Positions 1-64,000 of a stretch of DNA of 64,000 bases are shown here, piece after piece. Origin of the DNA: Candidatus Methylopumilus rimovensis (GTDB lineage: Bacteria > Pseudomonadota > Gammaproteobacteria > Burkholderiales > Methylophilaceae). Position numbers and translations under genes: made by a program. Location of the stretch: positions 868,001 through 932,000 of the forward strand of contig NZ_CP040986.1 in the NCBI RefSeq assembly GCF_006364615.1. The letters run 5' to 3'. A model generated the notes under the pieces. The model was given only the letters and a program-made list of their open reading frames with translations. It was not told the DNA's origin and ran no database searches. The number at the start of each line of letters is the position of its first letter. Positions within the stretch are counted from its first letter, which is position 1.

Positions 1-632
1 TTTGTTCCATTGATATACTGATTCAAGTAGCCAATTTCTAGTCTTGATGACTCGGTATATTTCCACATCAAACCAGTAAATAGACGATTCTGATTAAAAC
101 CATCAGATCCTGCCCATTGCGTATCATTTACGTTCCAGAAGACTTCATCCCAAACTAAATAACTCAAGTCATTTCTACCATTGATCGGCAAACTCGCACG
201 TATCTGTTGTCTGAAGCGATATGATGCTGAGTCGCCGCTATCCAAATGGCGCTGCTCAAGCCTAGAACGAGTAAGCCATGTAATGTCGTTGTACTTTGAT
301 ACGTATTGAAACTGCTGCCACCAACGATCTTCGTGAGTATGCCCATTGGCCGCTTTAGTGTCAGCATAGGCGTACCCTAGCCACAGTGAGGCTTTTTCTG
401 ATAATGCAAAATTTAAAGCGGGACGTAAAAAACCCTGGTCGAAGTTTTTTACATCATCCTTCCAGCGTGCCTGAACCTCGGCATACCAGCGCACATCTTT
501 TGTAATATTGCCTTCTGCAATAAAGGCTTGCCATAAGCGACTATCTTCATCCATAGCCTTGATAAGCGGAGAATATGTAAGCACGAAGCTAGTCAAAATA
601 TAAACTAGGTAATTTATGTAATTTTTAAACAT
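1..632 (-). CDS. DUF2490 family outer-membrane-type protein, 3' part missing
   Basis: The frame starts at ATG 632 and stays open for 210 codons to the window edge, so the C-terminus is missing. Residues 1-26 look like a signal peptide (a lysine, then a hydrophobic run ending near KAMDEDS). The mature part has the alternating aromatic/charged pattern of a beta-barrel, with WQAFIAEGNI, WYAEVQARWKDD, FLRPALNFAL, LWLGYAYA and RLEQRHLDSGDSASYRFRQQ, which I recognise as the DUF2490 pattern. This family is probably an outer-membrane barrel of unknown role. The gene points away from tRNA-Lys with a 241-base gap in which I see no further gene. Family assignment is by pattern memory; function is unknown. 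Confidence 0.75.
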   Translation of the reverse strand, partial: MFKNYINYLVYILTSFVLTYSPLIKAMDEDSRLWQAFIAEGNITKDVRWYAEVQARWKDDVKNFDQGFLRPALNFALSEKASLWLGYAYADTKAANGHTHEDRWWQQFQYVSKYNDITWLTRSRLEQRHLDSGDSASYRFRQQIRASLPINGRNDLSYLVWDEVFWNVNDTQWAGSDGFNQNRLFTGLMWKYTESSRLEIGYLNQYINGT

Positions 633-873
633 AGAATGCACACAAATCTTATGATAATCACTGATAATTATGAAGGAAATATGACGCTTAAGCATTTATC
701 ATTAGTTTACTAGATTAGATACCTGATGACTCAGACCACTCAAAATCTTGAAATTTACAAAATCTAATTACTGAAGTTTCAGTTGTTTTAAAGTTCGCCA
801 CTATTCACCCTTTGCAGTTTTGACTTGGTTTGCCATCTACAACCCGCACAAGTACTGTAAAATGTTCTTTTCT

Positions 874-949
874 GGGGGATTAGCTCAGCTGGTAGAGCAG
901 CGGACTCTTAATCCGTTTGTCGCGAGTTCGACCCTCGCATCCCCCACCA
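874..949 (+). tRNA. tRNA-Lys (anticodon CUU)
   Basis: A full cloverleaf can be folded. The acceptor GGGGGAT pairs with ATCCCCC, the D arm contains AGCTCAGCTGGTAGAGC, the anticodon loop is CTCTTAA with anticodon CTT, and the T loop is GTTCGAC. The 3' CCA is encoded. The gene stands alone, 64 bases before a small membrane-protein gene. A TTGCCA element lies about 55 bases upstream followed by TACTGTAAAAT, which could be its promoter, though I cannot fix the -10. Confidence 0.95.
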
Positions 950-1013
950 CTAAAATTAATTTATTTCTGATAATCTCTATTAAAATTTAATTTTATAAAA
1001 CTAAGGAATAACA

Positions 1014-1328
1014 ATGGCTACCGCCGTAATTATTAAACATCCGAATTCTGGCATGATTAAAATTGGTTACTATGGTTTTAGTTGGACCTATCTTTTTTTT
1101 GGTTGGTTTGTGCCGCTTTTTAGAGGTGAATTAGGTGTAGCTGCACTTCATATGCTTTTTTCAATTATCACATTAGGGCTATGGCAGATCATTGTGGCTT
1201 TTTTATATAACAGACAATATATGACGCGTATGTTTATGACTGGATGGGTTTTAGCAGATTCAGAAGGTAATAATGAAATGGCCGCTCAAAGACTTGGTGT
1301 TGTATTACCTAAACGTGGAAGCAAATAA
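1014..1328 (+). CDS. Small membrane protein, unknown function
   Basis: A 104-residue protein starting at an ATG with an AAGGA ribosome site 7 bases upstream. It opens with a soluble strand-like segment (ATAVIIKHPNSGMIKIGYYGF), then has a short aromatic membrane segment around residues 24-36 (WTYLFFGWFVPLFRG) and a longer hydrophobic stretch at about 40-65. The C-terminus is polar and ends KRGSK. Similar short proteins occur in many proteobacteria, some annotated HrgC-like, but I cannot name a function. It is convergent with the next gene, with only 4 bases between their ends and no obvious terminator. Confidence 0.7.
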   Translation: MATAVIIKHPNSGMIKIGYYGFSWTYLFFGWFVPLFRGELGVAALHMLFSIITLGLWQIIVAFLYNRQYMTRMFMTGWVLADSEGNNEMAAQRLGVVLPKRGSK

Positions 1329-1332
1329 AACT

Positions 1333-1713
1333 CTATTTCTTTTTGCTACAGACGCTTTTTAAGTACAAATCATTCAGCGTTTTAGGTTTGATTGCTTGCC
1401 AATCTAATGCTTCACCTTTATTAAATAATGAATGGCCTTGCCCCATAGGCTCTGGGTATAACGCATAAGCAAGAATTCGCATTTTTCGAGACTTACAATC
1501 AAACTCTGATCTATTTTTAACAGATCGATATTGAAGATTTTTAATGGTTTGTGGTTCGGCGTAATTTTGTAAATACCACGCCCTTGTCTTATGTCCACTT
1601 TTACTCATAAGAGCATAATCTATGTAATGATCGGCATCGTCTTGATGCACCAAAGACCAATCAGCAAAGGAATGAATTGGAATAAGAAACAAAAGAGATA
1701 GGAAAAATTTCAT
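1333..1713 (-). CDS. Surface-adhesin protein E-like exported protein
   Basis: 126 residues. Residues 1-17 form a signal peptide (MKFFLSLLFLIPIHSFA) with likely cleavage before DWSLV. The rest follows the surface-adhesin protein E-like domain: a W at the start, an HYIDYAL segment, a WYLQNY segment, FDCKSRKMRILAY, PMGQGHSL, then W, and a final Cys (KSVC). The two cysteines, about 50 residues apart, probably form a disulfide in the periplasm. The family was named after Haemophilus protein E, but most members, including this one, have no tested adhesin role. It probably resides in the periplasm or outer membrane. Confidence 0.7.
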   Translation of the reverse strand: MKFFLSLLFLIPIHSFADWSLVHQDDADHYIDYALMSKSGHKTRAWYLQNYAEPQTIKNLQYRSVKNRSEFDCKSRKMRILAYALYPEPMGQGHSLFNKGEALDWQAIKPKTLNDLYLKSVCSKKK

Positions 1714-1832
1714 GGGTCAAATCATCGCATTTAATAAATATTTTCTCAACATGAAACTTCTGAGAAATCACGGCTTGTCTATTCACTGAAGGCTGAGCAT
1801 AATTAAACATCGTTTAATTTAAGTTAAAAAAA

Positions 1833-2837
1833 ATGAAAAAAATACGTTGGGGTATTCTGGGGGCTGCGCGCGTAAACGAACGACTTCTTCCAGCTATTGC
1901 TAATAGTCCTTTTGGTGATCTATTTGCCATTGGAAGTCGAAGAGCAAATGCCGCAGAAGAATGTTTAGAAAAATATCAACCCAACCTAAAAGGTAAAGTT
2001 AAAACCTTTAATTCACTGGATGAAGTGATTTACCATCCCGATATAGATGCTATTTATATTCCACTCTCAAATGAAGAGCATACCGAGCCAGCTCTTAAAG
2101 CGGTCAATAATAAAAAACATGTGTTAATTGAAAAACCCATCACACTTCATTCAAAAGAAGTTAAAGCAATTCAAGAGGCTGCCGAAAAAAATCATGTCAA
2201 GGTGATGGAAGGTTTTATGTATGTCTTTCATCCCCAATTTGATCGCGTAAAAGAAATCATCAGCTCAGGATTGTTAGGTGATGTTCAATATGTGCATTCT
2301 ATGTTTTCTTTTCCAATCCAGCCTGCACGTTTTTATCGAATCGATCGTTCAATTGAAAATGGTGGTGGTGCACTTTGGGATATTGGACCTTATGCCATTC
2401 ATACGATAAGGCAATGCTTTGAGCAGAATCCTCTATCAATCGTTGCAAAAAGCCATCTCAATGAACACGGTGCAGATCTCACAACCTCAGGGATGATCGA
2501 TTTTGGAAATAACAGACGCGCACAATTTGATATCAGCTTTGAATGTGTTCGACGTTCTCAATTTGAAATATTCGGATCAAAAGGGAAATTAATGTGCCAT
2601 ACAGTATGGCAGCATGAGAATGATGAAGCCTTATTAACTTTAACAACAGATGCAGATGGCGTAAAAAATGAACATATTAAAAAAGCCAATCATTTTACGC
2701 TTGAGATTGATCACTTTAACCAATGCATCATAAATAATACCGCACCTAAACTTTCTTTAGATGATGCACTTTGGAATACAAAAACATTGGAAGCTATTCA
2801 ATCATCCATCAAAACAAAAACCTGGGTTCATCTTTAA
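1833..2837 (+). CDS. Gfo/Idh/MocA family NAD(P)-dependent oxidoreductase
   Basis: 334 residues, normal for the family. The N-terminal Rossmann fold has GILGAARV at residues 7-14 and an SRR segment after strand 2. EKPI at 100-103 is the family's conserved loop carrying the catalytic lysine. The C-terminal alpha/beta domain contains GGGALWDIGPYAIHT, which carries the D and H residues that line the active site. These enzymes oxidise or reduce sugar or polyol hydroxyls; the substrate cannot be told from sequence. It appears to be a single-gene unit ending at a strong hairpin, and its start has only an A-rich leader rather than a clear Shine-Dalgarno. Confidence 0.85.
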   Translation: MKKIRWGILGAARVNERLLPAIANSPFGDLFAIGSRRANAAEECLEKYQPNLKGKVKTFNSLDEVIYHPDIDAIYIPLSNEEHTEPALKAVNNKKHVLIEKPITLHSKEVKAIQEAAEKNHVKVMEGFMYVFHPQFDRVKEIISSGLLGDVQYVHSMFSFPIQPARFYRIDRSIENGGGALWDIGPYAIHTIRQCFEQNPLSIVAKSHLNEHGADLTTSGMIDFGNNRRAQFDISFECVRRSQFEIFGSKGKLMCHTVWQHENDEALLTLTTDADGVKNEHIKKANHFTLEIDHFNQCIINNTAPKLSLDDALWNTKTLEAIQSSIKTKTWVHL

Positions 2838-2850
2838 AAGCTTTAAAAAC

Positions 2851-2879
2851 AAAAAAGCCCGCATATAGCGGGCTTTTTT
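2851..2879. terminator. Bidirectional intrinsic terminator
   Basis: The sequence AAAAAAGCCCGC - ATATA - GCGGGCTTTTTT forms a GC-rich stem flanked by A and T runs, so it works in both directions. It can end the Gfo/Idh/MocA gene on the plus strand and pqqA on the minus strand. Confidence 0.9.
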
Positions 2880-2892
2880 AAAATCTGAATAA

Positions 2893-2964
2893 TTACTTAT
2901 TCATTACATACATTGTAACTTCGAAACCGAAACGCATTTCAGTAGCAGCTGGAGTTGTCCACAT
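2893..2964 (-). CDS. pqqA: PqqA, precursor peptide of pyrroloquinoline quinone
   Basis: A 23-residue peptide beginning MWTTPAATEMRF and ending GFEVTMYVMNK. It has the PqqA hallmarks: MW at the start, the RFGFEVTMY core, and the Glu15 and Tyr19 pair (spacing E-x3-Y) that PqqE cross-links to make PQQ. An AAAAGGA ribosome site lies 7 bases before the ATG, and a strong terminator lies just downstream. PQQ is the cofactor of methanol dehydrogenases (XoxF, MxaF) and other quinoproteins. No pqqB, C, D or E is in this window, so the precursor is encoded away from its processing genes, as in other methylotrophs with detached or multiple pqqA copies. The gene is short enough to be missed by ORF callers. 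Confidence 0.9.
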   Translation of the reverse strand: MWTTPAATEMRFGFEVTMYVMNK

Positions 2965-3136
2965 GATGTTTATCCTTTTATTAAGTTAATAAGAAATTAC
3001 TTAAATGTAATCTTACTCGGACTATAAAAGTAAACACCTTTAGGATCATGAATGAGGTCTCATGAAAATCATGAGAGATAAGGCACTAAAACAATAAATT
3101 TATATTAAAAACTATATAAATCAATAACTTATAAAA

Positions 3137-3205
3137 CTACACCTTAGCTGGCTTAGGTTGTGGTTTTTTACCTTTAGATTCTTTTCTCTTATCTTTACTA
3201 CCCAT
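3137..3205 (-). CDS. 22-residue lysine-rich micropeptide, unknown function
   Basis: The frame encodes MGSKDKRKESKGKKPQPKPA followed by KV and a TAG stop. Nine of the 22 residues are lysine or arginine in the first 14, and the tail is proline-rich. The start is preceded by AAGGAGGT five bases upstream, a perfect complement to the 16S rRNA 3' end and one of the strongest ribosome sites in the window. That is the main reason to believe it is translated. I recall comparable short basic peptides with KDK/KK-rich starts in other betaproteobacteria, but know no function. It lies between pqqA and an 89-residue unknown gene on the same strand. Confidence 0.6.
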   Translation of the reverse strand: MGSKDKRKESKGKKPQPKPAKV

Positions 3206-3253
3206 ATATGACCTCCTTAATAGGTTGAATAAATGAACATTGTATACGAAAGG

Positions 3254-3523
3254 CTAGGGCTTCAGCCGCTTCTTTATTTCTTTTTCGTACTCTGGAAAAT
3301 ACTGCGAGATTACCTCTAAATCGAACTGAGAAAGAATCGAATTATTCGATTCTCGCTCCAATAAAAACTCAAACGAAGCTTTGATTAAACTCTCATGCGA
3401 GACCTTACCATCCGTTAGTGACTTATGGAAATCATTTGAAACATGAACCTCATGTTGTGTAGTCGATTTTAATTTCACCGTGACTTCAAAATCAGAATCT
3501 TTAATTAATTTAATCGTAATCAT
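3254..3523 (-). CDS. Conserved hypothetical protein, 89 residues
   Basis: A small soluble protein rich in charged residues. The N-terminal half (ITIKLIKDSDFEVTVKLK, then TQHEVHVS) looks like beta strands. The C-terminal half is helical, with SHESLIKASFEFLLERES and a closing segment YFPEYEKEIKKRLK. No catalytic motif, metal site or signal peptide is visible. It follows a 90-residue membrane-protein gene by 21 bases on the same strand and precedes the lysine-rich micropeptide gene by 48, so these may be co-transcribed. I do not recognise the family well enough to name it. Confidence 0.6.
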   Translation of the reverse strand: MITIKLIKDSDFEVTVKLKSTTQHEVHVSNDFHKSLTDGKVSHESLIKASFEFLLERESNNSILSQFDLEVISQYFPEYEKEIKKRLKP

Positions 3524-3544
3524 TTGCGTCTTGATGATGCCTCT

Positions 3545-3817
3545 TTACCCCCAACGCTTAACTAGAAGATAAAGAATGAAAAAAGAGAAAATTACAAAAG
3601 CAATTCTGATAGGGAGGTAAGTTAAATCAGAAAATATATACTGAAAAAATACATAAGGTGTTAAAAGTACCGCGGAAACAACACGTGCCAAATATAAATT
3701 TTTTAATTGTTTACTTTTTTTATTCTTTTTATAAATCTTCCATGATATGAATGCAAAAGAAAAAGCAGCAATTAAAAATAAAATACCACCATACATAATT
3801 ATCATGAATACATTCAT
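3545..3817 (-). CDS. Small three-segment membrane protein, unknown function
   Basis: 90 residues with three hydrophobic segments: about residues 5-27 (MIIMYGGILFLIAAFSFAFI), 45-62 (VVSAVLLTPYVFFQYIF) and 68-86 (PIRIAFVIFSFFILYLLV). A lysine-rich loop (KIYKKNKKSKQLKN) sits between the first two, which by the positive-inside rule suggests that loop is cytoplasmic. No conserved functional residue can be named. It is 23 bases downstream of the SpmA/SpmB-like gene on the same strand and could be its operon partner. Confidence 0.6.
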   Translation of the reverse strand: MNVFMIIMYGGILFLIAAFSFAFISWKIYKKNKKSKQLKNLYLARVVSAVLLTPYVFFQYIFSDLTYLPIRIAFVIFSFFILYLLVKRWG

Positions 3818-3840
3818 ATCAAATCCAAATTAAAATACGT

Positions 3841-5052
3841 TTATCCAAAGAACCAATAACAAACAGCAATAGAAGCTAATACCCCAATAAGATCTGCAAA
3901 TAATGCACATGCCACTGCATGGCGAGCTCGCTGAATACCTACGGCACCAAAATAAACAGCCAAAACATAAAATGTAGTTTCGGTGCTTCCTTGCACAGTA
4001 GCTGCTAATAATGATGGAAAGCTATCTACACCGTGAGTTATCATAGTATCAATTAACATAGCTCTTGCGGCACTCCCAGAAAAAGGTTTTACAAGTGCAG
4101 TAGGCAATGCATCCACAAAACGTGTATCCCAGTCAAAGCTATGAGCTAAATAACGAATCATGTCTAAAGTGAAATCAAGTGCTCCTGACGCCCGAAGAAC
4201 ACCTACTGCACATAACATTGCAACCAAATAAGGAAGTAAATTTTTTGATACATCAAAACCTTCTTTAGCGCCTTCAATAAATGACTCATAAACTGGCACA
4301 CGCTTTAAAACACCGATCACAAGAAAAGTAATAATCAATCCAAAAAGTGCAGCATTCCCTAAGAAAGACGAGAATACGCCTAATGCCGCAGCTGATAAGT
4401 GACTTAAGAAAAAGATAAATGCACTTAATAAAATCGCTATAGTTAACATCCATGTCAATACCACAGGATCATTCATTTTAATACGTTGAGTGAATGCTAC
4501 AGAAAAAAATCCAGCTATCGTAGATGCGCTTGTCGCTAAAAGAATAGGTAAAAATATAAGAGTAGGATCTGCAGCACCTTGTTGTGCACGATACATAAAG
4601 ATTGATACAGGTAGCAAAGTAAGTGAAGATGCATTCATCACTAAAAATAAAATTTGTGCATTGCTGGCAATCTTTGGTGTCGGATTAAGTGACTGCAAGG
4701 ATCGCATCGCCTTTAGTCCAATAGGTGTCGCCGCATTATCAAGACCTAATCCATTTGCAATAAAATTCATAGTGATAAGGCCGATTGCTGGATGCTTTTT
4801 AGGAACCTCAGGCATAAGACGTCTAAATAATGGCGAAAGCCAACCTGCAATTTTTTCAACTAAACCAGCATGTTCGGCAATTTTTAAAAAGCCTAACCAT
4901 AGTGTTAGCGTTCCGAAAAGTAATATCATGACTTCAACAGATAATTTCGCCATAGAAAAAAGACTGTCTACCATGCGAGCAAAAACTTCGAGGTCGCTTA
5001 AGTTAGCCCATCGCCATAATGCACTTAACAAAGCGATAAAGAAAAAACTCAC
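3841..5052 (-). CDS. SpmA-SpmB-type (nucleoside recognition/Gate domain) membrane protein
   Basis: 403 residues with about ten hydrophobic segments and two Gate-type halves: the first resembles spore maturation protein SpmA (GLGLDNAATPIGLKAM), the second SpmB (VKPFSGSAARAM, TVQGSTETTFYVLAVYFG). Such fusions occur widely in non-sporulating bacteria, where their role is unknown; the fold is related to nucleoside transporters. The start given is GTG 5052. Homologues as I recall them begin near the sequence corresponding to ILNTLWVSFF, where this genome has ATA instead of ATG, and the frame stays open to a TGA about 70 bases further up with no ATG, GTG or TTG. The true start may therefore lie upstream at an unusual codon. 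Confidence 0.8.
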   Translation of the reverse strand: MSFFFIALLSALWRWANLSDLEVFARMVDSLFSMAKLSVEVMILLFGTLTLWLGFLKIAEHAGLVEKIAGWLSPLFRRLMPEVPKKHPAIGLITMNFIANGLGLDNAATPIGLKAMRSLQSLNPTPKIASNAQILFLVMNASSLTLLPVSIFMYRAQQGAADPTLIFLPILLATSASTIAGFFSVAFTQRIKMNDPVVLTWMLTIAILLSAFIFFLSHLSAAALGVFSSFLGNAALFGLIITFLVIGVLKRVPVYESFIEGAKEGFDVSKNLLPYLVAMLCAVGVLRASGALDFTLDMIRYLAHSFDWDTRFVDALPTALVKPFSGSAARAMLIDTMITHGVDSFPSLLAATVQGSTETTFYVLAVYFGAVGIQRARHAVACALFADLIGVLASIAVCYWFFG

Positions 5053-5219
5053 CCATAGCGTATTTAATATCGAACCATTATGCTTCGATGAAGTTTTATT
5101 CTGATAAGGTTGATTGATTTTTATAATGACTCACCCAGTACGAGTTACTAGATTTTAAAGATGTATGAAAATTATAAGGCTAAGAAATCTATTTTTGAAA
5201 ACTAATTCATCGCTTTAAT

Positions 5220-5296
5220 TGGTCGGAGCGGTGAGATTCGAACTCACGACCCCTTGCACCCCATGCAAGTACGCTACCAGGCTGCGCTACGCCCCG
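5220..5296 (-). tRNA. tRNA-Pro (anticodon GGG)
   Basis: Read on the minus strand, the acceptor CGGGGCG pairs with CGCTCCG, the anticodon stem CTTGC/GCAAG encloses loop ATGGGGT with anticodon GGG, and the T loop is TTCGAAT. The 3' CCA is encoded. It lies 20 bases after the MerR-family gene at the end of the thrS-ihfA operon, a usual betaproteobacterial position. Confidence 0.95.
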
Positions 5297-5316
5297 AAAA
5301 CTAAAACAATGATGAA

Positions 5317-5757
5317 TTACTTTTTAAGTAGCTCGATAATACTGAGCAATTCGTCTTTAATCGATTTGATATTAAGACCAGCAAGAGAATTGGATTGATT
5401 GAGATTTTCTAAAGGTAATTCAACTTGACCCTGCTTGGTCACTTGAAATTCTCTGGGGGGCTCAGCTTGCTTTACTTCCTTAACAAAATTTTTATCTTTA
5501 AGTCGCTGTTTAGCGCCTTGAATCGTAAAGCCTTCATCATGAAGGAGCTCTCTAATTTTACGAATGAGAAGCACTTCAGGTAATTGATAATAACGTCGAT
5601 TGCCGCGTCGCTTGATGTCTTTGAGTTGATCAAACTCCTGCTCCCAATATCGAAGCACATGCGCCTTGACGAGACAAAGCTCACTTACCTCTCCGATTGC
5701 AAAATATCTCTTTGAAGGTATTTCAGGTAAGACGGGGGATTTAAGCTTTCTTTCCAG
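5317..5757 (-). CDS. MerR-family transcriptional regulator downstream of ihfA
   Basis: The C-terminal 113 residues are certain: [11 protein letters not shown], then RRGNRRYYQ, then [20 protein letters not shown], a MerR winged-helix DNA-binding domain. The frame continues upstream into [19 protein letters not shown], the first helices of that domain, so the GTG at 5658 cannot be the real start. No ATG, GTG or TTG occurs between the in-frame TAG near 5772 and that domain. CTG 5757 is given as the start, with purine-rich AGAAGAGAA upstream, overlapping the end of ihfA by 17 bases; ATA or ATC codons are alternatives. This MerR paralogue beside ihfA is common in betaproteobacteria; its effector is unknown. 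The C-terminal tail is short with no effector domain visible. Confidence 0.75.
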
Positions 5758-6043
5758 AGTAGTTCTCTTCTACATTGCTTTTTAGTTTTTGACTTGCGTG
5801 AAAAGTCACTACACGTCTTGCTTTGATAGGAATCTCTTCGCCCGTTTTAGGATTGCGGCCTGGTCTTTCTGATTTTTTTCTTAATTCAAAATTACCAAAA
5901 CCAGATAATTTGATACTGTCACCATTTTCAAGTGCATTGCGAATTTCTTCAAAAAAAGCCTCCACCATATCTTTGGCTTCACGCTTATTTAAACCTACAC
6001 GGTCAAATAGTATTTCGGATAGATCTGCTTTAGTTAATGTCAT
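5741..6043 (-). CDS. ihfA: Integration host factor subunit alpha
   Basis: 100 residues, the standard length. It starts [20 protein letters not shown], typical of IhfA, and contains [20 protein letters not shown], the beta-arm with the intercalating proline (RPGRNP). IHF is an alpha-beta heterodimer that bends DNA sharply at specific sites and helps transcription, replication and recombination. The gene follows pheT by 35 bases in the thrS-infC-rpmI-rplT-pheST-ihfA operon. Its partner IhfB is not in the window. The last bases overlap the inferred start of the MerR-family gene. Confidence 0.96.
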
Positions 6044-6078
6044 AACGGCCTACTTTTAAATCGGTATTAAATATGGGA

Positions 6079-8430
6079 TTAGTTGCGGAGCGTTGCGCCA
6101 AATTGTTTTTCAAGTAATTCAACGATTTTTGATACAGAAGAATCAGCTTCACTATCAACTAATGTCTTTGAAGTATCCTGCATAAGTATCAGAAATGCAA
6201 CACTTTTTTTGTTTTCGGCGATGCCTTTTCCTTGGTAAAGATCGAATAAAGCCATATGATTTAAGAACGGAATTTTAGCCTTATTTACCGCATCTAAAAT
6301 CGAATCCACCTCGACTGAGTCGTCTACCACAACAGCAATATCACGCCTTACCGGGAGGAATTTTGAGATTTCTTCGTATTTAAATACCTTGTCTTCTAAA
6401 AGCTTCTCTATTTTTAATTCAAAAATAAAAGGGGCTTTAGGGAGGGAAAAGTGTTGCTGCCATTTTGGATGTAATTTACCCACCCAACCTATCGACTGAG
6501 CGTCCAAAATGACTTCTGCTGATTGTCCTGGATGAAGCGCTAATGGAGTTTTATCACTTCTTTTAAATGTGAGTTGTTTAGACGTCAAAGCTTCAACATG
6601 TGCTTTTATGTCATAAAAATCAATATCGCGAATTTTGTCAGCCCACTGCTCAGGCATAAAACTACCGTAACTGAGTCCTGATATCACTTCGGTCTCAATA
6701 AAATCTTTTTTTACACCATGGAAGGTTTGAGCGATCTCAAAAATATTTAAACGCGATACTTGGCGATTTAAATTGTAAGTTAAAACTTCAAGGTGACTAC
6801 CCCATAAAGATGATCGCATCGTCGACATCTGGCTTGCAATTGGATTCTGTAATTGAATCGGATTGGCATTTCCATGTAATGATTTCTCAACCTCATCTTC
6901 AATAAAGCTATAAGTCACTACCTCATAAAAACCTCGAGATGTGAGTGCTTCTTTAAGGTCACGATGATAAGTGCCGGATGTAGGTAACATCACTTGATGG
7001 CTCAGAGGATGATGTGAAGGAATTTTATCGTAGCCATACAATCGCACAACTTCCTCAATCAGATCTTCTTCAATAGCAATATCAAAGCGATAAGAAGGGG
7101 GTGTGACTTTAAATCCTTCGATTGTTTTATTCACTTCAAAACCTAATTGTATAAATATTCGCTCAACATCTTGGCTAGGAACTTCAATACCTAAGATAGC
7201 ATTTAATTTTTTAAGTCTTAGATGAATTTCATTGCGCTTTGGTAAAGCATTTAAAACTTCTGTAATCTCTCCTGCTGCTCCACCACAGTATTCAATAATA
7301 AGAGATGTTGCACGTTCTAGTGCATGTCGCGTATTAGAAAAATCTACGCCGCGTTCAAAACGATAAGATGAGTCTGTAGATAAGTTATATGCTCTAGCTT
7401 TACCAGCAATCACAATGGGATCAAAAAAAGCACTTTCCAAGAAAATAGTTTGAGTATTATCGGTGACTGATGAAGGCATGCCACCCATTACCCCTGCAAA
7501 TGCAATTGCGCCTGATTGATCTGCAATCACTAGATCTTTTTTTGATAATTTAATTTTTGTATCATTGAGAAGATGTATCGGCTCTTCAGGCTTTGCGAAT
7601 CTAACCGTGACATCACCTTGTAATTTTTCATGGTCAAATGCATGCAGTGGCTGTCCAATTTCAAGCAACACATAATTCGTAATATCGACAATAGGACTGA
7701 TTGACTTTATATTGGAACGCTCAAGTCTTGAAGTCATCCATTCAGGCAACGATTTTGTGTTATCTACATTTTTAATGATGCGACCACAATAACGCGGACA
7801 TGCTTCTTTTTCTTCAATGATTACATTTTTCTTTTCGCTTTGCTTGATTGGATTAACATCATAATGGATGGGAGAAAGTGAAGATGCACTAATGGCTGCC
7901 ACTTCTCGAGCTACACCCCAAACACTTAAACAATCACTTCGATTAGGTGTTAATTTTAATGTTGTAATTTGATCATTAAGATCAAGCGCCACTCTTAAAT
8001 CTGTACCGTTTTTTAAATCATGGTTGAGCTCCAGAATACCATCAGCTTCTTCAGCTAATCCTAATTCCTTTAATGAGCAAAGCATACCGAACGATTCAAC
8101 TCCTCGTACTTTTGCTTCTTTGATATCAATCGAGGGTAATTTAGCGCCTACTAAAGCACATGCTACTTTAATGCCTTGTCTCGCATTAGATGCACCACAA
8201 ACAATTTGTAATGACTTATCACCAATGTTGACATCACATACTTGAAGTCGATCTGCATCAGGATGTTTTTTAATAGCTACAATCTCACCGACTACAACAT
8301 GGCTAAACGATGCTCCTAGAGGATGAGAATCATCAACATCTAATCCTGCCATAATCATGACGTGGTTAAGCCCATCACTGTCGAGTGATGTATTAACGTA
8401 TGACCTTAACCAGTTTTCAGAAAATTGCAT
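6079..8430 (-). CDS. pheT: Phenylalanyl-tRNA synthetase beta subunit
   Basis: 783 residues, close to the bacterial norm of about 795. The N-terminal MQFSENWLRSYVN is the usual PheT opening. A tRNA-binding OB domain at about 40-150 includes HPDADRLQVCDV and IVCGASNAR. The B5 domain and catalytic-like core follow (SYRFERGVD, VRLYGYDKIP), and the C-terminal anticodon-binding (FDX-ACB) domain contains FLPVRRDIAVVV. The subunit forms the alpha2-beta2 enzyme that charges tRNA-Phe and edits mischarged tyrosine. It lies 12 bases after pheS. Confidence 0.97.
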   Translation of the reverse strand: MQFSENWLRSYVNTSLDSDGLNHVMIMAGLDVDDSHPLGASFSHVVVGEIVAIKKHPDADRLQVCDVNIGDKSLQIVCGASNARQGIKVACALVGAKLPSIDIKEAKVRGVESFGMLCSLKELGLAEEADGILELNHDLKNGTDLRVALDLNDQITTLKLTPNRSDCLSVWGVAREVAAISASSLSPIHYDVNPIKQSEKKNVIIEEKEACPRYCGRIIKNVDNTKSLPEWMTSRLERSNIKSISPIVDITNYVLLEIGQPLHAFDHEKLQGDVTVRFAKPEEPIHLLNDTKIKLSKKDLVIADQSGAIAFAGVMGGMPSSVTDNTQTIFLESAFFDPIVIAGKARAYNLSTDSSYRFERGVDFSNTRHALERATSLIIEYCGGAAGEITEVLNALPKRNEIHLRLKKLNAILGIEVPSQDVERIFIQLGFEVNKTIEGFKVTPPSYRFDIAIEEDLIEEVVRLYGYDKIPSHHPLSHQVMLPTSGTYHRDLKEALTSRGFYEVVTYSFIEDEVEKSLHGNANPIQLQNPIASQMSTMRSSLWGSHLEVLTYNLNRQVSRLNIFEIAQTFHGVKKDFIETEVISGLSYGSFMPEQWADKIRDIDFYDIKAHVEALTSKQLTFKRSDKTPLALHPGQSAEVILDAQSIGWVGKLHPKWQQHFSLPKAPFIFELKIEKLLEDKVFKYEEISKFLPVRRDIAVVVDDSVEVDSILDAVNKAKIPFLNHMALFDLYQGKGIAENKKSVAFLILMQDTSKTLVDSEADSSVSKIVELLEKQFGATLRN

Positions 8431-8442
8431 ATTGAAATGTCT

Positions 8443-9429
<987 letters not shown>

Positions 9430-9442
9430 CTATCATTTTAAT

Positions 9443-9471
9443 AAAAAAAAGGAGGCTAGAAGCCTCCTTTT
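9443..9471 (-). terminator. Hairpin with T tract between rplT and pheS
   Basis: On the minus strand AAAAGGAGGCT - TCT - AGCCTCCTTTT is a perfect 11-bp stem followed by eight T residues, only 17 bases before the pheS start. It is a good intrinsic terminator. Since pheST must still be expressed, it probably acts as a partial terminator or attenuator in the operon. In E. coli an attenuator with the pheM leader peptide sits at the same place, but here only about 15 bases separate rplT from the stem, leaving no room for a leader peptide. Confidence 0.75.
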
Positions 9472-9485
9472 AAAAATTAATATTT

Positions 9486-9848
9486 TTATGCTGCTCCTGA
9501 ACCAGATTTAGCGATTTCGACAAACTTAGCAAAAGCTGCTTTATCGAATACTGCCATATCTGCTAGCACCTTACGATCTACTTCGATCGAAGCTTTCTTA
9601 AGGCCATTCATGAAACGGCTATATGTAAGACCACACTCACGAGCTGCTGCATTAATACGCGCAATCCATAATGATCTAAATTGACGTTTTTTCTGACGGC
9701 GGTCACGGTATGCATACTGACCTGCCTTCATCACTGCTTGTTTAGCTATGCGGTATACATTTTTACGACGTCCGCGATAACCTTTAGCAAGTGCTAAAAC
9801 TTTTTTATGTTTTGCTCTAGCGGTGACACCACGTTTTACTCTAGGCAT
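9486..9848 (-). CDS. rplT: 50S ribosomal protein L20
   Basis: 120 residues, the usual length. It starts [20 protein letters not shown] and contains [20 protein letters not shown] and the [15 protein letters not shown] rRNA-binding region. L20 binds 23S rRNA early in 50S assembly and in E. coli represses its own operon (infC-rpmI-rplT) at the translational level. It lies 10 bases after rpmI, with a GGAGAA ribosome site before its ATG, and is followed by a hairpin before pheS. Confidence 0.97.
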
Positions 9849-9858
9849 ATGATTCTCC

Positions 9859-10056
9859 TTATTGAGTTGGCATCATCGCGCGAACGCGTTTGATATCGGT
9901 TGCTGAAATGAGGACAGTGCCTCTGAGATTACGTTTTTGTTTCGTTGTTTTTTTGGTCAAGATATGACGTAAATGAGAACGCGTTCTCTTTACCATACCA
10001 CTTCCTAAAAACTTGAAGCGCTTTTTTGCGCCACTTTTTGTTTTCATTTTTGGCAT
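9859..10056 (-). CDS. rpmI: 50S ribosomal protein L35
   Basis: 65 residues, exactly the family length. It starts [20 protein letters not shown] and continues with [20 protein letters not shown], highly basic and typical of L35. The ATG is preceded by AAAGGAG. It is the middle gene of the infC-rpmI-rplT unit, 52 bases after infC and 10 before rplT. Confidence 0.97.
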
Positions 10057-10108
10057 TTTGATCTCCTTTAGAGTATTAAGAGTGCTTAGGCATGCCGTTT
10101 AAGCCGTA

Positions 10109-10663
10109 TCACTCAGAAACTTTTGCTTCTGTGGTTTTTGCTTTGGCTTTTTTTTGCGGAGCCAAAACCATCACCATTTGTCGACCTTCCATTTTTGGAA
10201 ATTGTTCGACGACTGCATATTCCATTAAATCTTGCTCAACACGTTTTAGAATTGCTAAACCGTATTCTTGATGTGTTATTTCTCGACCTCTAAAACGTAA
10301 GGTGATTTTCGCCTTATCGCCATCCGTAAGGAATCCGATGAGGTTTCGTATTTTGATGTTGTAATCACCGTCATCAGTGCCTGGTCTAAACTTCACTTCT
10401 TTAATCTTGACCTGCTTTTGTTTTAAGCGGGTTTCGTGTTGCTTCTTACTTTCTGCATATTTAAACTTACCGTAATCGAGTAATCGACATACGGGGGGTT
10501 GGGCTTGTGGAGCAATTTCCACTAGATCAATATCTATCTCTTCTGCTTTTGCAAATGCCTCAGCTAGTGTCACTATGCCAAGCGCTTCGCCATTTACGCC
10601 AATTAATCGAATTTCTGGAGCTGTAATATCCCCGTTAATTCTGACTTCTTTTTCTTGAGCGAT
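10109..10663 (-). CDS. infC: Translation initiation factor IF-3
   Basis: The start is taken at ATC 10663, giving 184 residues that begin [20 protein letters not shown], the conserved IF-3 N-terminus. AGGGGA lies 7 bases upstream of that ATC. No ATG, GTG or TTG exists in frame before the conserved N-terminal segment; the first is GTG 10573, which would remove it. In E. coli infC starts at AUU and IF-3 represses initiation at its own abnormal codon; AUC here fits the same logic. Later hallmarks are [34 protein letters not shown] and [15 protein letters not shown]-3 keeps subunits apart and proofreads the initiator codon. It lies 46 bases downstream of thrS. Confidence 0.93.
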
Positions 10664-10709
10664 AACAAATCCCCTGTAAATATAAAAGAAAAACCGCGCT
10701 ACCTTATGA

Positions 10710-12617
10710 CTAGACTTTAGTTTGAACTTCCTGATTTAGTCGATCAATCAATGACTTAATCGACATAGATCCTAAGTCTTCGCCTTTTCGGGTTCGCACG
10801 GCAACTTGCCCAGCTTCCATTTCCTTTTCCCCTACAATTAAGAGATAAGGAATCTTTTGTAAGCTATGTTCGCGTATTTTATAGGTTATTTTCTCATTTC
10901 TCAAGTCAGAATCGCATCGGATGTGGTTTTTCTTGAGTTCATCCATGACTTTTGAGGCATAGTCTGCATGGGCATCAGCAATATTGAGGATAACCGCTTG
11001 AGTAGGGGCAAGCCAGAGGGGCATGGCACCTGAGTAATGCTCAATCAGAATCCCAATAAAACGCTCCATAGAGCCTACAATGGCTCGATGTAACATCACG
11101 GGATGCTTACGGCTATTGTCTTCTGTGACATATTCAGCGCCTAGACGCTCAGGCAAATTAAAGTCGAGCTGGATCGTACCGCACTGCCAAAGACGGCTTA
11201 AACTGTCTTTTAGGGTAAATTCGATCTTAGGGCCATAAAAAGCCCCTTCCCCGGGCTGAAGGTCAAATTCGAGCTTATTTTCAACTAAAGCAGCTTTAAG
11301 GGCAGCTTCTGCCTTGTCCCAAGTCTCATCAGAACCCACGCGTTTTTCAGGGCGAGTGGATAATTTCACTAACACATCCTTAAATCCGAAGTCTTCGTAT
11401 GCCTTAAAGAGCATTACGATGAATTGAGCTACTTCATCTTTAATTTGCTCTTCGGTACAAAAAATATGGGCATCATCTTGAGTAAACCCTCTCACGCGCA
11501 TTAACCCATGAAGGGATCCTGAGGGTTCGTTGCGGTGACATGAACCAAATTCAGCAAGTCTTAAAGGTAATTCACGATAGCTATGAAGCGCATTATTAAA
11601 GATTTGAATATGGCCAGGGCAGTTCATAGGCTTCACTGCATAATCTCTATTTTCAGATGAAGTTGTAAACATGTTATCGCGATAATTCTGCCAATGTCCG
11701 GATTTTTCCCACAAAGTCTTATCCATGACCGTAGGTGTTTTAACTTCTTGATATCCAAAATCTAAGAACATCTTTCGCATGTAATGTTCAACTTCTTGCC
11801 AAATCGACCATCCTTTAGGATGCCAAAAAACCATACCAGGTGCTTCATCTTGCATATGAAATAAATCGAGCTGCTTACCTAATTTACGATGATCTCTTTT
11901 TTCAGCCTCTTCTAACATGAAGAGATGATTTTGTAAGTCTTCTTTAGTTGTCCATGCTGTGCCGTAGATTCTCTGTAGCATTTCATTTTTAGAATCACCA
12001 CGCCAATAAGCGCCTGCTACTTTCATCAATTTAAATACTTTTAATTTTCCAGTCGATGGCACATGAGGACCCCGACAGAGATCTGTAAATTCGCCTTCGG
12101 AATATAAAGATACTTCCTGATCCGCGGGAATCGATTCAATAATTTCAGCCTTGTAATTTTCTTTGATTGATTTGAAATATTCCACTGCGTCATTACGTAG
12201 CAATACTTTTCTTGTGATCGGTAAATCGCGACTGGCAATTTCAGCCATCTTCTTTTCAATTTTTTCTAAATCTTCTGGTGTGAAAGGACGCGAATACGAA
12301 AAGTCATAATAAAACCCATGTTCAATCACAGGGCCAATCGTCACTTGTGCGTCTGGAAATAATTCTTTAACAGCGTATGCCAAAAGATGAGCTGTTGAAT
12401 GACGAATCACTTCAAGCCCCTCAGAATTTTTGTCGGTGATGATTGCAAGATCACTATCTTCACGAATGACAAATGAAAGATCGACTAACTGATCATTGAC
12501 TCGACCAGCAAGGGCTGCACGGGCTAATCCTGCACCAATATTTTGTGCAACTTCTGCAACAGTAATGTCACTTTCAAATTGTCGCTTAGATCCGTCTGGT
12601 AATCTTATTTCAGGCAT
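10710..12617 (-). CDS. thrS: Threonyl-tRNA synthetase
   Basis: 635 residues, standard. Domains in order: TGS (1-60), the editing/SAD domain with [10 protein letters not shown] (tetrad HxxxH) and a later [12 protein letters not shown], the class II catalytic core with [10 protein letters not shown] (Cys zinc ligand) and [16 protein letters not shown], and a C-terminal anticodon domain. The enzyme charges tRNA-Thr and hydrolyses Ser-tRNA-Thr. It heads the thrS-infC-rpmI-rplT-pheST-ihfA operon. The 80-base leader upstream has an AT-rich TTATAAAATG element that may belong to its promoter, but no long leader hairpin is evident. Confidence 0.97.
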
Positions 12618-12698
12618 AGTTGAATCAAGTTATTAAGAATTGCATCATTTTATAAGCTTTTCTCTATTCTTGATAGCTTGAGCCATGAGGCAAAAAAT

Positions 12699-12775
12699 TG
12701 GTAGGCGCGATTGGAATCGAACCAACGACCCCCACCATGTCAAGGTGGTGCTCTAACCAGCTGAGCTACGCGCCT
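12699..12775 (-). tRNA. tRNA-Val (anticodon GAC)
   Basis: On the minus strand the acceptor AGGCGCG pairs with CGCGCCT, the anticodon stem CCACC/GGTGG encloses TTGACAT with anticodon GAC, and the T loop is TTCGATT. The 3' CCA is encoded. It lies 40 bases beyond the epimerase-like gene at the end of the complex I operon. Confidence 0.95.
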
Positions 12776-12815
12776 AAAGAATTTAGGAGTTTGGATTCTA
12801 TCCTATTGAAGAACC

Positions 12816-13664
12816 CTAATCAATCATCGCTTTGTAGCCGTAAGTAAAATCAGGGTACTTTAATGTGAATCCAGTTTGATTCAATAAAACAGATCGTAGT
12901 TGCTTCCCCCCTTCCACAATCGGTATCTCAATAGTGTCTGTGCTTAATTTGAGATGTTTTCTAATCCACGTTAATACGTCATATTGTTTAGTAGGTTCGC
13001 CATCTGTCACAAGATAAAGTGATTCGATAGATTCTTGTCTCACAATTTTATTCATGAGAAAAACAATAAAGCGCGCAGCATCTTCCTCGTGAATTCGATT
13101 AGACCAGTTATTGGTTGCAGGCCAATTGCCAGGATTACTTTGCGCTAATTGAATCATGCGCGATCGAGTGGGGCCGTATATTCCAGATAAACGCAATATA
13201 GTGGCCTTTTCTTTTAATTGACGCGCAATCGTTTCAGCTTCCATTAACGCTTCACCTCCGTAATCAGAAGGTTGAGCAACATCAAACTCACTTAAGATCT
13301 TTGTTGTTTTTTGTCCATAAACTCTCGTGCTTGAAACAAAGAAAAGATGCTTAAAGTGATCGAGATCTAAAATAGCTTCGTAAGTTTTTTTTAAGCCAAC
13401 CACATAATGATCTTGATAGCTCTCAACAGATTGTGCATCTGCAGAAACTGCATAGATAATGATTTCAGGATTTATTGATTTAATAGTATCAATAGTTTCA
13501 GTTTTTAAAATATCCGCCTGATGCATTTCAATAGAAGGGGGTGATTTTTTTAAACTTCGACTAAATCCATAGAGTTTAAAAATATGGCAATCAATATTTT
13601 TAGCAACCGAAAAGCCAAGTTGACCGCAGCCTACAATTAATACTTTAGTAGATTTTATTTCCAA
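12816..13664 (-). CDS. NAD(P)-binding SDR/epimerase-like protein
   Basis: 282 residues with an N-terminal Rossmann fold, GCGQLGFSVA at 12-21, and a strand ending HQADI near residue 50. FFVSSTRVYGQ near 110-120 is the SDR strand with the serine and tyrosine, but the canonical YxxxK is not clear because YGGEALMEAE has no lysine at +4. It resembles the extended SDR proteins of the YeeZ/nucleoside-diphosphate-sugar epimerase-like group; the substrate is unknown. It overlaps the DUF2818 gene by 10 bases and so is translationally linked to the end of the nuo operon, though no role in complex I is known. Confidence 0.7.
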   Translation of the reverse strand: MEIKSTKVLIVGCGQLGFSVAKNIDCHIFKLYGFSRSLKKSPPSIEMHQADILKTETIDTIKSINPEIIIYAVSADAQSVESYQDHYVVGLKKTYEAILDLDHFKHLFFVSSTRVYGQKTTKILSEFDVAQPSDYGGEALMEAETIARQLKEKATILRLSGIYGPTRSRMIQLAQSNPGNWPATNNWSNRIHEEDAARFIVFLMNKIVRQESIESLYLVTDGEPTKQYDVLTWIRKHLKLSTDTIEIPIVEGGKQLRSVLLNQTGFTLKYPDFTYGYKAMID

Positions 13665-13942
13665 AGCGTTTTAAGAATAAATCCAGGAAAAGAAAAAACT
13701 AAAAACAAAAAGAAAGTCACTGTATAAAATTCCCAATCTTGCGGGTGAATATGTCCTACTACTTTAAGTTCTGTAAATAGTGCAATACCGCCGGTCACAA
13801 AATACAAAATGACAACTTCAAGTAAAGCCCAAGAAAATGGTTTTTTATAAGAGGGGAATTTCTTAATAAAAAGAAAATCGTTAAACATCCAAGGCACATT
13901 AGCCATGATGATAGTAATTAAGATGAGGATCCACTGAGTCAT
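13655..13942 (-). CDS. DUF2818 family membrane protein
   Basis: 95 residues with three hydrophobic segments: about 5-22, 38-56 and 72-92. It begins TQWILILITIIMANVPWMFND, with the conserved ANxPW motif, and ends with a PGFILKTLWK segment, matching the DUF2818 family found after nuoN in many betaproteobacteria. It directly abuts nuoN and overlaps the next gene by 10 bases. The placement suggests a role in assembly or function of NADH dehydrogenase, but this is untested. Confidence 0.8.
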   Translation of the reverse strand: MTQWILILITIIMANVPWMFNDFLFIKKFPSYKKPFSWALLEVVILYFVTGGIALFTELKVVGHIHPQDWEFYTVTFFLFLVFSFPGFILKTLWK

Positions 13943-15394
13943 TTAATGAAGACTTAAAGCTATTGCTTGAGCAGTAGCATCCATAAATGAATGTGGCATT
14001 AAACCAATAATTAGAAGCGCTAATGCGTTAGCTGATAAGATCCATTGCATATCGATGGACACATCTAATTTATTTTTTAATTTTGGCTCATCAAAGTACA
14101 TAAGTTTTACAATTCTCATGTAATAAAACATACCCACTAAAGCCATCATGACTGCATAGACCACAAAACTTGCAAAGCCTGCATCAAATGCTGCTTGAAG
14201 CACCATAAACTTTGCGTAAAAACCTATGGTAGGGGGTATGCCTGCCATACTTAACATGGTGATTAACATAAGAAATGCATACCAAGGATTTCTCTTATTT
14301 AAACCTTTAAAATCTTCAAGCGTTTCACACTCAAAATTTTTCCGAGACATCATCATTAACACTGCAAAAGAAACTAAAGTCATAAACATATAGCTCACTA
14401 CGTAAAATAAACTTGATGCGTAACCATTGAGTGTTCCACTCATGAATCCGAAAAGAGTAAAGCCAATATGAGAAATCGTTGAATATGCATACATACGCTT
14501 GATATTTGTTTGTGCAATCGCTATAACATTTCCGATACCGATAGAAAGAACCGCCATAATAAGTATCATTTGCTTCCAATCCACCATCATAGACTGAAGA
14601 CCATCACCTAATATACGAACGGTAATAGCAAAAGCCGCTAATTTAGGCACTGAACTAATCAGTATAGCGATAGATGAGGGTGAGCCTTCATATACATCTG
14701 GCACCCACATTTGAAATGGCACTGCGCCTAATTTAAAAGCAAGGCCAGCAACTACAAAAACAAGGCCTAAGACAAGAATGGCATGGTCTGTGGGGTGATT
14801 TAACAATGCGATCGAAATCACATTTAAATCTAAGCTTGATGTCGCGCCATAAATCATCGACATACCGTAAAGAAGAAGTCCTGATGCAAGAGCGCCTAAT
14901 ACAAAATATTTAATTGCGGACTCTGTCGCTTTTTGATTGTCACGATCAAGAGCTGTTAGAGAATATAAACATAAAGAGAGAAGCTCGAGACCCATATAAA
15001 CGAGCAGCATATTATGACTTGAAATCATAATCATCATGCCAAGCAATGCAAATAGAACGAGTGAAAAATATTCACCACGATATAAATTACGATCTTTCAT
15101 ATAAGACCGACTATAGAAAAAAATCAGTGACGTTCCTAAATAACTCATCATCTTTAAAAGATCTGCTAAACCATCACGAACAAACATATTAGAAAAAGCA
15201 AATTCAGTTTCATGATTAAAATGTTGACCAGTCAAATAAGCGCCGCCTAATAAGGCAAATTGAGATAGAGCAAAAATAATCCAGCGCATTGATGGCTTAA
15301 TAAATAAATCTGTCATAAGTACAATCATTGCCATTGAAAGCACAAAAATTTCTGGCAAGATTAGAGAAAGATCAGATTGAATGAATGAATTCAT
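13943..15394 (-). CDS. nuoN: NADH-quinone oxidoreductase subunit N
   Basis: 483 residues, about 14 membrane segments, an antiporter-like proton-pumping subunit of the complex I membrane arm. Recognisable segments are VYMGLELLSLCLYSLTALDR (conserved Glu in TM5), FKLGAVPFQMWVPDVYEGSP (Lys and the Pro-rich loop) and YSTISHIGFTLFG. It directly follows nuoM with no spacing and is the last of the 14 nuo genes. Confidence 0.97.
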   Translation of the reverse strand: MNSFIQSDLSLILPEIFVLSMAMIVLMTDLFIKPSMRWIIFALSQFALLGGAYLTGQHFNHETEFAFSNMFVRDGLADLLKMMSYLGTSLIFFYSRSYMKDRNLYRGEYFSLVLFALLGMMIMISSHNMLLVYMGLELLSLCLYSLTALDRDNQKATESAIKYFVLGALASGLLLYGMSMIYGATSSLDLNVISIALLNHPTDHAILVLGLVFVVAGLAFKLGAVPFQMWVPDVYEGSPSSIAILISSVPKLAAFAITVRILGDGLQSMMVDWKQMILIMAVLSIGIGNVIAIAQTNIKRMYAYSTISHIGFTLFGFMSGTLNGYASSLFYVVSYMFMTLVSFAVLMMMSRKNFECETLEDFKGLNKRNPWYAFLMLITMLSMAGIPPTIGFYAKFMVLQAAFDAGFASFVVYAVMMALVGMFYYMRIVKLMYFDEPKLKNKLDVSIDMQWILSANALALLIIGLMPHSFMDATAQAIALSLH

Positions 15395-16897
15395 TTATAC
15401 ATCCAGCGGTAATGATGTGACAGGTTTTATCAAATGCATATTCTCTAAAAATTGAACTGTTGTTGCATTTGTCATATCCGTAATTATCTTCGGATAAATG
15501 CCTATTAAAATAATAAGAAGTGCCAATACAGTAAGTATGAAAAATTCACGCCACGAGATATCTTTTAAAGCGCTGATTTTTTGATTGCGCGCTTCACCAT
15601 AAAATACTCGCTTAACCATCCATAAAGAATATGCTGCACCGAAAATTAAAGAGCTTGCAGCAATCAATGCAATCCAGAAATTATTCTGCATTGCACCCAT
15701 AATAACCATAAATTCACCTACAAATCCTGAAGTCCCTGGCAGTCCACAGTTAGCCATAGCAAAAAATACTGCAAAGGCTCCAAAAGTTGGCATTGCGTGA
15801 ATGACACCACCATAATCTGCAATCTGTCTTGTATGTAATCTATCGTATAAAACACCTACAGATAAAAACATCGCAGCTGAAATAAAACCATGAGAAATCA
15901 TTTGAACATATGCGCCCTCAATGCCAATTGAATTAAACATAAATAAGCCTAACGTGACAAAGCCCATATGTGATATCGATGAATAAGCGATCAATTTTTT
16001 CATATCTTTTTGAACAATTGCAATCAGTGCAATATATAAAATAGCAATGAGTGATAGAGTCACCATAAACCCTTTTAAATAGATCGCAGCGTCAGGTGCG
16101 ATTGGCATTGCAAATCGCATAAAGCTATATGCGCCTAATTTCAACATCACTGCTGCTAATACTACTGAACCTCCTGTCGGTGCTTCAACGTGAGCATCAG
16201 GTAGCCACGTATGTAAAGGCCACATTGGAATTTTGACTGCAAATGCCATAAACAAAGCTAGGAAGATAAAAATCTGAGGATAAAGACCAAGACCGGTATT
16301 ATAAAAATTCACTATCTCAAATGAATGAGTATGTAAGTAAAGATAAATAAACGCTACCAACATTAATAAAGAACCTAAAACAGTATATAAAAAGAATTTA
16401 ATCGTGGCATAAATGCGATTAGGCCCACCCCAAATACCAATCACCAAGAACATAGGGATAAGCATAGCTTCCCAAAAAATATAATAAAGCATGGCATCAA
16501 GCGCACTAAAAACACCAATCATAAGGCCTGACATGATCAAGAAAGCCGCCATGTATTGTGCAACACGGTCTTCTATAGATCGCCATGAAGCGATGACTGC
16601 AATTAATGTAGTAAAGCTTGTTAAAATAATTAAAGGTACAGCGAATCCATCTACACCTAAATGGTAGTTAATGTGAAAAGCTGGAATCCAATGAAAAAAT
16701 TCCTGGAACTGGAACTGTCCAAAAGAAAAATCAAAGGCCGTGTAAAGCGGGATCGTGATTAAAAATGAAATCACACTGCTGATAAGTGAAAGCCATTTAG
16801 CTTGTGTGTCGTTTACTTTCCCACTTAATAAAAGTATAAGTCCGCCTAAAAAGATAGGCGTCCAAATTGAATAACTTAATATATGGGTTAAATTCAT
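15395..16897 (-). CDS. nuoM: NADH-quinone oxidoreductase subunit M
   Basis: 500 residues, about 14 membrane segments, antiporter-like subunit. It has YIFWEAMLIPMFLVIGIWGG with the conserved Glu, FAVKIPMWPLHTWLPDAHVE with the Lys of the pump channel, and AYSSISHMGFVTLGLF. It belongs to the NuoM/ND4 family. It lies 1 base after nuoL and abuts nuoN. Confidence 0.97.
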   Translation of the reverse strand: MNLTHILSYSIWTPIFLGGLILLLSGKVNDTQAKWLSLISSVISFLITIPLYTAFDFSFGQFQFQEFFHWIPAFHINYHLGVDGFAVPLIILTSFTTLIAVIASWRSIEDRVAQYMAAFLIMSGLMIGVFSALDAMLYYIFWEAMLIPMFLVIGIWGGPNRIYATIKFFLYTVLGSLLMLVAFIYLYLHTHSFEIVNFYNTGLGLYPQIFIFLALFMAFAVKIPMWPLHTWLPDAHVEAPTGGSVVLAAVMLKLGAYSFMRFAMPIAPDAAIYLKGFMVTLSLIAILYIALIAIVQKDMKKLIAYSSISHMGFVTLGLFMFNSIGIEGAYVQMISHGFISAAMFLSVGVLYDRLHTRQIADYGGVIHAMPTFGAFAVFFAMANCGLPGTSGFVGEFMVIMGAMQNNFWIALIAASSLIFGAAYSLWMVKRVFYGEARNQKISALKDISWREFFILTVLALLIILIGIYPKIITDMTNATTVQFLENMHLIKPVTSLPLDV

Positions 16898-16898
16898 C

Positions 16899-18902
16899 TT
16901 ATATTTTTATAAAGAAGGTTAAAAATAAAAATACACCTATCACCATCGCAAAAGCATAGTGATAAATATAACCCGATTGAATCACGCGTATTTTTTCTGC
17001 AAACTTACCGATAGATTTTGCTGTTCCATTGACAAGCCATCCATCAATAATTTTTACATCACCTATTTGCCAGAATCTTTCACCTAAAAAACGACTGCCA
17101 AAAGCAAAAAACTTTTCATTAAATGTATCAAATCCATATTTATTTTCTAATATGCGGCAAATCATTTGTGTTCGATTGAAAATAGCTTTGGGTAAATTTA
17201 AATTCACTTGGTAACAGTAATAAGCGAATGCAACACCACTTAAAGCAAATAAGAAAGGTAAGCTCACTAGGCTGTGTAATGCCATACCAAAAGGTCCATG
17301 ATAAATTTCATGGAAATGATGGCTTAAGTGTTCCATCGAAGGATGCGCTTTAATATCTAAGAAAATGCTTTTTGTAAAAAAGTTACCGAACAATATAGGC
17401 TCGATTGTCATATAGCCAATTACTAAAGACGGGATGGCAAGCAGTGCCAAAGGCAAAGTAACACTTAAAGGACTCTCGTGTGGGTTATCTTTTGCGCTCA
17501 AGCCATGATGGTGATCATCATGATGCACCAACTTCTGAAGACGCCATTTCTCTTTGCCATGAAATACTAGGAAATAAAGTCTAAATGAATAAAAAGCCGT
17601 TATAAAAACGCCTATCAATACAGCAAAATAAGCGAAATGGCTTCCTGTGATATGGGAGAATTTCACAGCTTCAATCAAGCTATCTTTTGAATAGAATCCT
17701 GAAAATAATGGTGTGCCTATTAATGCTAAAGAGCCAATTAAAAAAGTAATCCATGTAATAGGCATATATTTTTTTAAATTGCCCATGTGTTGAATATTTT
17801 GATCATGATGCATACCTATAATGACTGAACCAGCGCCTAAGAAAAGCAAAGCTTTAAAGAATGCATGTGTCATTAAATGAAACATAGCCACTGAATAAGC
17901 TGAAGCACCTAGCGCTACTGTCATATAACCTAATTGTGAAAGTGTTGAATACGCAATAACACGCTTAATGTCATTTTGAATAATGCCTAATAAACCCATA
18001 AATAATGCGGTAATAGCACCAATGATCATGACAAAAGAAAGTGCAGTATCAGATAATTCAAATAAAGGTGATGCTCGTGAGACCATAAAAATACCTGCGG
18101 TGACCATCGTCGCAGCATGAATCAATGCAGATATAGGTGTCGGGCCTTCCATTGAATCTGGAAGCCACACATGCAATGGCACTTGTGCAGATTTGCCCAT
18201 AGCTCCAATAAATAACAAAATACATATTACTGTGACGACGGAAATAGGCTGTCCAAATAACTGCATCGTGTGGGCCGCTATAATCCCTGTGCTATTAAAT
18301 ACCTTCGCGTAATCGAGTGAGCCCGTCCAATAAAGAATTAAAGCAATACCTAAAATAAAACCAAAATCACCAACACGATTAACCAGAAAAGCTTTGAGAT
18401 TTGCATAAATTGCAGTGGGTCTTTCAAACCAGAATCCAATAAGAAGATAAGACACAAGGCCTACTGCTTCCCATCCAAAAAAGAGCTGCATGAAATTATT
18501 ACTCATAACTAACATCAACATTGAAAAAGTAAATAAGGAGATATAACTAAAGAATCTTCGATAGCCTGGATCCCCTTTCATATAACCCATCGTATAAATG
18601 TGAACCATCAGCGATACAAAAGTTACAACAACCATCATCATGGCTGTTAAATTATCAATTAAAAAACCAACCTCAAATTGATAATGTCCTGTAAGAAGCC
18701 ACTGATAGATTGTCTGATTTAAAACTAACCCATTTAATGTTTCATTAAGCGTGAAACATGAAAGAACAAATGCAATAAAAACAGAAAAAATAGTCATACT
18801 TGATGCAAAAAATTCGGGTAATTTTCGACCTAAGATGCCTACGCAGAAAGACGCTATAAGAGGCAATAACGGAACTGCTAGATATGAATAAATAGAATTC
18901 AA
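16899..18902 (-). CDS. nuoL: NADH-quinone oxidoreductase subunit L
   Basis: 667 residues, the largest membrane subunit. It has about 16 membrane segments, including FFGWEAVGLVSYLLIGFW (channel Glu), GKSAQVPLHVWLPDSMEGPT and AYSTLSQLGYMTVALG. The C-terminal part after residue 540 should form the long lateral helix that clamps NuoM and NuoN, ending in a final membrane segment (YAFAMVIGVFLFLTFF). A histidine-rich loop (HHDDHHHG) occurs near residue 465, a common but variable NuoL feature. It lies 4 bases after nuoK. Confidence 0.97.
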   Translation of the reverse strand: MNSIYSYLAVPLLPLIASFCVGILGRKLPEFFASSMTIFSVFIAFVLSCFTLNETLNGLVLNQTIYQWLLTGHYQFEVGFLIDNLTAMMMVVVTFVSLMVHIYTMGYMKGDPGYRRFFSYISLFTFSMLMLVMSNNFMQLFFGWEAVGLVSYLLIGFWFERPTAIYANLKAFLVNRVGDFGFILGIALILYWTGSLDYAKVFNSTGIIAAHTMQLFGQPISVVTVICILLFIGAMGKSAQVPLHVWLPDSMEGPTPISALIHAATMVTAGIFMVSRASPLFELSDTALSFVMIIGAITALFMGLLGIIQNDIKRVIAYSTLSQLGYMTVALGASAYSVAMFHLMTHAFFKALLFLGAGSVIIGMHHDQNIQHMGNLKKYMPITWITFLIGSLALIGTPLFSGFYSKDSLIEAVKFSHITGSHFAYFAVLIGVFITAFYSFRLYFLVFHGKEKWRLQKLVHHDDHHHGLSAKDNPHESPLSVTLPLALLAIPSLVIGYMTIEPILFGNFFTKSIFLDIKAHPSMEHLSHHFHEIYHGPFGMALHSLVSLPFLFALSGVAFAYYCYQVNLNLPKAIFNRTQMICRILENKYGFDTFNEKFFAFGSRFLGERFWQIGDVKIIDGWLVNGTAKSIGKFAEKIRVIQSGYIYHYAFAMVIGVFLFLTFFIKI

Positions 18903-18906
18903 GTGA

Positions 18907-19212
18907 TCACCCGTTAAGACGATTTAAATCGTCAACGTTAATAGAGCGAGTATTTCTAAAAATTAAAACGATAATTGCTAAGCCTATTGCTGACTCTGCA
19001 GCTGCAACCGTTAAAATAAAGAACACAAAAATTTGTCCGGCAATATCGTTTAAGTAATGTGAAAAAGCAATAAAGTTAATATTCACGGCAAGCAACATAA
19101 GCTCAATCGACATAAGCAAAATAATAATATTTTTTCGGTTAAGAAAAATACCTACTACACTGATCGTAAATAAAATTGCAGCAAGGATAAGGTAATGAGA
19201 TAAACCAATCAT
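18907..19212 (-). CDS. nuoK: NADH-quinone oxidoreductase subunit K
   Basis: 101 residues, three membrane helices, as expected. It contains [17 protein letters not shown] with the conserved glutamate of the E-channel and a second glutamate in [12 protein letters not shown]. These glutamates carry protons in the membrane arm. Its ATG overlaps the nuoJ stop by 4 bases (ATGA), implying coupled translation. Confidence 0.97.
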
Positions 19213-19835
19213 GTTCTTTCCTTCGCTTTGGGTTTTATATACTTTTCCTCTGATTTCATTCTAACTATTCGCACTCGATCTTGACGCTTCACAGCTACCT
19301 GATCTGCAGGATTTGTTTTTTTGCTATCTTTACGATCGCGCAGTGTTAAAGCAATTGCTGAAACAATAGCAATAAGTAAGACAACAGAAGCGAGTTCAAA
19401 CGGAAGCACGTAATTAGAATATAAAGTATTGCCTATCATTTCTGTATTCGAGGTATTTGAAATTGGCTCTGTAATAAGCGCCAGAGTAAATGGTTTGGTT
19501 TTAAAAACCATCACCATTTCAACCATCATAAGGAGACCTATAAATCCTGCCATGGGTAAGTAATCCCAGAAACCTTCTCTTAATTTATCTAGATTGATAT
19601 CAAGCATCATTACCACAAATAGAAATAAGACCATCACAGCACCTACATAAACTAGTACCAATGCAATCGCTAAAAATTCAGCTTGCAATAGAAGCCAAAT
19701 GCCTGCGGCGTTAAAAAATGCTAATACTAAAGATAGTGCTGCAGTTACAGGATTCCTAGAAGTAATGACGCTCAATCCTGAACTAATAAGCACGAAGGAT
19801 AAAACATAAAATACGAAATCTTTAAATTCAATCAT
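19209..19835 (-). CDS. nuoJ: NADH-quinone oxidoreductase subunit J
   Basis: 208 residues, five membrane helices followed by a charged tail. The pi-bulge helix region [20 protein letters not shown] is the signature of NuoJ/ND6, which gates proton transfer. The C-terminal 45 residues are basic ([21 protein letters not shown]) and cytoplasmic. It lies 3 bases after nuoI and overlaps nuoK by 4. Confidence 0.96.
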
Positions 19836-19838
19836 GAT

Positions 19839-20330
19839 TTATCGAAACCTCTCATCTTGAGCACGGTCTTCTGCAATTTGTTTTTCATATTTGTCACCTA
19901 CGGCAAGCAACATGTCTTTCGTATAAATTAAATCGCCCCGAGACTCCCCGTGGTAATCAAAAATTCTTGTTTCAACAATAGAATCCACAGGACAAGATTC
20001 TTCACAGAAACCACAAAAGATACATTTAGTAAGATCAATGTCATAACGGGTCGTACGTCTTGTTTTATCCTCCCGCTCTTCGGATTCAATCGTAATTGCC
20101 ATAGCAGGGCATACAGCTTCACATAATTTACAGGCAATACAACGCTCTTCACCATTTGCATAACGACGAAGCGCATGAAGGCCTCTAAAGCGATTAGATT
20201 GTGGTGTTCTTTCTTCCGGATACTGCACAGTAATCTTTCTTGCAAAGAAATAGCGGCCTGTAAGGAGCATGCCTTTAAGAAGCTCAATGAGCATCAGACT
20301 TGATAAGAATTGTTTGGTTTTTTTAATCAT
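19839..20330 (-). CDS. nuoI: NADH-quinone oxidoreductase subunit I
   Basis: 163 residues. Two ferredoxin-type 4Fe-4S motifs are intact: Cys64, 67, 70 and 74 ([11 protein letters not shown]) and Cys103, 106, 109 and 113 ([11 protein letters not shown]), holding clusters N6a and N6b. The amphipathic N-terminus anchors the subunit to the membrane arm. It passes electrons from NuoG to NuoB. It directly abuts nuoH. Confidence 0.97.
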
Positions 20331-21362
20331 TTAGTGAAATAGATATCCCCATGAGGTTTGCATCATGCCGCCAATAAATACTATCCATGCAATTGTAATT
20401 GGAATAAAAATTTTCCAGCCTAATCGCATAATTTGATCATATCGATATCGAGGGAATGTAGCTCGAAACCATAAGAAGCAAAATAGTAAAAATGCAACTT
20501 TAATTAAAAGCCATAAAAAGCTATCTGGAATAAATGGAATGGGAGATAACCATCCACCTAAGAACATTAAAGCTGCAAGCATCGAAACTAAAATCATGTT
20601 CGCATATTCAGCTAAGAAAAATACTGCGAAAGCCATACCGGAATATTCCACATGGAATCCAGCCACAATTTCAGATTCACCTTCAGCCACATCAAAAGGC
20701 GCTCGATTTGTTTCTGCTACAGCACTAATAAAGTAGATAATAAATAAAGGAAATAAAGGCCAGATATACCAATACCAGAAACCTCCCTCTTGTCCCAAGA
20801 CAATTTTTCCTAAATTTAAACTATTGGCACACATTAAAACGCCTACTAGCGTAAATCCCATGGCAATTTCATAAGACACAATCTGCGCCGCAGAACGTAG
20901 ACTTCCTAAAAATGCATACTTAGAATTTGAAGCCCATCCTGCAATAATCACTCCATAAACTGCAATAGATGTCATAGCTAAAATATATAAAAGACTTGCA
21001 TCAATATCTGCAATCACTAAATTAAGATCAAAAGGGATAACAGCCCAAGCAGCAAAAGCTGGTGCAATTGCTAAAATAGGTGCCAAGAAAAATAAAACTT
21101 TATTTGATGCTGTAGGGAGAATAATTTCTTTGAATAAAAGTTTTAAGGCATCAGCAATTGGCTGAAGTAATCCAAAATAACCTACACGATTAGGTCCAAT
21201 ACGCACTTGCATATAACCAATGACTTTTCTTTCAAAATAAGTGAGATAAGCCACCGATATCATCAAAGGTAAAACGACAGCTACAATTTTTAAAAGTATC
21301 CATAATGTTTTGGCAATATCAGGCCACCAAGCTCCAAAGAAAGATGTCATCAAAGCATCCAT
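20331..21362 (-). CDS. nuoH: NADH-quinone oxidoreductase subunit H
   Basis: 343 residues, eight to nine membrane helices, the ND1 subunit that lines the quinone site. It contains [19 protein letters not shown] and [20 protein letters not shown] (the conserved acidic loop of the E-channel), and [15 protein letters not shown] near the end. It lies 2 bases after nuoG. Confidence 0.97.
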
Positions 21363-21364
21363 CT

Positions 21365-23755
21365 TTAAGATGCACTCCTTGAAGTTATTTTTTTAACGGT
21401 AACATCACCATAAATATCAGACAGATTCGCCGTTTCATCGATACCGCTTGGTATATAAATAGATCCTTCTGGGATACTTACATCTTCTGTCACGACAAGA
21501 TTGATCGATTGCTTACCTTGTGTAACTTTAATTTTGTCATTTGCTTTAAGTCTTAATGACTTCATCTCTATCGGGTTCAGTTTCGCAAACGCTTTTGATT
21601 TTTGAATCGCTGTTTGAAGAGATGGAGCTCTTCTTACAATAGGATCCATACGATATTGATGTATCTCTCCAATGCGCGAGAATTGCTGAGGCTTAGTATT
21701 AGGTATTTTGTAATCATTTGTAATATCAATTGCATTAGAAAGCTCTTTTGAGATGAATTGATTTTTAGATTTCATATGCACCTCTTTGACATCTAAACTC
21801 GATTCGTAATCAAATCCCTTCAAGTTAAGATGATTAGCTAATACTCTTAATACTTTCCAGGCTGGTCTCGATTGACCTAAAGGCTGAGTCACAGCGGCAT
21901 AACTTTGTACTCGACCTTCCATGTTAATAATCGTACCGGATGATTCTGTAAATGGTGAGACTGGTAAAAGTACATCTGCATTTTTAAGATATTTCGAATT
22001 GTAAGAACTTAATGCCACAGTAAAGTCTGAAGAAGCAATTGCATCATGCATTAATTGTGCATTCGATGTATCTAATTGAGGTTCAACATTTAAAAGAATA
22101 TAGGCCTTTAATTTCTTCTCCAACATCGCGTATGTATTTAAGCCGCCTTTTTCTGGAAGCACATTAACAGCATGAAGTCCTACACTATTAGCATATGTGG
22201 GTAAAACACCAAAAGTCGCTTGAGATAATTTTGAAATTTCAAAAGCAAGCTTATAAATCGTTGAGTAGTCTGGATGTTCTTGAGCTATTTGGCCAAGCAA
22301 TATAGATGTGTTATTTTTTTTGCCAGCTAAAACATTTTTCATTAGTTGTTGGGCTATTCCATCACTTACTTTGTCGGTTTTAATTTTTTCAATATCAGCT
22401 TTTATAAATTTAATATCTTTTCTTAATACACCTTTTAATTCTGTCATTGATTTCAAAACTTTTGCGAGTGCGTGAGGAAGTTTATGAGAAGCTTGAATCA
22501 ACTTTTCAGATACCGTCATGAGAGGATCTGCATCAACTGAATTAACTACAAAAAGATTTGCGCCTTGATTTACAGACTTGCGAATTCTTGAAGTTAAAAG
22601 CGGCTGTTCATTTCTTATGTTGCTACCAATCAAAAGATATTGGTCAAAGTGGCCGATCGCATCAATATGACTTCCTAACCATGGCGAACCTTGATGCTCT
22701 ATTGAAAAATCAGATTGACGAATACGATGGTCAATATGAGGCGAATTTAAAGTGTTACTTATTTTCTTGGCTAAGATGCCTTCCTCAATCGTGCTATGCG
22801 GTGATATGAGGATGCCCAATGTTTCAGGCCCATTATGATCTACAATATGTTTTAGTTTTTCGCCAATTAATGCTAATGCAGATTCCCAATCCGATTCTTT
22901 CCATTGCCCGTTTTCTTTAATCATAGGAACTTGCAAACGGTCTTCGCTATTCAACCCCTCATATGAAAAACGATCGCGATCAGAAATCCAACATTCATTG
23001 ATTCCCTCATCTTCGCGAGGAAGCATTCGAATCACTTTGTTTTGTTTAATATGCGCTTCAAGAGGTGAACCTAAACTATCATGATGGGCTATAGTAGGCC
23101 TTCTAATGAGCTCCCAGGTGCGGGCTTTGTATCTAAATGGTTTACTTGTAAGTGCGCCTACAGGACATAAATCGATAATATTGCCTGAGAGTTCAGACTG
23201 AATCGAGCGATCAACATAAGCTGTAATTTCTGAATGCTCACCACGACCCACCATGCCAAGCTCCATCATGCCGCCGACTTCTTGTAAAAATCTCACACAT
23301 CGCGTGCATTGAATACATCTCGTCATATCTGTCGAAATGAGTGGGCCTATATTTTTATTAAATACCACTCGTTTTTCTTCTTTGTAACGTGTCTGACCAC
23401 TACCAAAAGCCACTGCAGTATCTTGCAATTCACATTCGCCGCCTTGATCACAAATCGGGCAATCTAGTGGATGATTGATAAGCAAAAATTCCATGACACT
23501 TTGCTGCGCTTCGGTAGCCATTTTAGATGTGGTTGAAACTTTCATACCATCAGTAACTTGTGTAGCACATGCCGGCAACGGTTTATTGAATTTCTCTACA
23601 TCAACTAAACACATACGGCAATTTGCAGCGATCGATAATTTTTTATGGTAACAAAAGCGAGGAATTGGAATACCTGCTTTATCTGCAGCAGCAATAATCG
23701 TCGTATTTTTTTCTACTTCAATTTTCTTGCCATCAATTTCAATTGTAATTGTCAT
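21365..23755 (-). CDS. nuoG: NADH-quinone oxidoreductase subunit G
   Basis: 796 residues. The N-terminal domain binds a 2Fe-2S cluster ([20 protein letters not shown]) and 4Fe-4S clusters ([38 protein letters not shown]). The remaining 550 residues form a molybdopterin-oxidoreductase-like domain without a visible catalytic Mo-ligand motif, as in other NuoG. The central part (about 330-480) is lysine-rich and less conserved. The ATG overlaps the nuoF stop by 4 bases. Confidence 0.97.
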
Positions 23756-25071
23756 TTAGCTTTAACCATTGAATGCCCGTGCTGAATAAAATATTCAAAC
23801 TCAGGTCTAAAGTGCTTGATGAAACTTAATACGGGTGTGGCAGCTGCATCACCTAAAGCGCATATAGTTCTGCCAGAAATCTTTTTACTGACATCCGTTA
23901 AAAGATCAAGATCTTCCATGGTGCCTTTACCATCCACAATTCTTTTAATTACACGATAAACCCAACCTGTACCTTCACGACACGGTGTACATTGGCCACA
24001 AGATTCTTCATAAAAGAAATAAGAAAGACGTTTTAGTGCACTTACCATACAGGTAGAGTCGTCCATAATAATCACAGAACCCGCGCCTAAACTCGAGCCA
24101 ATTTTTTGTAATCCGTCATAATCCATGGTCGCATTTTCAATAAGTGCTGCGGGAACAACTGCTGTGGAAGGGCCGCCCGGAATCACCGCTTTTAATTTTC
24201 TGCGATGCCAAATACCGCCAGCCATATCTAATAATTCACTGAAAGGGGTGCCCATTTTAATTTCGTAGTTACCTGGCTTTTCAACATGGCCTGATACAGA
24301 AAATAATTTAACGCCGCCGGAATTTTCAACACCTAAATCTTGGAATGCTTGACCGCCGTGCTCCAAAATCCAAGGCACAGATGCAAATGTTTCTGTGTTA
24401 TTTACATTTGTAGGTTTACCGTAAATTCCATAAGTTGCTGGGAATGGTGGTTTGTAACGCGGCTGCCCTTTTTTTCCTTCAATCGATTCGATCAGCGCTG
24501 TCTCTTCACCACAAATGTAAGCTCCATAACCATGCACTGCATATAAATCAAAACTAAAATCTGATCCTAAAATGTCTTCGCCTAAAAATCCGTGGTCTTT
24601 TGCTTCATCAAGTGCTTTTTCAAAGAGCTCGTATTCACGCCATATCTCGCCGTGAATATAGTTATAACCTACACGCGTACCCATTACATAAGCTGCGATG
24701 AGCATACCTTCAATAAGCTGATGTGGGTTATATCTTAGAATGTCTCGATCTTTAAATGTACCAGGCTCGCCTTCATCTGAATTACAGACAAGATATTTCA
24801 TACCATCGTAATCGCGCGACATAAATGACCATTTAATTGCCGTTGGGAATCCCGCACCACCTCGACCTCTTAGTCCTGATGTTTTTAATTCAGCTAAGAT
24901 TGCTTCAGGCTTTATTTTCTTTTTGAGTATTTTTTTAAGTTGTTCATACCCACCTACTTTTAAATAAGTCTCGATAGAACCCGGATCATCATGAACCATA
25001 GTTCTTAAACAAACCAAATCTTGATTAGGAAAAATTTTTGATGGCTTAATGATGTCGATTTGCTTTACCAT
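23752..25071 (-). CDS. nuoF: NADH-quinone oxidoreductase subunit F
   Basis: 439 residues. [11 protein letters not shown] at 66-76 and the following lysine belong to the NADH/FMN site; [18 protein letters not shown] is the FMN-binding loop. [15 protein letters not shown] holds the N3 4Fe-4S cluster together with a later Cys (GRTICALGD). This is the NADH-oxidising subunit at the tip of the peripheral arm, paired with NuoE. It directly abuts nuoE and overlaps nuoG by 4 bases. Confidence 0.98.
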
Positions 25072-25545
25072 TTATTTAAGGCTCGCTAAAAGCTTGTCAA
25101 TTTTTTCGGTCGTTAAGTGTTCATGCATGCTGTGGTTATTAATTAGGCATAAAGGTGCACCGCCGCAAGCGCCCATACACTCTCCTTCTTTAAGTGAGAA
25201 TTTTTTATCTTTTGAGACTTCACCAAAACCAATTCCTAATTTCTTTTCTAAGTGCTGCACAATTTCATCTGAATTTCTTAACATGCATGAAATATTGGTG
25301 CATACCGTAATTTGGTACTTACCTTTTGTTTCTAAATTGAACATGTTATAAAAAGTGGCAACTTCCATCACAGCAATTTCCGGCATACCGAGATAATGAG
25401 CAACATCAGAAATATGTTCATGAGATAGCCAACCATGTCGTGTTTGAATAATACGTAAAGCAGAAATCACTGCAGATTGTTTTTGGTTATCCGGAAACTT
25501 CTTTAATTCTTTATCAATTAATTTAATGTCGTCAGCGTGTATCAT
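25072..25545 (-). CDS. nuoE: NADH-quinone oxidoreductase subunit E
   Basis: 157 residues, thioredoxin-like 2Fe-2S protein. The four ligands are Cys82 and Cys87 (CTNISC) and Cys123 and Cys127 (CMGAC), the exact family pattern. It contains cluster N1a next to FMN in NuoF. It follows nuoD by 2 bases and abuts nuoF. Confidence 0.97.
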   Translation of the reverse strand: MIHADDIKLIDKELKKFPDNQKQSAVISALRIIQTRHGWLSHEHISDVAHYLGMPEIAVMEVATFYNMFNLETKGKYQITVCTNISCMLRNSDEIVQHLEKKLGIGFGEVSKDKKFSLKEGECMGACGGAPLCLINNHSMHEHLTTEKIDKLLASLK

Positions 25546-25547
25546 TT

Positions 25548-26798
25548 TTATCGATCAATCTCGCCAAATACAATATCTTGCGTACCAATAATAGCCACTA
25601 AGTCAGAAATCATATGGCCTCGCGTCATTTCATCTAAAGCTGCTAAATGAGGAAAACCTGGAGCGCGAATCTTTAAGCGGTAAGGTTTGTTTGCGCCATC
25701 CGAAATTAAATAAATGCCGAATTCACCTTTAGGATGTTCAACTGCTGCATAAGCTTCACTTGGCGGAATATGGAAGCCTTCTGTAAATAATTTAAAGTGA
25801 TGAATCATCGCCTCCATATCTTCTTTCATGGCAGCGCGAGGAGGTGGGGCTACTTTGTGATTGTCACTAATGACTGGGCCTGGATTTTTTCTGAGCCAGT
25901 CAACGCACTGTTTAATAATGCGATTAGATTGTCTAAATTCTTCGATGCGAACAAGGTATCGATCGTAACAATCACCATTCACACCCACGGGAATATCAAA
26001 ATCAAGTTGATCGTAAACTTCGTAAGGTTGTTTTTTTCTTAAATCCCATGCAATACCTGAGCCTCTTAACATAGGGCCTGTCATACCAAGAGCTATGGCG
26101 CGATCAGGATCAACAACGCCAATACCGACTGTGCGCTGTTTCCAAATACGATTGTCTGTTAATAATGTTTCATATTCATCTACATATTTTGGAAAGCGAT
26201 TTGAAAAATCTTCAATGAAGTCTAATAGTGAGCCACTGCGATTTTGATTTAGACCATCTAATTCTTTTTTATTTTTAAAAGTCGATTCATATTGAGGCAT
26301 GCGATCAGGTAGGTCGCGATAAACACCACCGGGACGATAATATGCTGCATGCATTCTGGCGCCAGATGCGGCTTCGTAACAATCAAAAAGATCTTCTCTT
26401 TCGCGGAATGCATATAAAAATACAGTCATAGCGCCAACATCAAGCGCATGTGCTCCTAGCCATAACAAATGATTTAAGATACGGGTAATTTCATCAAACA
26501 TGACACGAATATATTGAGCGCGAATAGGAACATATATATTCAATAATTTTTCAATAGCTAGAACATACGCGTGTTCATTCGCCATCATAGATACGTAATC
26601 TAAGCGGTCCATATAAGGAACGGTTTGTAAGTACGTTCTATTTTCAGCTAATTTTTCCGTACCGCGATGAAGAAGTCCAATATGAGGATCTGCACGCTGA
26701 ATGACTTCACCATCAAGCTCTAACACTAATCGCAACACACCATGCGCTGCAGGGTGTTGTGGGCCAAAATTCATCGTGTAGTTTCTAATCTCAGCCAT
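25548..26798 (-). CDS. nuoD: NADH-quinone oxidoreductase subunit D
   Basis: 416 residues from ATG 26798, which begins [20 protein letters not shown], the standard NuoD N-terminus. A longer in-frame start at 26912 would overlap nuoC by 121 bases and adds a non-homologous segment, so it was rejected. The chosen start overlaps the nuoC stop by 8 bases. QHPAAHG and the later [14 protein letters not shown] line the quinone site with NuoB. Here nuoC and nuoD are separate genes, unlike the fused nuoCD of E. coli. Confidence 0.96.
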
Positions 26799-27387
26799 TA
26801 TGGAAACCTTCTTCACGAATGATACGTGGCACGTTATTTCTTTCTTCAATTGACACAGGCTGATAGACAACACGCTTTTGCACATCGTCATAACGCATTT
26901 CAACTTTACCAATCATCGGAAAATCTTTACGGAATGGATAGCCTACGAATCCGTAATCTGTAAGTATGCGTCTTAAATCCGGGTGATCAGTAAACATAAA
27001 ACCAAACAAATCGAAAGCTTCTCGTTCATACCAATTAGCAGCTGGCCATAAATCAATTACTGACGGAAATAATGGAAAATTATCTTCTTTAGAGAAAGTT
27101 CGTACTCGAATACGGTGGTTATGTTCAATGGATAAGAAATGATATACCAGAGCAAAACGAGGTTTGATCCAAGCGCCTTCGCCATAATCTTTATAGTCAA
27201 CGCCGCAAAGATCGATCAATTGTTTAAATTGAAATGCTTTGTGTTGTTTTAAAGTTTTTAAGGTAGCTAAAAGATCATCGATTTTTACTTCGATTGTGAG
27301 TTCATTATGCTCAATGAATGTGTGGCTTACTTCTTTACCAAAAGTCGACTTTATTTCTTTAAGTAATATTTCGACTGAGTTCGTCAT
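26791..27387 (-). CDS. nuoC: NADH-quinone oxidoreductase subunit C
   Basis: 198 residues. The family signature is present: ERE(A)[17 protein letters not shown] followed by [17 protein letters not shown]. NuoC (30-kDa subunit) is a structural part of the peripheral arm. It directly abuts nuoB and overlaps nuoD by 8 bases. Confidence 0.97.
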
Positions 27388-27864
27388 TTAACGCGCAATC
27401 GTATTGGTACGTTTAATTTTATTTTGAAGCTGAATAATCCCAAACATAAGGGCTTCAGCTGTTGGTGGGCAACCGGGCACATAAACATCTACTGGCACAA
27501 TACGATCGCAACCGCGAACGACTGAATAAGAGTAGTGATAATAACCACCACCATTTGCACAAGAGCCCATCGAAATAACCCAACGCGGCTCTGCCATTTG
27601 ATCGTAAACTTTTCTTAATGCGGGCGCCATTTTATTGACTAGTGTGCCAGCTACAATCATGACATCGGATTGCCTTGGACTAGGTCTAAATACAATACCG
27701 AATCGATCTAGGTCATATCGAGCTGCTCCTGCATGCATCATCTCAACTGCGCAACATGCAAGCCCGAAAGTCATGGGCCATAAAGAGCCTGTGCGTGTGT
27801 AATTGATAAGAGTATCTAGATTTGTGGTGACAAATCCTTTTTCCATGACGCCTTCAATGCTCAT
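27388..27864 (-). CDS. nuoB: NADH-quinone oxidoreductase subunit B
   Basis: 158 residues. All four ligands of the N2 4Fe-4S cluster are present: tandem Cys37-Cys38 (GLACCAVEM), Cys102 (GSCANGGG) and Cys132 (VPGCPPTAE). N2 reduces quinone. It lies 3 bases after nuoA and abuts nuoC. Confidence 0.98.
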
Positions 27865-27867
27865 TCG

Positions 27868-28224
27868 CTATTCCCAATCAAGGGCACCTTTCATCCATTC
27901 GTAAATAAAACCAACCACCAAAATGGCTAAGAAAATCATCATCGCAATAAATCCAAACATACCAATTTTTTGAATGACTACCGCCCAAGGAAAAAGAAAT
28001 GTTATTTCAAGATCAAATAAAATAAAAAGAATAGCAACAAGGTAATATCGCACATCAAATTTCATACGCGCATCTTCAAATGCTTCGAAACCACATTCGT
28101 AGGGGGAATTTTTCTCGTTATCAGGTTTATTAGGTGAGAGAATGCTGCCGATAAGAAGAGGCCCTGCACCAACCGCAAGTCCTACACATATAAATAATAA
28201 AATTGGAAAATAATTTTCCAGCAC
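27868..28224 (-). CDS. nuoA: NADH-quinone oxidoreductase subunit A
   Basis: 118 residues, three membrane helices. It contains the conserved [24 protein letters not shown] loop (quoted here as [11 protein letters not shown] and RMKFDVRYY) and [13 protein letters not shown], both typical of ND3. It starts the nuo cluster, 39 bases after tRNA-Leu, so its transcript may begin at the tpiA promoter or inside the secG-tRNA region. Confidence 0.96.
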
Positions 28225-28263
28225 AACGATTCCTTAAAAAAATACTACATGATTTTCTTAATT

Positions 28264-28348
28264 TGGTGCCGTCGGAGAGACTCGAACTCTCACGACTTTC
28301 GTCACTACCCCCTCAAGATAGCGTGTCTACCAATTCCACCACGACGGC
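28264..28348 (-). tRNA. tRNA-Leu (anticodon GAG)
   Basis: On the minus strand the acceptor GCCGTCG pairs with CGACGGC, anticodon loop CTTGAGG has anticodon GAG, and a long variable arm (GTGACGAAAGTC) marks a type II tRNA. The T loop is TTCGAGT, and 3' CCA is encoded. It sits between secG and nuoA, a betaproteobacterial arrangement. Confidence 0.95.
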
Positions 28349-28367
28349 TTTATAGATTTAACAGTCT

Positions 28368-28718
28368 CTATTTTGGGATGTTCTGAGCACCACTTGATGA
28401 CTTCGACTGAGCTTCACCACTTTTAGTTTCAGAAGGTTTTTGAACTTCTGACGACTCAGTTGATTTCACCACACTTCCAGTGCCTGATTTTTGACCTGCG
28501 ATAAACGCCAAGGCAATACTAGTTAGAAAAAAGACTAAAACAAATATTGCTGTTGTTCTGCTTAAAAAATTAGATGAGCCGCTTACGCCAAACAAACTTC
28601 CTGAAGAGCCGCTTCCAAAGGCTGCCCCCATATCAGCACCCTTACCGTGTTGCATAAGCACTAAACCAATGACACCTAAACATGCAATCACATGAATAAT
28701 TGTTAATAAATTTTCCAT
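28368..28718 (-). CDS. secG: Protein translocase subunit SecG
   Basis: 116 residues. Two membrane helices (about 5-17 and 55-73) enclose the conserved loop QHGKGADMGAAFGSGSSGSLFG, the SecG signature. The C-terminal 40 residues are a Ser/Lys/Glu-rich low-complexity tail, variable in the family. SecG joins SecYE to aid protein export. It follows tpiA by 18 bases and precedes tRNA-Leu. Confidence 0.96.
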   Translation of the reverse strand: MENLLTIIHVIACLGVIGLVLMQHGKGADMGAAFGSGSSGSLFGVSGSSNFLSRTTAIFVLVFFLTSIALAFIAGQKSGTGSVVKSTESSEVQKPSETKSGEAQSKSSSGAQNIPK

Positions 28719-28736
28719 AATCCTATTTTCTTTGAT

Positions 28737-29489
28737 TTATATTTCAGCCGAATGACAAATAGACTCAAAATCACTCGCATTTAAAGAAGCTCGTCCTACG
28801 AGTCCGCCGTCTACGTCTGGCATAGAGAATAATTGTAACGCATTTTGAGGGTTTACGCTCCCTCCGTAGATGATTTTAAGGCTCTTTACGACCTTGGTAT
28901 TTGAAGATAATTTCTCACGAATAAATTGATGCATCGCTTGAGCTTGCTCAGGAGATGCAGCCAAATTAGTGCCAATTGCCCATACAGGCTCATAAGCAAT
29001 CACAGTCTCATCAAATATTTCTTCGCCATACATTTCAATAATAGTATCAAGCTGTTTAGAAACAACTTTTTCCATAATGCCAGCTTCTCGCTCAATCAGA
29101 GTTTCACCTACACAGAGAATAGGCGTCATACCTGCTTTTTTTACCATCATAAATTTAGTAGCGATATTTTCATCTGATTCACAGTAAGCAGTACTTCTTT
29201 CAGAATGACCAATGATCACATAACTTGCACCAAATTCTTTGAGCATAGAAACACTTACTTCACCCGTGAAAGCGCCAGATTCGAATTTAGCCACGTTCTG
29301 AGCGCCCCAGCGAATAGGCGAATTTTTAAGGTAGGATTGCGTTTGAAATAAGTAGGGGTAAGGGGCGCACACCACAATGTCGACTGGGATTGTCTGAGGT
29401 ATCTTTTCTGCCAAGGCTTTAAGGAGCGATTCGTTAGATGCCAAAGAACCATTCATTTTCCAATTACCAACAACGATTTTACGTCTCAT
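28737..29489 (-). CDS. tpiA: Triosephosphate isomerase
   Basis: 250 residues. It starts [15 protein letters not shown] with the substrate-binding NxK, and has IIGHSERS (catalytic His), [10 protein letters not shown] (catalytic Glu) and [11 protein letters not shown] (phosphate loop). It interconverts dihydroxyacetone phosphate and glyceraldehyde 3-phosphate in glycolysis, gluconeogenesis and the ribulose monophosphate pathway. It appears to head the tpiA-secG-tRNA-Leu-nuo transcript from the promoter at 29515-29543. Confidence 0.98.
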
Positions 29490-29514
29490 GACACTCTCTT
29501 AAATAGTTTGTTGA

Positions 29515-29543
29515 ATTTTACTTTGTTGGCGCTAGATGGGCAA
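29515..29543 (-). promoter_or_regulatory. Probable sigma-70 promoter of tpiA-secG-(nuo)
   Basis: On the minus strand TTGCCC (29538-29543), a 17-base spacer and TAAAAT (29515-29520) match the sigma-70 consensus at 4/6 and 5/6. The predicted start would lie about 20 bases upstream of the tpiA ATG. Assigned by pattern only. Confidence 0.55.
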
Positions 29544-29558
29544 TTCAAGGATATCTCT

Positions 29559-31241
29559 TTAAGAGAGCATTCTTAATTGAATTTGAATTTTTTTATTGCC
29601 ATTAAACTCATTAGAATCAACCTGATAGATCGCTTTTATCTTGCGAGGGAGGTGTTCGCTATGATTAAAATAAATAGCTTCAAACACTTTATTTTGTAAG
29701 AGAAGATTTAACTTCAAATGCTTATCTGCAAGGATTTTTTGCTCAACGACTTCAAACTCACCTTCAAAGATAGGAAGGGGGAAACCTTGTCCCCATACTT
29801 GCGCGTTAATATGTTCTATATCTTCATAAGTGACCTCTGAAAAATTAAGCGCATCATCTACTTCAATTGTTAATTCAAGATCGTCTGATGAAATTAAACC
29901 TTTTACAGTTTCTTCAAATAATTGAACAAAATGATCAAAATCCGTTTCTTTAATAGTGAGTCCTGCTGCCATAGCATGGCCACCGAATGTAATAAGAATA
30001 TTTGGATTTTTTTTTGAAACAAGATCGAGAGCATCTCTTAAATGAAGTGATTGAATAGATCGACCTGAGCCTTTAAGTATGCCTTCATCAGATTTAGCAA
30101 ACACAATCACAGGGCGATGATATTTATCTTTAATGCGAGAAGCAATAATCCCAATCACTCCCTGATGCCAAGTGGGGTCATAAAGTGCGATGCTAAATTG
30201 TGCTTCACAATTCACGTCATGAAGTTGAATTGAAGCACCATCCTTCATTTCAGATTCAATTGATCTTCTTTTGAGATTTAAAGTTTCAAGTGATGATGCA
30301 ATAAAACGCGCATCCTCATAACTTTCAGATAAAAGACATTGTATACCCAAGGTCATATCGTCCAATCTTCCTGCGGCATTGAGTCTTGGTGCAATACTAA
30401 AAGCAAGATCAGAAGTATGAAATTGTGATGGATTTTTTTTAGTTAATGCCATGAGCGCTCTAATGCCAGGATTAGCCTGACCTGATCTAATTCTTCGAAT
30501 ACCATATTCAACCAAAGTACGATTATTTCGATCTAACGGCACTAAATCTGCAACTGTACCTAAAGCCACAAGATCAATTAACTGCATTAAGTTAGGTTCT
30601 GCATGGTCCATAAAATAATCTCGTTTTCGAAGTTCGGCTCTTAAAGCTAACATCACATAAAAAATAACGCCTACACCACATAGATATTTACTTGGGAAAT
30701 CACAACCATGCTGATTAGGATTCACAATACATTTGGCGCGAGGTAATACGTCACCAGGAAGATGATGATCTGTGACTAAGACATTGATACCATATTGATT
30801 AGCTTGATTTACACCTTCAACACTTGCAATACCGTTATCGACGGTAATAATAATATTAGGATTTTTTTCTTTCGCTAAATCAACAATTTCAGGTGTTAAC
30901 CCATAACCGAATTCAAATCGATTAGGTACCAAATAATCTACATCAGCACCCATCATTTTGAGAGCTCTTACTCCAACAGCGGTCGAGGTTGCACCGTCTG
31001 TATCATAATCACCAATAATAAGAATTTTTTGTTTTTCTAAAATAGCATCTGCTAAGATCGATGCCATTAATGTGTTATTTGTTAAAGCTTCTGGTGGAAT
31101 AATTTTCTCAATAGAAAGCGTGGCATCGTCAATATGCTTAATACCACGCGCTGAATAAAACTTCGCCAAATGAGGATTTAGCCCTGAATTAACGAGTATA
31201 TCTAAAGCAGCATGATCAATTTTTTTTGATTTAATGAACAT
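29559..31241 (-). CDS. recJ: Single-stranded-DNA-specific exonuclease RecJ
   Basis: 560 residues. DHH-family motifs are intact: IIGDYDTDGATST (78-83 is DYDTDG), TVDNGI near 134 and TDHHLPGD (DHH at 158-160). The DHHA1 part carries GGHAMAAGL and an OB-fold domain follows. It degrades single-stranded DNA 5' to 3' using Mn2+, in recombination, base-excision and mismatch repair. It overlaps the preceding RpfE-type gene by 11 bases. Confidence 0.96.
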   Translation of the reverse strand: MFIKSKKIDHAALDILVNSGLNPHLAKFYSARGIKHIDDATLSIEKIIPPEALTNNTLMASILADAILEKQKILIIGDYDTDGATSTAVGVRALKMMGADVDYLVPNRFEFGYGLTPEIVDLAKEKNPNIIITVDNGIASVEGVNQANQYGINVLVTDHHLPGDVLPRAKCIVNPNQHGCDFPSKYLCGVGVIFYVMLALRAELRKRDYFMDHAEPNLMQLIDLVALGTVADLVPLDRNNRTLVEYGIRRIRSGQANPGIRALMALTKKNPSQFHTSDLAFSIAPRLNAAGRLDDMTLGIQCLLSESYEDARFIASSLETLNLKRRSIESEMKDGASIQLHDVNCEAQFSIALYDPTWHQGVIGIIASRIKDKYHRPVIVFAKSDEGILKGSGRSIQSLHLRDALDLVSKKNPNILITFGGHAMAAGLTIKETDFDHFVQLFEETVKGLISSDDLELTIEVDDALNFSEVTYEDIEHINAQVWGQGFPLPIFEGEFEVVEQKILADKHLKLNLLLQNKVFEAIYFNHSEHLPRKIKAIYQVDSNEFNGNKKIQIQLRMLS

Positions 31242-32154
31242 TAAAATAATTTTCTACTGTATTAGTTTTTTTCCATAGCTTAAGTAACTGTATAAATCTA
31301 TTATGAATATGTAAGAGCTCTCCTTGATAGCTTACATAAATATCCAAATGCTTTATTTTTCGTTTCTTAAAATTATTCCATATAATTTCTAAAATGCGAT
31401 CTATCTCTTTATCGTCCTCAAAAGCAATAAATGTGTTGCTGTTGATATTGTCTTGATGAAATATATCTAAAGTTTTTGGGGAAATCTTTGCATCAATAGA
31501 GAGCGCTTTTTTTAAAAAATTATTATTAGAAAAAATGGTTGTATAAGGGTTTTGAATACTCTTAGGCAATAGGCCGCCACCTGAAAACCAAATGCTGTTA
31601 GGAGAAAGAAGTCCTCGCTGAACTCTATCTTGATTAAGCGGATGATCAAAAAGAAACATTTGAATTTCATTCATAAATGCGTGCCATGCCATAGCTTCAT
31701 CGCCTTGCGGCATAAATTTATCAATCGACTGGCGTTTGATATGAGCAATTGATGTCGTTTTAATGTGAGGCTCTTTTTTTAATTCAAGAAATAACTGTTC
31801 TTTATCATTTAAGACAAATACGCGAGTTTCATCTTCAAATGTCTCATTAAGGGCATGACATAATTTCTCAATCTCATCCTTCGTATAATCATCTGTTAGT
31901 TTTTTTTCTAAAAAAAATGTATCTCTTTGAAGGCTCAAATAAACTAGATCTGCATAGAGATAATAATGTTTATGATTTTTTTGGTAATCCATAGCAGCAA
32001 ATGGATAATCGGGATTGGGTTTTACACCTAACAAATAACATATAAATTCTTCGTAGGAAAATTTTAAAGATTCAACTTGTCCAATCGTCAAAAATCGATC
32101 AAGTATTGGATGATGATGGTTAGGAGTAAATTTACAAAGAAGGGTTGTATTCAA
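31231..32154 (-). CDS. RpfE-type / ApgM-like protein of unknown function
   Basis: 307 residues, soluble. The segment QRGLLSPNSIWFSGGGLLPK resembles the WxWG/GG strand of cofactor-independent phosphoglycerate mutases (ApgM-related), but no metal-binding Asp/His set is evident. Proteins of this size next to recJ are annotated 'regulatory protein, RpfE type' in betaproteobacteria and Xanthomonas, where rpfE and recJ are also neighbours. Function is unproved in all of them. The 11-base overlap with recJ suggests translational coupling. I assign the family from the motif and context. Confidence 0.65.
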   Translation of the reverse strand: MNTTLLCKFTPNHHHPILDRFLTIGQVESLKFSYEEFICYLLGVKPNPDYPFAAMDYQKNHKHYYLYADLVYLSLQRDTFFLEKKLTDDYTKDEIEKLCHALNETFEDETRVFVLNDKEQLFLELKKEPHIKTTSIAHIKRQSIDKFMPQGDEAMAWHAFMNEIQMFLFDHPLNQDRVQRGLLSPNSIWFSGGGLLPKSIQNPYTTIFSNNNFLKKALSIDAKISPKTLDIFHQDNINSNTFIAFEDDKEIDRILEIIWNNFKKRKIKHLDIYVSYQGELLHIHNRFIQLLKLWKKTNTVENYFNVH

Positions 32155-32176
32155 ACTACAAGGAAATAATAAAATG

Positions 32177-32263
32177 TGGTGCCCGGGGCCGGAATCGAAC
32201 CGGCACGCCCTTGCGAGCGAGAGATTTTAAGTCTCTTGTGTCTACCAATTTCACCACCCGGGC
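32177..32263 (-). tRNA. tRNA-Leu (anticodon UAA)
   Basis: On the minus strand acceptor GCCCGGG pairs with CCCGGGC, stem AGAGA/TCTCT encloses CTTAAAA with anticodon TAA, and a long variable arm (CGCTCGCAAGGGCG) follows. The T loop is TTCGATT; 3' CCA is encoded. It belongs to the pgsA-tRNA-Gly-tRNA-Cys-tRNA-Leu cluster. Confidence 0.95.
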
Positions 32264-32331
32264 CTTTTGAAATAAAACTAAGACCGAATTTTATCACTAA
32301 TTATTCTTAAATAGACTTAAGCACTAATAAG

Positions 32332-32405
32332 TGGAGGCGCGAGCCAGAATCGAACTGGCGTCTACGGCTTTGCAGGCCGCTGCATAACCATTTTGCTATC
32401 GCGCC
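32332..32405 (-). tRNA. tRNA-Cys (anticodon GCA)
   Basis: On the minus strand acceptor GGCGCGA pairs with TCGCGCC, the anticodon loop CTGCAAA has anticodon GCA, and the T loop is TTCGATT. 3' CCA is encoded. It lies between tRNA-Gly and tRNA-Leu. Confidence 0.95.
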
Positions 32406-32460
32406 ACATCAATATCACCAAAATTAAAAAGGGGAAGACGATGCTTCCCCGATTTTGATT

Positions 32461-32536
32461 TGGAGCGGGAAACGAGTCTCGAACTCGCGACCTCAACCTT
32501 GGCAAGGTTGCGCTCTACCAACTGAGCTATTCCCGC
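32461..32536 (-). tRNA. tRNA-Gly (anticodon GCC)
   Basis: On the minus strand acceptor GCGGGAA pairs with TTCCCGC, stem CAACC/GGTTG encloses TTGCCAA with anticodon GCC, and the T loop is TTCGAGA. 3' CCA is encoded. It follows pgsA by about 70 bases, the usual uvrC-pgsA-tRNA-Gly order. Confidence 0.95.
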
Positions 32537-32604
32537 GTAAAGAAGCGAGTATTTTAGCGTTTTTTGGGCTAGTGTCAATTTAAAGTCCGCCCCATTCTTA
32601 AGAC

Positions 32605-33183
32605 TTACCTTATTTTGATGCTCTTTCTTAAGGTAGGCCAAGCCACACGGATGTAATAAACCATCGAAATTACAGTGAGTAATGCAGCTATATTAATCAA
32701 TATATTACCTATCCACTTTAAATTGATAAACCATAGATTGTCATAGTAAAGAAGCATCAAAATGGCAATCATCTGAATTGTGGTCTTAAGTTTACCTATA
32801 AACATAACTGCCATACCACCCGGTTTGCCAATCGTTGCCATCCATTCTCGCAAAGAACTGATAGAAAGTTCACGGCCTATAATAACCAAAGAAATAATTG
32901 CATTCACCCGATCAAGCTCTAATAAAACAAGAAGCGCTGCAACCACCATCAATTTATCAGCTACTGGATCAAAAAATGCACCAAATTTAGAGGCTTGATT
33001 TAAATATCGCGCAAAGAATCCATCGAGCCAATCGGTGATTGCCGCAAATAAGAAAATACCAGCGCCGATCCAATTCATTAAAGACTGATTGATAAGTGTG
33101 TGAGGAAGATAATAAATACCTACAAAACAAGGAATCAAAACTACCCTAAAAAAAGTAAGCGCATTGGGGACATTAATTTTCAT
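32605..33183 (-). CDS. pgsA: CDP-diacylglycerol-glycerol-3-phosphate 3-phosphatidyltransferase
   Basis: 192 residues, about five to six membrane helices. The CDP-alcohol phosphotransferase motif is complete: D51, D54-G55, A58-R59, G68, D72 and D76 (D-x2-DG-x2-AR-x8-G-x3-D-x3-D). It makes phosphatidylglycerol phosphate from CDP-diacylglycerol and glycerol 3-phosphate in the inner membrane. It follows uvrC by 13 bases. Confidence 0.95.
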   Translation of the reverse strand: MKINVPNALTFFRVVLIPCFVGIYYLPHTLINQSLMNWIGAGIFLFAAITDWLDGFFARYLNQASKFGAFFDPVADKLMVVAALLVLLELDRVNAIISLVIIGRELSISSLREWMATIGKPGGMAVMFIGKLKTTIQMIAILMLLYYDNLWFINLKWIGNILINIAALLTVISMVYYIRVAWPTLRKSIKIR

Positions 33184-33196
33184 ATATATTTATTTC

Positions 33197-34993
33197 TTAA
33201 TGAAAGTAATCGTAAATTTTTTCAGCTAACTTTTTATCAATGCCATTAACCATGATAATTTCTTCAATACTAGCATTTTTAATACGCTCTATACCGCCAA
33301 AATAGACGAGTAGATTTTTTCTTTTTTGTGCGCCAATACCCTCAATATCTTCTAGGGATGATGTTATCCTTTTTTTAGCACGTTTAGCTCTATGTCCTGA
33401 AATGGCAAAACGATGCGCTTCATCTCTTATTTGCTGTATAAGGTGGAATCCAACATTATCTTTTTTAACAATGATAGGCTCGTCTTTACCTTCCACAAAA
33501 AGTTGTTCCAATCCAGGCTTTCTACCCTCACCTTTTGCAATACCTACGAGCAGAATATCGCTTAGGCCCAATTCTTGAATAACCTCTATAGCAATATTAA
33601 GTTGACCCTTACCTCCGTCTATAAAAATAAGATCGGGTTTAATACCCTCACCCGTTGCAATTTTTTTATAGCGACGCGTTAATACTTCGCGCATAGCTCC
33701 GTAATCATCTCCAGGCGTAATATCTTCAATATTAAAACGTCTATACTCTTTATTTTGAAGATTGCCTTTATCAAAGACCACACATGAAGCAACTGTGCCT
33801 TCGCCCATGGTGTGGCTGATATCAAAACATTCAATTCTTGAAAATGATTCAGATAAATTAAAAATTGCTTTTAGTGCTTCCACTCTATTTTCTTGGGTTT
33901 CTGATTGCATCAGTTTTTGTTTTAAAGCAATCTGCGCATTCTTTTGTGCCATGGCAAGCCAAACGCGTTTATCGCCAATCGCCTTATTTATCACTTTAAC
34001 TTCGATGTCATAATTTAATTTAAAAAATTCAGATAGCAATGATTGATTTACATGCTGCTGCGTAACAATTAATTTTGGTATCGTCTGATTTGTATAATAT
34101 TGCGCAACAAAGGTTTCAATAACATCTTGCGTCTCAATATCAGCAGCATTTTTAGGAAAGAAACTTTTATCGCCTAAATGTCTCCCTGCCCGAATCATTA
34201 CTAAATTTAGGCAGTATTCGCCCGCCTCTTCGACACACGCAATAATGTCAGCATCGCTAGCGCTAAAGTCACTTACAAATTGCTTAGTTCTTACCTGCCT
34301 TAAACTTTGAATACGATCGCGATATAAAGCTGCATACTCATATGCATGCGAGCTTGCTGCTTCATTCATTTGATAGGTAAGCTGGCTAATGACTTCACTA
34401 TCTTTTCCATCTAAAAAAAGTGATGCATGTTTAATATCATTTTTATATTCATCTTCCTTAATCAGATCAACACATGGTGCGGTACATCGATGAATCTGAT
34501 ATTGAAGGCAAGGTCTTGATCTATTTTTAAATACTGAGTTTTCGCATGTTCTTAATTTAAAAACTTTTTGTAAGAGCTGAATACTTTCTCTAACCGCGTT
34601 GGTATTTGGAAAAGGTCCAAAATATTGATTCCCTTTTTTTTGTGTGCCCCGATGAAATGCTAAACGTGGGAATTTTTCACCTGTTAATACAATATATGGA
34701 TAAGATTTATCATCTCTAAAAATAACATTGTAGCGGGGCATATGAGACTTGATCATGTTGTTTTCTAGGATCAAAGCCTCAGCTTCAGAATGTGTCACAG
34801 TGATTTCAATATGGTCAATGTGACCTACCATCATTTTTGTTCTTGGACTTACAATAGTTTTAACAAAGTATGATGAAACCCTTTTTTTTAAATCTTTAGC
34901 TTTTCCAACATAGATTACCTCTCCTGCCTGGTTAATCATCCGATATACGCCAGGTAAATTAGGTAATGATTTTAAAAAGGGTTTAATGTCCAT
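33197..34993 (-). CDS. uvrC: Excinuclease ABC subunit C
   Basis: 598 residues. It has an N-terminal GIY-YIG nuclease domain (LPGVYRM, then VIYVGKAKDLKKRVSSYF), which makes the 3' cut, and a Cys-rich stretch LRTCENSVFKNRSRPCLQYQ. A UVR domain follows near 205, then the RNase H-like 5' nuclease domain (FDISHTMGEGTVASCVVFD, DLIFIDGGKGQL) and C-terminal helix-hairpin-helix motifs (LEDIEGIGAQKRKNLL). It acts in nucleotide excision repair with UvrA and UvrB. It lies 4 bases after the 4-OT-like gene. Confidence 0.97.
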   Translation of the reverse strand: MDIKPFLKSLPNLPGVYRMINQAGEVIYVGKAKDLKKRVSSYFVKTIVSPRTKMMVGHIDHIEITVTHSEAEALILENNMIKSHMPRYNVIFRDDKSYPYIVLTGEKFPRLAFHRGTQKKGNQYFGPFPNTNAVRESIQLLQKVFKLRTCENSVFKNRSRPCLQYQIHRCTAPCVDLIKEDEYKNDIKHASLFLDGKDSEVISQLTYQMNEAASSHAYEYAALYRDRIQSLRQVRTKQFVSDFSASDADIIACVEEAGEYCLNLVMIRAGRHLGDKSFFPKNAADIETQDVIETFVAQYYTNQTIPKLIVTQQHVNQSLLSEFFKLNYDIEVKVINKAIGDKRVWLAMAQKNAQIALKQKLMQSETQENRVEALKAIFNLSESFSRIECFDISHTMGEGTVASCVVFDKGNLQNKEYRRFNIEDITPGDDYGAMREVLTRRYKKIATGEGIKPDLIFIDGGKGQLNIAIEVIQELGLSDILLVGIAKGEGRKPGLEQLFVEGKDEPIIVKKDNVGFHLIQQIRDEAHRFAISGHRAKRAKKRITSSLEDIEGIGAQKRKNLLVYFGGIERIKNASIEEIIMVNGIDKKLAEKIYDYFH

Positions 34994-34997
34994 TTAA

Positions 34998-35177
34998 TTA
35001 GCCTAACAAACTGCCTCCTACAGACCAATCTTCGCCCTTAACTTCATCAAACACAATGTATGTGTAAGATGCCGGCTTGTGGGCTACTTTTTCCATAAGT
35101 GTCGTGATTTCTTTCGCAATCGTTTCTTTTTGATCGCGGTTTAATGTTCCTGCTAATTTAATATTTATATAAGGCAT
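34998..35177 (-). CDS. 4-oxalocrotonate tautomerase-like protein
   Basis: A 59-residue protein from ATG 35177, starting MPYINIKLAGTLNRDQKETI and ending DWSVGGSLLG. Pro2 becomes the N-terminal catalytic proline after Met removal. PYINIKLAGT is the first strand, and KPASYTYIVFDEV followed by DWSVGG is the second strand and hairpin of the tautomerase fold, as in the DmpI/YwhB/TomN group. Its natural substrate cannot be told. It lies between the uracil-DNA glycosylase gene (2 bases before) and uvrC (4 bases after), so it is part of a repair operon without a known repair role. It is one residue too short for a 60-residue ORF cut-off. Confidence 0.85.
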   Translation of the reverse strand: MPYINIKLAGTLNRDQKETIAKEITTLMEKVAHKPASYTYIVFDEVKGEDWSVGGSLLG

Positions 35178-35179
35178 AT

Positions 35180-35812
35180 TTAACTCTCCATTTCTTTTTT
35201 GATTGATTGAAAAACACTAAAAAACATTTCATCGGTAAGTCTTTTTGTCTGGGTATTGTATCGACTGCAATGATAGCTATCATACAAAACTAGTTGATTA
35301 GGTAAAGCATGACGAGCGCCATGTGAAAATAAATAGTCAGATTTTTTTAATTCAAAGGCCGATAGAACTGATTGATGCGCAATACTTCCTAGAGCCAATA
35401 CTAATGTATGTGGTTGGAGTGAAGTTAATTCTGATTTTAAATAGTGATTACATTGTTTTATTTCTTTAGGTTCAGGTTTATTTTGCGGAGGTAAACATTT
35501 CACTGCATTTGTAATTCTGCAACCAATAAGTCTTAATGTGTCATCTGCTGAAGTTGACTCTTGTTGATTTGAAAACCCAAAGTGAAATAATGCTTTATAT
35601 AAAAGAATCCCTGCATAATCACCCGTAAAAGGCCTACCTGTTTTATTCGCTCCATGCATGCCAGGGGCTAAACCCACAATCAATAAACGAATTGATGTGT
35701 CGCCAAATGGCGGCACTGGCTTACAAAAATAACTGGGTTGCTCTAATTTAACTTGATCTAAAAATGTAGCAAGCCGAGGACATTCTCTACAGTCTTCTTT
35801 ATATTGTGTCAT
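35180..35812 (-). CDS. Family 5 (UDGb-type) uracil-DNA glycosylase
   Basis: 210 residues. Motif A is LIVGLAPGMHGANKTGRPFTGD, quoted as GLAPGMHGANKTG and PFTGD. Iron-sulfur ligands are seen as C-x2-C near the N-terminus (DCRECPRL) and NAVKCLPPQNKP with a later Cys. SYHCSRYNTQTKRLT resembles the C-terminal motif (usually SYHPSxxNTxTGRLT), with Cys replacing Pro. This matches the 4Fe-4S family 5 enzymes that remove uracil and related bases from DNA. It starts the operon UDG-tautomerase-uvrC-pgsA and is divergent from rlmJ. Confidence 0.85.
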   Translation of the reverse strand: MTQYKEDCRECPRLATFLDQVKLEQPSYFCKPVPPFGDTSIRLLIVGLAPGMHGANKTGRPFTGDYAGILLYKALFHFGFSNQQESTSADDTLRLIGCRITNAVKCLPPQNKPEPKEIKQCNHYLKSELTSLQPHTLVLALGSIAHQSVLSAFELKKSDYLFSHGARHALPNQLVLYDSYHCSRYNTQTKRLTDEMFFSVFQSIKKEMES

Positions 35813-35830
35813 TATTTTATATCGTGAGAA

Positions 35831-35860
35831 TTCACGTATTTTATTTATAAACTCTATAAT
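35831..35860 (+). promoter_or_regulatory. Possible promoter of rlmJ
   Basis: TTCACG (35831-35836), 18 bases, then a perfect -10 TATAAT (35855-35860) inside CTCTATAAT, 28 bases before the rlmJ ATG. The -35 is only 4/6. The same CTCTATAAT 9-mer precedes psiE-like and xseA genes. Confidence 0.4.
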
Positions 35861-35887
35861 AGTCCATGTTCATCATGACCTCTATCC

Positions 35888-36727
35888 ATGCTTAGTTATC
35901 GACACGGCTTTCACGCAGGTAATCATGCTGATGTGTTAAAACATATTGTACTAACACTGGTCTTAGATTACCTCAAACAAAAAAATAAACCCTATTGGTT
36001 TATTGATACGCATGCAGGTGCAGGTAAGTATTCGCTTGAAAGTGAATTTTCCAACAAAACATCTGAGCACCTAGATGGCATAGATAAGATTTTTCATGAC
36101 AAAAAAAAGCCATTGGCTTTAGCAAAATATATTGAAATTATCCGGAATCTCAATGGCGGTGATCAATTAAAACAATACCCCGGTTCTCCTTGGATTGCGA
36201 GCCAAATTCTATCCCATGAAGATAAAATCAGACTCTTTGAATTACACCCGACTGATTTAACTGCATTACTTCATACTTTAGGCAAAAAACAAAATACTAA
36301 AATCTATGGTGAAGATGGCTTTCAGGGGCTAAAAGCGCTCATTCCGCCACCTCCAAAAAGAGCACTTATCTTAACCGACCCGTCTTATGAAATTAAAAAT
36401 GATTACCTTAAAGTAGTGGACTCTCTAAAAGATAGTTTGAAGCGTTTTGAAACAGGGATTTATATGTGTTGGTGCCCTTTGATTGATAGAAGTGAACCTT
36501 TAGCTATGCTTAAACAACTTCAAAAATTAAATGCTAAAGAATGGCTTTATGTAAGTCTTTCGATTGCTAAACCTGCTGATGATGTTGGTATGTTTGGTAG
36601 CTATCTTTTTATTATTAATCCGCCGTGGAAACTGAAAGAACAATTAGAAGAAATCATGCCCTACTTAAGCGAGCAATTAGGGCTTAACGGCCACGGTTCC
36701 TATGAAATTGAAGCAAAAACGAGTTAA
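35888..36727 (+). CDS. rlmJ: 23S rRNA (adenine(2030)-N6)-methyltransferase
   Basis: 279 residues. It opens MLSYRHGFHAGNHADVLKHI, the RlmJ signature with the NADVLKH-type SAM/entry motif, and carries FIDTHAGAGKY (SAM-binding motif I) and LTDPSYEIKNDY (motif IV). It methylates A2030 of 23S rRNA. The motif IV serine in DPSY differs from the DPPY of many N6-adenine methyltransferases, but I recall the same variant in other RlmJ proteins. It begins a plus-strand run with purB. Confidence 0.92.
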   Translation: MLSYRHGFHAGNHADVLKHIVLTLVLDYLKQKNKPYWFIDTHAGAGKYSLESEFSNKTSEHLDGIDKIFHDKKKPLALAKYIEIIRNLNGGDQLKQYPGSPWIASQILSHEDKIRLFELHPTDLTALLHTLGKKQNTKIYGEDGFQGLKALIPPPPKRALILTDPSYEIKNDYLKVVDSLKDSLKRFETGIYMCWCPLIDRSEPLAMLKQLQKLNAKEWLYVSLSIAKPADDVGMFGSYLFIINPPWKLKEQLEEIMPYLSEQLGLNGHGSYEIEAKTS

Positions 36728-36749
36728 AATAACACTATATATCTCATAG

Positions 36750-38128
<1,379 letters not shown>

Positions 38129-38129
<1 letters not shown>

Positions 38130-38722
38130 TGAAAGAAGTTTTAGTTCTTTACTACTCTCATGGAGGTGCTGTCGGAGAAATGGCCGCATTTATTGCGAGA
38201 GGTATTGAGTCTATTTCTGGTGTAAAAGCTAGAATTCGAACTGTCCCAAAAATCACGTCTACCATTCAGACATTAGAAGACAATATTCCTAGCGAGGGTC
38301 CTCCTTATGTTGAACACAAAGACCTCGAGGAGTGTATTGGGCTTGCTTTGGGAAGCCCCACAAGATTTGGCAATATGGCAGCACCTCTTAAATATTTTAT
38401 CGATAGCACTATACCTTTATGGTTAAATGGAAATCTTATTGGTAAGCCTGCTTGTGTATTTACATCATCAGGTTCTCACCATGGCGGTAATGAATCAACT
38501 CTGCTTAGTATGCAACTTCCATTATTTCATTTAGGTATGGTAATTGTGGGTGTCCCATATTCAGTGCCGGAATTAAGTAGCACCAAAACTGGTGGCACGC
38601 CTTACGGACCATCCCACGTAGCGGGAGAATCAAATAAAGCACCTATATCTGAAGATGAAAAAAAAATATGTCTTGCGATGGGAAAAAGATTAGCCGAAAC
38701 CGCACTCAAACTTTCAGCATGA
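38129..38722 (+). CDS. wrbA: NAD(P)H:quinone oxidoreductase, WrbA-type flavoprotein
   Basis: 197 residues. The flavodoxin-like fold shows YYSHGGAVGEMAAFIARGIE (FMN phosphate loop, quoted as YSHGGAVGEMA), GSPTRFGNMAAPLKYFID and FTSSGSHHGGNESTLLSM, all typical WrbA segments. WrbA reduces quinones by two electrons with NAD(P)H, avoiding semiquinones. It overlaps purB by 1 base and the DUF2069 gene by 4, an arrangement common in betaproteobacteria. Confidence 0.93.
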
Positions 38723-39054
38723 AAAATTATCTCCAATTAGGAGCTTCTGTTAGCTTAATCTGCCTTATTTTTCTTTTATGCTCTTGGGAATTATTTTTAG
38801 CGCCCTTTAAAAATCAGAGCTCATGGTTAGTTCTTAAAATCATACCGCTACTTATCTCGCTGATGGGTATTCTTAAAGGGAAAATTTATACTTACAAATG
38901 GTCAGGTATGCTGATTTTAATTTATTTTATTGAGGGCGTTGTGAGGTCCTATTCTGATCAAGGTCTATCATCTAAAATAGCACTTCTTGAAGTTTTTTTA
39001 AGTATTGTATTTTTTTTATGTGTAGCGTTTTACGTGAAAGCTAATCGTCCGTAA
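38719..39054 (+). CDS. DUF2069 family membrane protein
   Basis: 111 residues from ATG 38719 (ATGA overlap with wrbA), beginning [20 protein letters not shown]. An upstream start at 38668 lies inside wrbA and adds an unrelated segment, so I rejected it. Four hydrophobic segments are visible, with the conserved WELFLAPFK near 25-33 and [17 protein letters not shown] near 58-75, both DUF2069 hallmarks. The function is unknown. The gene is tightly packed between wrbA and surE (1-base gap). Confidence 0.85.
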
Positions 39055-39055
39055 T

Positions 39056-39805
39056 ATGAATATTCTTTTATCTAATGATGATGGTTATGATGCGCCAGGC
39101 ATTAAAATACTTGCAAGCTATTTAAAAAAAATCGCGCACGTCACAATTGTCGCGCCTGATCGCAATAGGAGCGGCGCAAGTAACTCCCTCTCGCTTGACC
39201 GCCCTCTTAAAGTGACAGAAGTTGAAAAAGATTATTATCATATCAATGGCACGCCTACGGATTGCGTGCATTTAGCCTTAACAGGATTATTAGACAAGAT
39301 GCCAGATATGGTGATCTCGGGTATTAATAATGGTGCCAATATGGGTGACGACACAATCTACTCTGGCACAGTCGCAGCAGCGATGGAAGGTTATTTATTA
39401 GATATCCCTTCTTTTGCTATATCAATGTCACAGCATGAAGCAACACATTTTGAAACTGCTGCATCTATTACAGTTGATCTGATTTTGCATTACCAAAAAA
39501 ATAAACCTCAAGATGCGATGCTATTAAATATTAATGTCCCCGACATCCCTTTAGAAAAAATTCAAGGCATACACATCACAAGACTTGGAAAAAGACATAA
39601 AGCAGAACCCGTGAATAAAACAGAAGATACTGATGGCAATATTTTATATTGGGTTGGTGCTGCAGGTCTTCCAAACGACGGTGGGGAAGGTACTGATTTT
39701 TATTCAGTGGGTCATGGTTTTGTATCTGTATCTCCTATTCATGCAGATCTTACAAGACATAATCAAATTAATGATTTAAAAACATGGATGAATAACTTTA
39801 AATGA
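39056..39805 (+). CDS. surE: 5'/3'-nucleotidase SurE
   Basis: 249 residues. [16 protein letters not shown] supplies the metal-binding Asp pair; [26 protein letters not shown] and [19 protein letters not shown] are the other active-site segments. The enzyme removes phosphate from 5'- or 3'-nucleotides. Its stop overlaps the nlpD start by 4 bases. In many proteobacteria the order is surE-pcm-nlpD-rpoS; here pcm is absent. Confidence 0.97.
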
Positions 39806-40767
39806 GATTGAATTTTTTTATTATTTACTTGGCGCTAGCTTCTTTAATTGCTGGCTGTGCATCTAATGCACCTGCGCCAGTGACTGAAAAAAGAATAGCT
39901 ACTGAGAAATCCACAGTATTGCAAAAAAAACCTGTCGCGAGAGTGAAAAGAGACTCTAGTCAACCATGTCCTGATACTTATATCGTCAAACCAGGTGATA
40001 CGCTTTATAGCTTAAGTCTTGATTGTGGCTTCTATTACAAAGAAGTCGCTCAAGCAAATGATATTAAAGAGCCCTATGCTATTAAAGTAGGTGACAAAAT
40101 AAAATTTGACCAAGTTAAAACAAACAATCCCGTTACAACTTCGAATGAAATTAAAAAAAATGAAGAGGTTGTGACTTCACCATTAAAAAATAATGAAGAA
40201 GCTATTGCAAATACAGAGGCTCAACCTCAAACAAAACCAGTATCAGCGGGTGTTGCGCATTTAGACAATCCAAAAGCTTATAGAGAGAAATATACAGAGG
40301 AAGCATATAACCGAAAGGTAGTTACAGCTCAAACACAAACAACTAATAATACTTCGCCCGCAACACTCAAAGAAAGTGCGTCTATTTTTTTAGAAGATAA
40401 AGTGGATTGGCAATGGCCTACCAAAGGCAAATTAGAAAATCTTTTTAATGAAGCACAAGGACAAAAAGGAATCGATATTTTAGGAGCGCTCGGTCAGGAT
40501 ATTAAAGCGGCTGGGCCGGGCAAAGTCATTTATAGCGGTGAAGATCTTAAGGGATATGGCAAACTTGTCATCATAAAACACAATAATTCTTACTTGTCTG
40601 TCTATGCCCATAACAAAGAACTTCTCGTTAAAGAAGGTCAGGCGATTGTAAAGGGTCAAAAAATTGCAACAATGGGGGATTCTGGAACAGATAAAGTGAA
40701 ACTACACTTTGAAATTAGAAAACAAGGTCAATCAGTCGATCCGACTACTTTTCTCGGGCAACCTTAA
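39802..40767 (+). CDS. nlpD: NlpD-like lipoprotein, LysM plus degenerate M23 domain
   Basis: 321 residues. A lipobox ends at Cys19 (LIAGC). A LysM domain at about 60-103 has [17 protein letters not shown] low-complexity linker follows, then an M23/LytM domain at about 215-318 containing [20 protein letters not shown] and [13 protein letters not shown] and LHFEIRKQG. The zinc-ligand histidine of active M23 peptidases is missing in KGIDI, as in E. coli NlpD, so it is probably an activator of an amidase at the septum rather than an enzyme. rpoS does not follow. The last 23 bases overlap the convergent thioredoxin-like gene. Confidence 0.9.
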
Positions 40768-41134
40768 TTTCCCCTTTGGCTTCTCTCTCGTAATAATCTC
40801 TTACAGTTGACATATCGTGGTCTCTCGCCCACGTAATAATTTCATCAAGCGCTGATGCCCCAATTTGACCGATTTGAGTATGAATACCAGCCTGCTCTCT
40901 GATGATCAAAAGGCCTGGAATTTTATCAACCTGGAAATACTCACCAATTTCTGGATCAGCTTCGATATCTACCATACCAAATATAATATCTTTATTTTTG
41001 TCCGAAGCTGCCTCAAATAGAGGGGTAAATTCAACACAAGGCTCACACCAAGGGGCCCAAAAATCAACAATCACAAAATCATTTTCTTCGATTGTTTTTT
41101 TAAAGTTCTTTTTTGTAAGCTTGACTGTTGCCAT
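40745..41134 (-). CDS. Thioredoxin-like protein with CEPC active site
   Basis: 129 residues with no signal peptide, thus cytoplasmic. The redox motif is WAPWCEPC (Cys30, Cys33); classical thioredoxins have CGPC. The cis-proline loop reads DKIPGLLI, with Gly where Thr is common. FEAASDKNKDIIFGMVDIEAD matches a betaproteobacterial thioredoxin-like group that is distinct from TrxA. The C-terminal 30 residues (DHDMSTVRDYYEREAKGE) extend beyond the core fold. It is convergent with nlpD and shares 23 bases with it. It probably reduces disulfides, partner unknown. Confidence 0.85.
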   Translation of the reverse strand: MATVKLTKKNFKKTIEENDFVIVDFWAPWCEPCVEFTPLFEAASDKNKDIIFGMVDIEADPEIGEYFQVDKIPGLLIIREQAGIHTQIGQIGASALDEIITWARDHDMSTVRDYYEREAKGEIKVAREK

Positions 41135-41173
41135 CTTATATCCCAGTTGTGTTTGGTTAAAAAACTATAACGA

Positions 41174-41761
41174 CTACTCACCCCATTGATTGGTATAAAA
41201 AATCTCTCTTAAGGGCTTACGCTTTCTAGCTTCTTTTTCTTTAACTAGCGCTTCAGCACTAATTTTCTCTATAGCGAGCGGATAACCAATCGCTATAAAA
41301 GACATTAAATCATACTGGCTTGGAATTTGAAATAATTGTCTAGTTTTTTCAACGTCAAATCCGCCCATTTGATGAGCCACTAACCCTATGCTTGTAGCCT
41401 GAAGACAGATATTTTCACAAGCAGCTCCCGTATCATACTGGTTCCATCGATTAGGTTTTTCATTACTCGAGAAGCTTTGACGGGCGCATGCCAAAATTAA
41501 AATGGATGCATCCATAGCCCAATTTTGATTACCTACAGATAAGCAATTAAGGGCTTGCGTCCAGAAAGTCGCATCTTTCTTATGGAATACAATAAATTGC
41601 CAAGGCTGATCTCCCATACAGGAAGGACTCCATCTTGCAGCCTCCATAAGAGATAAAAACGATTCTTGGGAGACCAACTGATCGGGATCGTAAGCCCTAG
41701 AGCTCCATCTATCACTTAGAATTGAATGAATAGGTTGTTCAGTAATGGCTGGTTTTTTCAT
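41174..41761 (-). CDS. Nitroreductase family flavoprotein
   Basis: 195 residues from ATG 41761 (MKKPAITEQPIHSILSDRWS). A longer start at 41845 would cross the promoter region of the divergent gene and adds a low-complexity segment, so I prefer the shorter one. RWSSRAYDPD at the start binds FMN phosphate; AARWSPSCMGDQPWQFIVF and a late segment IAIGYP are further family features. These enzymes reduce nitro groups or quinones with NAD(P)H and FMN. The natural substrate is not known. It stands alone on this strand. Confidence 0.88.
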   Translation of the reverse strand: MKKPAITEQPIHSILSDRWSSRAYDPDQLVSQESFLSLMEAARWSPSCMGDQPWQFIVFHKKDATFWTQALNCLSVGNQNWAMDASILILACARQSFSSNEKPNRWNQYDTGAACENICLQATSIGLVAHQMGGFDVEKTRQLFQIPSQYDLMSFIAIGYPLAIEKISAEALVKEKEARKRKPLREIFYTNQWGE

Positions 41762-41843
41762 TAAGGGAGCTATCTTTATATTTAAAGTTGTCTCTATAAT
41801 AAAGATAGTTTTCACTTCGTTCAAATTAAATAATAAGGATTCC

Positions 41844-42314
41844 ATGATGATTCAAACTGAACTTCCTTCCGAATTCAAAGGCATTAATCGATTTGCTATT
41901 AAAGCAATGCTTTATTTAAATGGCTTCGCCCATATTATTATTGGCCTTGCCTTAGCGACGTCCATTATTATGTTCACTTGGCTTTTCTTTAATGAAATCA
42001 ATGCTGCAGCGAATGCCCACAATCTAATTCATGGCTTTATTCATGCGCTAGGCACTTTAATGCTTCTTTGGTCGATATCGGCCCTTATTTCTGCCGAAAT
42101 GCGCTACCTCAATGGAAGTAAATTAGAAGTTGAAACCTTTATTGAAGTTGTGATGGTTCTTTTCCTAAGAAAGCTCATTGTGCTTCCCGTTCAAGATTCA
42201 ACACCAACATTTGAAGAGGTCGGTATTTGGGTTGGAGGTGCATTTTTAATTGGCTTACTCTATATTTTAGTGCTCCGTTTTAAAACGACAATTTCTGATC
42301 CCAAAAGAAAATAA
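41844..42314 (+). CDS. PsiE-like membrane protein
   Basis: 156 residues from ATG 41844 (an ATG at 41847 has better spacing, 7 bases, to AAGGA). A longer in-frame start at 41745 lies inside the divergent gene and lacks a ribosome site. Four hydrophobic segments are visible; the third region FIEVVMVLFLRKLIVLPV resembles the PsiE (phosphate-starvation-inducible E) signature with the charged RK after the helix. The function of PsiE proteins is unknown. The gene is preceded by CTCTATAAT (41792-41800), a likely -10 region. Confidence 0.65.
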   Translation: MMIQTELPSEFKGINRFAIKAMLYLNGFAHIIIGLALATSIIMFTWLFFNEINAAANAHNLIHGFIHALGTLMLLWSISALISAEMRYLNGSKLEVETFIEVVMVLFLRKLIVLPVQDSTPTFEEVGIWVGGAFLIGLLYILVLRFKTTISDPKRK

Positions 42315-42322
42315 ACCACTTC

Positions 42323-42784
42323 ATGACAGATGAAGATCTTAAGTTTATGAAGCTAGCTCTAGAGCTAGCAAAAAAAGCTGAGTTAAAAAATGAAGTACCT
42401 GTCGGCGCTCTAGTTGTTCGGGATGGCAAAATAATCGGTCGAGGTATGAATACATCTATTAGTGATTATGACCCTACTTCACACGCTGAAATAAATGCCA
42501 TCAGAGAAGCTGCTAAGGCTATCAAAAATTATAGGTTAAAAGATTGCACGATTTACGTGACATTGGAGCCTTGCGCTATGTGCGTTGGAGCTATTCAACA
42601 CGCTCGTATTGAGAAAATTATCTATGGTGCTCCTGATCCAAAAACTGGCGCTTGTGGAAGCATGATTGATTTAATAAGCGTTAAAGAAATTAACCATCAT
42701 GCAGAAGCTTTGGGTGGTATCTTAGAAAAAGAATGTGGTCAAATACTAAAAGATTTCTTTCTTTCAAAAAGAAAAAAGCCGTAG
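42323..42784 (+). CDS. tadA: tRNA-specific adenosine deaminase
   Basis: 153 residues. HAEINAI (His54, catalytic Glu56) and PCAMC (Cys84, Cys87) form the zinc site of the cytidine-deaminase fold, and the VPVGALVV start is typical of TadA. It converts A34 to inosine in tRNA-Arg(ACG), an essential wobble modification. It lies 8 bases after the psiE-like gene. Its stop codon lies within the stem of the following terminator. Confidence 0.96.
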   Translation: MTDEDLKFMKLALELAKKAELKNEVPVGALVVRDGKIIGRGMNTSISDYDPTSHAEINAIREAAKAIKNYRLKDCTIYVTLEPCAMCVGAIQHARIEKIIYGAPDPKTGACGSMIDLISVKEINHHAEALGGILEKECGQILKDFFLSKRKKP

Positions 42785-42804
42785 AAAACTACGGCTTCTT
42801 TCTT
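42777..42804. terminator. Bidirectional terminator between tadA and the Bax inhibitor-like gene
   Basis: AGCCGTAG - AAAA - CTACGGCT is a perfect 8-bp stem. On the minus strand it is followed by TTTTTTC, a good terminator for the 43-kb gene. On the plus strand it is followed by TCTTTCTTTC, a weaker tract. The tadA TAG stop sits inside the 5' arm. Confidence 0.75.
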
Positions 42805-42816
42805 TCAATCAAACGA

Positions 42817-43500
42817 TTAGTCTCTATTGCCTAAAATAGCCATTAACAATTGAAGTAAATTAACAAACAAGTTATAGATATTCATATAAAGCGCCAAAGT
42901 TGCCATGATGTAGTTTGTTTCTCCGCCATTCACAATACGACTTACGTCATAAAGAATGAATCCAGAAAATAATAAAACTGCAACACCAGATAAAGCTAAA
43001 GCCATCGCAGGCACTTGGAAAAATAAATTAGCCAGAGAAGCTAAGATAAGAAGAATGATGCCAATCATCAAAAATTTTCCCATAAAGCTAAAATCTTTTT
43101 TAGTGGTGGTTGCGATCGTCGCTAGAGTTAAAAATATAGCTGCTGTGCCGCCTGCAGCAAGACCAACGATTTGAGCACCATTACTTAGATTAAAAGCTAC
43201 TTGCAGAATTGGGCCTAACATCACACCTAAGAACAAAGTAAGCGCTAATAGCAAAACAACGCCTAGGCTATTATTACGATTTGCTTGAATAGCAAAAAAT
43301 AAACCAAAAATACCGGCCATAAGCATAATGGCAAACATAATAGGATGTTGTTGAGCAAATAAAAAGTTCATGCTCATGCCTATGTATGCGCCAATTGTTG
43401 TTGGAATGAGGGATAAACCAAGTAAAGCATAAGTATTTCTTAGTACTTTATTTGTCGCTAGTGTTGATTGCGACTGACTTTCAATTCTTACATTTTCCAT
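42817..43500 (-). CDS. Bax inhibitor-1/YccA family membrane protein
   Basis: 227 residues with seven hydrophobic segments. The family signature is seen in ALSGVAVLLFSGFILYDVSRIVNGG, with the buried Asp (LYDVSRI) and the last short segment. Bacterial YccA modulates the FtsH protease; BsYetJ conducts calcium. Neither role is proved here. The ATG is preceded by a strong AGAGGAAAAAT ribosome site. It is a single-gene unit. Confidence 0.92.
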   Translation of the reverse strand: MENVRIESQSQSTLATNKVLRNTYALLGLSLIPTTIGAYIGMSMNFLFAQQHPIMFAIMLMAGIFGLFFAIQANRNNSLGVVLLLALTLFLGVMLGPILQVAFNLSNGAQIVGLAAGGTAAIFLTLATIATTTKKDFSFMGKFLMIGIILLILASLANLFFQVPAMALALSGVAVLLFSGFILYDVSRIVNGGETNYIMATLALYMNIYNLFVNLLQLLMAILGNRD

Positions 43501-43538
43501 ATTTTTCCTCTTTAAGAAGTTTTTAATACTTTGTTTAG

Positions 43539-43565
43539 ATTATATAACCTACTAAATAGTTTCAA
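43539..43565 (-). promoter_or_regulatory. Possible promoter of the Bax inhibitor-like gene
   Basis: On the minus strand TTGAAA (43560-43565) and a perfect TATAAT (43539-43544) are 15 bases apart, shorter than the ideal 17. The start codon is 39 bases downstream of the -10. Confidence 0.4.
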
Positions 43566-43582
43566 CATTCATTTGCATTATT

Positions 43583-44602
43583 TTACATAGCCATAATTTG
43601 ACTTGTCATCTCTTTGAAACCTTTTTCTTGGATCATTTTTAAGGCATCAGCAGGTTCTTTAGTGCCTTTCATTGAAAGAAGTCTTGAAATGTTCTCGGAT
43701 GACATTTTCCAATCTAAATGAAGTAAGACCTCATCAACCAGCTGGGGGCTGTTACATAACAAGACCATATCGCATCCGGCTTCGAGGGCCTTTAAAATCC
43801 TATCTTTCATTTCACCGCCAAGTATGGCACCTTTCATGCTCATATCATCACTAAAAATAGCGCCTTTAAAATGAAACTTTTCTCTTAATTGATCTTTAAG
43901 CCAGAAACTTGAAAATCCTGCGGGATGTTTATCTACCGCAGAATAAAGGACGTGGGATGGCATAACTGCATTTAATCCGTGCTTGATCAATGAGATAAAA
44001 ATACTCATATCTTTAGAAGCAATCTCATCAAATGTTCTTTCATCTTCAGAAACACTTAAATGTGAATCAGCTTTAATATATCCATGTCCTGGAAAGTGTT
44101 TTCCAACCCCGCGCATACCACCCTCTTTTAAGCCCTCCAAAATACTCGATGCCAAAGCCTTGATCGCTTCAATATCATTATGAAAAGCTCTATCTCGAAT
44201 CACGGTACTTTCGTTGTAATCAATATCTAAAACTGGTGTAAAACTAAAGTCGATATCAAACACTCTTAATTCAGTAGCAATAATTTGGCCAATTAAAAAA
44301 GCTAAGTGATTAGCTCTTTTAGGGTCCTTATCCCAAACTTCTCCTAACTTTCTCATAGCAGGAATAGTCGTAAAGCCCTCTCTAAATCTCTGCACACGCC
44401 CGCCTTCATGATCTACAGCAATTAAAAAGTCATGGCCTCTTATTTTTCTAATCGCATCCGTTAAAGTTTTTAATTGAACGGTATCTTTGTAATTTCTTGT
44501 AAATAATATAAGTCCGCCCACCATCGGATGCATGATTCTTTTGGTCTCCTCATCTTGCAAAGCAAGACCTTCCACATCAATCATTAACGGGCCGATCGTC
44601 AT
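43583..44602 (-). CDS. nagZ: Beta-N-acetylglucosaminidase NagZ
   Basis: 339 residues, single-domain GH3. KHFPGHG at 168-174 includes the flexible catalytic His loop, AVDHEGGRVQRF is at 62-73 and IFSDDMSMKGA gives the nucleophile Asp near 252-253. It cleaves GlcNAc from 1,6-anhydro-MurNAc muropeptides during cell-wall recycling in the cytoplasm. The C-terminal 40 residues are a little longer than in short members. It follows the queuosine-precursor transporter only in the sense of being its downstream neighbour 21 bases beyond, on the same strand. Confidence 0.95.
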   Translation of the reverse strand: MTIGPLMIDVEGLALQDEETKRIMHPMVGGLILFTRNYKDTVQLKTLTDAIRKIRGHDFLIAVDHEGGRVQRFREGFTTIPAMRKLGEVWDKDPKRANHLAFLIGQIIATELRVFDIDFSFTPVLDIDYNESTVIRDRAFHNDIEAIKALASSILEGLKEGGMRGVGKHFPGHGYIKADSHLSVSEDERTFDEIASKDMSIFISLIKHGLNAVMPSHVLYSAVDKHPAGFSSFWLKDQLREKFHFKGAIFSDDMSMKGAILGGEMKDRILKALEAGCDMVLLCNSPQLVDEVLLHLDWKMSSENISRLLSMKGTKEPADALKMIQEKGFKEMTSQIMAM

Positions 44603-44623
44603 ATAGAATCGATCTTATTCATA

Positions 44624-45334
44624 TTATTTAAAAATAAAAGGATTGAAATTAGTGCGCGTATCAAAATAATCTATATTTTCTTTCTTTTTAAGAAAAGCAA
44701 TAATTTTGTAAATGACTGGTGTAAATAATACTTCGATTAATGTTTTAGCAAAAAATTGTGCCATAACAACAAGAATCAATTTGTCATTTGGAATCACACC
44801 GCTGTTATAGAAGGCTAATGGATAGAACAAAATAGAATCGATCGCCTCACCTGCAATAGTTGAGCCAATCGTGCGACTCCATAAATATTTACCCTTCGTC
44901 ATGATTTTCATTTTTGCTAATACAAAAGAATTCGCAAACTCACCTGCTGCAAAAGCAATTAAGCTCGCTAAAGAAACTCTCCAAGCTGAACCAAAAGCAA
45001 CTTCATAAGCATCTTGATTATGCCAATAGGGTGCGGGTGGTAATGCCACAATCATCCAAGCCATAAAAGATGCAAAAGCAAGTGCAGCAAATCCTGCCCA
45101 TATCACTCTTCTCGATGCCGCATAACCATAAACTTCAGTTAAGATATCCCCGAAAATAAAAGAAATGGGAAAAAATAAAACGCCAGCGCCAAAAGTCAGG
45201 ACGCCAAAGAATGGAACGTCTACTTGGGAAATTTTTGCAGGCCCAATCAAATTAGATGTAATCAATACCGTCACAAATGCTGCCATGACTAGATCGTAAT
45301 ATCGATATTGATTTTTATTCATATTAAATTTCAT
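44624..45334 (-). CDS. Queuosine precursor transporter, YhhQ type
   Basis: 236 residues, about six membrane segments. FFPISFIFGDILTEVYGYAA and the following SRR are the YhhQ/VUT signature, with LTEVYG conserved; TIGSTIAGEAIDSILFYPLAF is a later conserved stretch. Proteins of this family import 7-cyano-7-deazaguanine or related queuosine precursors across the inner membrane. The start overlaps the L,D-transpeptidase gene by 11 bases; a second ATG at 45322 would avoid the overlap and cannot be excluded. No que genes lie in the window. Confidence 0.85.
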   Translation of the reverse strand: MKFNMNKNQYRYYDLVMAAFVTVLITSNLIGPAKISQVDVPFFGVLTFGAGVLFFPISFIFGDILTEVYGYAASRRVIWAGFAALAFASFMAWMIVALPPAPYWHNQDAYEVAFGSAWRVSLASLIAFAAGEFANSFVLAKMKIMTKGKYLWSRTIGSTIAGEAIDSILFYPLAFYNSGVIPNDKLILVVMAQFFAKTLIEVLFTPVIYKIIAFLKKKENIDYFDTRTNFNPFIFK

Positions 45335-45806
45335 TGATCAAGACATGATCACCAACGTTAATTTGATCAAATAAATCGATGATGTCATAGTTATCCATAC
45401 GAATGCATCCATGAGATTTGGGCTGACCCAAATGAGCTAAGTCATTAGTTCCATGGATGTAAATAAAACGCTGCATTGTATCTTGAGTGCCCAGACGATT
45501 AAATCCAACCTCGAGACCTGAAAGCCAAAGTATGCGAGTTAAAATCCAATCCTCTTTGGAGTTAGAGCCTGACATTGTTGAATTCCATATTTTTCCTGTA
45601 AGTCTTCGAGCTATAAATTGCGCGAACAAAGGTGCGCCGTTGCCAATTTTTGCTCGCACAATATGCTGACCTAAGGGCGTACAAAAACTGCCTTTATTTT
45701 GACCCGGACCTTTTTCTGCAGTAGAAATCACAAATGATTTCACCCATACATTATCATCTTGATAGACATGAAGTTTTTGCTCTTTGATTGAAATTTTAAT
45801 ATGCAT
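45324..45806 (-). CDS. L,D-transpeptidase (YkuD) family protein without signal peptide
   Basis: 160 residues forming one YkuD domain. Active-site segments are YIHGTND (His118-Gly119) and SHGCIRMDNYDI (Cys134 nucleophile, Arg136). The protein begins MHIKISIKEQKLHVYQDD, a beta strand with no hydrophobic leader, so export is unexplained; its substrate would be in the periplasm. Many betaproteobacterial members share this. The family cross-links peptidoglycan or attaches proteins to it. It lies 13 bases after rlmD. Confidence 0.85.
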   Translation of the reverse strand: MHIKISIKEQKLHVYQDDNVWVKSFVISTAEKGPGQNKGSFCTPLGQHIVRAKIGNGAPLFAQFIARRLTGKIWNSTMSGSNSKEDWILTRILWLSGLEVGFNRLGTQDTMQRFIYIHGTNDLAHLGQPKSHGCIRMDNYDIIDLFDQINVGDHVLINEI

Positions 45807-45819
45807 AATTAAATAATTC

Positions 45820-47157
45820 TTAAGATGCTGTCTTTACAAATAATGCAATAGATTCTACATGTGAGGTATGTGGAAACATATTTACAATACCAGCTTTATC
45901 TAATTTATATCCCTTCTCATTTACTAATATTTGAGCATCTCTAGCCAAGGTGGCTGGATTACAAGATACATAAACAATCACTGAGGGATTAATTTCTTCA
46001 TCAATGAGCTGAACTAATTCAAACGCCCCATCTCTCGGAGGATCAATCAGCCATTTATTTGCATGACCCAATTTTAATAATATTTCCTTAGTAATTTCAA
46101 ATAAATTGATGCATTGATATTCCACAAAATCATTTAAGTGATTTTCATCTCGACATTGTTTTGCTCTTTCTATCAGTGATGCTGAGCCTTCGATACCGGT
46201 CACTTTTGCACCTCTAGTTGCAATAGGCAATGTGAAATTTCCAAGCCCACAGAAGAAATCAAAAATACGTTCATCTTTTGATGGCTTTAAAAGACTCATC
46301 GCTCTTCTTACTAATACTTGATTAATAAAAGGATTGATTTGTGTAAAGTCATAAGGCATAAAACTAAATTGCAGACCAAACTCTTTTAGAGCATAAGAGA
46401 GCTTCACGTCATCTTTCTTTGATAACGGTTTTACTGTTTCAGGGCCTTTAGATTGCGTCCAAAATTGGACGGAATATTGACTTGAGAATGCATTTAAAAG
46501 TGCTTCATCTCTTAAATCTAGCTTTTCTAAAATTCTTAATACCAACACTAAATATTTTTGATCTGCTGCGAATTCAATCTGAGGTATTTTATCTTTGATA
46601 GAAAGCTGAGTAATCAAGTCTTGAAGCGGGGGCAGGATATCAGAGAGGTTTTGAGGTAACACTTCGCAGCTGGAAATATCAGCAATAAAATGTGTTCTTT
46701 TTTCATTAAAACCCACAAGCGCTTTATTTTTCTTAACAACAAATTTAACCCTTAGCCGGCCTTTATATCTGTAATGCCAGGAGGGTCCTGCAAGTGGCGT
46801 TAAGATTGTTTCAGATTTAACCTTACCAATTCTGGATAATGTATTTTCAAATACTCTTTGCTTAGCTGCAATTTGAGCTTGAAACTCAAAATGCTGCATA
46901 GAACAACCGCCACATCGATTAAAGTGATCGCATTTAGGCTTTACTCTTAAATTAGATTGTCGAATCACTCTATGTGTAAAAGCGATTTCATAGCTTGGCT
47001 TTCTCACATAAGACTCACACTCAACCAACTCGCCTTGAAGCGCACCTTCTACGAAAATAGCTTTACCATCAATATGAGTAACACCCCTACCCTCTTGATC
47101 AATATTTTCTATTGTGGCGAGTAATAATTTTTTTTTAGATTTAATATCGTCTTGCAT
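45820..47157 (-). CDS. rlmD: 23S rRNA (uracil(1939)-C5)-methyltransferase
   Basis: 445 residues from ATG 47157 (MQDDIKSKKKLLLATIENID). An in-frame ATG at 47196 would overlap the exonuclease gene by 29 bases and is the alternative. A TRAM domain lies at the N-terminus. The Cys set CDHFNRCGGCSMQHF holds a 4Fe-4S cluster. The SAM domain has DFFCGLGNFTLPIA, and IVYVSCNPATLARD carries the catalytic Cys. It methylates U1939 of 23S rRNA. Confidence 0.93.
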   Translation of the reverse strand: MQDDIKSKKKLLLATIENIDQEGRGVTHIDGKAIFVEGALQGELVECESYVRKPSYEIAFTHRVIRQSNLRVKPKCDHFNRCGGCSMQHFEFQAQIAAKQRVFENTLSRIGKVKSETILTPLAGPSWHYRYKGRLRVKFVVKKNKALVGFNEKRTHFIADISSCEVLPQNLSDILPPLQDLITQLSIKDKIPQIEFAADQKYLVLVLRILEKLDLRDEALLNAFSSQYSVQFWTQSKGPETVKPLSKKDDVKLSYALKEFGLQFSFMPYDFTQINPFINQVLVRRAMSLLKPSKDERIFDFFCGLGNFTLPIATRGAKVTGIEGSASLIERAKQCRDENHLNDFVEYQCINLFEITKEILLKLGHANKWLIDPPRDGAFELVQLIDEEINPSVIVYVSCNPATLARDAQILVNEKGYKLDKAGIVNMFPHTSHVESIALFVKTAS

Positions 47158-47167
47158 TGAGGAAGAC

Positions 47168-47944
47168 TTAAGATTTCCAGGCGGACAAAAACTCATCCCA
47201 ATAATCTTTTTGATATTCTTGAATCGTATTTTTAACTAAATTAATTTCAGCATCATATTCGTTTTGATTAAGATGGCCCCGGATTAATTGGAATTTAAGA
47301 TAAACAAGATAAGTATTCGCAACATCAGTTTCGCAATAGTCTCTTATCGATTGAATATCTCCTTCTCTATAGGTATTCCAAACTTTTCCACCATCCATAC
47401 CTAACTTACCTGGGAAGCCACAAAGCTTTGCAATATCATCTAATGGGGCATTATTTTTACCTTGGAACATAGCTAAAAATTCCATTAAATCTGTATGGCG
47501 TGTGTGATATCGGCTTAAATAATTGTTCCATTTAAAATCCTTATCAATCTCGCCCATATCTAAATATTTGGAAGCATTAATGCCATAAATCAAAGCTCTG
47601 TAATTTAATACAGGCAAATCAAATCCTGATCCATTCCACGATACAAGTATAGGGGTGTACTTATCAATACCATCAAAAAAACGCTGAATAACTTCTTCTT
47701 CGGAATCGTCAATATCTCCCAATGTCCATATTTTTAATTGATCTCTTTCTCGAAGAACACATGAGATCGCTACAATTTTTTGAAGATGGTGCTGTAGAAA
47801 ATCCGAGCCATTTTTTTGTCTTCTTTTGTAAGTAGCAGCATTCACAACAACATCATCAGAAAAATTATTATCTAATGCATATAAAGATCTAATACCTTGA
47901 ATATCAGGAATGGTTTCGATATCAAAAACTAGAATAGGAGTCAA
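47168..47944 (-). CDS. PolB-type 3'-5' exonuclease
   Basis: 258 residues. DEDD-type exonuclease motifs are present: VFDIETIPD (Exo I), LVSWNGSGFDLPVLNYRAL (Exo II, with Asp) and the C-terminal YCETDVANTYLVYLKF (Exo III). It matches the predicted 3'-5' exonuclease family related to the proofreading domain of PolB, found in many proteobacteria. The role is unproved, probably DNA repair or maturation. It lies 4 bases after cysM and 10 bases before the preferred rlmD start. Confidence 0.88.
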   Translation of the reverse strand: MTPILVFDIETIPDIQGIRSLYALDNNFSDDVVVNAATYKRRQKNGSDFLQHHLQKIVAISCVLRERDQLKIWTLGDIDDSEEEVIQRFFDGIDKYTPILVSWNGSGFDLPVLNYRALIYGINASKYLDMGEIDKDFKWNNYLSRYHTRHTDLMEFLAMFQGKNNAPLDDIAKLCGFPGKLGMDGGKVWNTYREGDIQSIRDYCETDVANTYLVYLKFQLIRGHLNQNEYDAEINLVKNTIQEYQKDYWDEFLSAWKS

Positions 47945-47948
47945 AACT

Positions 47949-48830
47949 TTAACTCACAAATAAATTGGAAGATAAATAGCGGTCGCCTCGATCACAAGCA
48001 ATAGATACGATCACAGCATCTTTATTTGCTTTCGCTATTTGAAGAGCGACATAAAGCGCTCCGCCAGAAGACGCTCCAGAAAAAATACCTTCTTCTTTTG
48101 CAAGTTTTCGTGCAGTTTCTTCTGCATTTTGTTGTGAGACATACTCAATACGATCGATATTTTTTGGATTATAAATTTTAGGTAAATAGGCTTCTGGCCA
48201 TTTACGTATACCTGGAATTTGAGAGCCTTCTTTTGGCTGAACACCAATAATTTGAATATCTTTATTTTTTTCTTTTAAGAATCTTGAGGTGCCTACAATC
48301 GTACCTGTAGTACCCATACTCGAAATAAAATGAGTGATACGACCTTTTGTATCTTTCCATATTTCGGGGCCGGTGCCTTCATAATGTGCTTTAGGATTGT
48401 CAAGATTACTAAATTGATCCAAAACAAAACCTTTACCTTCTTTTTGCATCTCTAGAGCGGTGTCTCTTGCAAACTCCATACTGCCTTCTTGCGAAGTCAG
48501 AATGAGTTCTGCGCCAAATGCCTTCATAGTTTGCCGTCTTTCGATGGTTTGATTTTCTGGCATAACCAAAATCATTTTATAGCCCTTCATCGCAGCCACC
48601 ATAGCAAGCGCTATACCCGTATTGCCAGATGTAGCTTCAATGAGTGTGTCGCCTGGTTTAATATCGCCTCTTAATTCAGCGTTATGAATCATAGAAAACG
48701 CGGCTCTATCTTTTACTGAGCCTGCGGGATTATTACCTTCTAATTTAAGATGGATCGCGCTGGTTAAATTTCCATTCATGCGCTGCAAGGAAACGAGTGG
48801 GGTGTTACCAATAAAATTTTCTAAGTGCAT
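47949..48830 (-). CDS. cysM: Cysteine synthase B
   Basis: 293 residues from ATG 48830 (MHLENFIGNTPLVSLQRM), which overlaps the dsbB stop by 1 base; a longer start at 48929 was rejected because it runs into dsbB. The PLP lysine lies in GSVKDRAAF, the substrate loop is EATSGNTGIALAMVAA, and GTTGTIVG binds phosphate. The long KGRITHFI region and ENQTIERRQTMKAFGAEL fit CysM/CysK. It makes cysteine from O-acetylserine and sulfide or thiosulfate. CysM rather than CysK is inferred from the N-terminus. Confidence 0.92.
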   Translation of the reverse strand: MHLENFIGNTPLVSLQRMNGNLTSAIHLKLEGNNPAGSVKDRAAFSMIHNAELRGDIKPGDTLIEATSGNTGIALAMVAAMKGYKMILVMPENQTIERRQTMKAFGAELILTSQEGSMEFARDTALEMQKEGKGFVLDQFSNLDNPKAHYEGTGPEIWKDTKGRITHFISSMGTTGTIVGTSRFLKEKNKDIQIIGVQPKEGSQIPGIRKWPEAYLPKIYNPKNIDRIEYVSQQNAEETARKLAKEEGIFSGASSGGALYVALQIAKANKDAVIVSIACDRGDRYLSSNLFVS

Positions 48831-49330
48831 TACTTTACATTCATCCGAAATAAAAGAACGGTGTATACGAAAAAGGATATGAATCCAATTAAAGCCCACT
48901 GAGGAATTGTGAGGCCCAGTAAACTCCAATCAATATGGGAGCAGTCGCCCGTCCCTTTAAAAAGCAAATTTAAAGCTTTTGAAAATGGAAAATTTTCAAA
49001 CATATAATTTAAGTCAACGCCACATTCATTAGGAACATCAATGGCTTTCGATTGAATCAGAATATGTTTAAACGAAAATACCATGCCTATAATTGAGGTT
49101 ATAGACAAGACAACTAAGGTCAGTCTTCTCATTAAATATGTTGGCTTAATAAATGCATTAATCAAAAAGAATAGTCCCAACACCATAAAAATAATCCTTT
49201 GTGTAATGCATAAAGGACAAGGTTCGAGATTAAATTTTTTTTGAATGATCAGCGCTAATGCAACTAAAAAATAAGCAGCAAAAAAAGCAAATAAATGGGC
49301 TTGTTTATGTGATAAAAAAAATTTCTTCAA
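48830..49330 (-). CDS. dsbB: Disulfide bond formation protein B
   Basis: 166 residues, four membrane helices. EPCPLCITQR gives the first Cys pair (Cys38, Cys41) on the first periplasmic loop; NECGVDL (Cys103) and GTGDCSHIDWSL (Cys130) give the second. It reoxidises DsbA in the periplasm and passes electrons to quinone. No dsbA lies in the window. It shares one base with cysM. Confidence 0.95.
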   Translation of the reverse strand: MKKFFLSHKQAHLFAFFAAYFLVALALIIQKKFNLEPCPLCITQRIIFMVLGLFFLINAFIKPTYLMRRLTLVVLSITSIIGMVFSFKHILIQSKAIDVPNECGVDLNYMFENFPFSKALNLLFKGTGDCSHIDWSLLGLTIPQWALIGFISFFVYTVLLFRMNVK

Positions 49331-49394
49331 TTAAAGCTCTTTAATTATTCATTAACTCTATAATGAAGATAATTGTAACGGATATCCCCCTAGT

Positions 49395-50621
49395 TTGATT
49401 AATTCAACACCAATAAATAGCTCCAAACCTAACGAGGCCAAGGTTTTTTCTGTTAAAGAAATTAACCGCCTCGTCAGGGAGCTTCTTGAGCAAAGTTTTC
49501 CCTCATTTTGGATATCAGGTGAAATCTCTAATTTTATAAGCGCATCCTCCGGACATTGGTACTTTTCTCTTAAGGATGATGAAGCTCAAGTGCGCTGCAC
49601 CATGTTTAAAAATAAAAATATGGCTGCTGATTGGACCCCTAAAAATGGTGAAAAAATTGAAGCGAAATGCTTTATCGGGCTTTATGAAGCTCGCGGAGAA
49701 TACCAGCTTAATATTGATCTGATTAGACATGCGGGCGCTGGGCTTTTATCGGAAGCCTTTAATCAATTAAAAGAAAGGCTTCTCAAAGAAGGTCTTTTTG
49801 AAACTTCTCGCAAAAAACTCATACCTCAATTTCCCAAGTCTATTGGAGTTATTACTTCTCCTACAGGCGCTGCAATTGAAGACATTCTTACTACTCTTAA
49901 AAGACGTAGTCCTCATATTCCAATCTTTATATATCCTAGTCTCGTTCAAGGTAAAGAGGCGCCTCTCGCGATTGTAAAAGCTATTGAAACTGCAAATATC
50001 AGAATGGAATGTGATGTGCTCATTCTTGCGCGAGGTGGTGGTTCGATTGAAGACTTATGGGCCTTTAATGAAGAAATTGTAGCGCGAGCAATTGTTACAT
50101 CTAAAATACCTACTATTACTGGTGTTGGTCATGAGACTGATACAACCATAGCTGATTTTGTATCTGACCTTAGAGCACCGACACCCACAGGCGCCGCTGA
50201 GCTCGTCACAAGCCATACTGTCGAACTAGTTAAAACAATTCAAGTATACAAAAATCAACTAAATAAAGTAATGGCTGGCGTCATTCGTGAATTGATGCAG
50301 AAAATTGACTATCTAGAGAAACGTCTTATATCGCCCCGACAACAAATTCAAAGACAAAAAGAACAGATTCATCAATATATACAAAGGATTAATCAAAGCA
50401 TGAAAAATGCAATGATCCAATATCGTTTAGAGATCGATAAATTGAAAGTAAACTTAGATCATTTAAGCCCTCATGCTGTTTTATCAAGAGGCTATTCCAT
50501 TATCACAAATGTTGATGGTCAGATTGTAAATAATGTAAACCAGTTAAAGCTTGATGATAAAATTCTTATTCAATTGAACCATGGACAAGCTGATGCAAAT
50601 ATTTCAGATCTTAAAAATTAA
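49395..50621 (+). CDS. xseA: Exodeoxyribonuclease VII large subunit
   Basis: 408 residues from TTG 49395. The conserved start is VFSVKEINRLVRELLEQSFP, then FWISGEISNFISASSGHWYF (OB fold). Catalytic-domain motifs are SPTGAAIEDILTTLKRRSP, ILARGGGSIEDLW and VGHETDTTIADFVSDLRAPTP. It cuts single-stranded DNA together with XseB, which is not in the window. TTG was chosen because no ATG lies before the OB domain, and it allows only an unusual ribosome site. A perfect TATAAT ends 21 bases upstream. Confidence 0.95.
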   Translation: MINSTPINSSKPNEAKVFSVKEINRLVRELLEQSFPSFWISGEISNFISASSGHWYFSLKDDEAQVRCTMFKNKNMAADWTPKNGEKIEAKCFIGLYEARGEYQLNIDLIRHAGAGLLSEAFNQLKERLLKEGLFETSRKKLIPQFPKSIGVITSPTGAAIEDILTTLKRRSPHIPIFIYPSLVQGKEAPLAIVKAIETANIRMECDVLILARGGGSIEDLWAFNEEIVARAIVTSKIPTITGVGHETDTTIADFVSDLRAPTPTGAAELVTSHTVELVKTIQVYKNQLNKVMAGVIRELMQKIDYLEKRLISPRQQIQRQKEQIHQYIQRINQSMKNAMIQYRLEIDKLKVNLDHLSPHAVLSRGYSIITNVDGQIVNNVNQLKLDDKILIQLNHGQADANISDLKN

Positions 50622-50656
50622 TAATTTTAGATTGAATTAAAAATACTCTGGCACTC

Positions 50657-52543
50657 ATGGAAGATATCAAAAAAAATAATCACAAAGTCTCGATAGCTAC
50701 ACTTTCGCTTGCAGCCTTAGGTGTGGTATTTGGTGATATTGGCACAAGTCCTCTATACACCATGAAAGAAGTTTTTTCTTTAAGCAAACATCCAGTTGAA
50801 CTTACTCAATTTAACGTTCTAGGCATACTTTCGCTTGTCTTCTGGTCTCTCATTATGATTGTGTCAGTGAAATATGTAGGCTTTATCATGCGAGCTGATA
50901 ATAGAGGTGAAGGCGGCATTATGGCTTTACTCTCTCTTGCTAATAAAAATGCACCGAGCAGCAATAAAAGAAATTGGATTATGATTTTAGGCATTCTTGG
51001 GGCTTGTATGTTTTATGCAGACGGAATGATTACACCTGCAATTTCTGTTTTATCTGCGATTGAAGGTCTTGAGGTTGTTGCGCCTTCCTTAAGCCATCTT
51101 ATTATTCCAATAACTCTTGTAGTACTTTTTATTTTATTTTATGCACAAAGTAAAGGAACAAATGTTGTAGGCGCACTCTTTGGTCCCATTATGTTTTTTT
51201 GGTTTTTAACACTTGGATTATTAGGTCTTATGAATATTGCGCAAGAGCCACATGTACTTTATGCGATTAATCCTTTACATGCATTTCATTTCTTCCAATT
51301 AGCTCCCATGGTTGCATTTGTAGCTTTAGGTGCTGTCGTTTTGTCTGTAACAGGTGCTGAAGCGCTTTATGCAGATATGGGACATTTTGGTAAACATCCT
51401 ATTAGACTTGCATGGTTTATTTTTGTGCTTCCAGCGCTTACATTAAATTACTTTGGACAAGGTGCATTACTTATTAGTAATCCTGAAAATATTAAAAATC
51501 CTTTTTATCTTATGGCCCCCGAATTTCTTGGTATTCCTCTTATTATTTTAGCAACGCTCGCTGCAATTATAGCTTCACAAGCAGTGATCACTGGGGCCTT
51601 TTCAGTTTCAAGGCAAGCACTTCAATTGGGATTCTTACCAAGAATGCACGTCGAACATACTTCGGAAAATCAAGAGGGACAAATTTATCTCCCAAGAATT
51701 AATTGGCTCTTAATGATTTCAGTGATGGCTTTAGTAGTGACTTTCAAAAGCTCAGGCAATCTTGCAGGTGCATATGGTATTGCAGTTACAGGTGACATGG
51801 TAATCTCAACGCTTCTAGCGAGCTTTGTATTCTATGAAGTGTGGAAATGGAACTCCATTAAAACACTTATTTTTATGGCAATTTTTTTAATGATCGATTT
51901 TGCATTTTTTAGTGCCAATATTTTAAAAATACCTGATGGTGGTTGGTTCCCAATTTTAATCGGCTGCATTCTTTTTGTTTTAATGACTACCTGGAAAAAA
52001 GGTCGTGCACTTCTTTATAAAATACTTAAGGGTGAAGCTATTGAAATTAATTCATTTATTTCATCTATAGGCGCTAATCCGCCGCCTCGGGTAGAAGGTA
52101 CTGCAATATTTATGACGCCTAATCCTGAAGGTGTTCCTCATGCACTTCTTCATAACCTTAAACATAATAAAGTAATCCATGAAAAAGTTATTATTTTGAC
52201 TGTGATGTTTATGGACTATCCTCACTCACTTACAAAAGATCTAGTAACTGTTGAAAAACTGCCTTATAACTTTTACAAAGTCACTGTGAAATATGGATTT
52301 AAAGATGAGCCTGACTTACCAAAAGACTTGGCATTATGTGTGAAAAATGGTGTCAATATTGATCCAATGAATAGCTCTTATTTTATCGGCAAGGAAATTT
52401 TATTAGCTACGCCAAAAGACAACATGAATTATTGGAGAAAGAAACTATTTATCGGTTTATTTAGAAGTGCGGAAACAATTACCAATCAATTTAAGCTTCC
52501 GCCTAACCGGGTGGTTGAATTAGGAAGCCAAGTATTGTTTTAA
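50657..52543 (+). CDS. kup: Low-affinity potassium transport protein Kup
   Basis: 628 residues, about 12 membrane segments over the first 460 residues and a cytoplasmic C-terminal domain. GVVFGDIGTSPLYTMKEVF is the Kup signature near residue 20; ADNRGEGGIMALLSLA and TGAEALYADMGHFG are further family segments. Kup is a proton-coupled K+ importer of the inner membrane. It lies 35 bases after xseA and 2 bases before the M48 lipoprotein gene, probably in one transcript. Confidence 0.96.
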   Translation: MEDIKKNNHKVSIATLSLAALGVVFGDIGTSPLYTMKEVFSLSKHPVELTQFNVLGILSLVFWSLIMIVSVKYVGFIMRADNRGEGGIMALLSLANKNAPSSNKRNWIMILGILGACMFYADGMITPAISVLSAIEGLEVVAPSLSHLIIPITLVVLFILFYAQSKGTNVVGALFGPIMFFWFLTLGLLGLMNIAQEPHVLYAINPLHAFHFFQLAPMVAFVALGAVVLSVTGAEALYADMGHFGKHPIRLAWFIFVLPALTLNYFGQGALLISNPENIKNPFYLMAPEFLGIPLIILATLAAIIASQAVITGAFSVSRQALQLGFLPRMHVEHTSENQEGQIYLPRINWLLMISVMALVVTFKSSGNLAGAYGIAVTGDMVISTLLASFVFYEVWKWNSIKTLIFMAIFLMIDFAFFSANILKIPDGGWFPILIGCILFVLMTTWKKGRALLYKILKGEAIEINSFISSIGANPPPRVEGTAIFMTPNPEGVPHALLHNLKHNKVIHEKVIILTVMFMDYPHSLTKDLVTVEKLPYNFYKVTVKYGFKDEPDLPKDLALCVKNGVNIDPMNSSYFIGKEILLATPKDNMNYWRKKLFIGLFRSAETITNQFKLPPNRVVELGSQVLF

Positions 52544-52545
52544 GA

Positions 52546-53361
52546 ATGAAATATAGCGTTTTATTCTTCTTAGTATTTCTTGTCGTGGGTTGTGCTTCCA
52601 CTACATTAAAAAATCAATCAGGTGTTGATAGAAAACAGCTTTTGCTTATGCCCCAATCTATGGTGGCAAGCCTGGCGAATGATGGCTACAGATCTGCACT
52701 TCAAGAAGCAAGCAAAAAAAATAAACTTAATGTTGACCCTTTTCAAGTAAGTCGCGTTAAAAGAATAAGTAATAGGCTTATTGCTAAAGCAAGTTATTTT
52801 AAGCCCGAAGCTAGTCAATGGGCTTGGGAAATAAATATTGAAGACAGCAATGAAGTCAATGCTTACTGCATGCCTGGGGGTAAAATTATGGTTTACTCAG
52901 GTCTTATTCGAAAGCTAAACGCTACTGATGATGAATTAGCAGCTGTCATAGGACATGAAATTTCTCACGCACTTCGTGAACACGGACGAGAAAGAATGTC
53001 GACAGCAGCCGTTCAACAATTAGGTTTGATTGGTTTTGCTGCTTACATCTCTAATACGAGTAATCGAAATAGAGCTAATGCCACAATGCAAGCAGTTTCA
53101 TTAGGTACCACCCTCTTTTTTGCTCTTCCTAATAGCCGAACACAAGAAAAAGAGGCTGATGCTATTGGTCTTGAACTTGCTGCGAGATCAGGATTTAACC
53201 CTTTCGCTTCAGTCACTTTATGGGAAAAAATGAAACAACAAGATACAAAAAAACCACCTGAATTTTTAAGTACCCATCCATCTGATGACAATCGCATTAG
53301 AGAGCTTACTGATCTTGCTTACAAATTAAAGCCTCTCTATGAATCAAACCGACCACGATAA
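52546..53361 (+). CDS. M48 family metallopeptidase, lipoprotein
   Basis: 271 residues. A lipobox ends at Cys16 (LVVGC), so it is probably anchored in the outer or inner membrane facing the periplasm. [11 protein letters not shown] starts at 137 (HExxH zinc site), and [17 protein letters not shown] supplies the third ligand Glu. [11 protein letters not shown] is the conserved C-terminal segment. This is the LoiP/YcaL-like type, with a possible envelope quality-control role. It lies 2 bases after kup. Confidence 0.9.
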
Positions 53362-53382
53362 TTACATTAAACTTTAATGTAA
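53362..53382. repeat. 21-bp perfect palindrome upstream of dapD
   Basis: TTACATTAAA - C - TTTAATGTAA: ten-base arms around a single C, wholly AT-rich. It lies 32 bases before the dapD ATG, just after the M48 gene stop. The stem is too AT-rich for a good terminator and has no T tract, so an operator for a dimeric regulator is more likely. The first arm could also overlap a weak -35 (TTACAT, 17 bases, TACTGT). Confidence 0.6.
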
Positions 53383-53414
53383 AATACTGTTTTAACTTAA
53401 AAAAATATACTCTC

Positions 53415-54242
53415 ATGGATCAATTAAAATCAATCATCGAAAATGCTTTTGAAATAAGAGCTGAAATCAATCCAAAAAATGCGCCAAAAGAAATTAAAGA
53501 TACTGTGGATGAAGTGCTTAATAATTTAAATAATGGGTCACTTCGAGTGGCAACACGCATTAAAGATTCTCAGGAATGGGAAACACATCAATGGATTAAG
53601 AAGGCGGTATTGCTCTCTTTCCGGCTCTACGATAACGAGGTCATGAAGAGTGGTTATACCAATTACTTTGATAAAGTAAATTCAAAATTTGCTAATTTCA
53701 CCGATGAAGATTTTAAAGCAGGTGGTTATCGTGTTGTGCCGAATGCTATTGCAAGACGCGGTTCATTTATTGGCAAAAATGTTGTGCTCATGCCTTCATA
53801 TGTAAATATTGGGGCTTATGTAGACGAAGGTACAATGGTCGATACATGGGCGACTGTCGGTTCTTGTGCGCAAATTGGTAAAAATGTTCACCTCTCAGGA
53901 GGCGTGGGCATTGGTGGGGTATTGGAACCTATTCAGGCTGGTCCAACTATTATTGGTGATAATTGCTTTATTGGTGCACGATCAGAAGTGGTTGAAGGTG
54001 TTGTCGTTGAAGATAACGCAGTTATTTCTATGGGGGTCTATATTGGTCAATCTACTAAAATTTATGATCGTGAGACAGGCGAAGTAACTTATGGCCGCAT
54101 TCCTAAAGGCTCAGTTGTTGTTTCAGGAAACCTACCATCAAAAGATGGTTCTTATAGTCTTTACTGTGCAGTGATTGTAAAAAAGGTAGACGAAAAAACA
54201 CTTGGTAAAGTTGGTATTAACGAGTTGCTTAGAGGTATCTAA
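53415..54242 (+). CDS. dapD: 2,3,4,5-tetrahydropyridine-2,6-dicarboxylate N-succinyltransferase
   Basis: 275 residues. The C-terminal half is a left-handed beta-helix with hexapeptide repeats ([32 protein letters not shown]) and the family segment [13 protein letters not shown]. DapD adds a succinyl group from succinyl-CoA in the lysine/diaminopimelate pathway. It heads a dapD-(arsC-like)-dapE-prmB unit with 3 and 2-base gaps. No classical ribosome site precedes its ATG. Confidence 0.97.
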
Positions 54243-54245
54243 ATT

Positions 54246-56630
<2,385 letters not shown>

Positions 56631-56634
<4 letters not shown>

Positions 56635-57596
56635 ATTTTTTTAATATCAGAATCACTTCTGATTCTTCTCTTAACTGGTTTTCTTCCAATCTTTTTATCT
56701 AACATAGCTTTTCGATCAAGCTTCACTTTCGGCGCATAGGGTGATGGATGCGCATGTTTTTTCCGCGCTTTAACTTTATTGAGACTTTCATTACGGCTGA
56801 CCATCGAAAAAGGCATATCTAGCCATTTTAAAATTTTTTCAACTTCTTTCACTTCAAGCTCTAGCATCATGCCTCTTTTTACCCGAGATGGCAGAGACAC
56901 AGGTCCAAATCTTGTTCGAATGAGACGACTCACGGGCAAATTAAAATGTTCAAACAAACGCCTAACTTCTCGATTTCTACCTTCCATTAGTATGACCTGA
57001 TACCAGCGATTAGCTCCTTCGCCACCTTGATAACGAATTTCATCGAATTTTGCGAGGCCATCATCTAACTTAACGCCTGATTTTAACTTTGATATTTGCT
57101 CTTCAGTTAATTCGCCAAAGATACGAACAGCATATTCACGTTCAATTTCAAATTTAGGGTGCATGAGGCGATTAGCAAGATCGCCTGAAGTAGTAAACAT
57201 AAGGAGCCCTGAAGTATTGATGTCAAGACGCCCTATCGAAATCCATTTTTCATTCTTAATTCTAGGTAGCTTTGAGAATACTGTGGTTCTTTTTTGCGGG
57301 TCACTTACAGAAACAATTTCACCTTCAGGCTTATGGTAGATAAGAATTTTAGGGAATTTTAAATCAAAGAAAAGATGGGTCGTTTTTCCATCAATCTTAA
57401 TGATGTCATGCTCATGGATCAATTGGCCTAAGGTAGCTGCGCTGTCATTTACATGTACACGACCCGCTTCAATATATTTTTCCATTTCTCGCCTGGATCC
57501 AATGCCAGATTGAGCGAGAAGTTTATGTAGGCGCTGAGTTTTTGTTGGACTTATTTGCTTGCTGTCTTTAGATGAATCTTGATCTTGTGAACGCAT
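56631..57596 (-). CDS. rluB: Ribosomal large subunit pseudouridine synthase B
   Basis: 321 residues. An S4 RNA-binding domain (RLHKLLAQSGIGSRREMEKY) is followed by the RsuA-type synthase core with GRLDINTSGLLMFTTSGDLA (catalytic Asp) and EGRNREVRRLFEHF. The C-terminal 60 residues are a basic tail ending VKRRIRSDSDIKKI, variable in this family. RluB makes pseudouridine 2605 in 23S rRNA. It follows scpB by 29 bases, a usual betaproteobacterial order. Confidence 0.94.
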
Positions 57597-57625
57597 AAGG
57601 TAATTAAGTCTTTAATGACTTAACG

Positions 57626-58177
57626 TTAGACATTCAAAGGAATTTCATTTTGAAGGAAGCTTTCGATATCAGGAAGCTCGGATATAGATCTTAAATTAAA
57701 ATCATTTAAAAAATGTTTTGTTGTTGCATATAAGGAAGGTCTGCCAGGAACGTCTTTTTGACCAATCACATCAATCCAGTCTCTTTCTTGCAACTGCCTA
57801 ATAGCATTAGGATTAAGTGCCACACCTCTAATCTCTTCAATGTCGCCACGCGTGACTGGCTGTCTATAAGCCACAATCGCCAATACCTCCATTACTGCAC
57901 GACTATATTTAGCTACTTTTTCAGGGCTCAATCTCATAAGATAGCTTGAATATTCATCTCTTGCTTTAAAGCGATAGCCCGATGCGACAAGGACTAATTC
58001 CATAGTGCGGTCTTGCCATTCTGTTTTAAGTTCATCTAACAACATTCTTAATGTAGATCGCTCAATTTTTTCTGAAAATAATTTTTGCAAATCATCCAAT
58101 GATAAAGGATTAGCGCTTGTTAGAAGAGCTACCTCTAGTATTTGTTTAATTTTCGATATGTTATTTAAATCTGTCAT
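57626..58177 (-). CDS. scpB: Segregation and condensation protein B
   Basis: 183 residues with two winged-helix regions. EVALLTSANPLSLDDLQKLF and later EVLAIVAYRQPVTRGDIEEI followed by RGV are the ScpB signature. GYRFKARDEYSSYL is also conserved. ScpB works with ScpA and SMC in chromosome condensation. It lies 3 bases after scpA. Confidence 0.95.
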   Translation of the reverse strand: MTDLNNISKIKQILEVALLTSANPLSLDDLQKLFSEKIERSTLRMLLDELKTEWQDRTMELVLVASGYRFKARDEYSSYLMRLSPEKVAKYSRAVMEVLAIVAYRQPVTRGDIEEIRGVALNPNAIRQLQERDWIDVIGQKDVPGRPSLYATTKHFLNDFNLRSISELPDIESFLQNEIPLNV

Positions 58178-58180
58178 GGC

Positions 58181-58972
58181 TTAATTAATCTGTAATTTAA
58201 TGTAGATAGGAGAAAAGCTTTCTTGTTGAGTAATCTTAATGAGTCGCTCTCTTGCTAATTCTAATATAGCTAGGAAGCATACAACTAACTTTTGAATTCT
58301 ATCTTCGGCCACATTAAATAGTGATGAAAACTCAACAAACTCTTCTTCTTGAAGTTTTCTTAAAATCATTGTCATGTGTTCTCGGACGGAGAGCTCATTT
58401 CGAGCAACCTTATGCGACTCAAAATGTTTTGCACGATTTAAAATATTTTTCCATGCAGAAAAAATTTCATCAATCGATACATCAGGGTAAGTAATTTCTG
58501 TAATTTTTTCAAAATAGGCATTAGCCACATAAAGATCAACACCTACTTGCGGCATTTGTGTAAGCTTTTCAGAGGCTATTTTAATGAGCTCATATTCCAT
58601 GAGCCTTCGAACAAGTTCAGCGCGAGGATCTTGCTCTGTATCTACTTCAGCTGTTTTCTTAGGTAATAACATTCTTGATTTAATTTCAATCAAGACAGCA
58701 GACATAAGCAAATAATCTGCAGCTAACTCAAGTTTAATTTCTTTCATCTTCTCTACATAATCCATATACTGAATTGTTAAATCAGCCATAGGTATATCGA
58801 GAATATCTAAGTTATGTTTCCTAATGAGATATAAAAGAAGATCGAGTGGTCCTTCAAAAGCTTCCAAATAAATTTCAAGTGCGTCAGGCGGAATATAGAG
58901 ATCCTGAGGTAATACCTCAATATTCTCTCCATGAATTTTTCCAATAGTCGCTGTTGGCAATTCTTGATTCAT
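58181..58972 (-). CDS. scpA: Segregation and condensation protein A
   Basis: 263 residues, kleisin. FEGPLDLLLYLIRKHNLDIL near 35-55 is the ScpA N-terminal SMC-binding signature; MADLTIQYMDYVEKMKEI and ADYLLMSAVLIEIKSRMLLP follow. The C-terminal winged helix ends EFVEFSSLF and ERLIKITQQ. It bridges the SMC heads with ScpB. Its start shares one base with the trpS stop. Confidence 0.95.
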   Translation of the reverse strand: MNQELPTATIGKIHGENIEVLPQDLYIPPDALEIYLEAFEGPLDLLLYLIRKHNLDILDIPMADLTIQYMDYVEKMKEIKLELAADYLLMSAVLIEIKSRMLLPKKTAEVDTEQDPRAELVRRLMEYELIKIASEKLTQMPQVGVDLYVANAYFEKITEITYPDVSIDEIFSAWKNILNRAKHFESHKVARNELSVREHMTMILRKLQEEEFVEFSSLFNVAEDRIQKLVVCFLAILELARERLIKITQQESFSPIYIKLQIN

Positions 58973-60171
58973 TAGTAATTCAACCCCATAGCTTCTCTGA
59001 CTTCTCGCATCGTTTCTCTTGCCAATTTTCTCGCTTTTTCACAGCCTTCTGCCACGATATTTTTTACGAGATCAGGATCTTCAATGTAATGAGATGCTCT
59101 TTCTTGAATAGGTTTCAATTCTTTATTAATTGCTTCAATAATAGGCTGCTTACACTCAATACATCCTATTTTCGCTTCTTTACATCCCGTTTCGACCCAA
59201 GACTTTACTTCATCATTTGAGTAGACTTGGTGTAGTTGCCATACAGGGCAATGATCTGGATTACCCGGGTCATTTCTTCTGACACGCGCAGGATCTGTTG
59301 GCATTGTTTTAATTTTTTTCTCAACAGATTCAGGAGGCTCTCTTAAAGCAATTGTATTGTTATAAGACTTAGACATTTTTTGACCATCTAAGCCAATCAT
59401 TTTTGATGCGGGTGCTAGCTTATACTCTGGCTCAACTAGAATCATTTTGCCGCCACCTTCTAAAAAGCCTAACAATCTTTCTTTATCGCCTAAGCTTAAT
59501 CCCTGATGTTCTTCGATTAATACGCGCGCTGAATCTAAAGCTTCCTCGTCACCATTTTCTTGATAAGCTGTTTTCATTTCCATATAGAGACTACTTTTTT
59601 TAGAGCCTAATTTTTTAATTGCCTCTTCAGCTTTTTCAACAAAACCAGCTTCTTTGCCGTAGAGATGATTAAAGCGTCTTGCAATCTCACGTGTAAATTC
59701 AATATGAGGAATTTGATCTTCGCCAACAGGCACTTGAGTTGCTTTATAAATGAGAATATCTGCGCTTTGTAATAATGGATAGCCTAAGAATCCATAAGTC
59801 GATAAATCTTTAGAGGATAATTTTTCTTGCTGATCTTTATAGGTTGGGACTCTTTCAAGCCAGCCCAGAGGTGTGATCATAGATAGCAAGGTATGAAGCT
59901 CGGCGTGCTCAGGGACTTTAGACTGAATAAAAATAGTTGCTGTCGCTGGATCAACACCAGCTGCAAGCCAATCAACCACCATTTCCCAAACATTCTCTTC
60001 AATAATTTCAGGGGAGTCGTAATGTGTCGTGAGAGCGTGCCAATCGGCTACGAAGAATAAACATTCAAATTCATGTTGGAGATTGATCCAATTCTTCAAC
60101 ACTCCATTGAAGTGACCCAAATGAAGATTGCCCGTGGGTCGCATCCCAGATATGACGCGTTCAATAGCCAT
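58972..60171 (-). CDS. trpS: Tryptophanyl-tRNA synthetase
   Basis: 399 residues, the longer betaproteobacterial type. GNLHLGH at 14-20 is the HIGH motif (TGNLHLGHF) and KMSKS is at 265-269. An insertion of about 65 residues at 175-240 relative to the E. coli enzyme sits between the core and KMSKS, a known family variant. It charges tRNA-Trp. It follows the M50 protease gene by 17 bases and is coupled to scpA. Confidence 0.96.
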   Translation of the reverse strand: MAIERVISGMRPTGNLHLGHFNGVLKNWINLQHEFECLFFVADWHALTTHYDSPEIIEENVWEMVVDWLAAGVDPATATIFIQSKVPEHAELHTLLSMITPLGWLERVPTYKDQQEKLSSKDLSTYGFLGYPLLQSADILIYKATQVPVGEDQIPHIEFTREIARRFNHLYGKEAGFVEKAEEAIKKLGSKKSSLYMEMKTAYQENGDEEALDSARVLIEEHQGLSLGDKERLLGFLEGGGKMILVEPEYKLAPASKMIGLDGQKMSKSYNNTIALREPPESVEKKIKTMPTDPARVRRNDPGNPDHCPVWQLHQVYSNDEVKSWVETGCKEAKIGCIECKQPIIEAINKELKPIQERASHYIEDPDLVKNIVAEGCEKARKLARETMREVREAMGLNY

Positions 60172-60188
60172 AACTTATATCTTCATCC

Positions 60189-60827
60189 TTAAGCAAATAT
60201 CCATAAAATTAGACTTTGACTAATTTGGATAAGCGGAAAAATTATTAAATCGAGAATATGAGTCATTAATAAAATAATTAAAATTAAAAAACCATATCGT
60301 TCAACTTGTGCATACTTATAAGCGAGATGATTAGGTAATAAACTCACAGCAATTCTTCCACCGTCAAGCGGGGGTAATGGAATTAAATTTAATACCATTA
60401 AAGATAAATTAATACTAATGCCTGCAATTCCCATTTGCTGGATAAACAAAGACATCGATTCTGGGAAGTAGGCACTTCGTCCATATAAAATCGTCCAAAA
60501 GATCGCCATAATTAAATTTGAAAAAGGGCCGGCAGCAGCTACCCAAAGCATATCTTTTTTAGGGTGGCGCAAATTCATAAAATTAACTGGCACAGGCTTA
60601 GCCCATCCAAATAAAACACCGCCTAGTAATACAGTTAATGCTGGTAAAAGAAGGGTACCAATGGGATCAATATGCCTTAATGGATTAAGACTGATTCTAT
60701 TTTGGTTATAAGCTGTCAAATCGCCAAAATGCTTGGCAGCATAGCCATGCGCTGCTTCATGAACCGTAATCGCAAAGATAATGGGAAGCGCGTAAACGGT
60801 AACTTTTTGTATAACAGTTAATTCCAT
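60189..60827 (-). CDS. Site-2 protease family (M50) membrane protein
   Basis: 212 residues with about six membrane segments. TVHEAAHGYAAKHFGD gives HExxH (His23, Glu24, His27) and LIPLPPLDGGRIAVSLLP gives the NPDG-type Asp region. It is the short YfhO-like/S2P-like form without a PDZ domain, found just upstream of trpS in betaproteobacteria. The substrate is unknown; intramembrane proteolysis is the family activity. Confidence 0.88.
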   Translation of the reverse strand: MELTVIQKVTVYALPIIFAITVHEAAHGYAAKHFGDLTAYNQNRISLNPLRHIDPIGTLLLPALTVLLGGVLFGWAKPVPVNFMNLRHPKKDMLWVAAAGPFSNLIMAIFWTILYGRSAYFPESMSLFIQQMGIAGISINLSLMVLNLIPLPPLDGGRIAVSLLPNHLAYKYAQVERYGFLILIILLMTHILDLIIFPLIQISQSLILWIFA

Positions 60828-60895
60828 ATATAGAATGTCATTCTATTTGAATATTCTTAAATTCATTCAAGAAATATGTATTTTTCAGAAAAAAT

Positions 60896-61759
60896 TTAGT
60901 TCAATAAGGCATTGACTTCATTCCAAGTTTTCCATATCGGAACGCATGTTTCGGGAAGTTTTGGTAATGACCCCATCTCCCTATAAGAAATACCTGGGCC
61001 ATGATAATCAGAACCTATAGAAGCCAGAAATTCATAATCATCTGCGATTCTTTCAAATTTTAAAGATTGTTCAGTCGTATGGCTTCCTGAAATGACTTCA
61101 ATCCCTTGACCGCCTAATTCTTTAAATTCGCTCAAGAATGCCAAAAGATTATTTTTACCCAAATCATATCGCGCAGGATGAGCGATAGCAGCGATACCAC
61201 CACTTTCATGTATCCATGTGAGTGCATTTTCTAAATTTGTCCATGTATGTTCAATAAAGCCTGGCTTGCCTTTGACGAGATAATTTTTAAATACTGCTCT
61301 CACATCTTTAGCGTGCCCCGTGTCAACTAAAAATCTTGCAAAATGTGTTCGGCCTAAAATGCCTGATTTTGCATATTTTAATGCGCCCTCTAGACTACCT
61401 TTGATACCTATTTGACCAAGCGCATGGGCCATTTGCTTTGCTCTTTCAAATCGCCCGTCTCGAATAGAAGAAAGTCCTTGTAATAAGGTTTTATTTTCTG
61501 AGTCCACATTCAATCCAACAATATGAATCGTGGCCCTTTTCCATGTCACTGAAATTTCAACGCCGTGAATTAAATGCATGCCCAATAATTTTGCTTCTGA
61601 AGTTGCTTCCTTTAAACCTTCCACATCATCATGATCGGTTAAAGAAAGAACCTTGATACCTTTAGTATGAGCATGCCGAACAAGTTCAGTTGGGCTTAAT
61701 AATCCGTCAGATATAGTAGAATGTGAATGAAGATCGATCATGGGTATTAGGTGCTTCAA
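60896..61759 (-). CDS. PHP-domain phosphoesterase, RNase AM-type (YciV)
   Basis: 287 residues. DLHSHSTISDGLLSPTELV at the start and SLTDHDDVEG near 40-49 are the metal-binding PHP motifs, and IAAIAHPARY and GSDYHGPG supply further ligands. It matches E. coli YciV (Rnm), which trims 5' ends of 5S and 23S precursor RNAs and hydrolyses 3',5'-adenosine bisphosphate. Annotated from family resemblance; the exact substrate here is inferred. It stands 69 bases before the M50 gene on the minus strand. Confidence 0.85.
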   Translation of the reverse strand: MKHLIPMIDLHSHSTISDGLLSPTELVRHAHTKGIKVLSLTDHDDVEGLKEATSEAKLLGMHLIHGVEISVTWKRATIHIVGLNVDSENKTLLQGLSSIRDGRFERAKQMAHALGQIGIKGSLEGALKYAKSGILGRTHFARFLVDTGHAKDVRAVFKNYLVKGKPGFIEHTWTNLENALTWIHESGGIAAIAHPARYDLGKNNLLAFLSEFKELGGQGIEVISGSHTTEQSLKFERIADDYEFLASIGSDYHGPGISYREMGSLPKLPETCVPIWKTWNEVNALLN

Positions 61760-61829
61760 TATGAACTACCATAGTATCAGATAGTCTAGACCAAAGATAA
61801 TTTACAAAAGCCATGAGGTAATTTTACAA

Positions 61830-62357
61830 ATGAAATTTCTATTTGATCTCTTTCCTGTCATTCTTTTTTTTATTGCATATAAATTTTCAGACATTTATAC
61901 AGCAACATTAGTCGTTATAGCTGCCACGTTTTTTCAAGTGATCTATAGCAAGCTCATTCATAAAAGAGTGGATAAATTGCTTATATTTAATGCTGTATTG
62001 ATCAGCATCTTAGGTGGCACAACATTATGGCTTCATGATGCAAATTTTATTAAATGGAAGCCCAGTATTTTGTATTGGTTATTAGCAGGCGCGCTTTTAT
62101 TTTTTCATTTTTTCAAGAAAAAAAATCTTGTTAAAAATCTCATGGGCGAACAAATTCGATTAAATGAAAAAACTTGGAATCAAATTAACATGACTTCCGC
62201 AGTATTTTTTGCAGGCTTAGGCGTACTTAATCTATACGTTGCTTTTAATTTTTCAGAAAGTATCTGGGTAAATTTTAAATTATTCGGTATTACAGGATTA
62301 ATCATTTGTTATGCCATATTGATTGGTGTTTTGGCATCAAGAGCTAATCATAAATAA
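61830..62357 (+). CDS. yciB: Inner membrane protein YciB (septation protein A)
   Basis: 175 residues, five membrane segments. MKFLFDLFPVILFFIAYKFS with DLFPV, and GEQIRLNEKTWNQINMTSAVFF (quoted as QIRLNEKTWNQIN) are the YciB/IspZ signature. It is thought to contribute to cell-envelope synthesis and septation and to interact with divisome proteins. It heads yciB-yciI-bolA-parvulin on the plus strand with very short gaps. Confidence 0.93.
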   Translation: MKFLFDLFPVILFFIAYKFSDIYTATLVVIAATFFQVIYSKLIHKRVDKLLIFNAVLISILGGTTLWLHDANFIKWKPSILYWLLAGALLFFHFFKKKNLVKNLMGEQIRLNEKTWNQINMTSAVFFAGLGVLNLYVAFNFSESIWVNFKLFGITGLIICYAILIGVLASRANHK

Positions 62358-62358
62358 T

Positions 62359-62658
62359 ATGTTTTACGCCATCATCGCTAAAGATCAGCAAAATAGCCTC
62401 AATCAAAGATTGGCTCAAAGGCCAGCGCATTTAGCGCGCATTAAAATATTGCAAGATCAAGGAAAGCTGATTCTCGCAGGACCTTTCCCTGCGATCGATG
62501 CGATCGATCCTGGTTTAGATGGCTTTTCAGGAAGTCTTATTGTGGCTGAATTTACTTCGCTAGATGAAGCGATAAGCTGGGCACATGAAGATCCTTTTTA
62601 TACTTCAGGCGTTTATGCTTCTGTTGAAGTAAAACCGTTCAAAAAAACACTTCCTTAA
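62359..62658 (+). CDS. YciI family protein
   Basis: 99 residues from ATG 62359 (MFYAIIAKDQQNSLNQRLAQ). A longer start at 62323 lies in yciB and was rejected. RPAHLARIKIL and GPFPAIDAIDPGLDGFSGSL are YciI hallmarks with a conserved His (RPAHL). YciI proteins share a ferredoxin-like fold and one was shown to have a dehydrochlorinase-like activity; the role here is unknown. It lies 1 base after yciB. Confidence 0.88.
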   Translation: MFYAIIAKDQQNSLNQRLAQRPAHLARIKILQDQGKLILAGPFPAIDAIDPGLDGFSGSLIVAEFTSLDEAISWAHEDPFYTSGVYASVEVKPFKKTLP

Positions 62659-62664
62659 ATATTT

Positions 62665-62913
62665 ATGTTGCAAGATCTTATTAAAGAAAGGCTAGCATTT
62701 TTAGAGCCCTCTCACTTAAGTCTTAAAGACTTAAGTGATCTTCATAAAGGACATAGCGGCAATACAGGTGGCGGCCATTTCGATTTGGAAATTACAAGTT
62801 CGCATTTTTTAGGAAAATCAACGATAATGAGGCATCGCATCATTTACGACGCGCTTAAAGATTTAATTCCTCAAAAAATTCATGCATTAAGTATCAAAGC
62901 TGATTTGCCTTAA
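62665..62913 (+). CDS. BolA family protein
   Basis: 82 residues. SLKDLSDLHKGHSGNTGGGH is a conserved BolA stretch, and SSHFLGKSTIMRHRIIYDALKDL with the HRIIY motif is the helix-turn-helix-like region. BolA proteins pair with monothiol glutaredoxins in iron-sulfur or iron sensing. It lies 6 bases after the YciI gene and 37 before the parvulin gene. Confidence 0.9.
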   Translation: MLQDLIKERLAFLEPSHLSLKDLSDLHKGHSGNTGGGHFDLEITSSHFLGKSTIMRHRIIYDALKDLIPQKIHALSIKADLP

Positions 62914-62950
62914 GGAATCACTCTTCAATGTTAATTATCAAGGAGCTTTA

Positions 62951-63745
62951 ATGTTTTCTTTTATCAAAACCTTTGCCTTTATTTTACTTTTTCAGTTTGG
63001 TGCTTTAGCGCATTCAGCCGATTTAAATATTACAGTGAACGGCAAGCCTATCAAAAAGAATCTCTATGATTTTGTAGTGAAAGATCTTGCAAATCGCGGC
63101 CAAAAAATGGATGACAACCTTAACAATATGATTGTCAATCGTATGATTGCTATGGAACTTATTAACCAAGAAGCTGAAAGAACAGGACTTAGCAAGGACA
63201 CAAACTATCTTTTGAAAGAAGAATTAGCGCGTAAAGAAATGCTATACAACACATTCTTACAAAACTACGTACAAAAAAATCCTATTTCAGAATCTGATAT
63301 TAAAAATGCGTATGAACAATACAAAAAAGATTTGGGAACTCAAGAATTCAATGCAAAACATATTCTTGTTGGAAGCGAGCAAGAAGCTAAAGACGTGATT
63401 ACTGAACTTAATAAAGGTGGAAACTTTAGCAAAATAGCTAAAGAAAAATCAAAAGATCCAGGTTCAAAAGATAAAGGTGGTGATTTGGGTTGGTTTCCAG
63501 CGAACTCAATGGTGAAGCCTTTTGCTGAAGCACTTACCTCAATTAAAAAAGGTAGCTTTACAACCCTACCTGTTCAAACACAATTTGGCTGGCATGTAAT
63601 TAAGCTAGAAGACACAAGAGCACTTCAAGCACCTGAGTTCGATAAAGTAAAAGAAGGTTTAACTAAAACACTTCAACAAAAACAACTTGATAAGCTTGTA
63701 ACAGATCTTAAAGCAAAAGCTAAGATTGTTGATAACCGCAAATAA
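62951..63745 (+). CDS. Periplasmic peptidylprolyl isomerase (parvulin/SurA-PrsA type)
   Basis: 264 residues. A signal peptide covers about 1-23 (cleavage near AHSAD). An N-terminal helical chaperone-like region is followed by a parvulin domain: FNAKHILVGSEQEAK, then KSKDPGSKDKGGDLGWFPA and QFGWHVIKLED. The C-terminal 30 residues form a lysine-rich helix. It isomerises proline peptide bonds and helps fold exported proteins. A clear GGAGC ribosome site precedes it. It is followed by a strong terminator. Confidence 0.92.
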   Translation: MFSFIKTFAFILLFQFGALAHSADLNITVNGKPIKKNLYDFVVKDLANRGQKMDDNLNNMIVNRMIAMELINQEAERTGLSKDTNYLLKEELARKEMLYNTFLQNYVQKNPISESDIKNAYEQYKKDLGTQEFNAKHILVGSEQEAKDVITELNKGGNFSKIAKEKSKDPGSKDKGGDLGWFPANSMVKPFAEALTSIKKGSFTTLPVQTQFGWHVIKLEDTRALQAPEFDKVKEGLTKTLQQKQLDKLVTDLKAKAKIVDNRK

Positions 63746-63771
63746 AGAAATCCATCTTAGGAGTCAGCTAA

Positions 63772-63795
63772 AGCCTGCGTTACGCAGGCTTTTTT
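63772..63795 (+). terminator. Intrinsic terminator after the parvulin gene
   Basis: AGCCTGCG - TTA - CGCAGGCT followed by TTTTT, a perfect 8-bp GC-rich stem. It ends the yciB-to-parvulin transcript about 40 bases upstream of feoA. Confidence 0.95.
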
Positions 63796-63798
63796 GTA

Positions 63799-63820
63799 TA
63801 TAATAATAAGAATCATTATC
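63799..63820 (+). promoter_or_regulatory. Fur box overlapping a -10 element upstream of feoA
   Basis: AATAATAAGAATCATTATC at 63802-63820 matches the 19-bp Fur consensus GATAATGATAATCATTATC at 16 positions. A TATAAT (63799-63804) overlaps its left end, so Fur binding would block RNA polymerase. It lies 13 bases before the feoA ATG. This predicts iron-repressed ferrous iron uptake. Confidence 0.8.
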
Positions 63821-63832
63821 ATTTAGATAACT

Positions 63833-64000
63833 ATGACCACTTTATTAGAATTGTCAGAAGGCCAGAGCGGTATTATCCAAAAGCTTGATATGGATCGCTT
63901 GCTTATTCAAAGGCTCAATGCCATGGGGTTGAGATGCGGCAAAAAAATCACCATCTTAAGAAAGGCGCCACTTAAAGGTCCTTTTCATATCATGATTGAT
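63833..64000 (+). CDS. feoA: FeoA, ferrous iron transport accessory protein, truncated by the window edge
   Basis: Only the first 56 codons are visible, from ATG 63833. They read MTTLLELSEGQSGIIQKLDM, then IQRLNAMGLRCGKKI, then KAPLKGPFHI, the SH3-like FeoA fold with the conserved RLxxMGL(x)xG motif. FeoA aids the FeoB Fe2+ transporter, probably the next gene beyond the edge. It sits behind a Fur box and an upstream terminator, so it is a separate transcript. Confidence 0.9.
   Translation, partial: MTTLLELSEGQSGIIQKLDMDRLLIQRLNAMGLRCGKKITILRKAPLKGPFHIMID

Follow-up and report, generated by a model that had tools for sequence, protein, structure and literature searches.

Organization of the locus

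The 22-codon gene described here lies on the minus strand of the window, by which we mean the whole 64,000-nucleotide stretch of Ca. Methylopumilus rimovensis DNA that was analysed, and is accompanied by the following features:

3254..3523, minus strand, gene for an 89-aa protein upstream of the small gene, less constrained (pN/pS 0.19)
3239..3246, minus strand, candidate promoter -10 element TATACAAT, lying about 33 nt upstream of the ATG
3211..3218, minus strand, Shine-Dalgarno site AAGGAGGT, 5-nt spacing to the ATG
3137..3205, minus strand, 22-codon small-protein gene, product MGSKDKRKESKGKKPQPKPAKV, ATG at 3205
3058..3076, no strand assigned, palindrome TCTCATGAAAATCATGAGA upstream of pqqA
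2893..2964, minus strand, pqqA (MWTTPAATEMRFGFEVTMYVMNK), 23 aa, one of three copies; a neighbour outside the unit
2850..2880, minus strand, intrinsic terminator after pqqA

The sequence-only reading had placed a 22-codon frame at 3137-3205 behind a perfect Shine-Dalgarno site at 5-base spacing, and both statements are accurate: the length and coordinates are correct on the minus strand, and CATAT separates AAGGAGGT (3218..3211) from the ATG. Its remark that few genes in the window have so strong a site also holds, as AAGGAGGT occurs once when both strands are scanned, gives the longest anti-Shine-Dalgarno match of the window among frames of at least 15 codons, and in 60 first-order Markov windows never preceded an ATG frame of at least 20 codons at a distance of 4-9 nt. 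At the same place in congeners stands a weaker site (AAAGAGGC, AAGAGGC or AAAGGGTC), so that a Shine-Dalgarno-like site is present throughout with varying strength, and in the second genus discussed below the ribosome site is AGGAG, AAGGA or weaker. The perfect Shine-Dalgarno is thus a feature of this strain, while the peptide is what relatives keep, and support for the small gene rests on conservation rather than on the Shine-Dalgarno. Upstream, TATACAAT resembles a promoter -10 element; its TACAAT core is unchanged in all 13 congeners while the rest of the 48-nt spacer is variable. No good -35 for this element was found upstream of the small gene. A promoter role is probable on this pattern, and the small gene probably forms a separate transcription unit.

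Both neighbours carry features of their own. The 89-aa protein matches no Pfam or NCBIfam model; its relatives at 55-60% identity come from MAG contigs labelled Nitrospirae, Hydrogenedentota and Micrarchaeota, with 43% identity in the second genus, where the genomes read that hold this homologue have no small peptide adjoining it. On the other side, pqqA lies nearby on the same strand, as had been pointed out, at 2964..2893 and 172 nt downstream of the small frame, and no terminator-like site was found between the two. The block upstream of pqqA (2965-3060) is highly conserved among congeners, includes a number of short inverted repeats, TTATTAACTTAATAA among them, and is possibly a structured leader. 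An operator-like TCATGA...TCATGA palindrome or spaced repeat precedes most pqqA copies examined in both genera (L126, L118, L127, L128), and because similar repeats stand before other copies, the palindrome TCTCATGAAAATCATGAGA probably belongs to pqqA's own control region. Across 13 congeneric genomes, pS is 0.06 for pqqA, against 0.41 for the small peptide and 0.54 for the 89-aa gene; pqqA is nearly frozen synonymously across congeners, yet the three copies in this genome differ by synonymous changes.

Conservation and selection within Ca. Methylopumilus

A search of 187 Methylophilaceae genomes recovered the frame in 14 of the 16 congeneric genomes, 95-100% identical and in single copy each. 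The two genomes without a match also lack the neighbouring 89-aa gene, indicating that the locus is missing from these incomplete assemblies; every genus genome in which the locus was found (14/14) carries the frame. Start and stop are kept in all 13 full-length congeneric copies. These intact copies vary at 15 sites, of which 13 are third codon positions, and the minimum of 18 substitutions required produces a single amino-acid change, K13R, where random placement would be expected to yield 12.9 and gave no fewer than 5 in 200,000 draws. Correspondingly, pN/pS over the 13 copies is 0.007 for the small gene versus 0.19 for the adjacent 89-aa gene. Judged by this substitution pattern, the small frame is a translated and strongly constrained protein gene. 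The sequence-only reading had named conservation in relatives as the check on the frame, and the frame passes it strongly; the KDK start belongs to the conserved half of the peptide, and the perfect ribosome site is not conserved. No covarying RNA structure was found over the leader and frame with RNAalifold, and searches of the published literature yielded neither a small-protein product detected by proteomics or ribosome profiling nor a match to the peptide string SKDKRKE.

Relatives in a second genus and wider searches

Relatives of the small peptide are carried by 14 of the 31 genomes of a second genus, which is probably the marine OM43 group. Ten of these encode an MG-type form, MG[SN][KR]DK[KR]KE[ST]KGK followed by a PKK-type tail, and the remaining four a shorter relative, MADKSQKKKESKGKPKKK or near it, of which one genome (G015) has two copies. 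The conserved half is the N-terminal one with its KDK start, and codons 1-13 of the MG-type copies give a pN/pS of 0.095. The gene was not detected in 17 of the 31 genomes, several of them complete, and it therefore appears dispensable in this genus and not universal.

The other 22 Methylophilaceae genera yielded no detectable relative, and neither did an order-level sample of 399 genomes (with a pattern that required KPKK and would miss the window's own peptide) or, apart from weak chance matches, a class-level sample of 369 genomes. On inspection, the profile matches in the class sample and the extra pattern matches in the second genus proved to be chance or parts of long proteins, and the pattern matches L077-L079 belong to a large conserved protein, falling in its Lys-rich tail. 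Plasmids, phages and viral contigs gave no match, and a phage or plasmid origin was rejected on that account. Likewise, the peptide matches nothing in Pfam, NCBIfam or PDB. Since short basic peptides are hard to find, absence outside the two genera means that the peptide is undetected there, not that absence is proven; as far as detected, it appears restricted to two small-genome Methylophilaceae genera.

Genomic position and mobility

In the Ca. Methylopumilus-group loci read, the small gene is flanked by the 89-aa gene and pqqA. Copies in the second genus occur at five or more non-homologous sites: some are flanked by UPF0029 and Cys/Met-metabolism genes or by tautomerase and SOUL genes, some lie close to a histone-deacetylase-family gene (directly adjoining a tRNA-Lys in two genomes), and others follow a VTT-domain gene or an inositol-phosphatase gene. 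In most of these contexts the next gene downstream is convergent, in some a tRNA stands downstream, and the pqqA copies of these genomes lie elsewhere, unlinked to the small gene. In L021 and L024 the small gene abuts a tRNA-Lys(CTT). The window has a tRNA-Lys(CTT) at 874-949, whose sequence contains the 20-nt repeat reported at the flexible island fGI-2 of Ca. Methylopumilus (PMC10872708).

For the short form, two genomes (G025 and G008) share a common block spanning -82 to about +200 relative to the ATG in two different surroundings, with an alignment score of 147 against a shuffled maximum of 23.5; this block includes the promoter-like upstream region and a 3' hairpin. At loci L059, L066, L067 and L072, a relative has 18-19 codons and a strong 3' hairpin, and a block of about 280 bp recurs in two unrelated places, which suggests relocation of a minimal gene. 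The persistence of the small gene while its position changes, together with the movement of one form as a block, favours a product that would act in trans.

Proposed function and alternatives

The window peptide has a net charge of +7, a pI of about 10.5 and no hydrophobic core, with almost no hydrophobic residues, and across its forms the family is 41-50% Lys/Arg, with a net charge of +6 to +7 and a GRAVY of about -2. This composition fits a nucleic-acid- or ribosome-binding role. We tentatively favour, as a reading with an appreciable chance of being correct, a stand-alone, trans-acting, disordered basic micropeptide whose partner would most likely be rRNA or the ribosome. The peptide would be made from its own short transcript, would probably lose its initiator Met (Gly stands at position 2), would remain unfolded, soluble and cytoplasmic, and would use the KDKRKESKGK half and the KP-rich tail to bind a polyanionic partner. 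With rRNA as the likeliest partner, it would be a lineage-specific ribosome-associated micropeptide, like bTHX, bS22 or bL37 in action and not homologous to them, that may fill an rRNA pocket or help assembly.

Several observations are in keeping with this proposal. Purifying selection acts at the amino-acid level (1 of 18 substitutions non-synonymous; pN/pS 0.095 in codons 1-13 of the second genus), and the near-invariance of the N-terminal half, which goes beyond basic character, makes a specific binding site likelier than loose coating. The single copy, the invariant TACAAT box and the Shine-Dalgarno-like site in congeners count in its favour as well. The ribosome-associated role is ranked first because lineage-restricted small basic ribosomal proteins are known (bS22, bL37; PMC10085706). 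Moreover, the small gene is retained in genomes of about 1.3 Mb that are described as selected for gene loss (PMC6794327). Against the proposal, the peptide shows no relation in sequence to any family of ribosomal proteins or to any solved chain, it is without aromatic or hydrophobic anchors, and the gene appears dispensable where it went undetected in the second genus. We consider it unlikely, in this stronger form, that the peptide is a new ribosomal or ribosome-assembly protein of streamlined planktonic Methylophilaceae, among the smallest known in bacteria, whose gene relocates as a promoter-ORF-terminator unit.

A DNA- or polyphosphate-binding micropeptide, in which the KPKK/KPAK tail would act in a histone H1-like manner and loosely coat AT-rich DNA or polyphosphate, is possible at rather long odds. 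The peptide composition speaks for it, and the KPKKEKAP tails of the second genus recall H1-like tails such as that of AlgP (PMC9239181). However, the constrained half is the N-terminal MGSKDKRKESKGK, and loose binding would allow K/R swaps and length drift in a sequence that hardly varies among congeners.

Many characterised bacterial small proteins are trans regulators of a specific protein, and an enzyme, a membrane complex or a chaperone partner could be the target here. The near-invariance suggests a specific interface and the gene is independent of position, but the peptide has hardly any hydrophobic residues with which to engage a membrane or a hydrophobic groove, and no conserved neighbour points to a partner, so that we regard this alternative as unlikely too.

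It had also been suggested that the frame regulates a neighbour by translation, and its location in this genus, on the pqqA strand and 172 nt ahead of that gene, would suit a cis-acting leader peptide or translational switch. This suggestion fares poorly: the small gene of the second genus occupies several unrelated places away from pqqA, mostly without a co-directional downstream gene, and fixed linkage to a downstream gene, expected of a leader peptide, is absent, with a convergent gene or a tRNA following in several contexts. Nor is there a conserved RNA structure of the attenuator type, either across the frame or downstream of it; conservation lies in the N-terminal half of the peptide, and pqqA has a separate conserved upstream block with a TCATGA palindrome. 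Attenuation of pqqA by the small frame was rejected given the unlinked second-genus copies, and we judge the cis-acting reading as a whole very improbable. An RNA element at the frame was likewise rejected, as Rfam matches were sub-threshold and mostly centred on the pqqA terminator, with no covariation. Finally, that a frame so short arose by chance over a conserved DNA or RNA element has next to no probability, being already contradicted by a substitution pattern concentrated at third codon positions, by the lack of covarying structure and by the recurrence of the amino-acid motif in other genomic contexts.

The wider interest lies in what has been kept. Bacteria of the Ca. Methylopumilus type have among the smallest free-living genomes and have shed much ancestral content, and still they keep almost unchanged a 22-codon gene that would escape annotation pipelines with a minimum length. 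Abundant methanol-eating lake plankton may harbour a component of the ribosome or nucleoid that has so far escaped notice.

Comparison with known systems

Among the systems compared is bTHX (30S ribosomal protein Thx, TIGR04560), which resembles the small peptide in having about 26 residues, in being basic and in beginning MG-x-x-D-basic-basic; the small peptide, however, lacks the aromatic GKIWRGTYGKYRPR core of bTHX. The TIGR04560 model does not match the peptide, with none of 41 family genomes over the cut-off, and in a BLOSUM62 alignment to a bTHX sequence confirmed against PDB, 28% of shuffled peptides score as high (8-9% for second-genus versions). Membership in bTHX was rejected on these grounds, the likeness being no better than composition.

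Other systems share some traits. Attenuator leader peptides of the TrpL, TnaC and SecM type resemble the small frame in being short and, in this genus, upstream of a metabolic gene; the small gene differs in having no fixed downstream gene or structure and in its N-terminal conservation. The PqqA precursor is likewise a short peptide (23 aa) encoded in the adjoining gene, but its E-x3-Y cross-link motif is, on direct reading, absent from the small peptide. Type I toxin peptides have a hydrophobic membrane segment that is absent here (GRAVY about -2, net +7). Histone H1-like Lys/Pro-rich tails of the AlgP type share the KP/KPKK composition, whereas they are long degenerate repeats and the small peptide has 22 almost invariant residues.

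The small lineage-restricted ribosomal proteins bS22 and bL37 of Actinobacteria were identified from cryo-EM density, and one of them carried no annotation beyond hypothetical until a structure revealed it (PMC10085706). The small peptide is likewise very small and lineage-restricted; it differs in matching no solved chain in PDB up to E 10, in a ribosome link that is predicted only, and in a basic fraction of 41% versus 55-65% for bS22 and eL41 (PMC10085706). Set beside these systems, it represents, on comparative grounds, a new family of small proteins that is specific to its lineage and belongs to a general kind already known, with a putative function.
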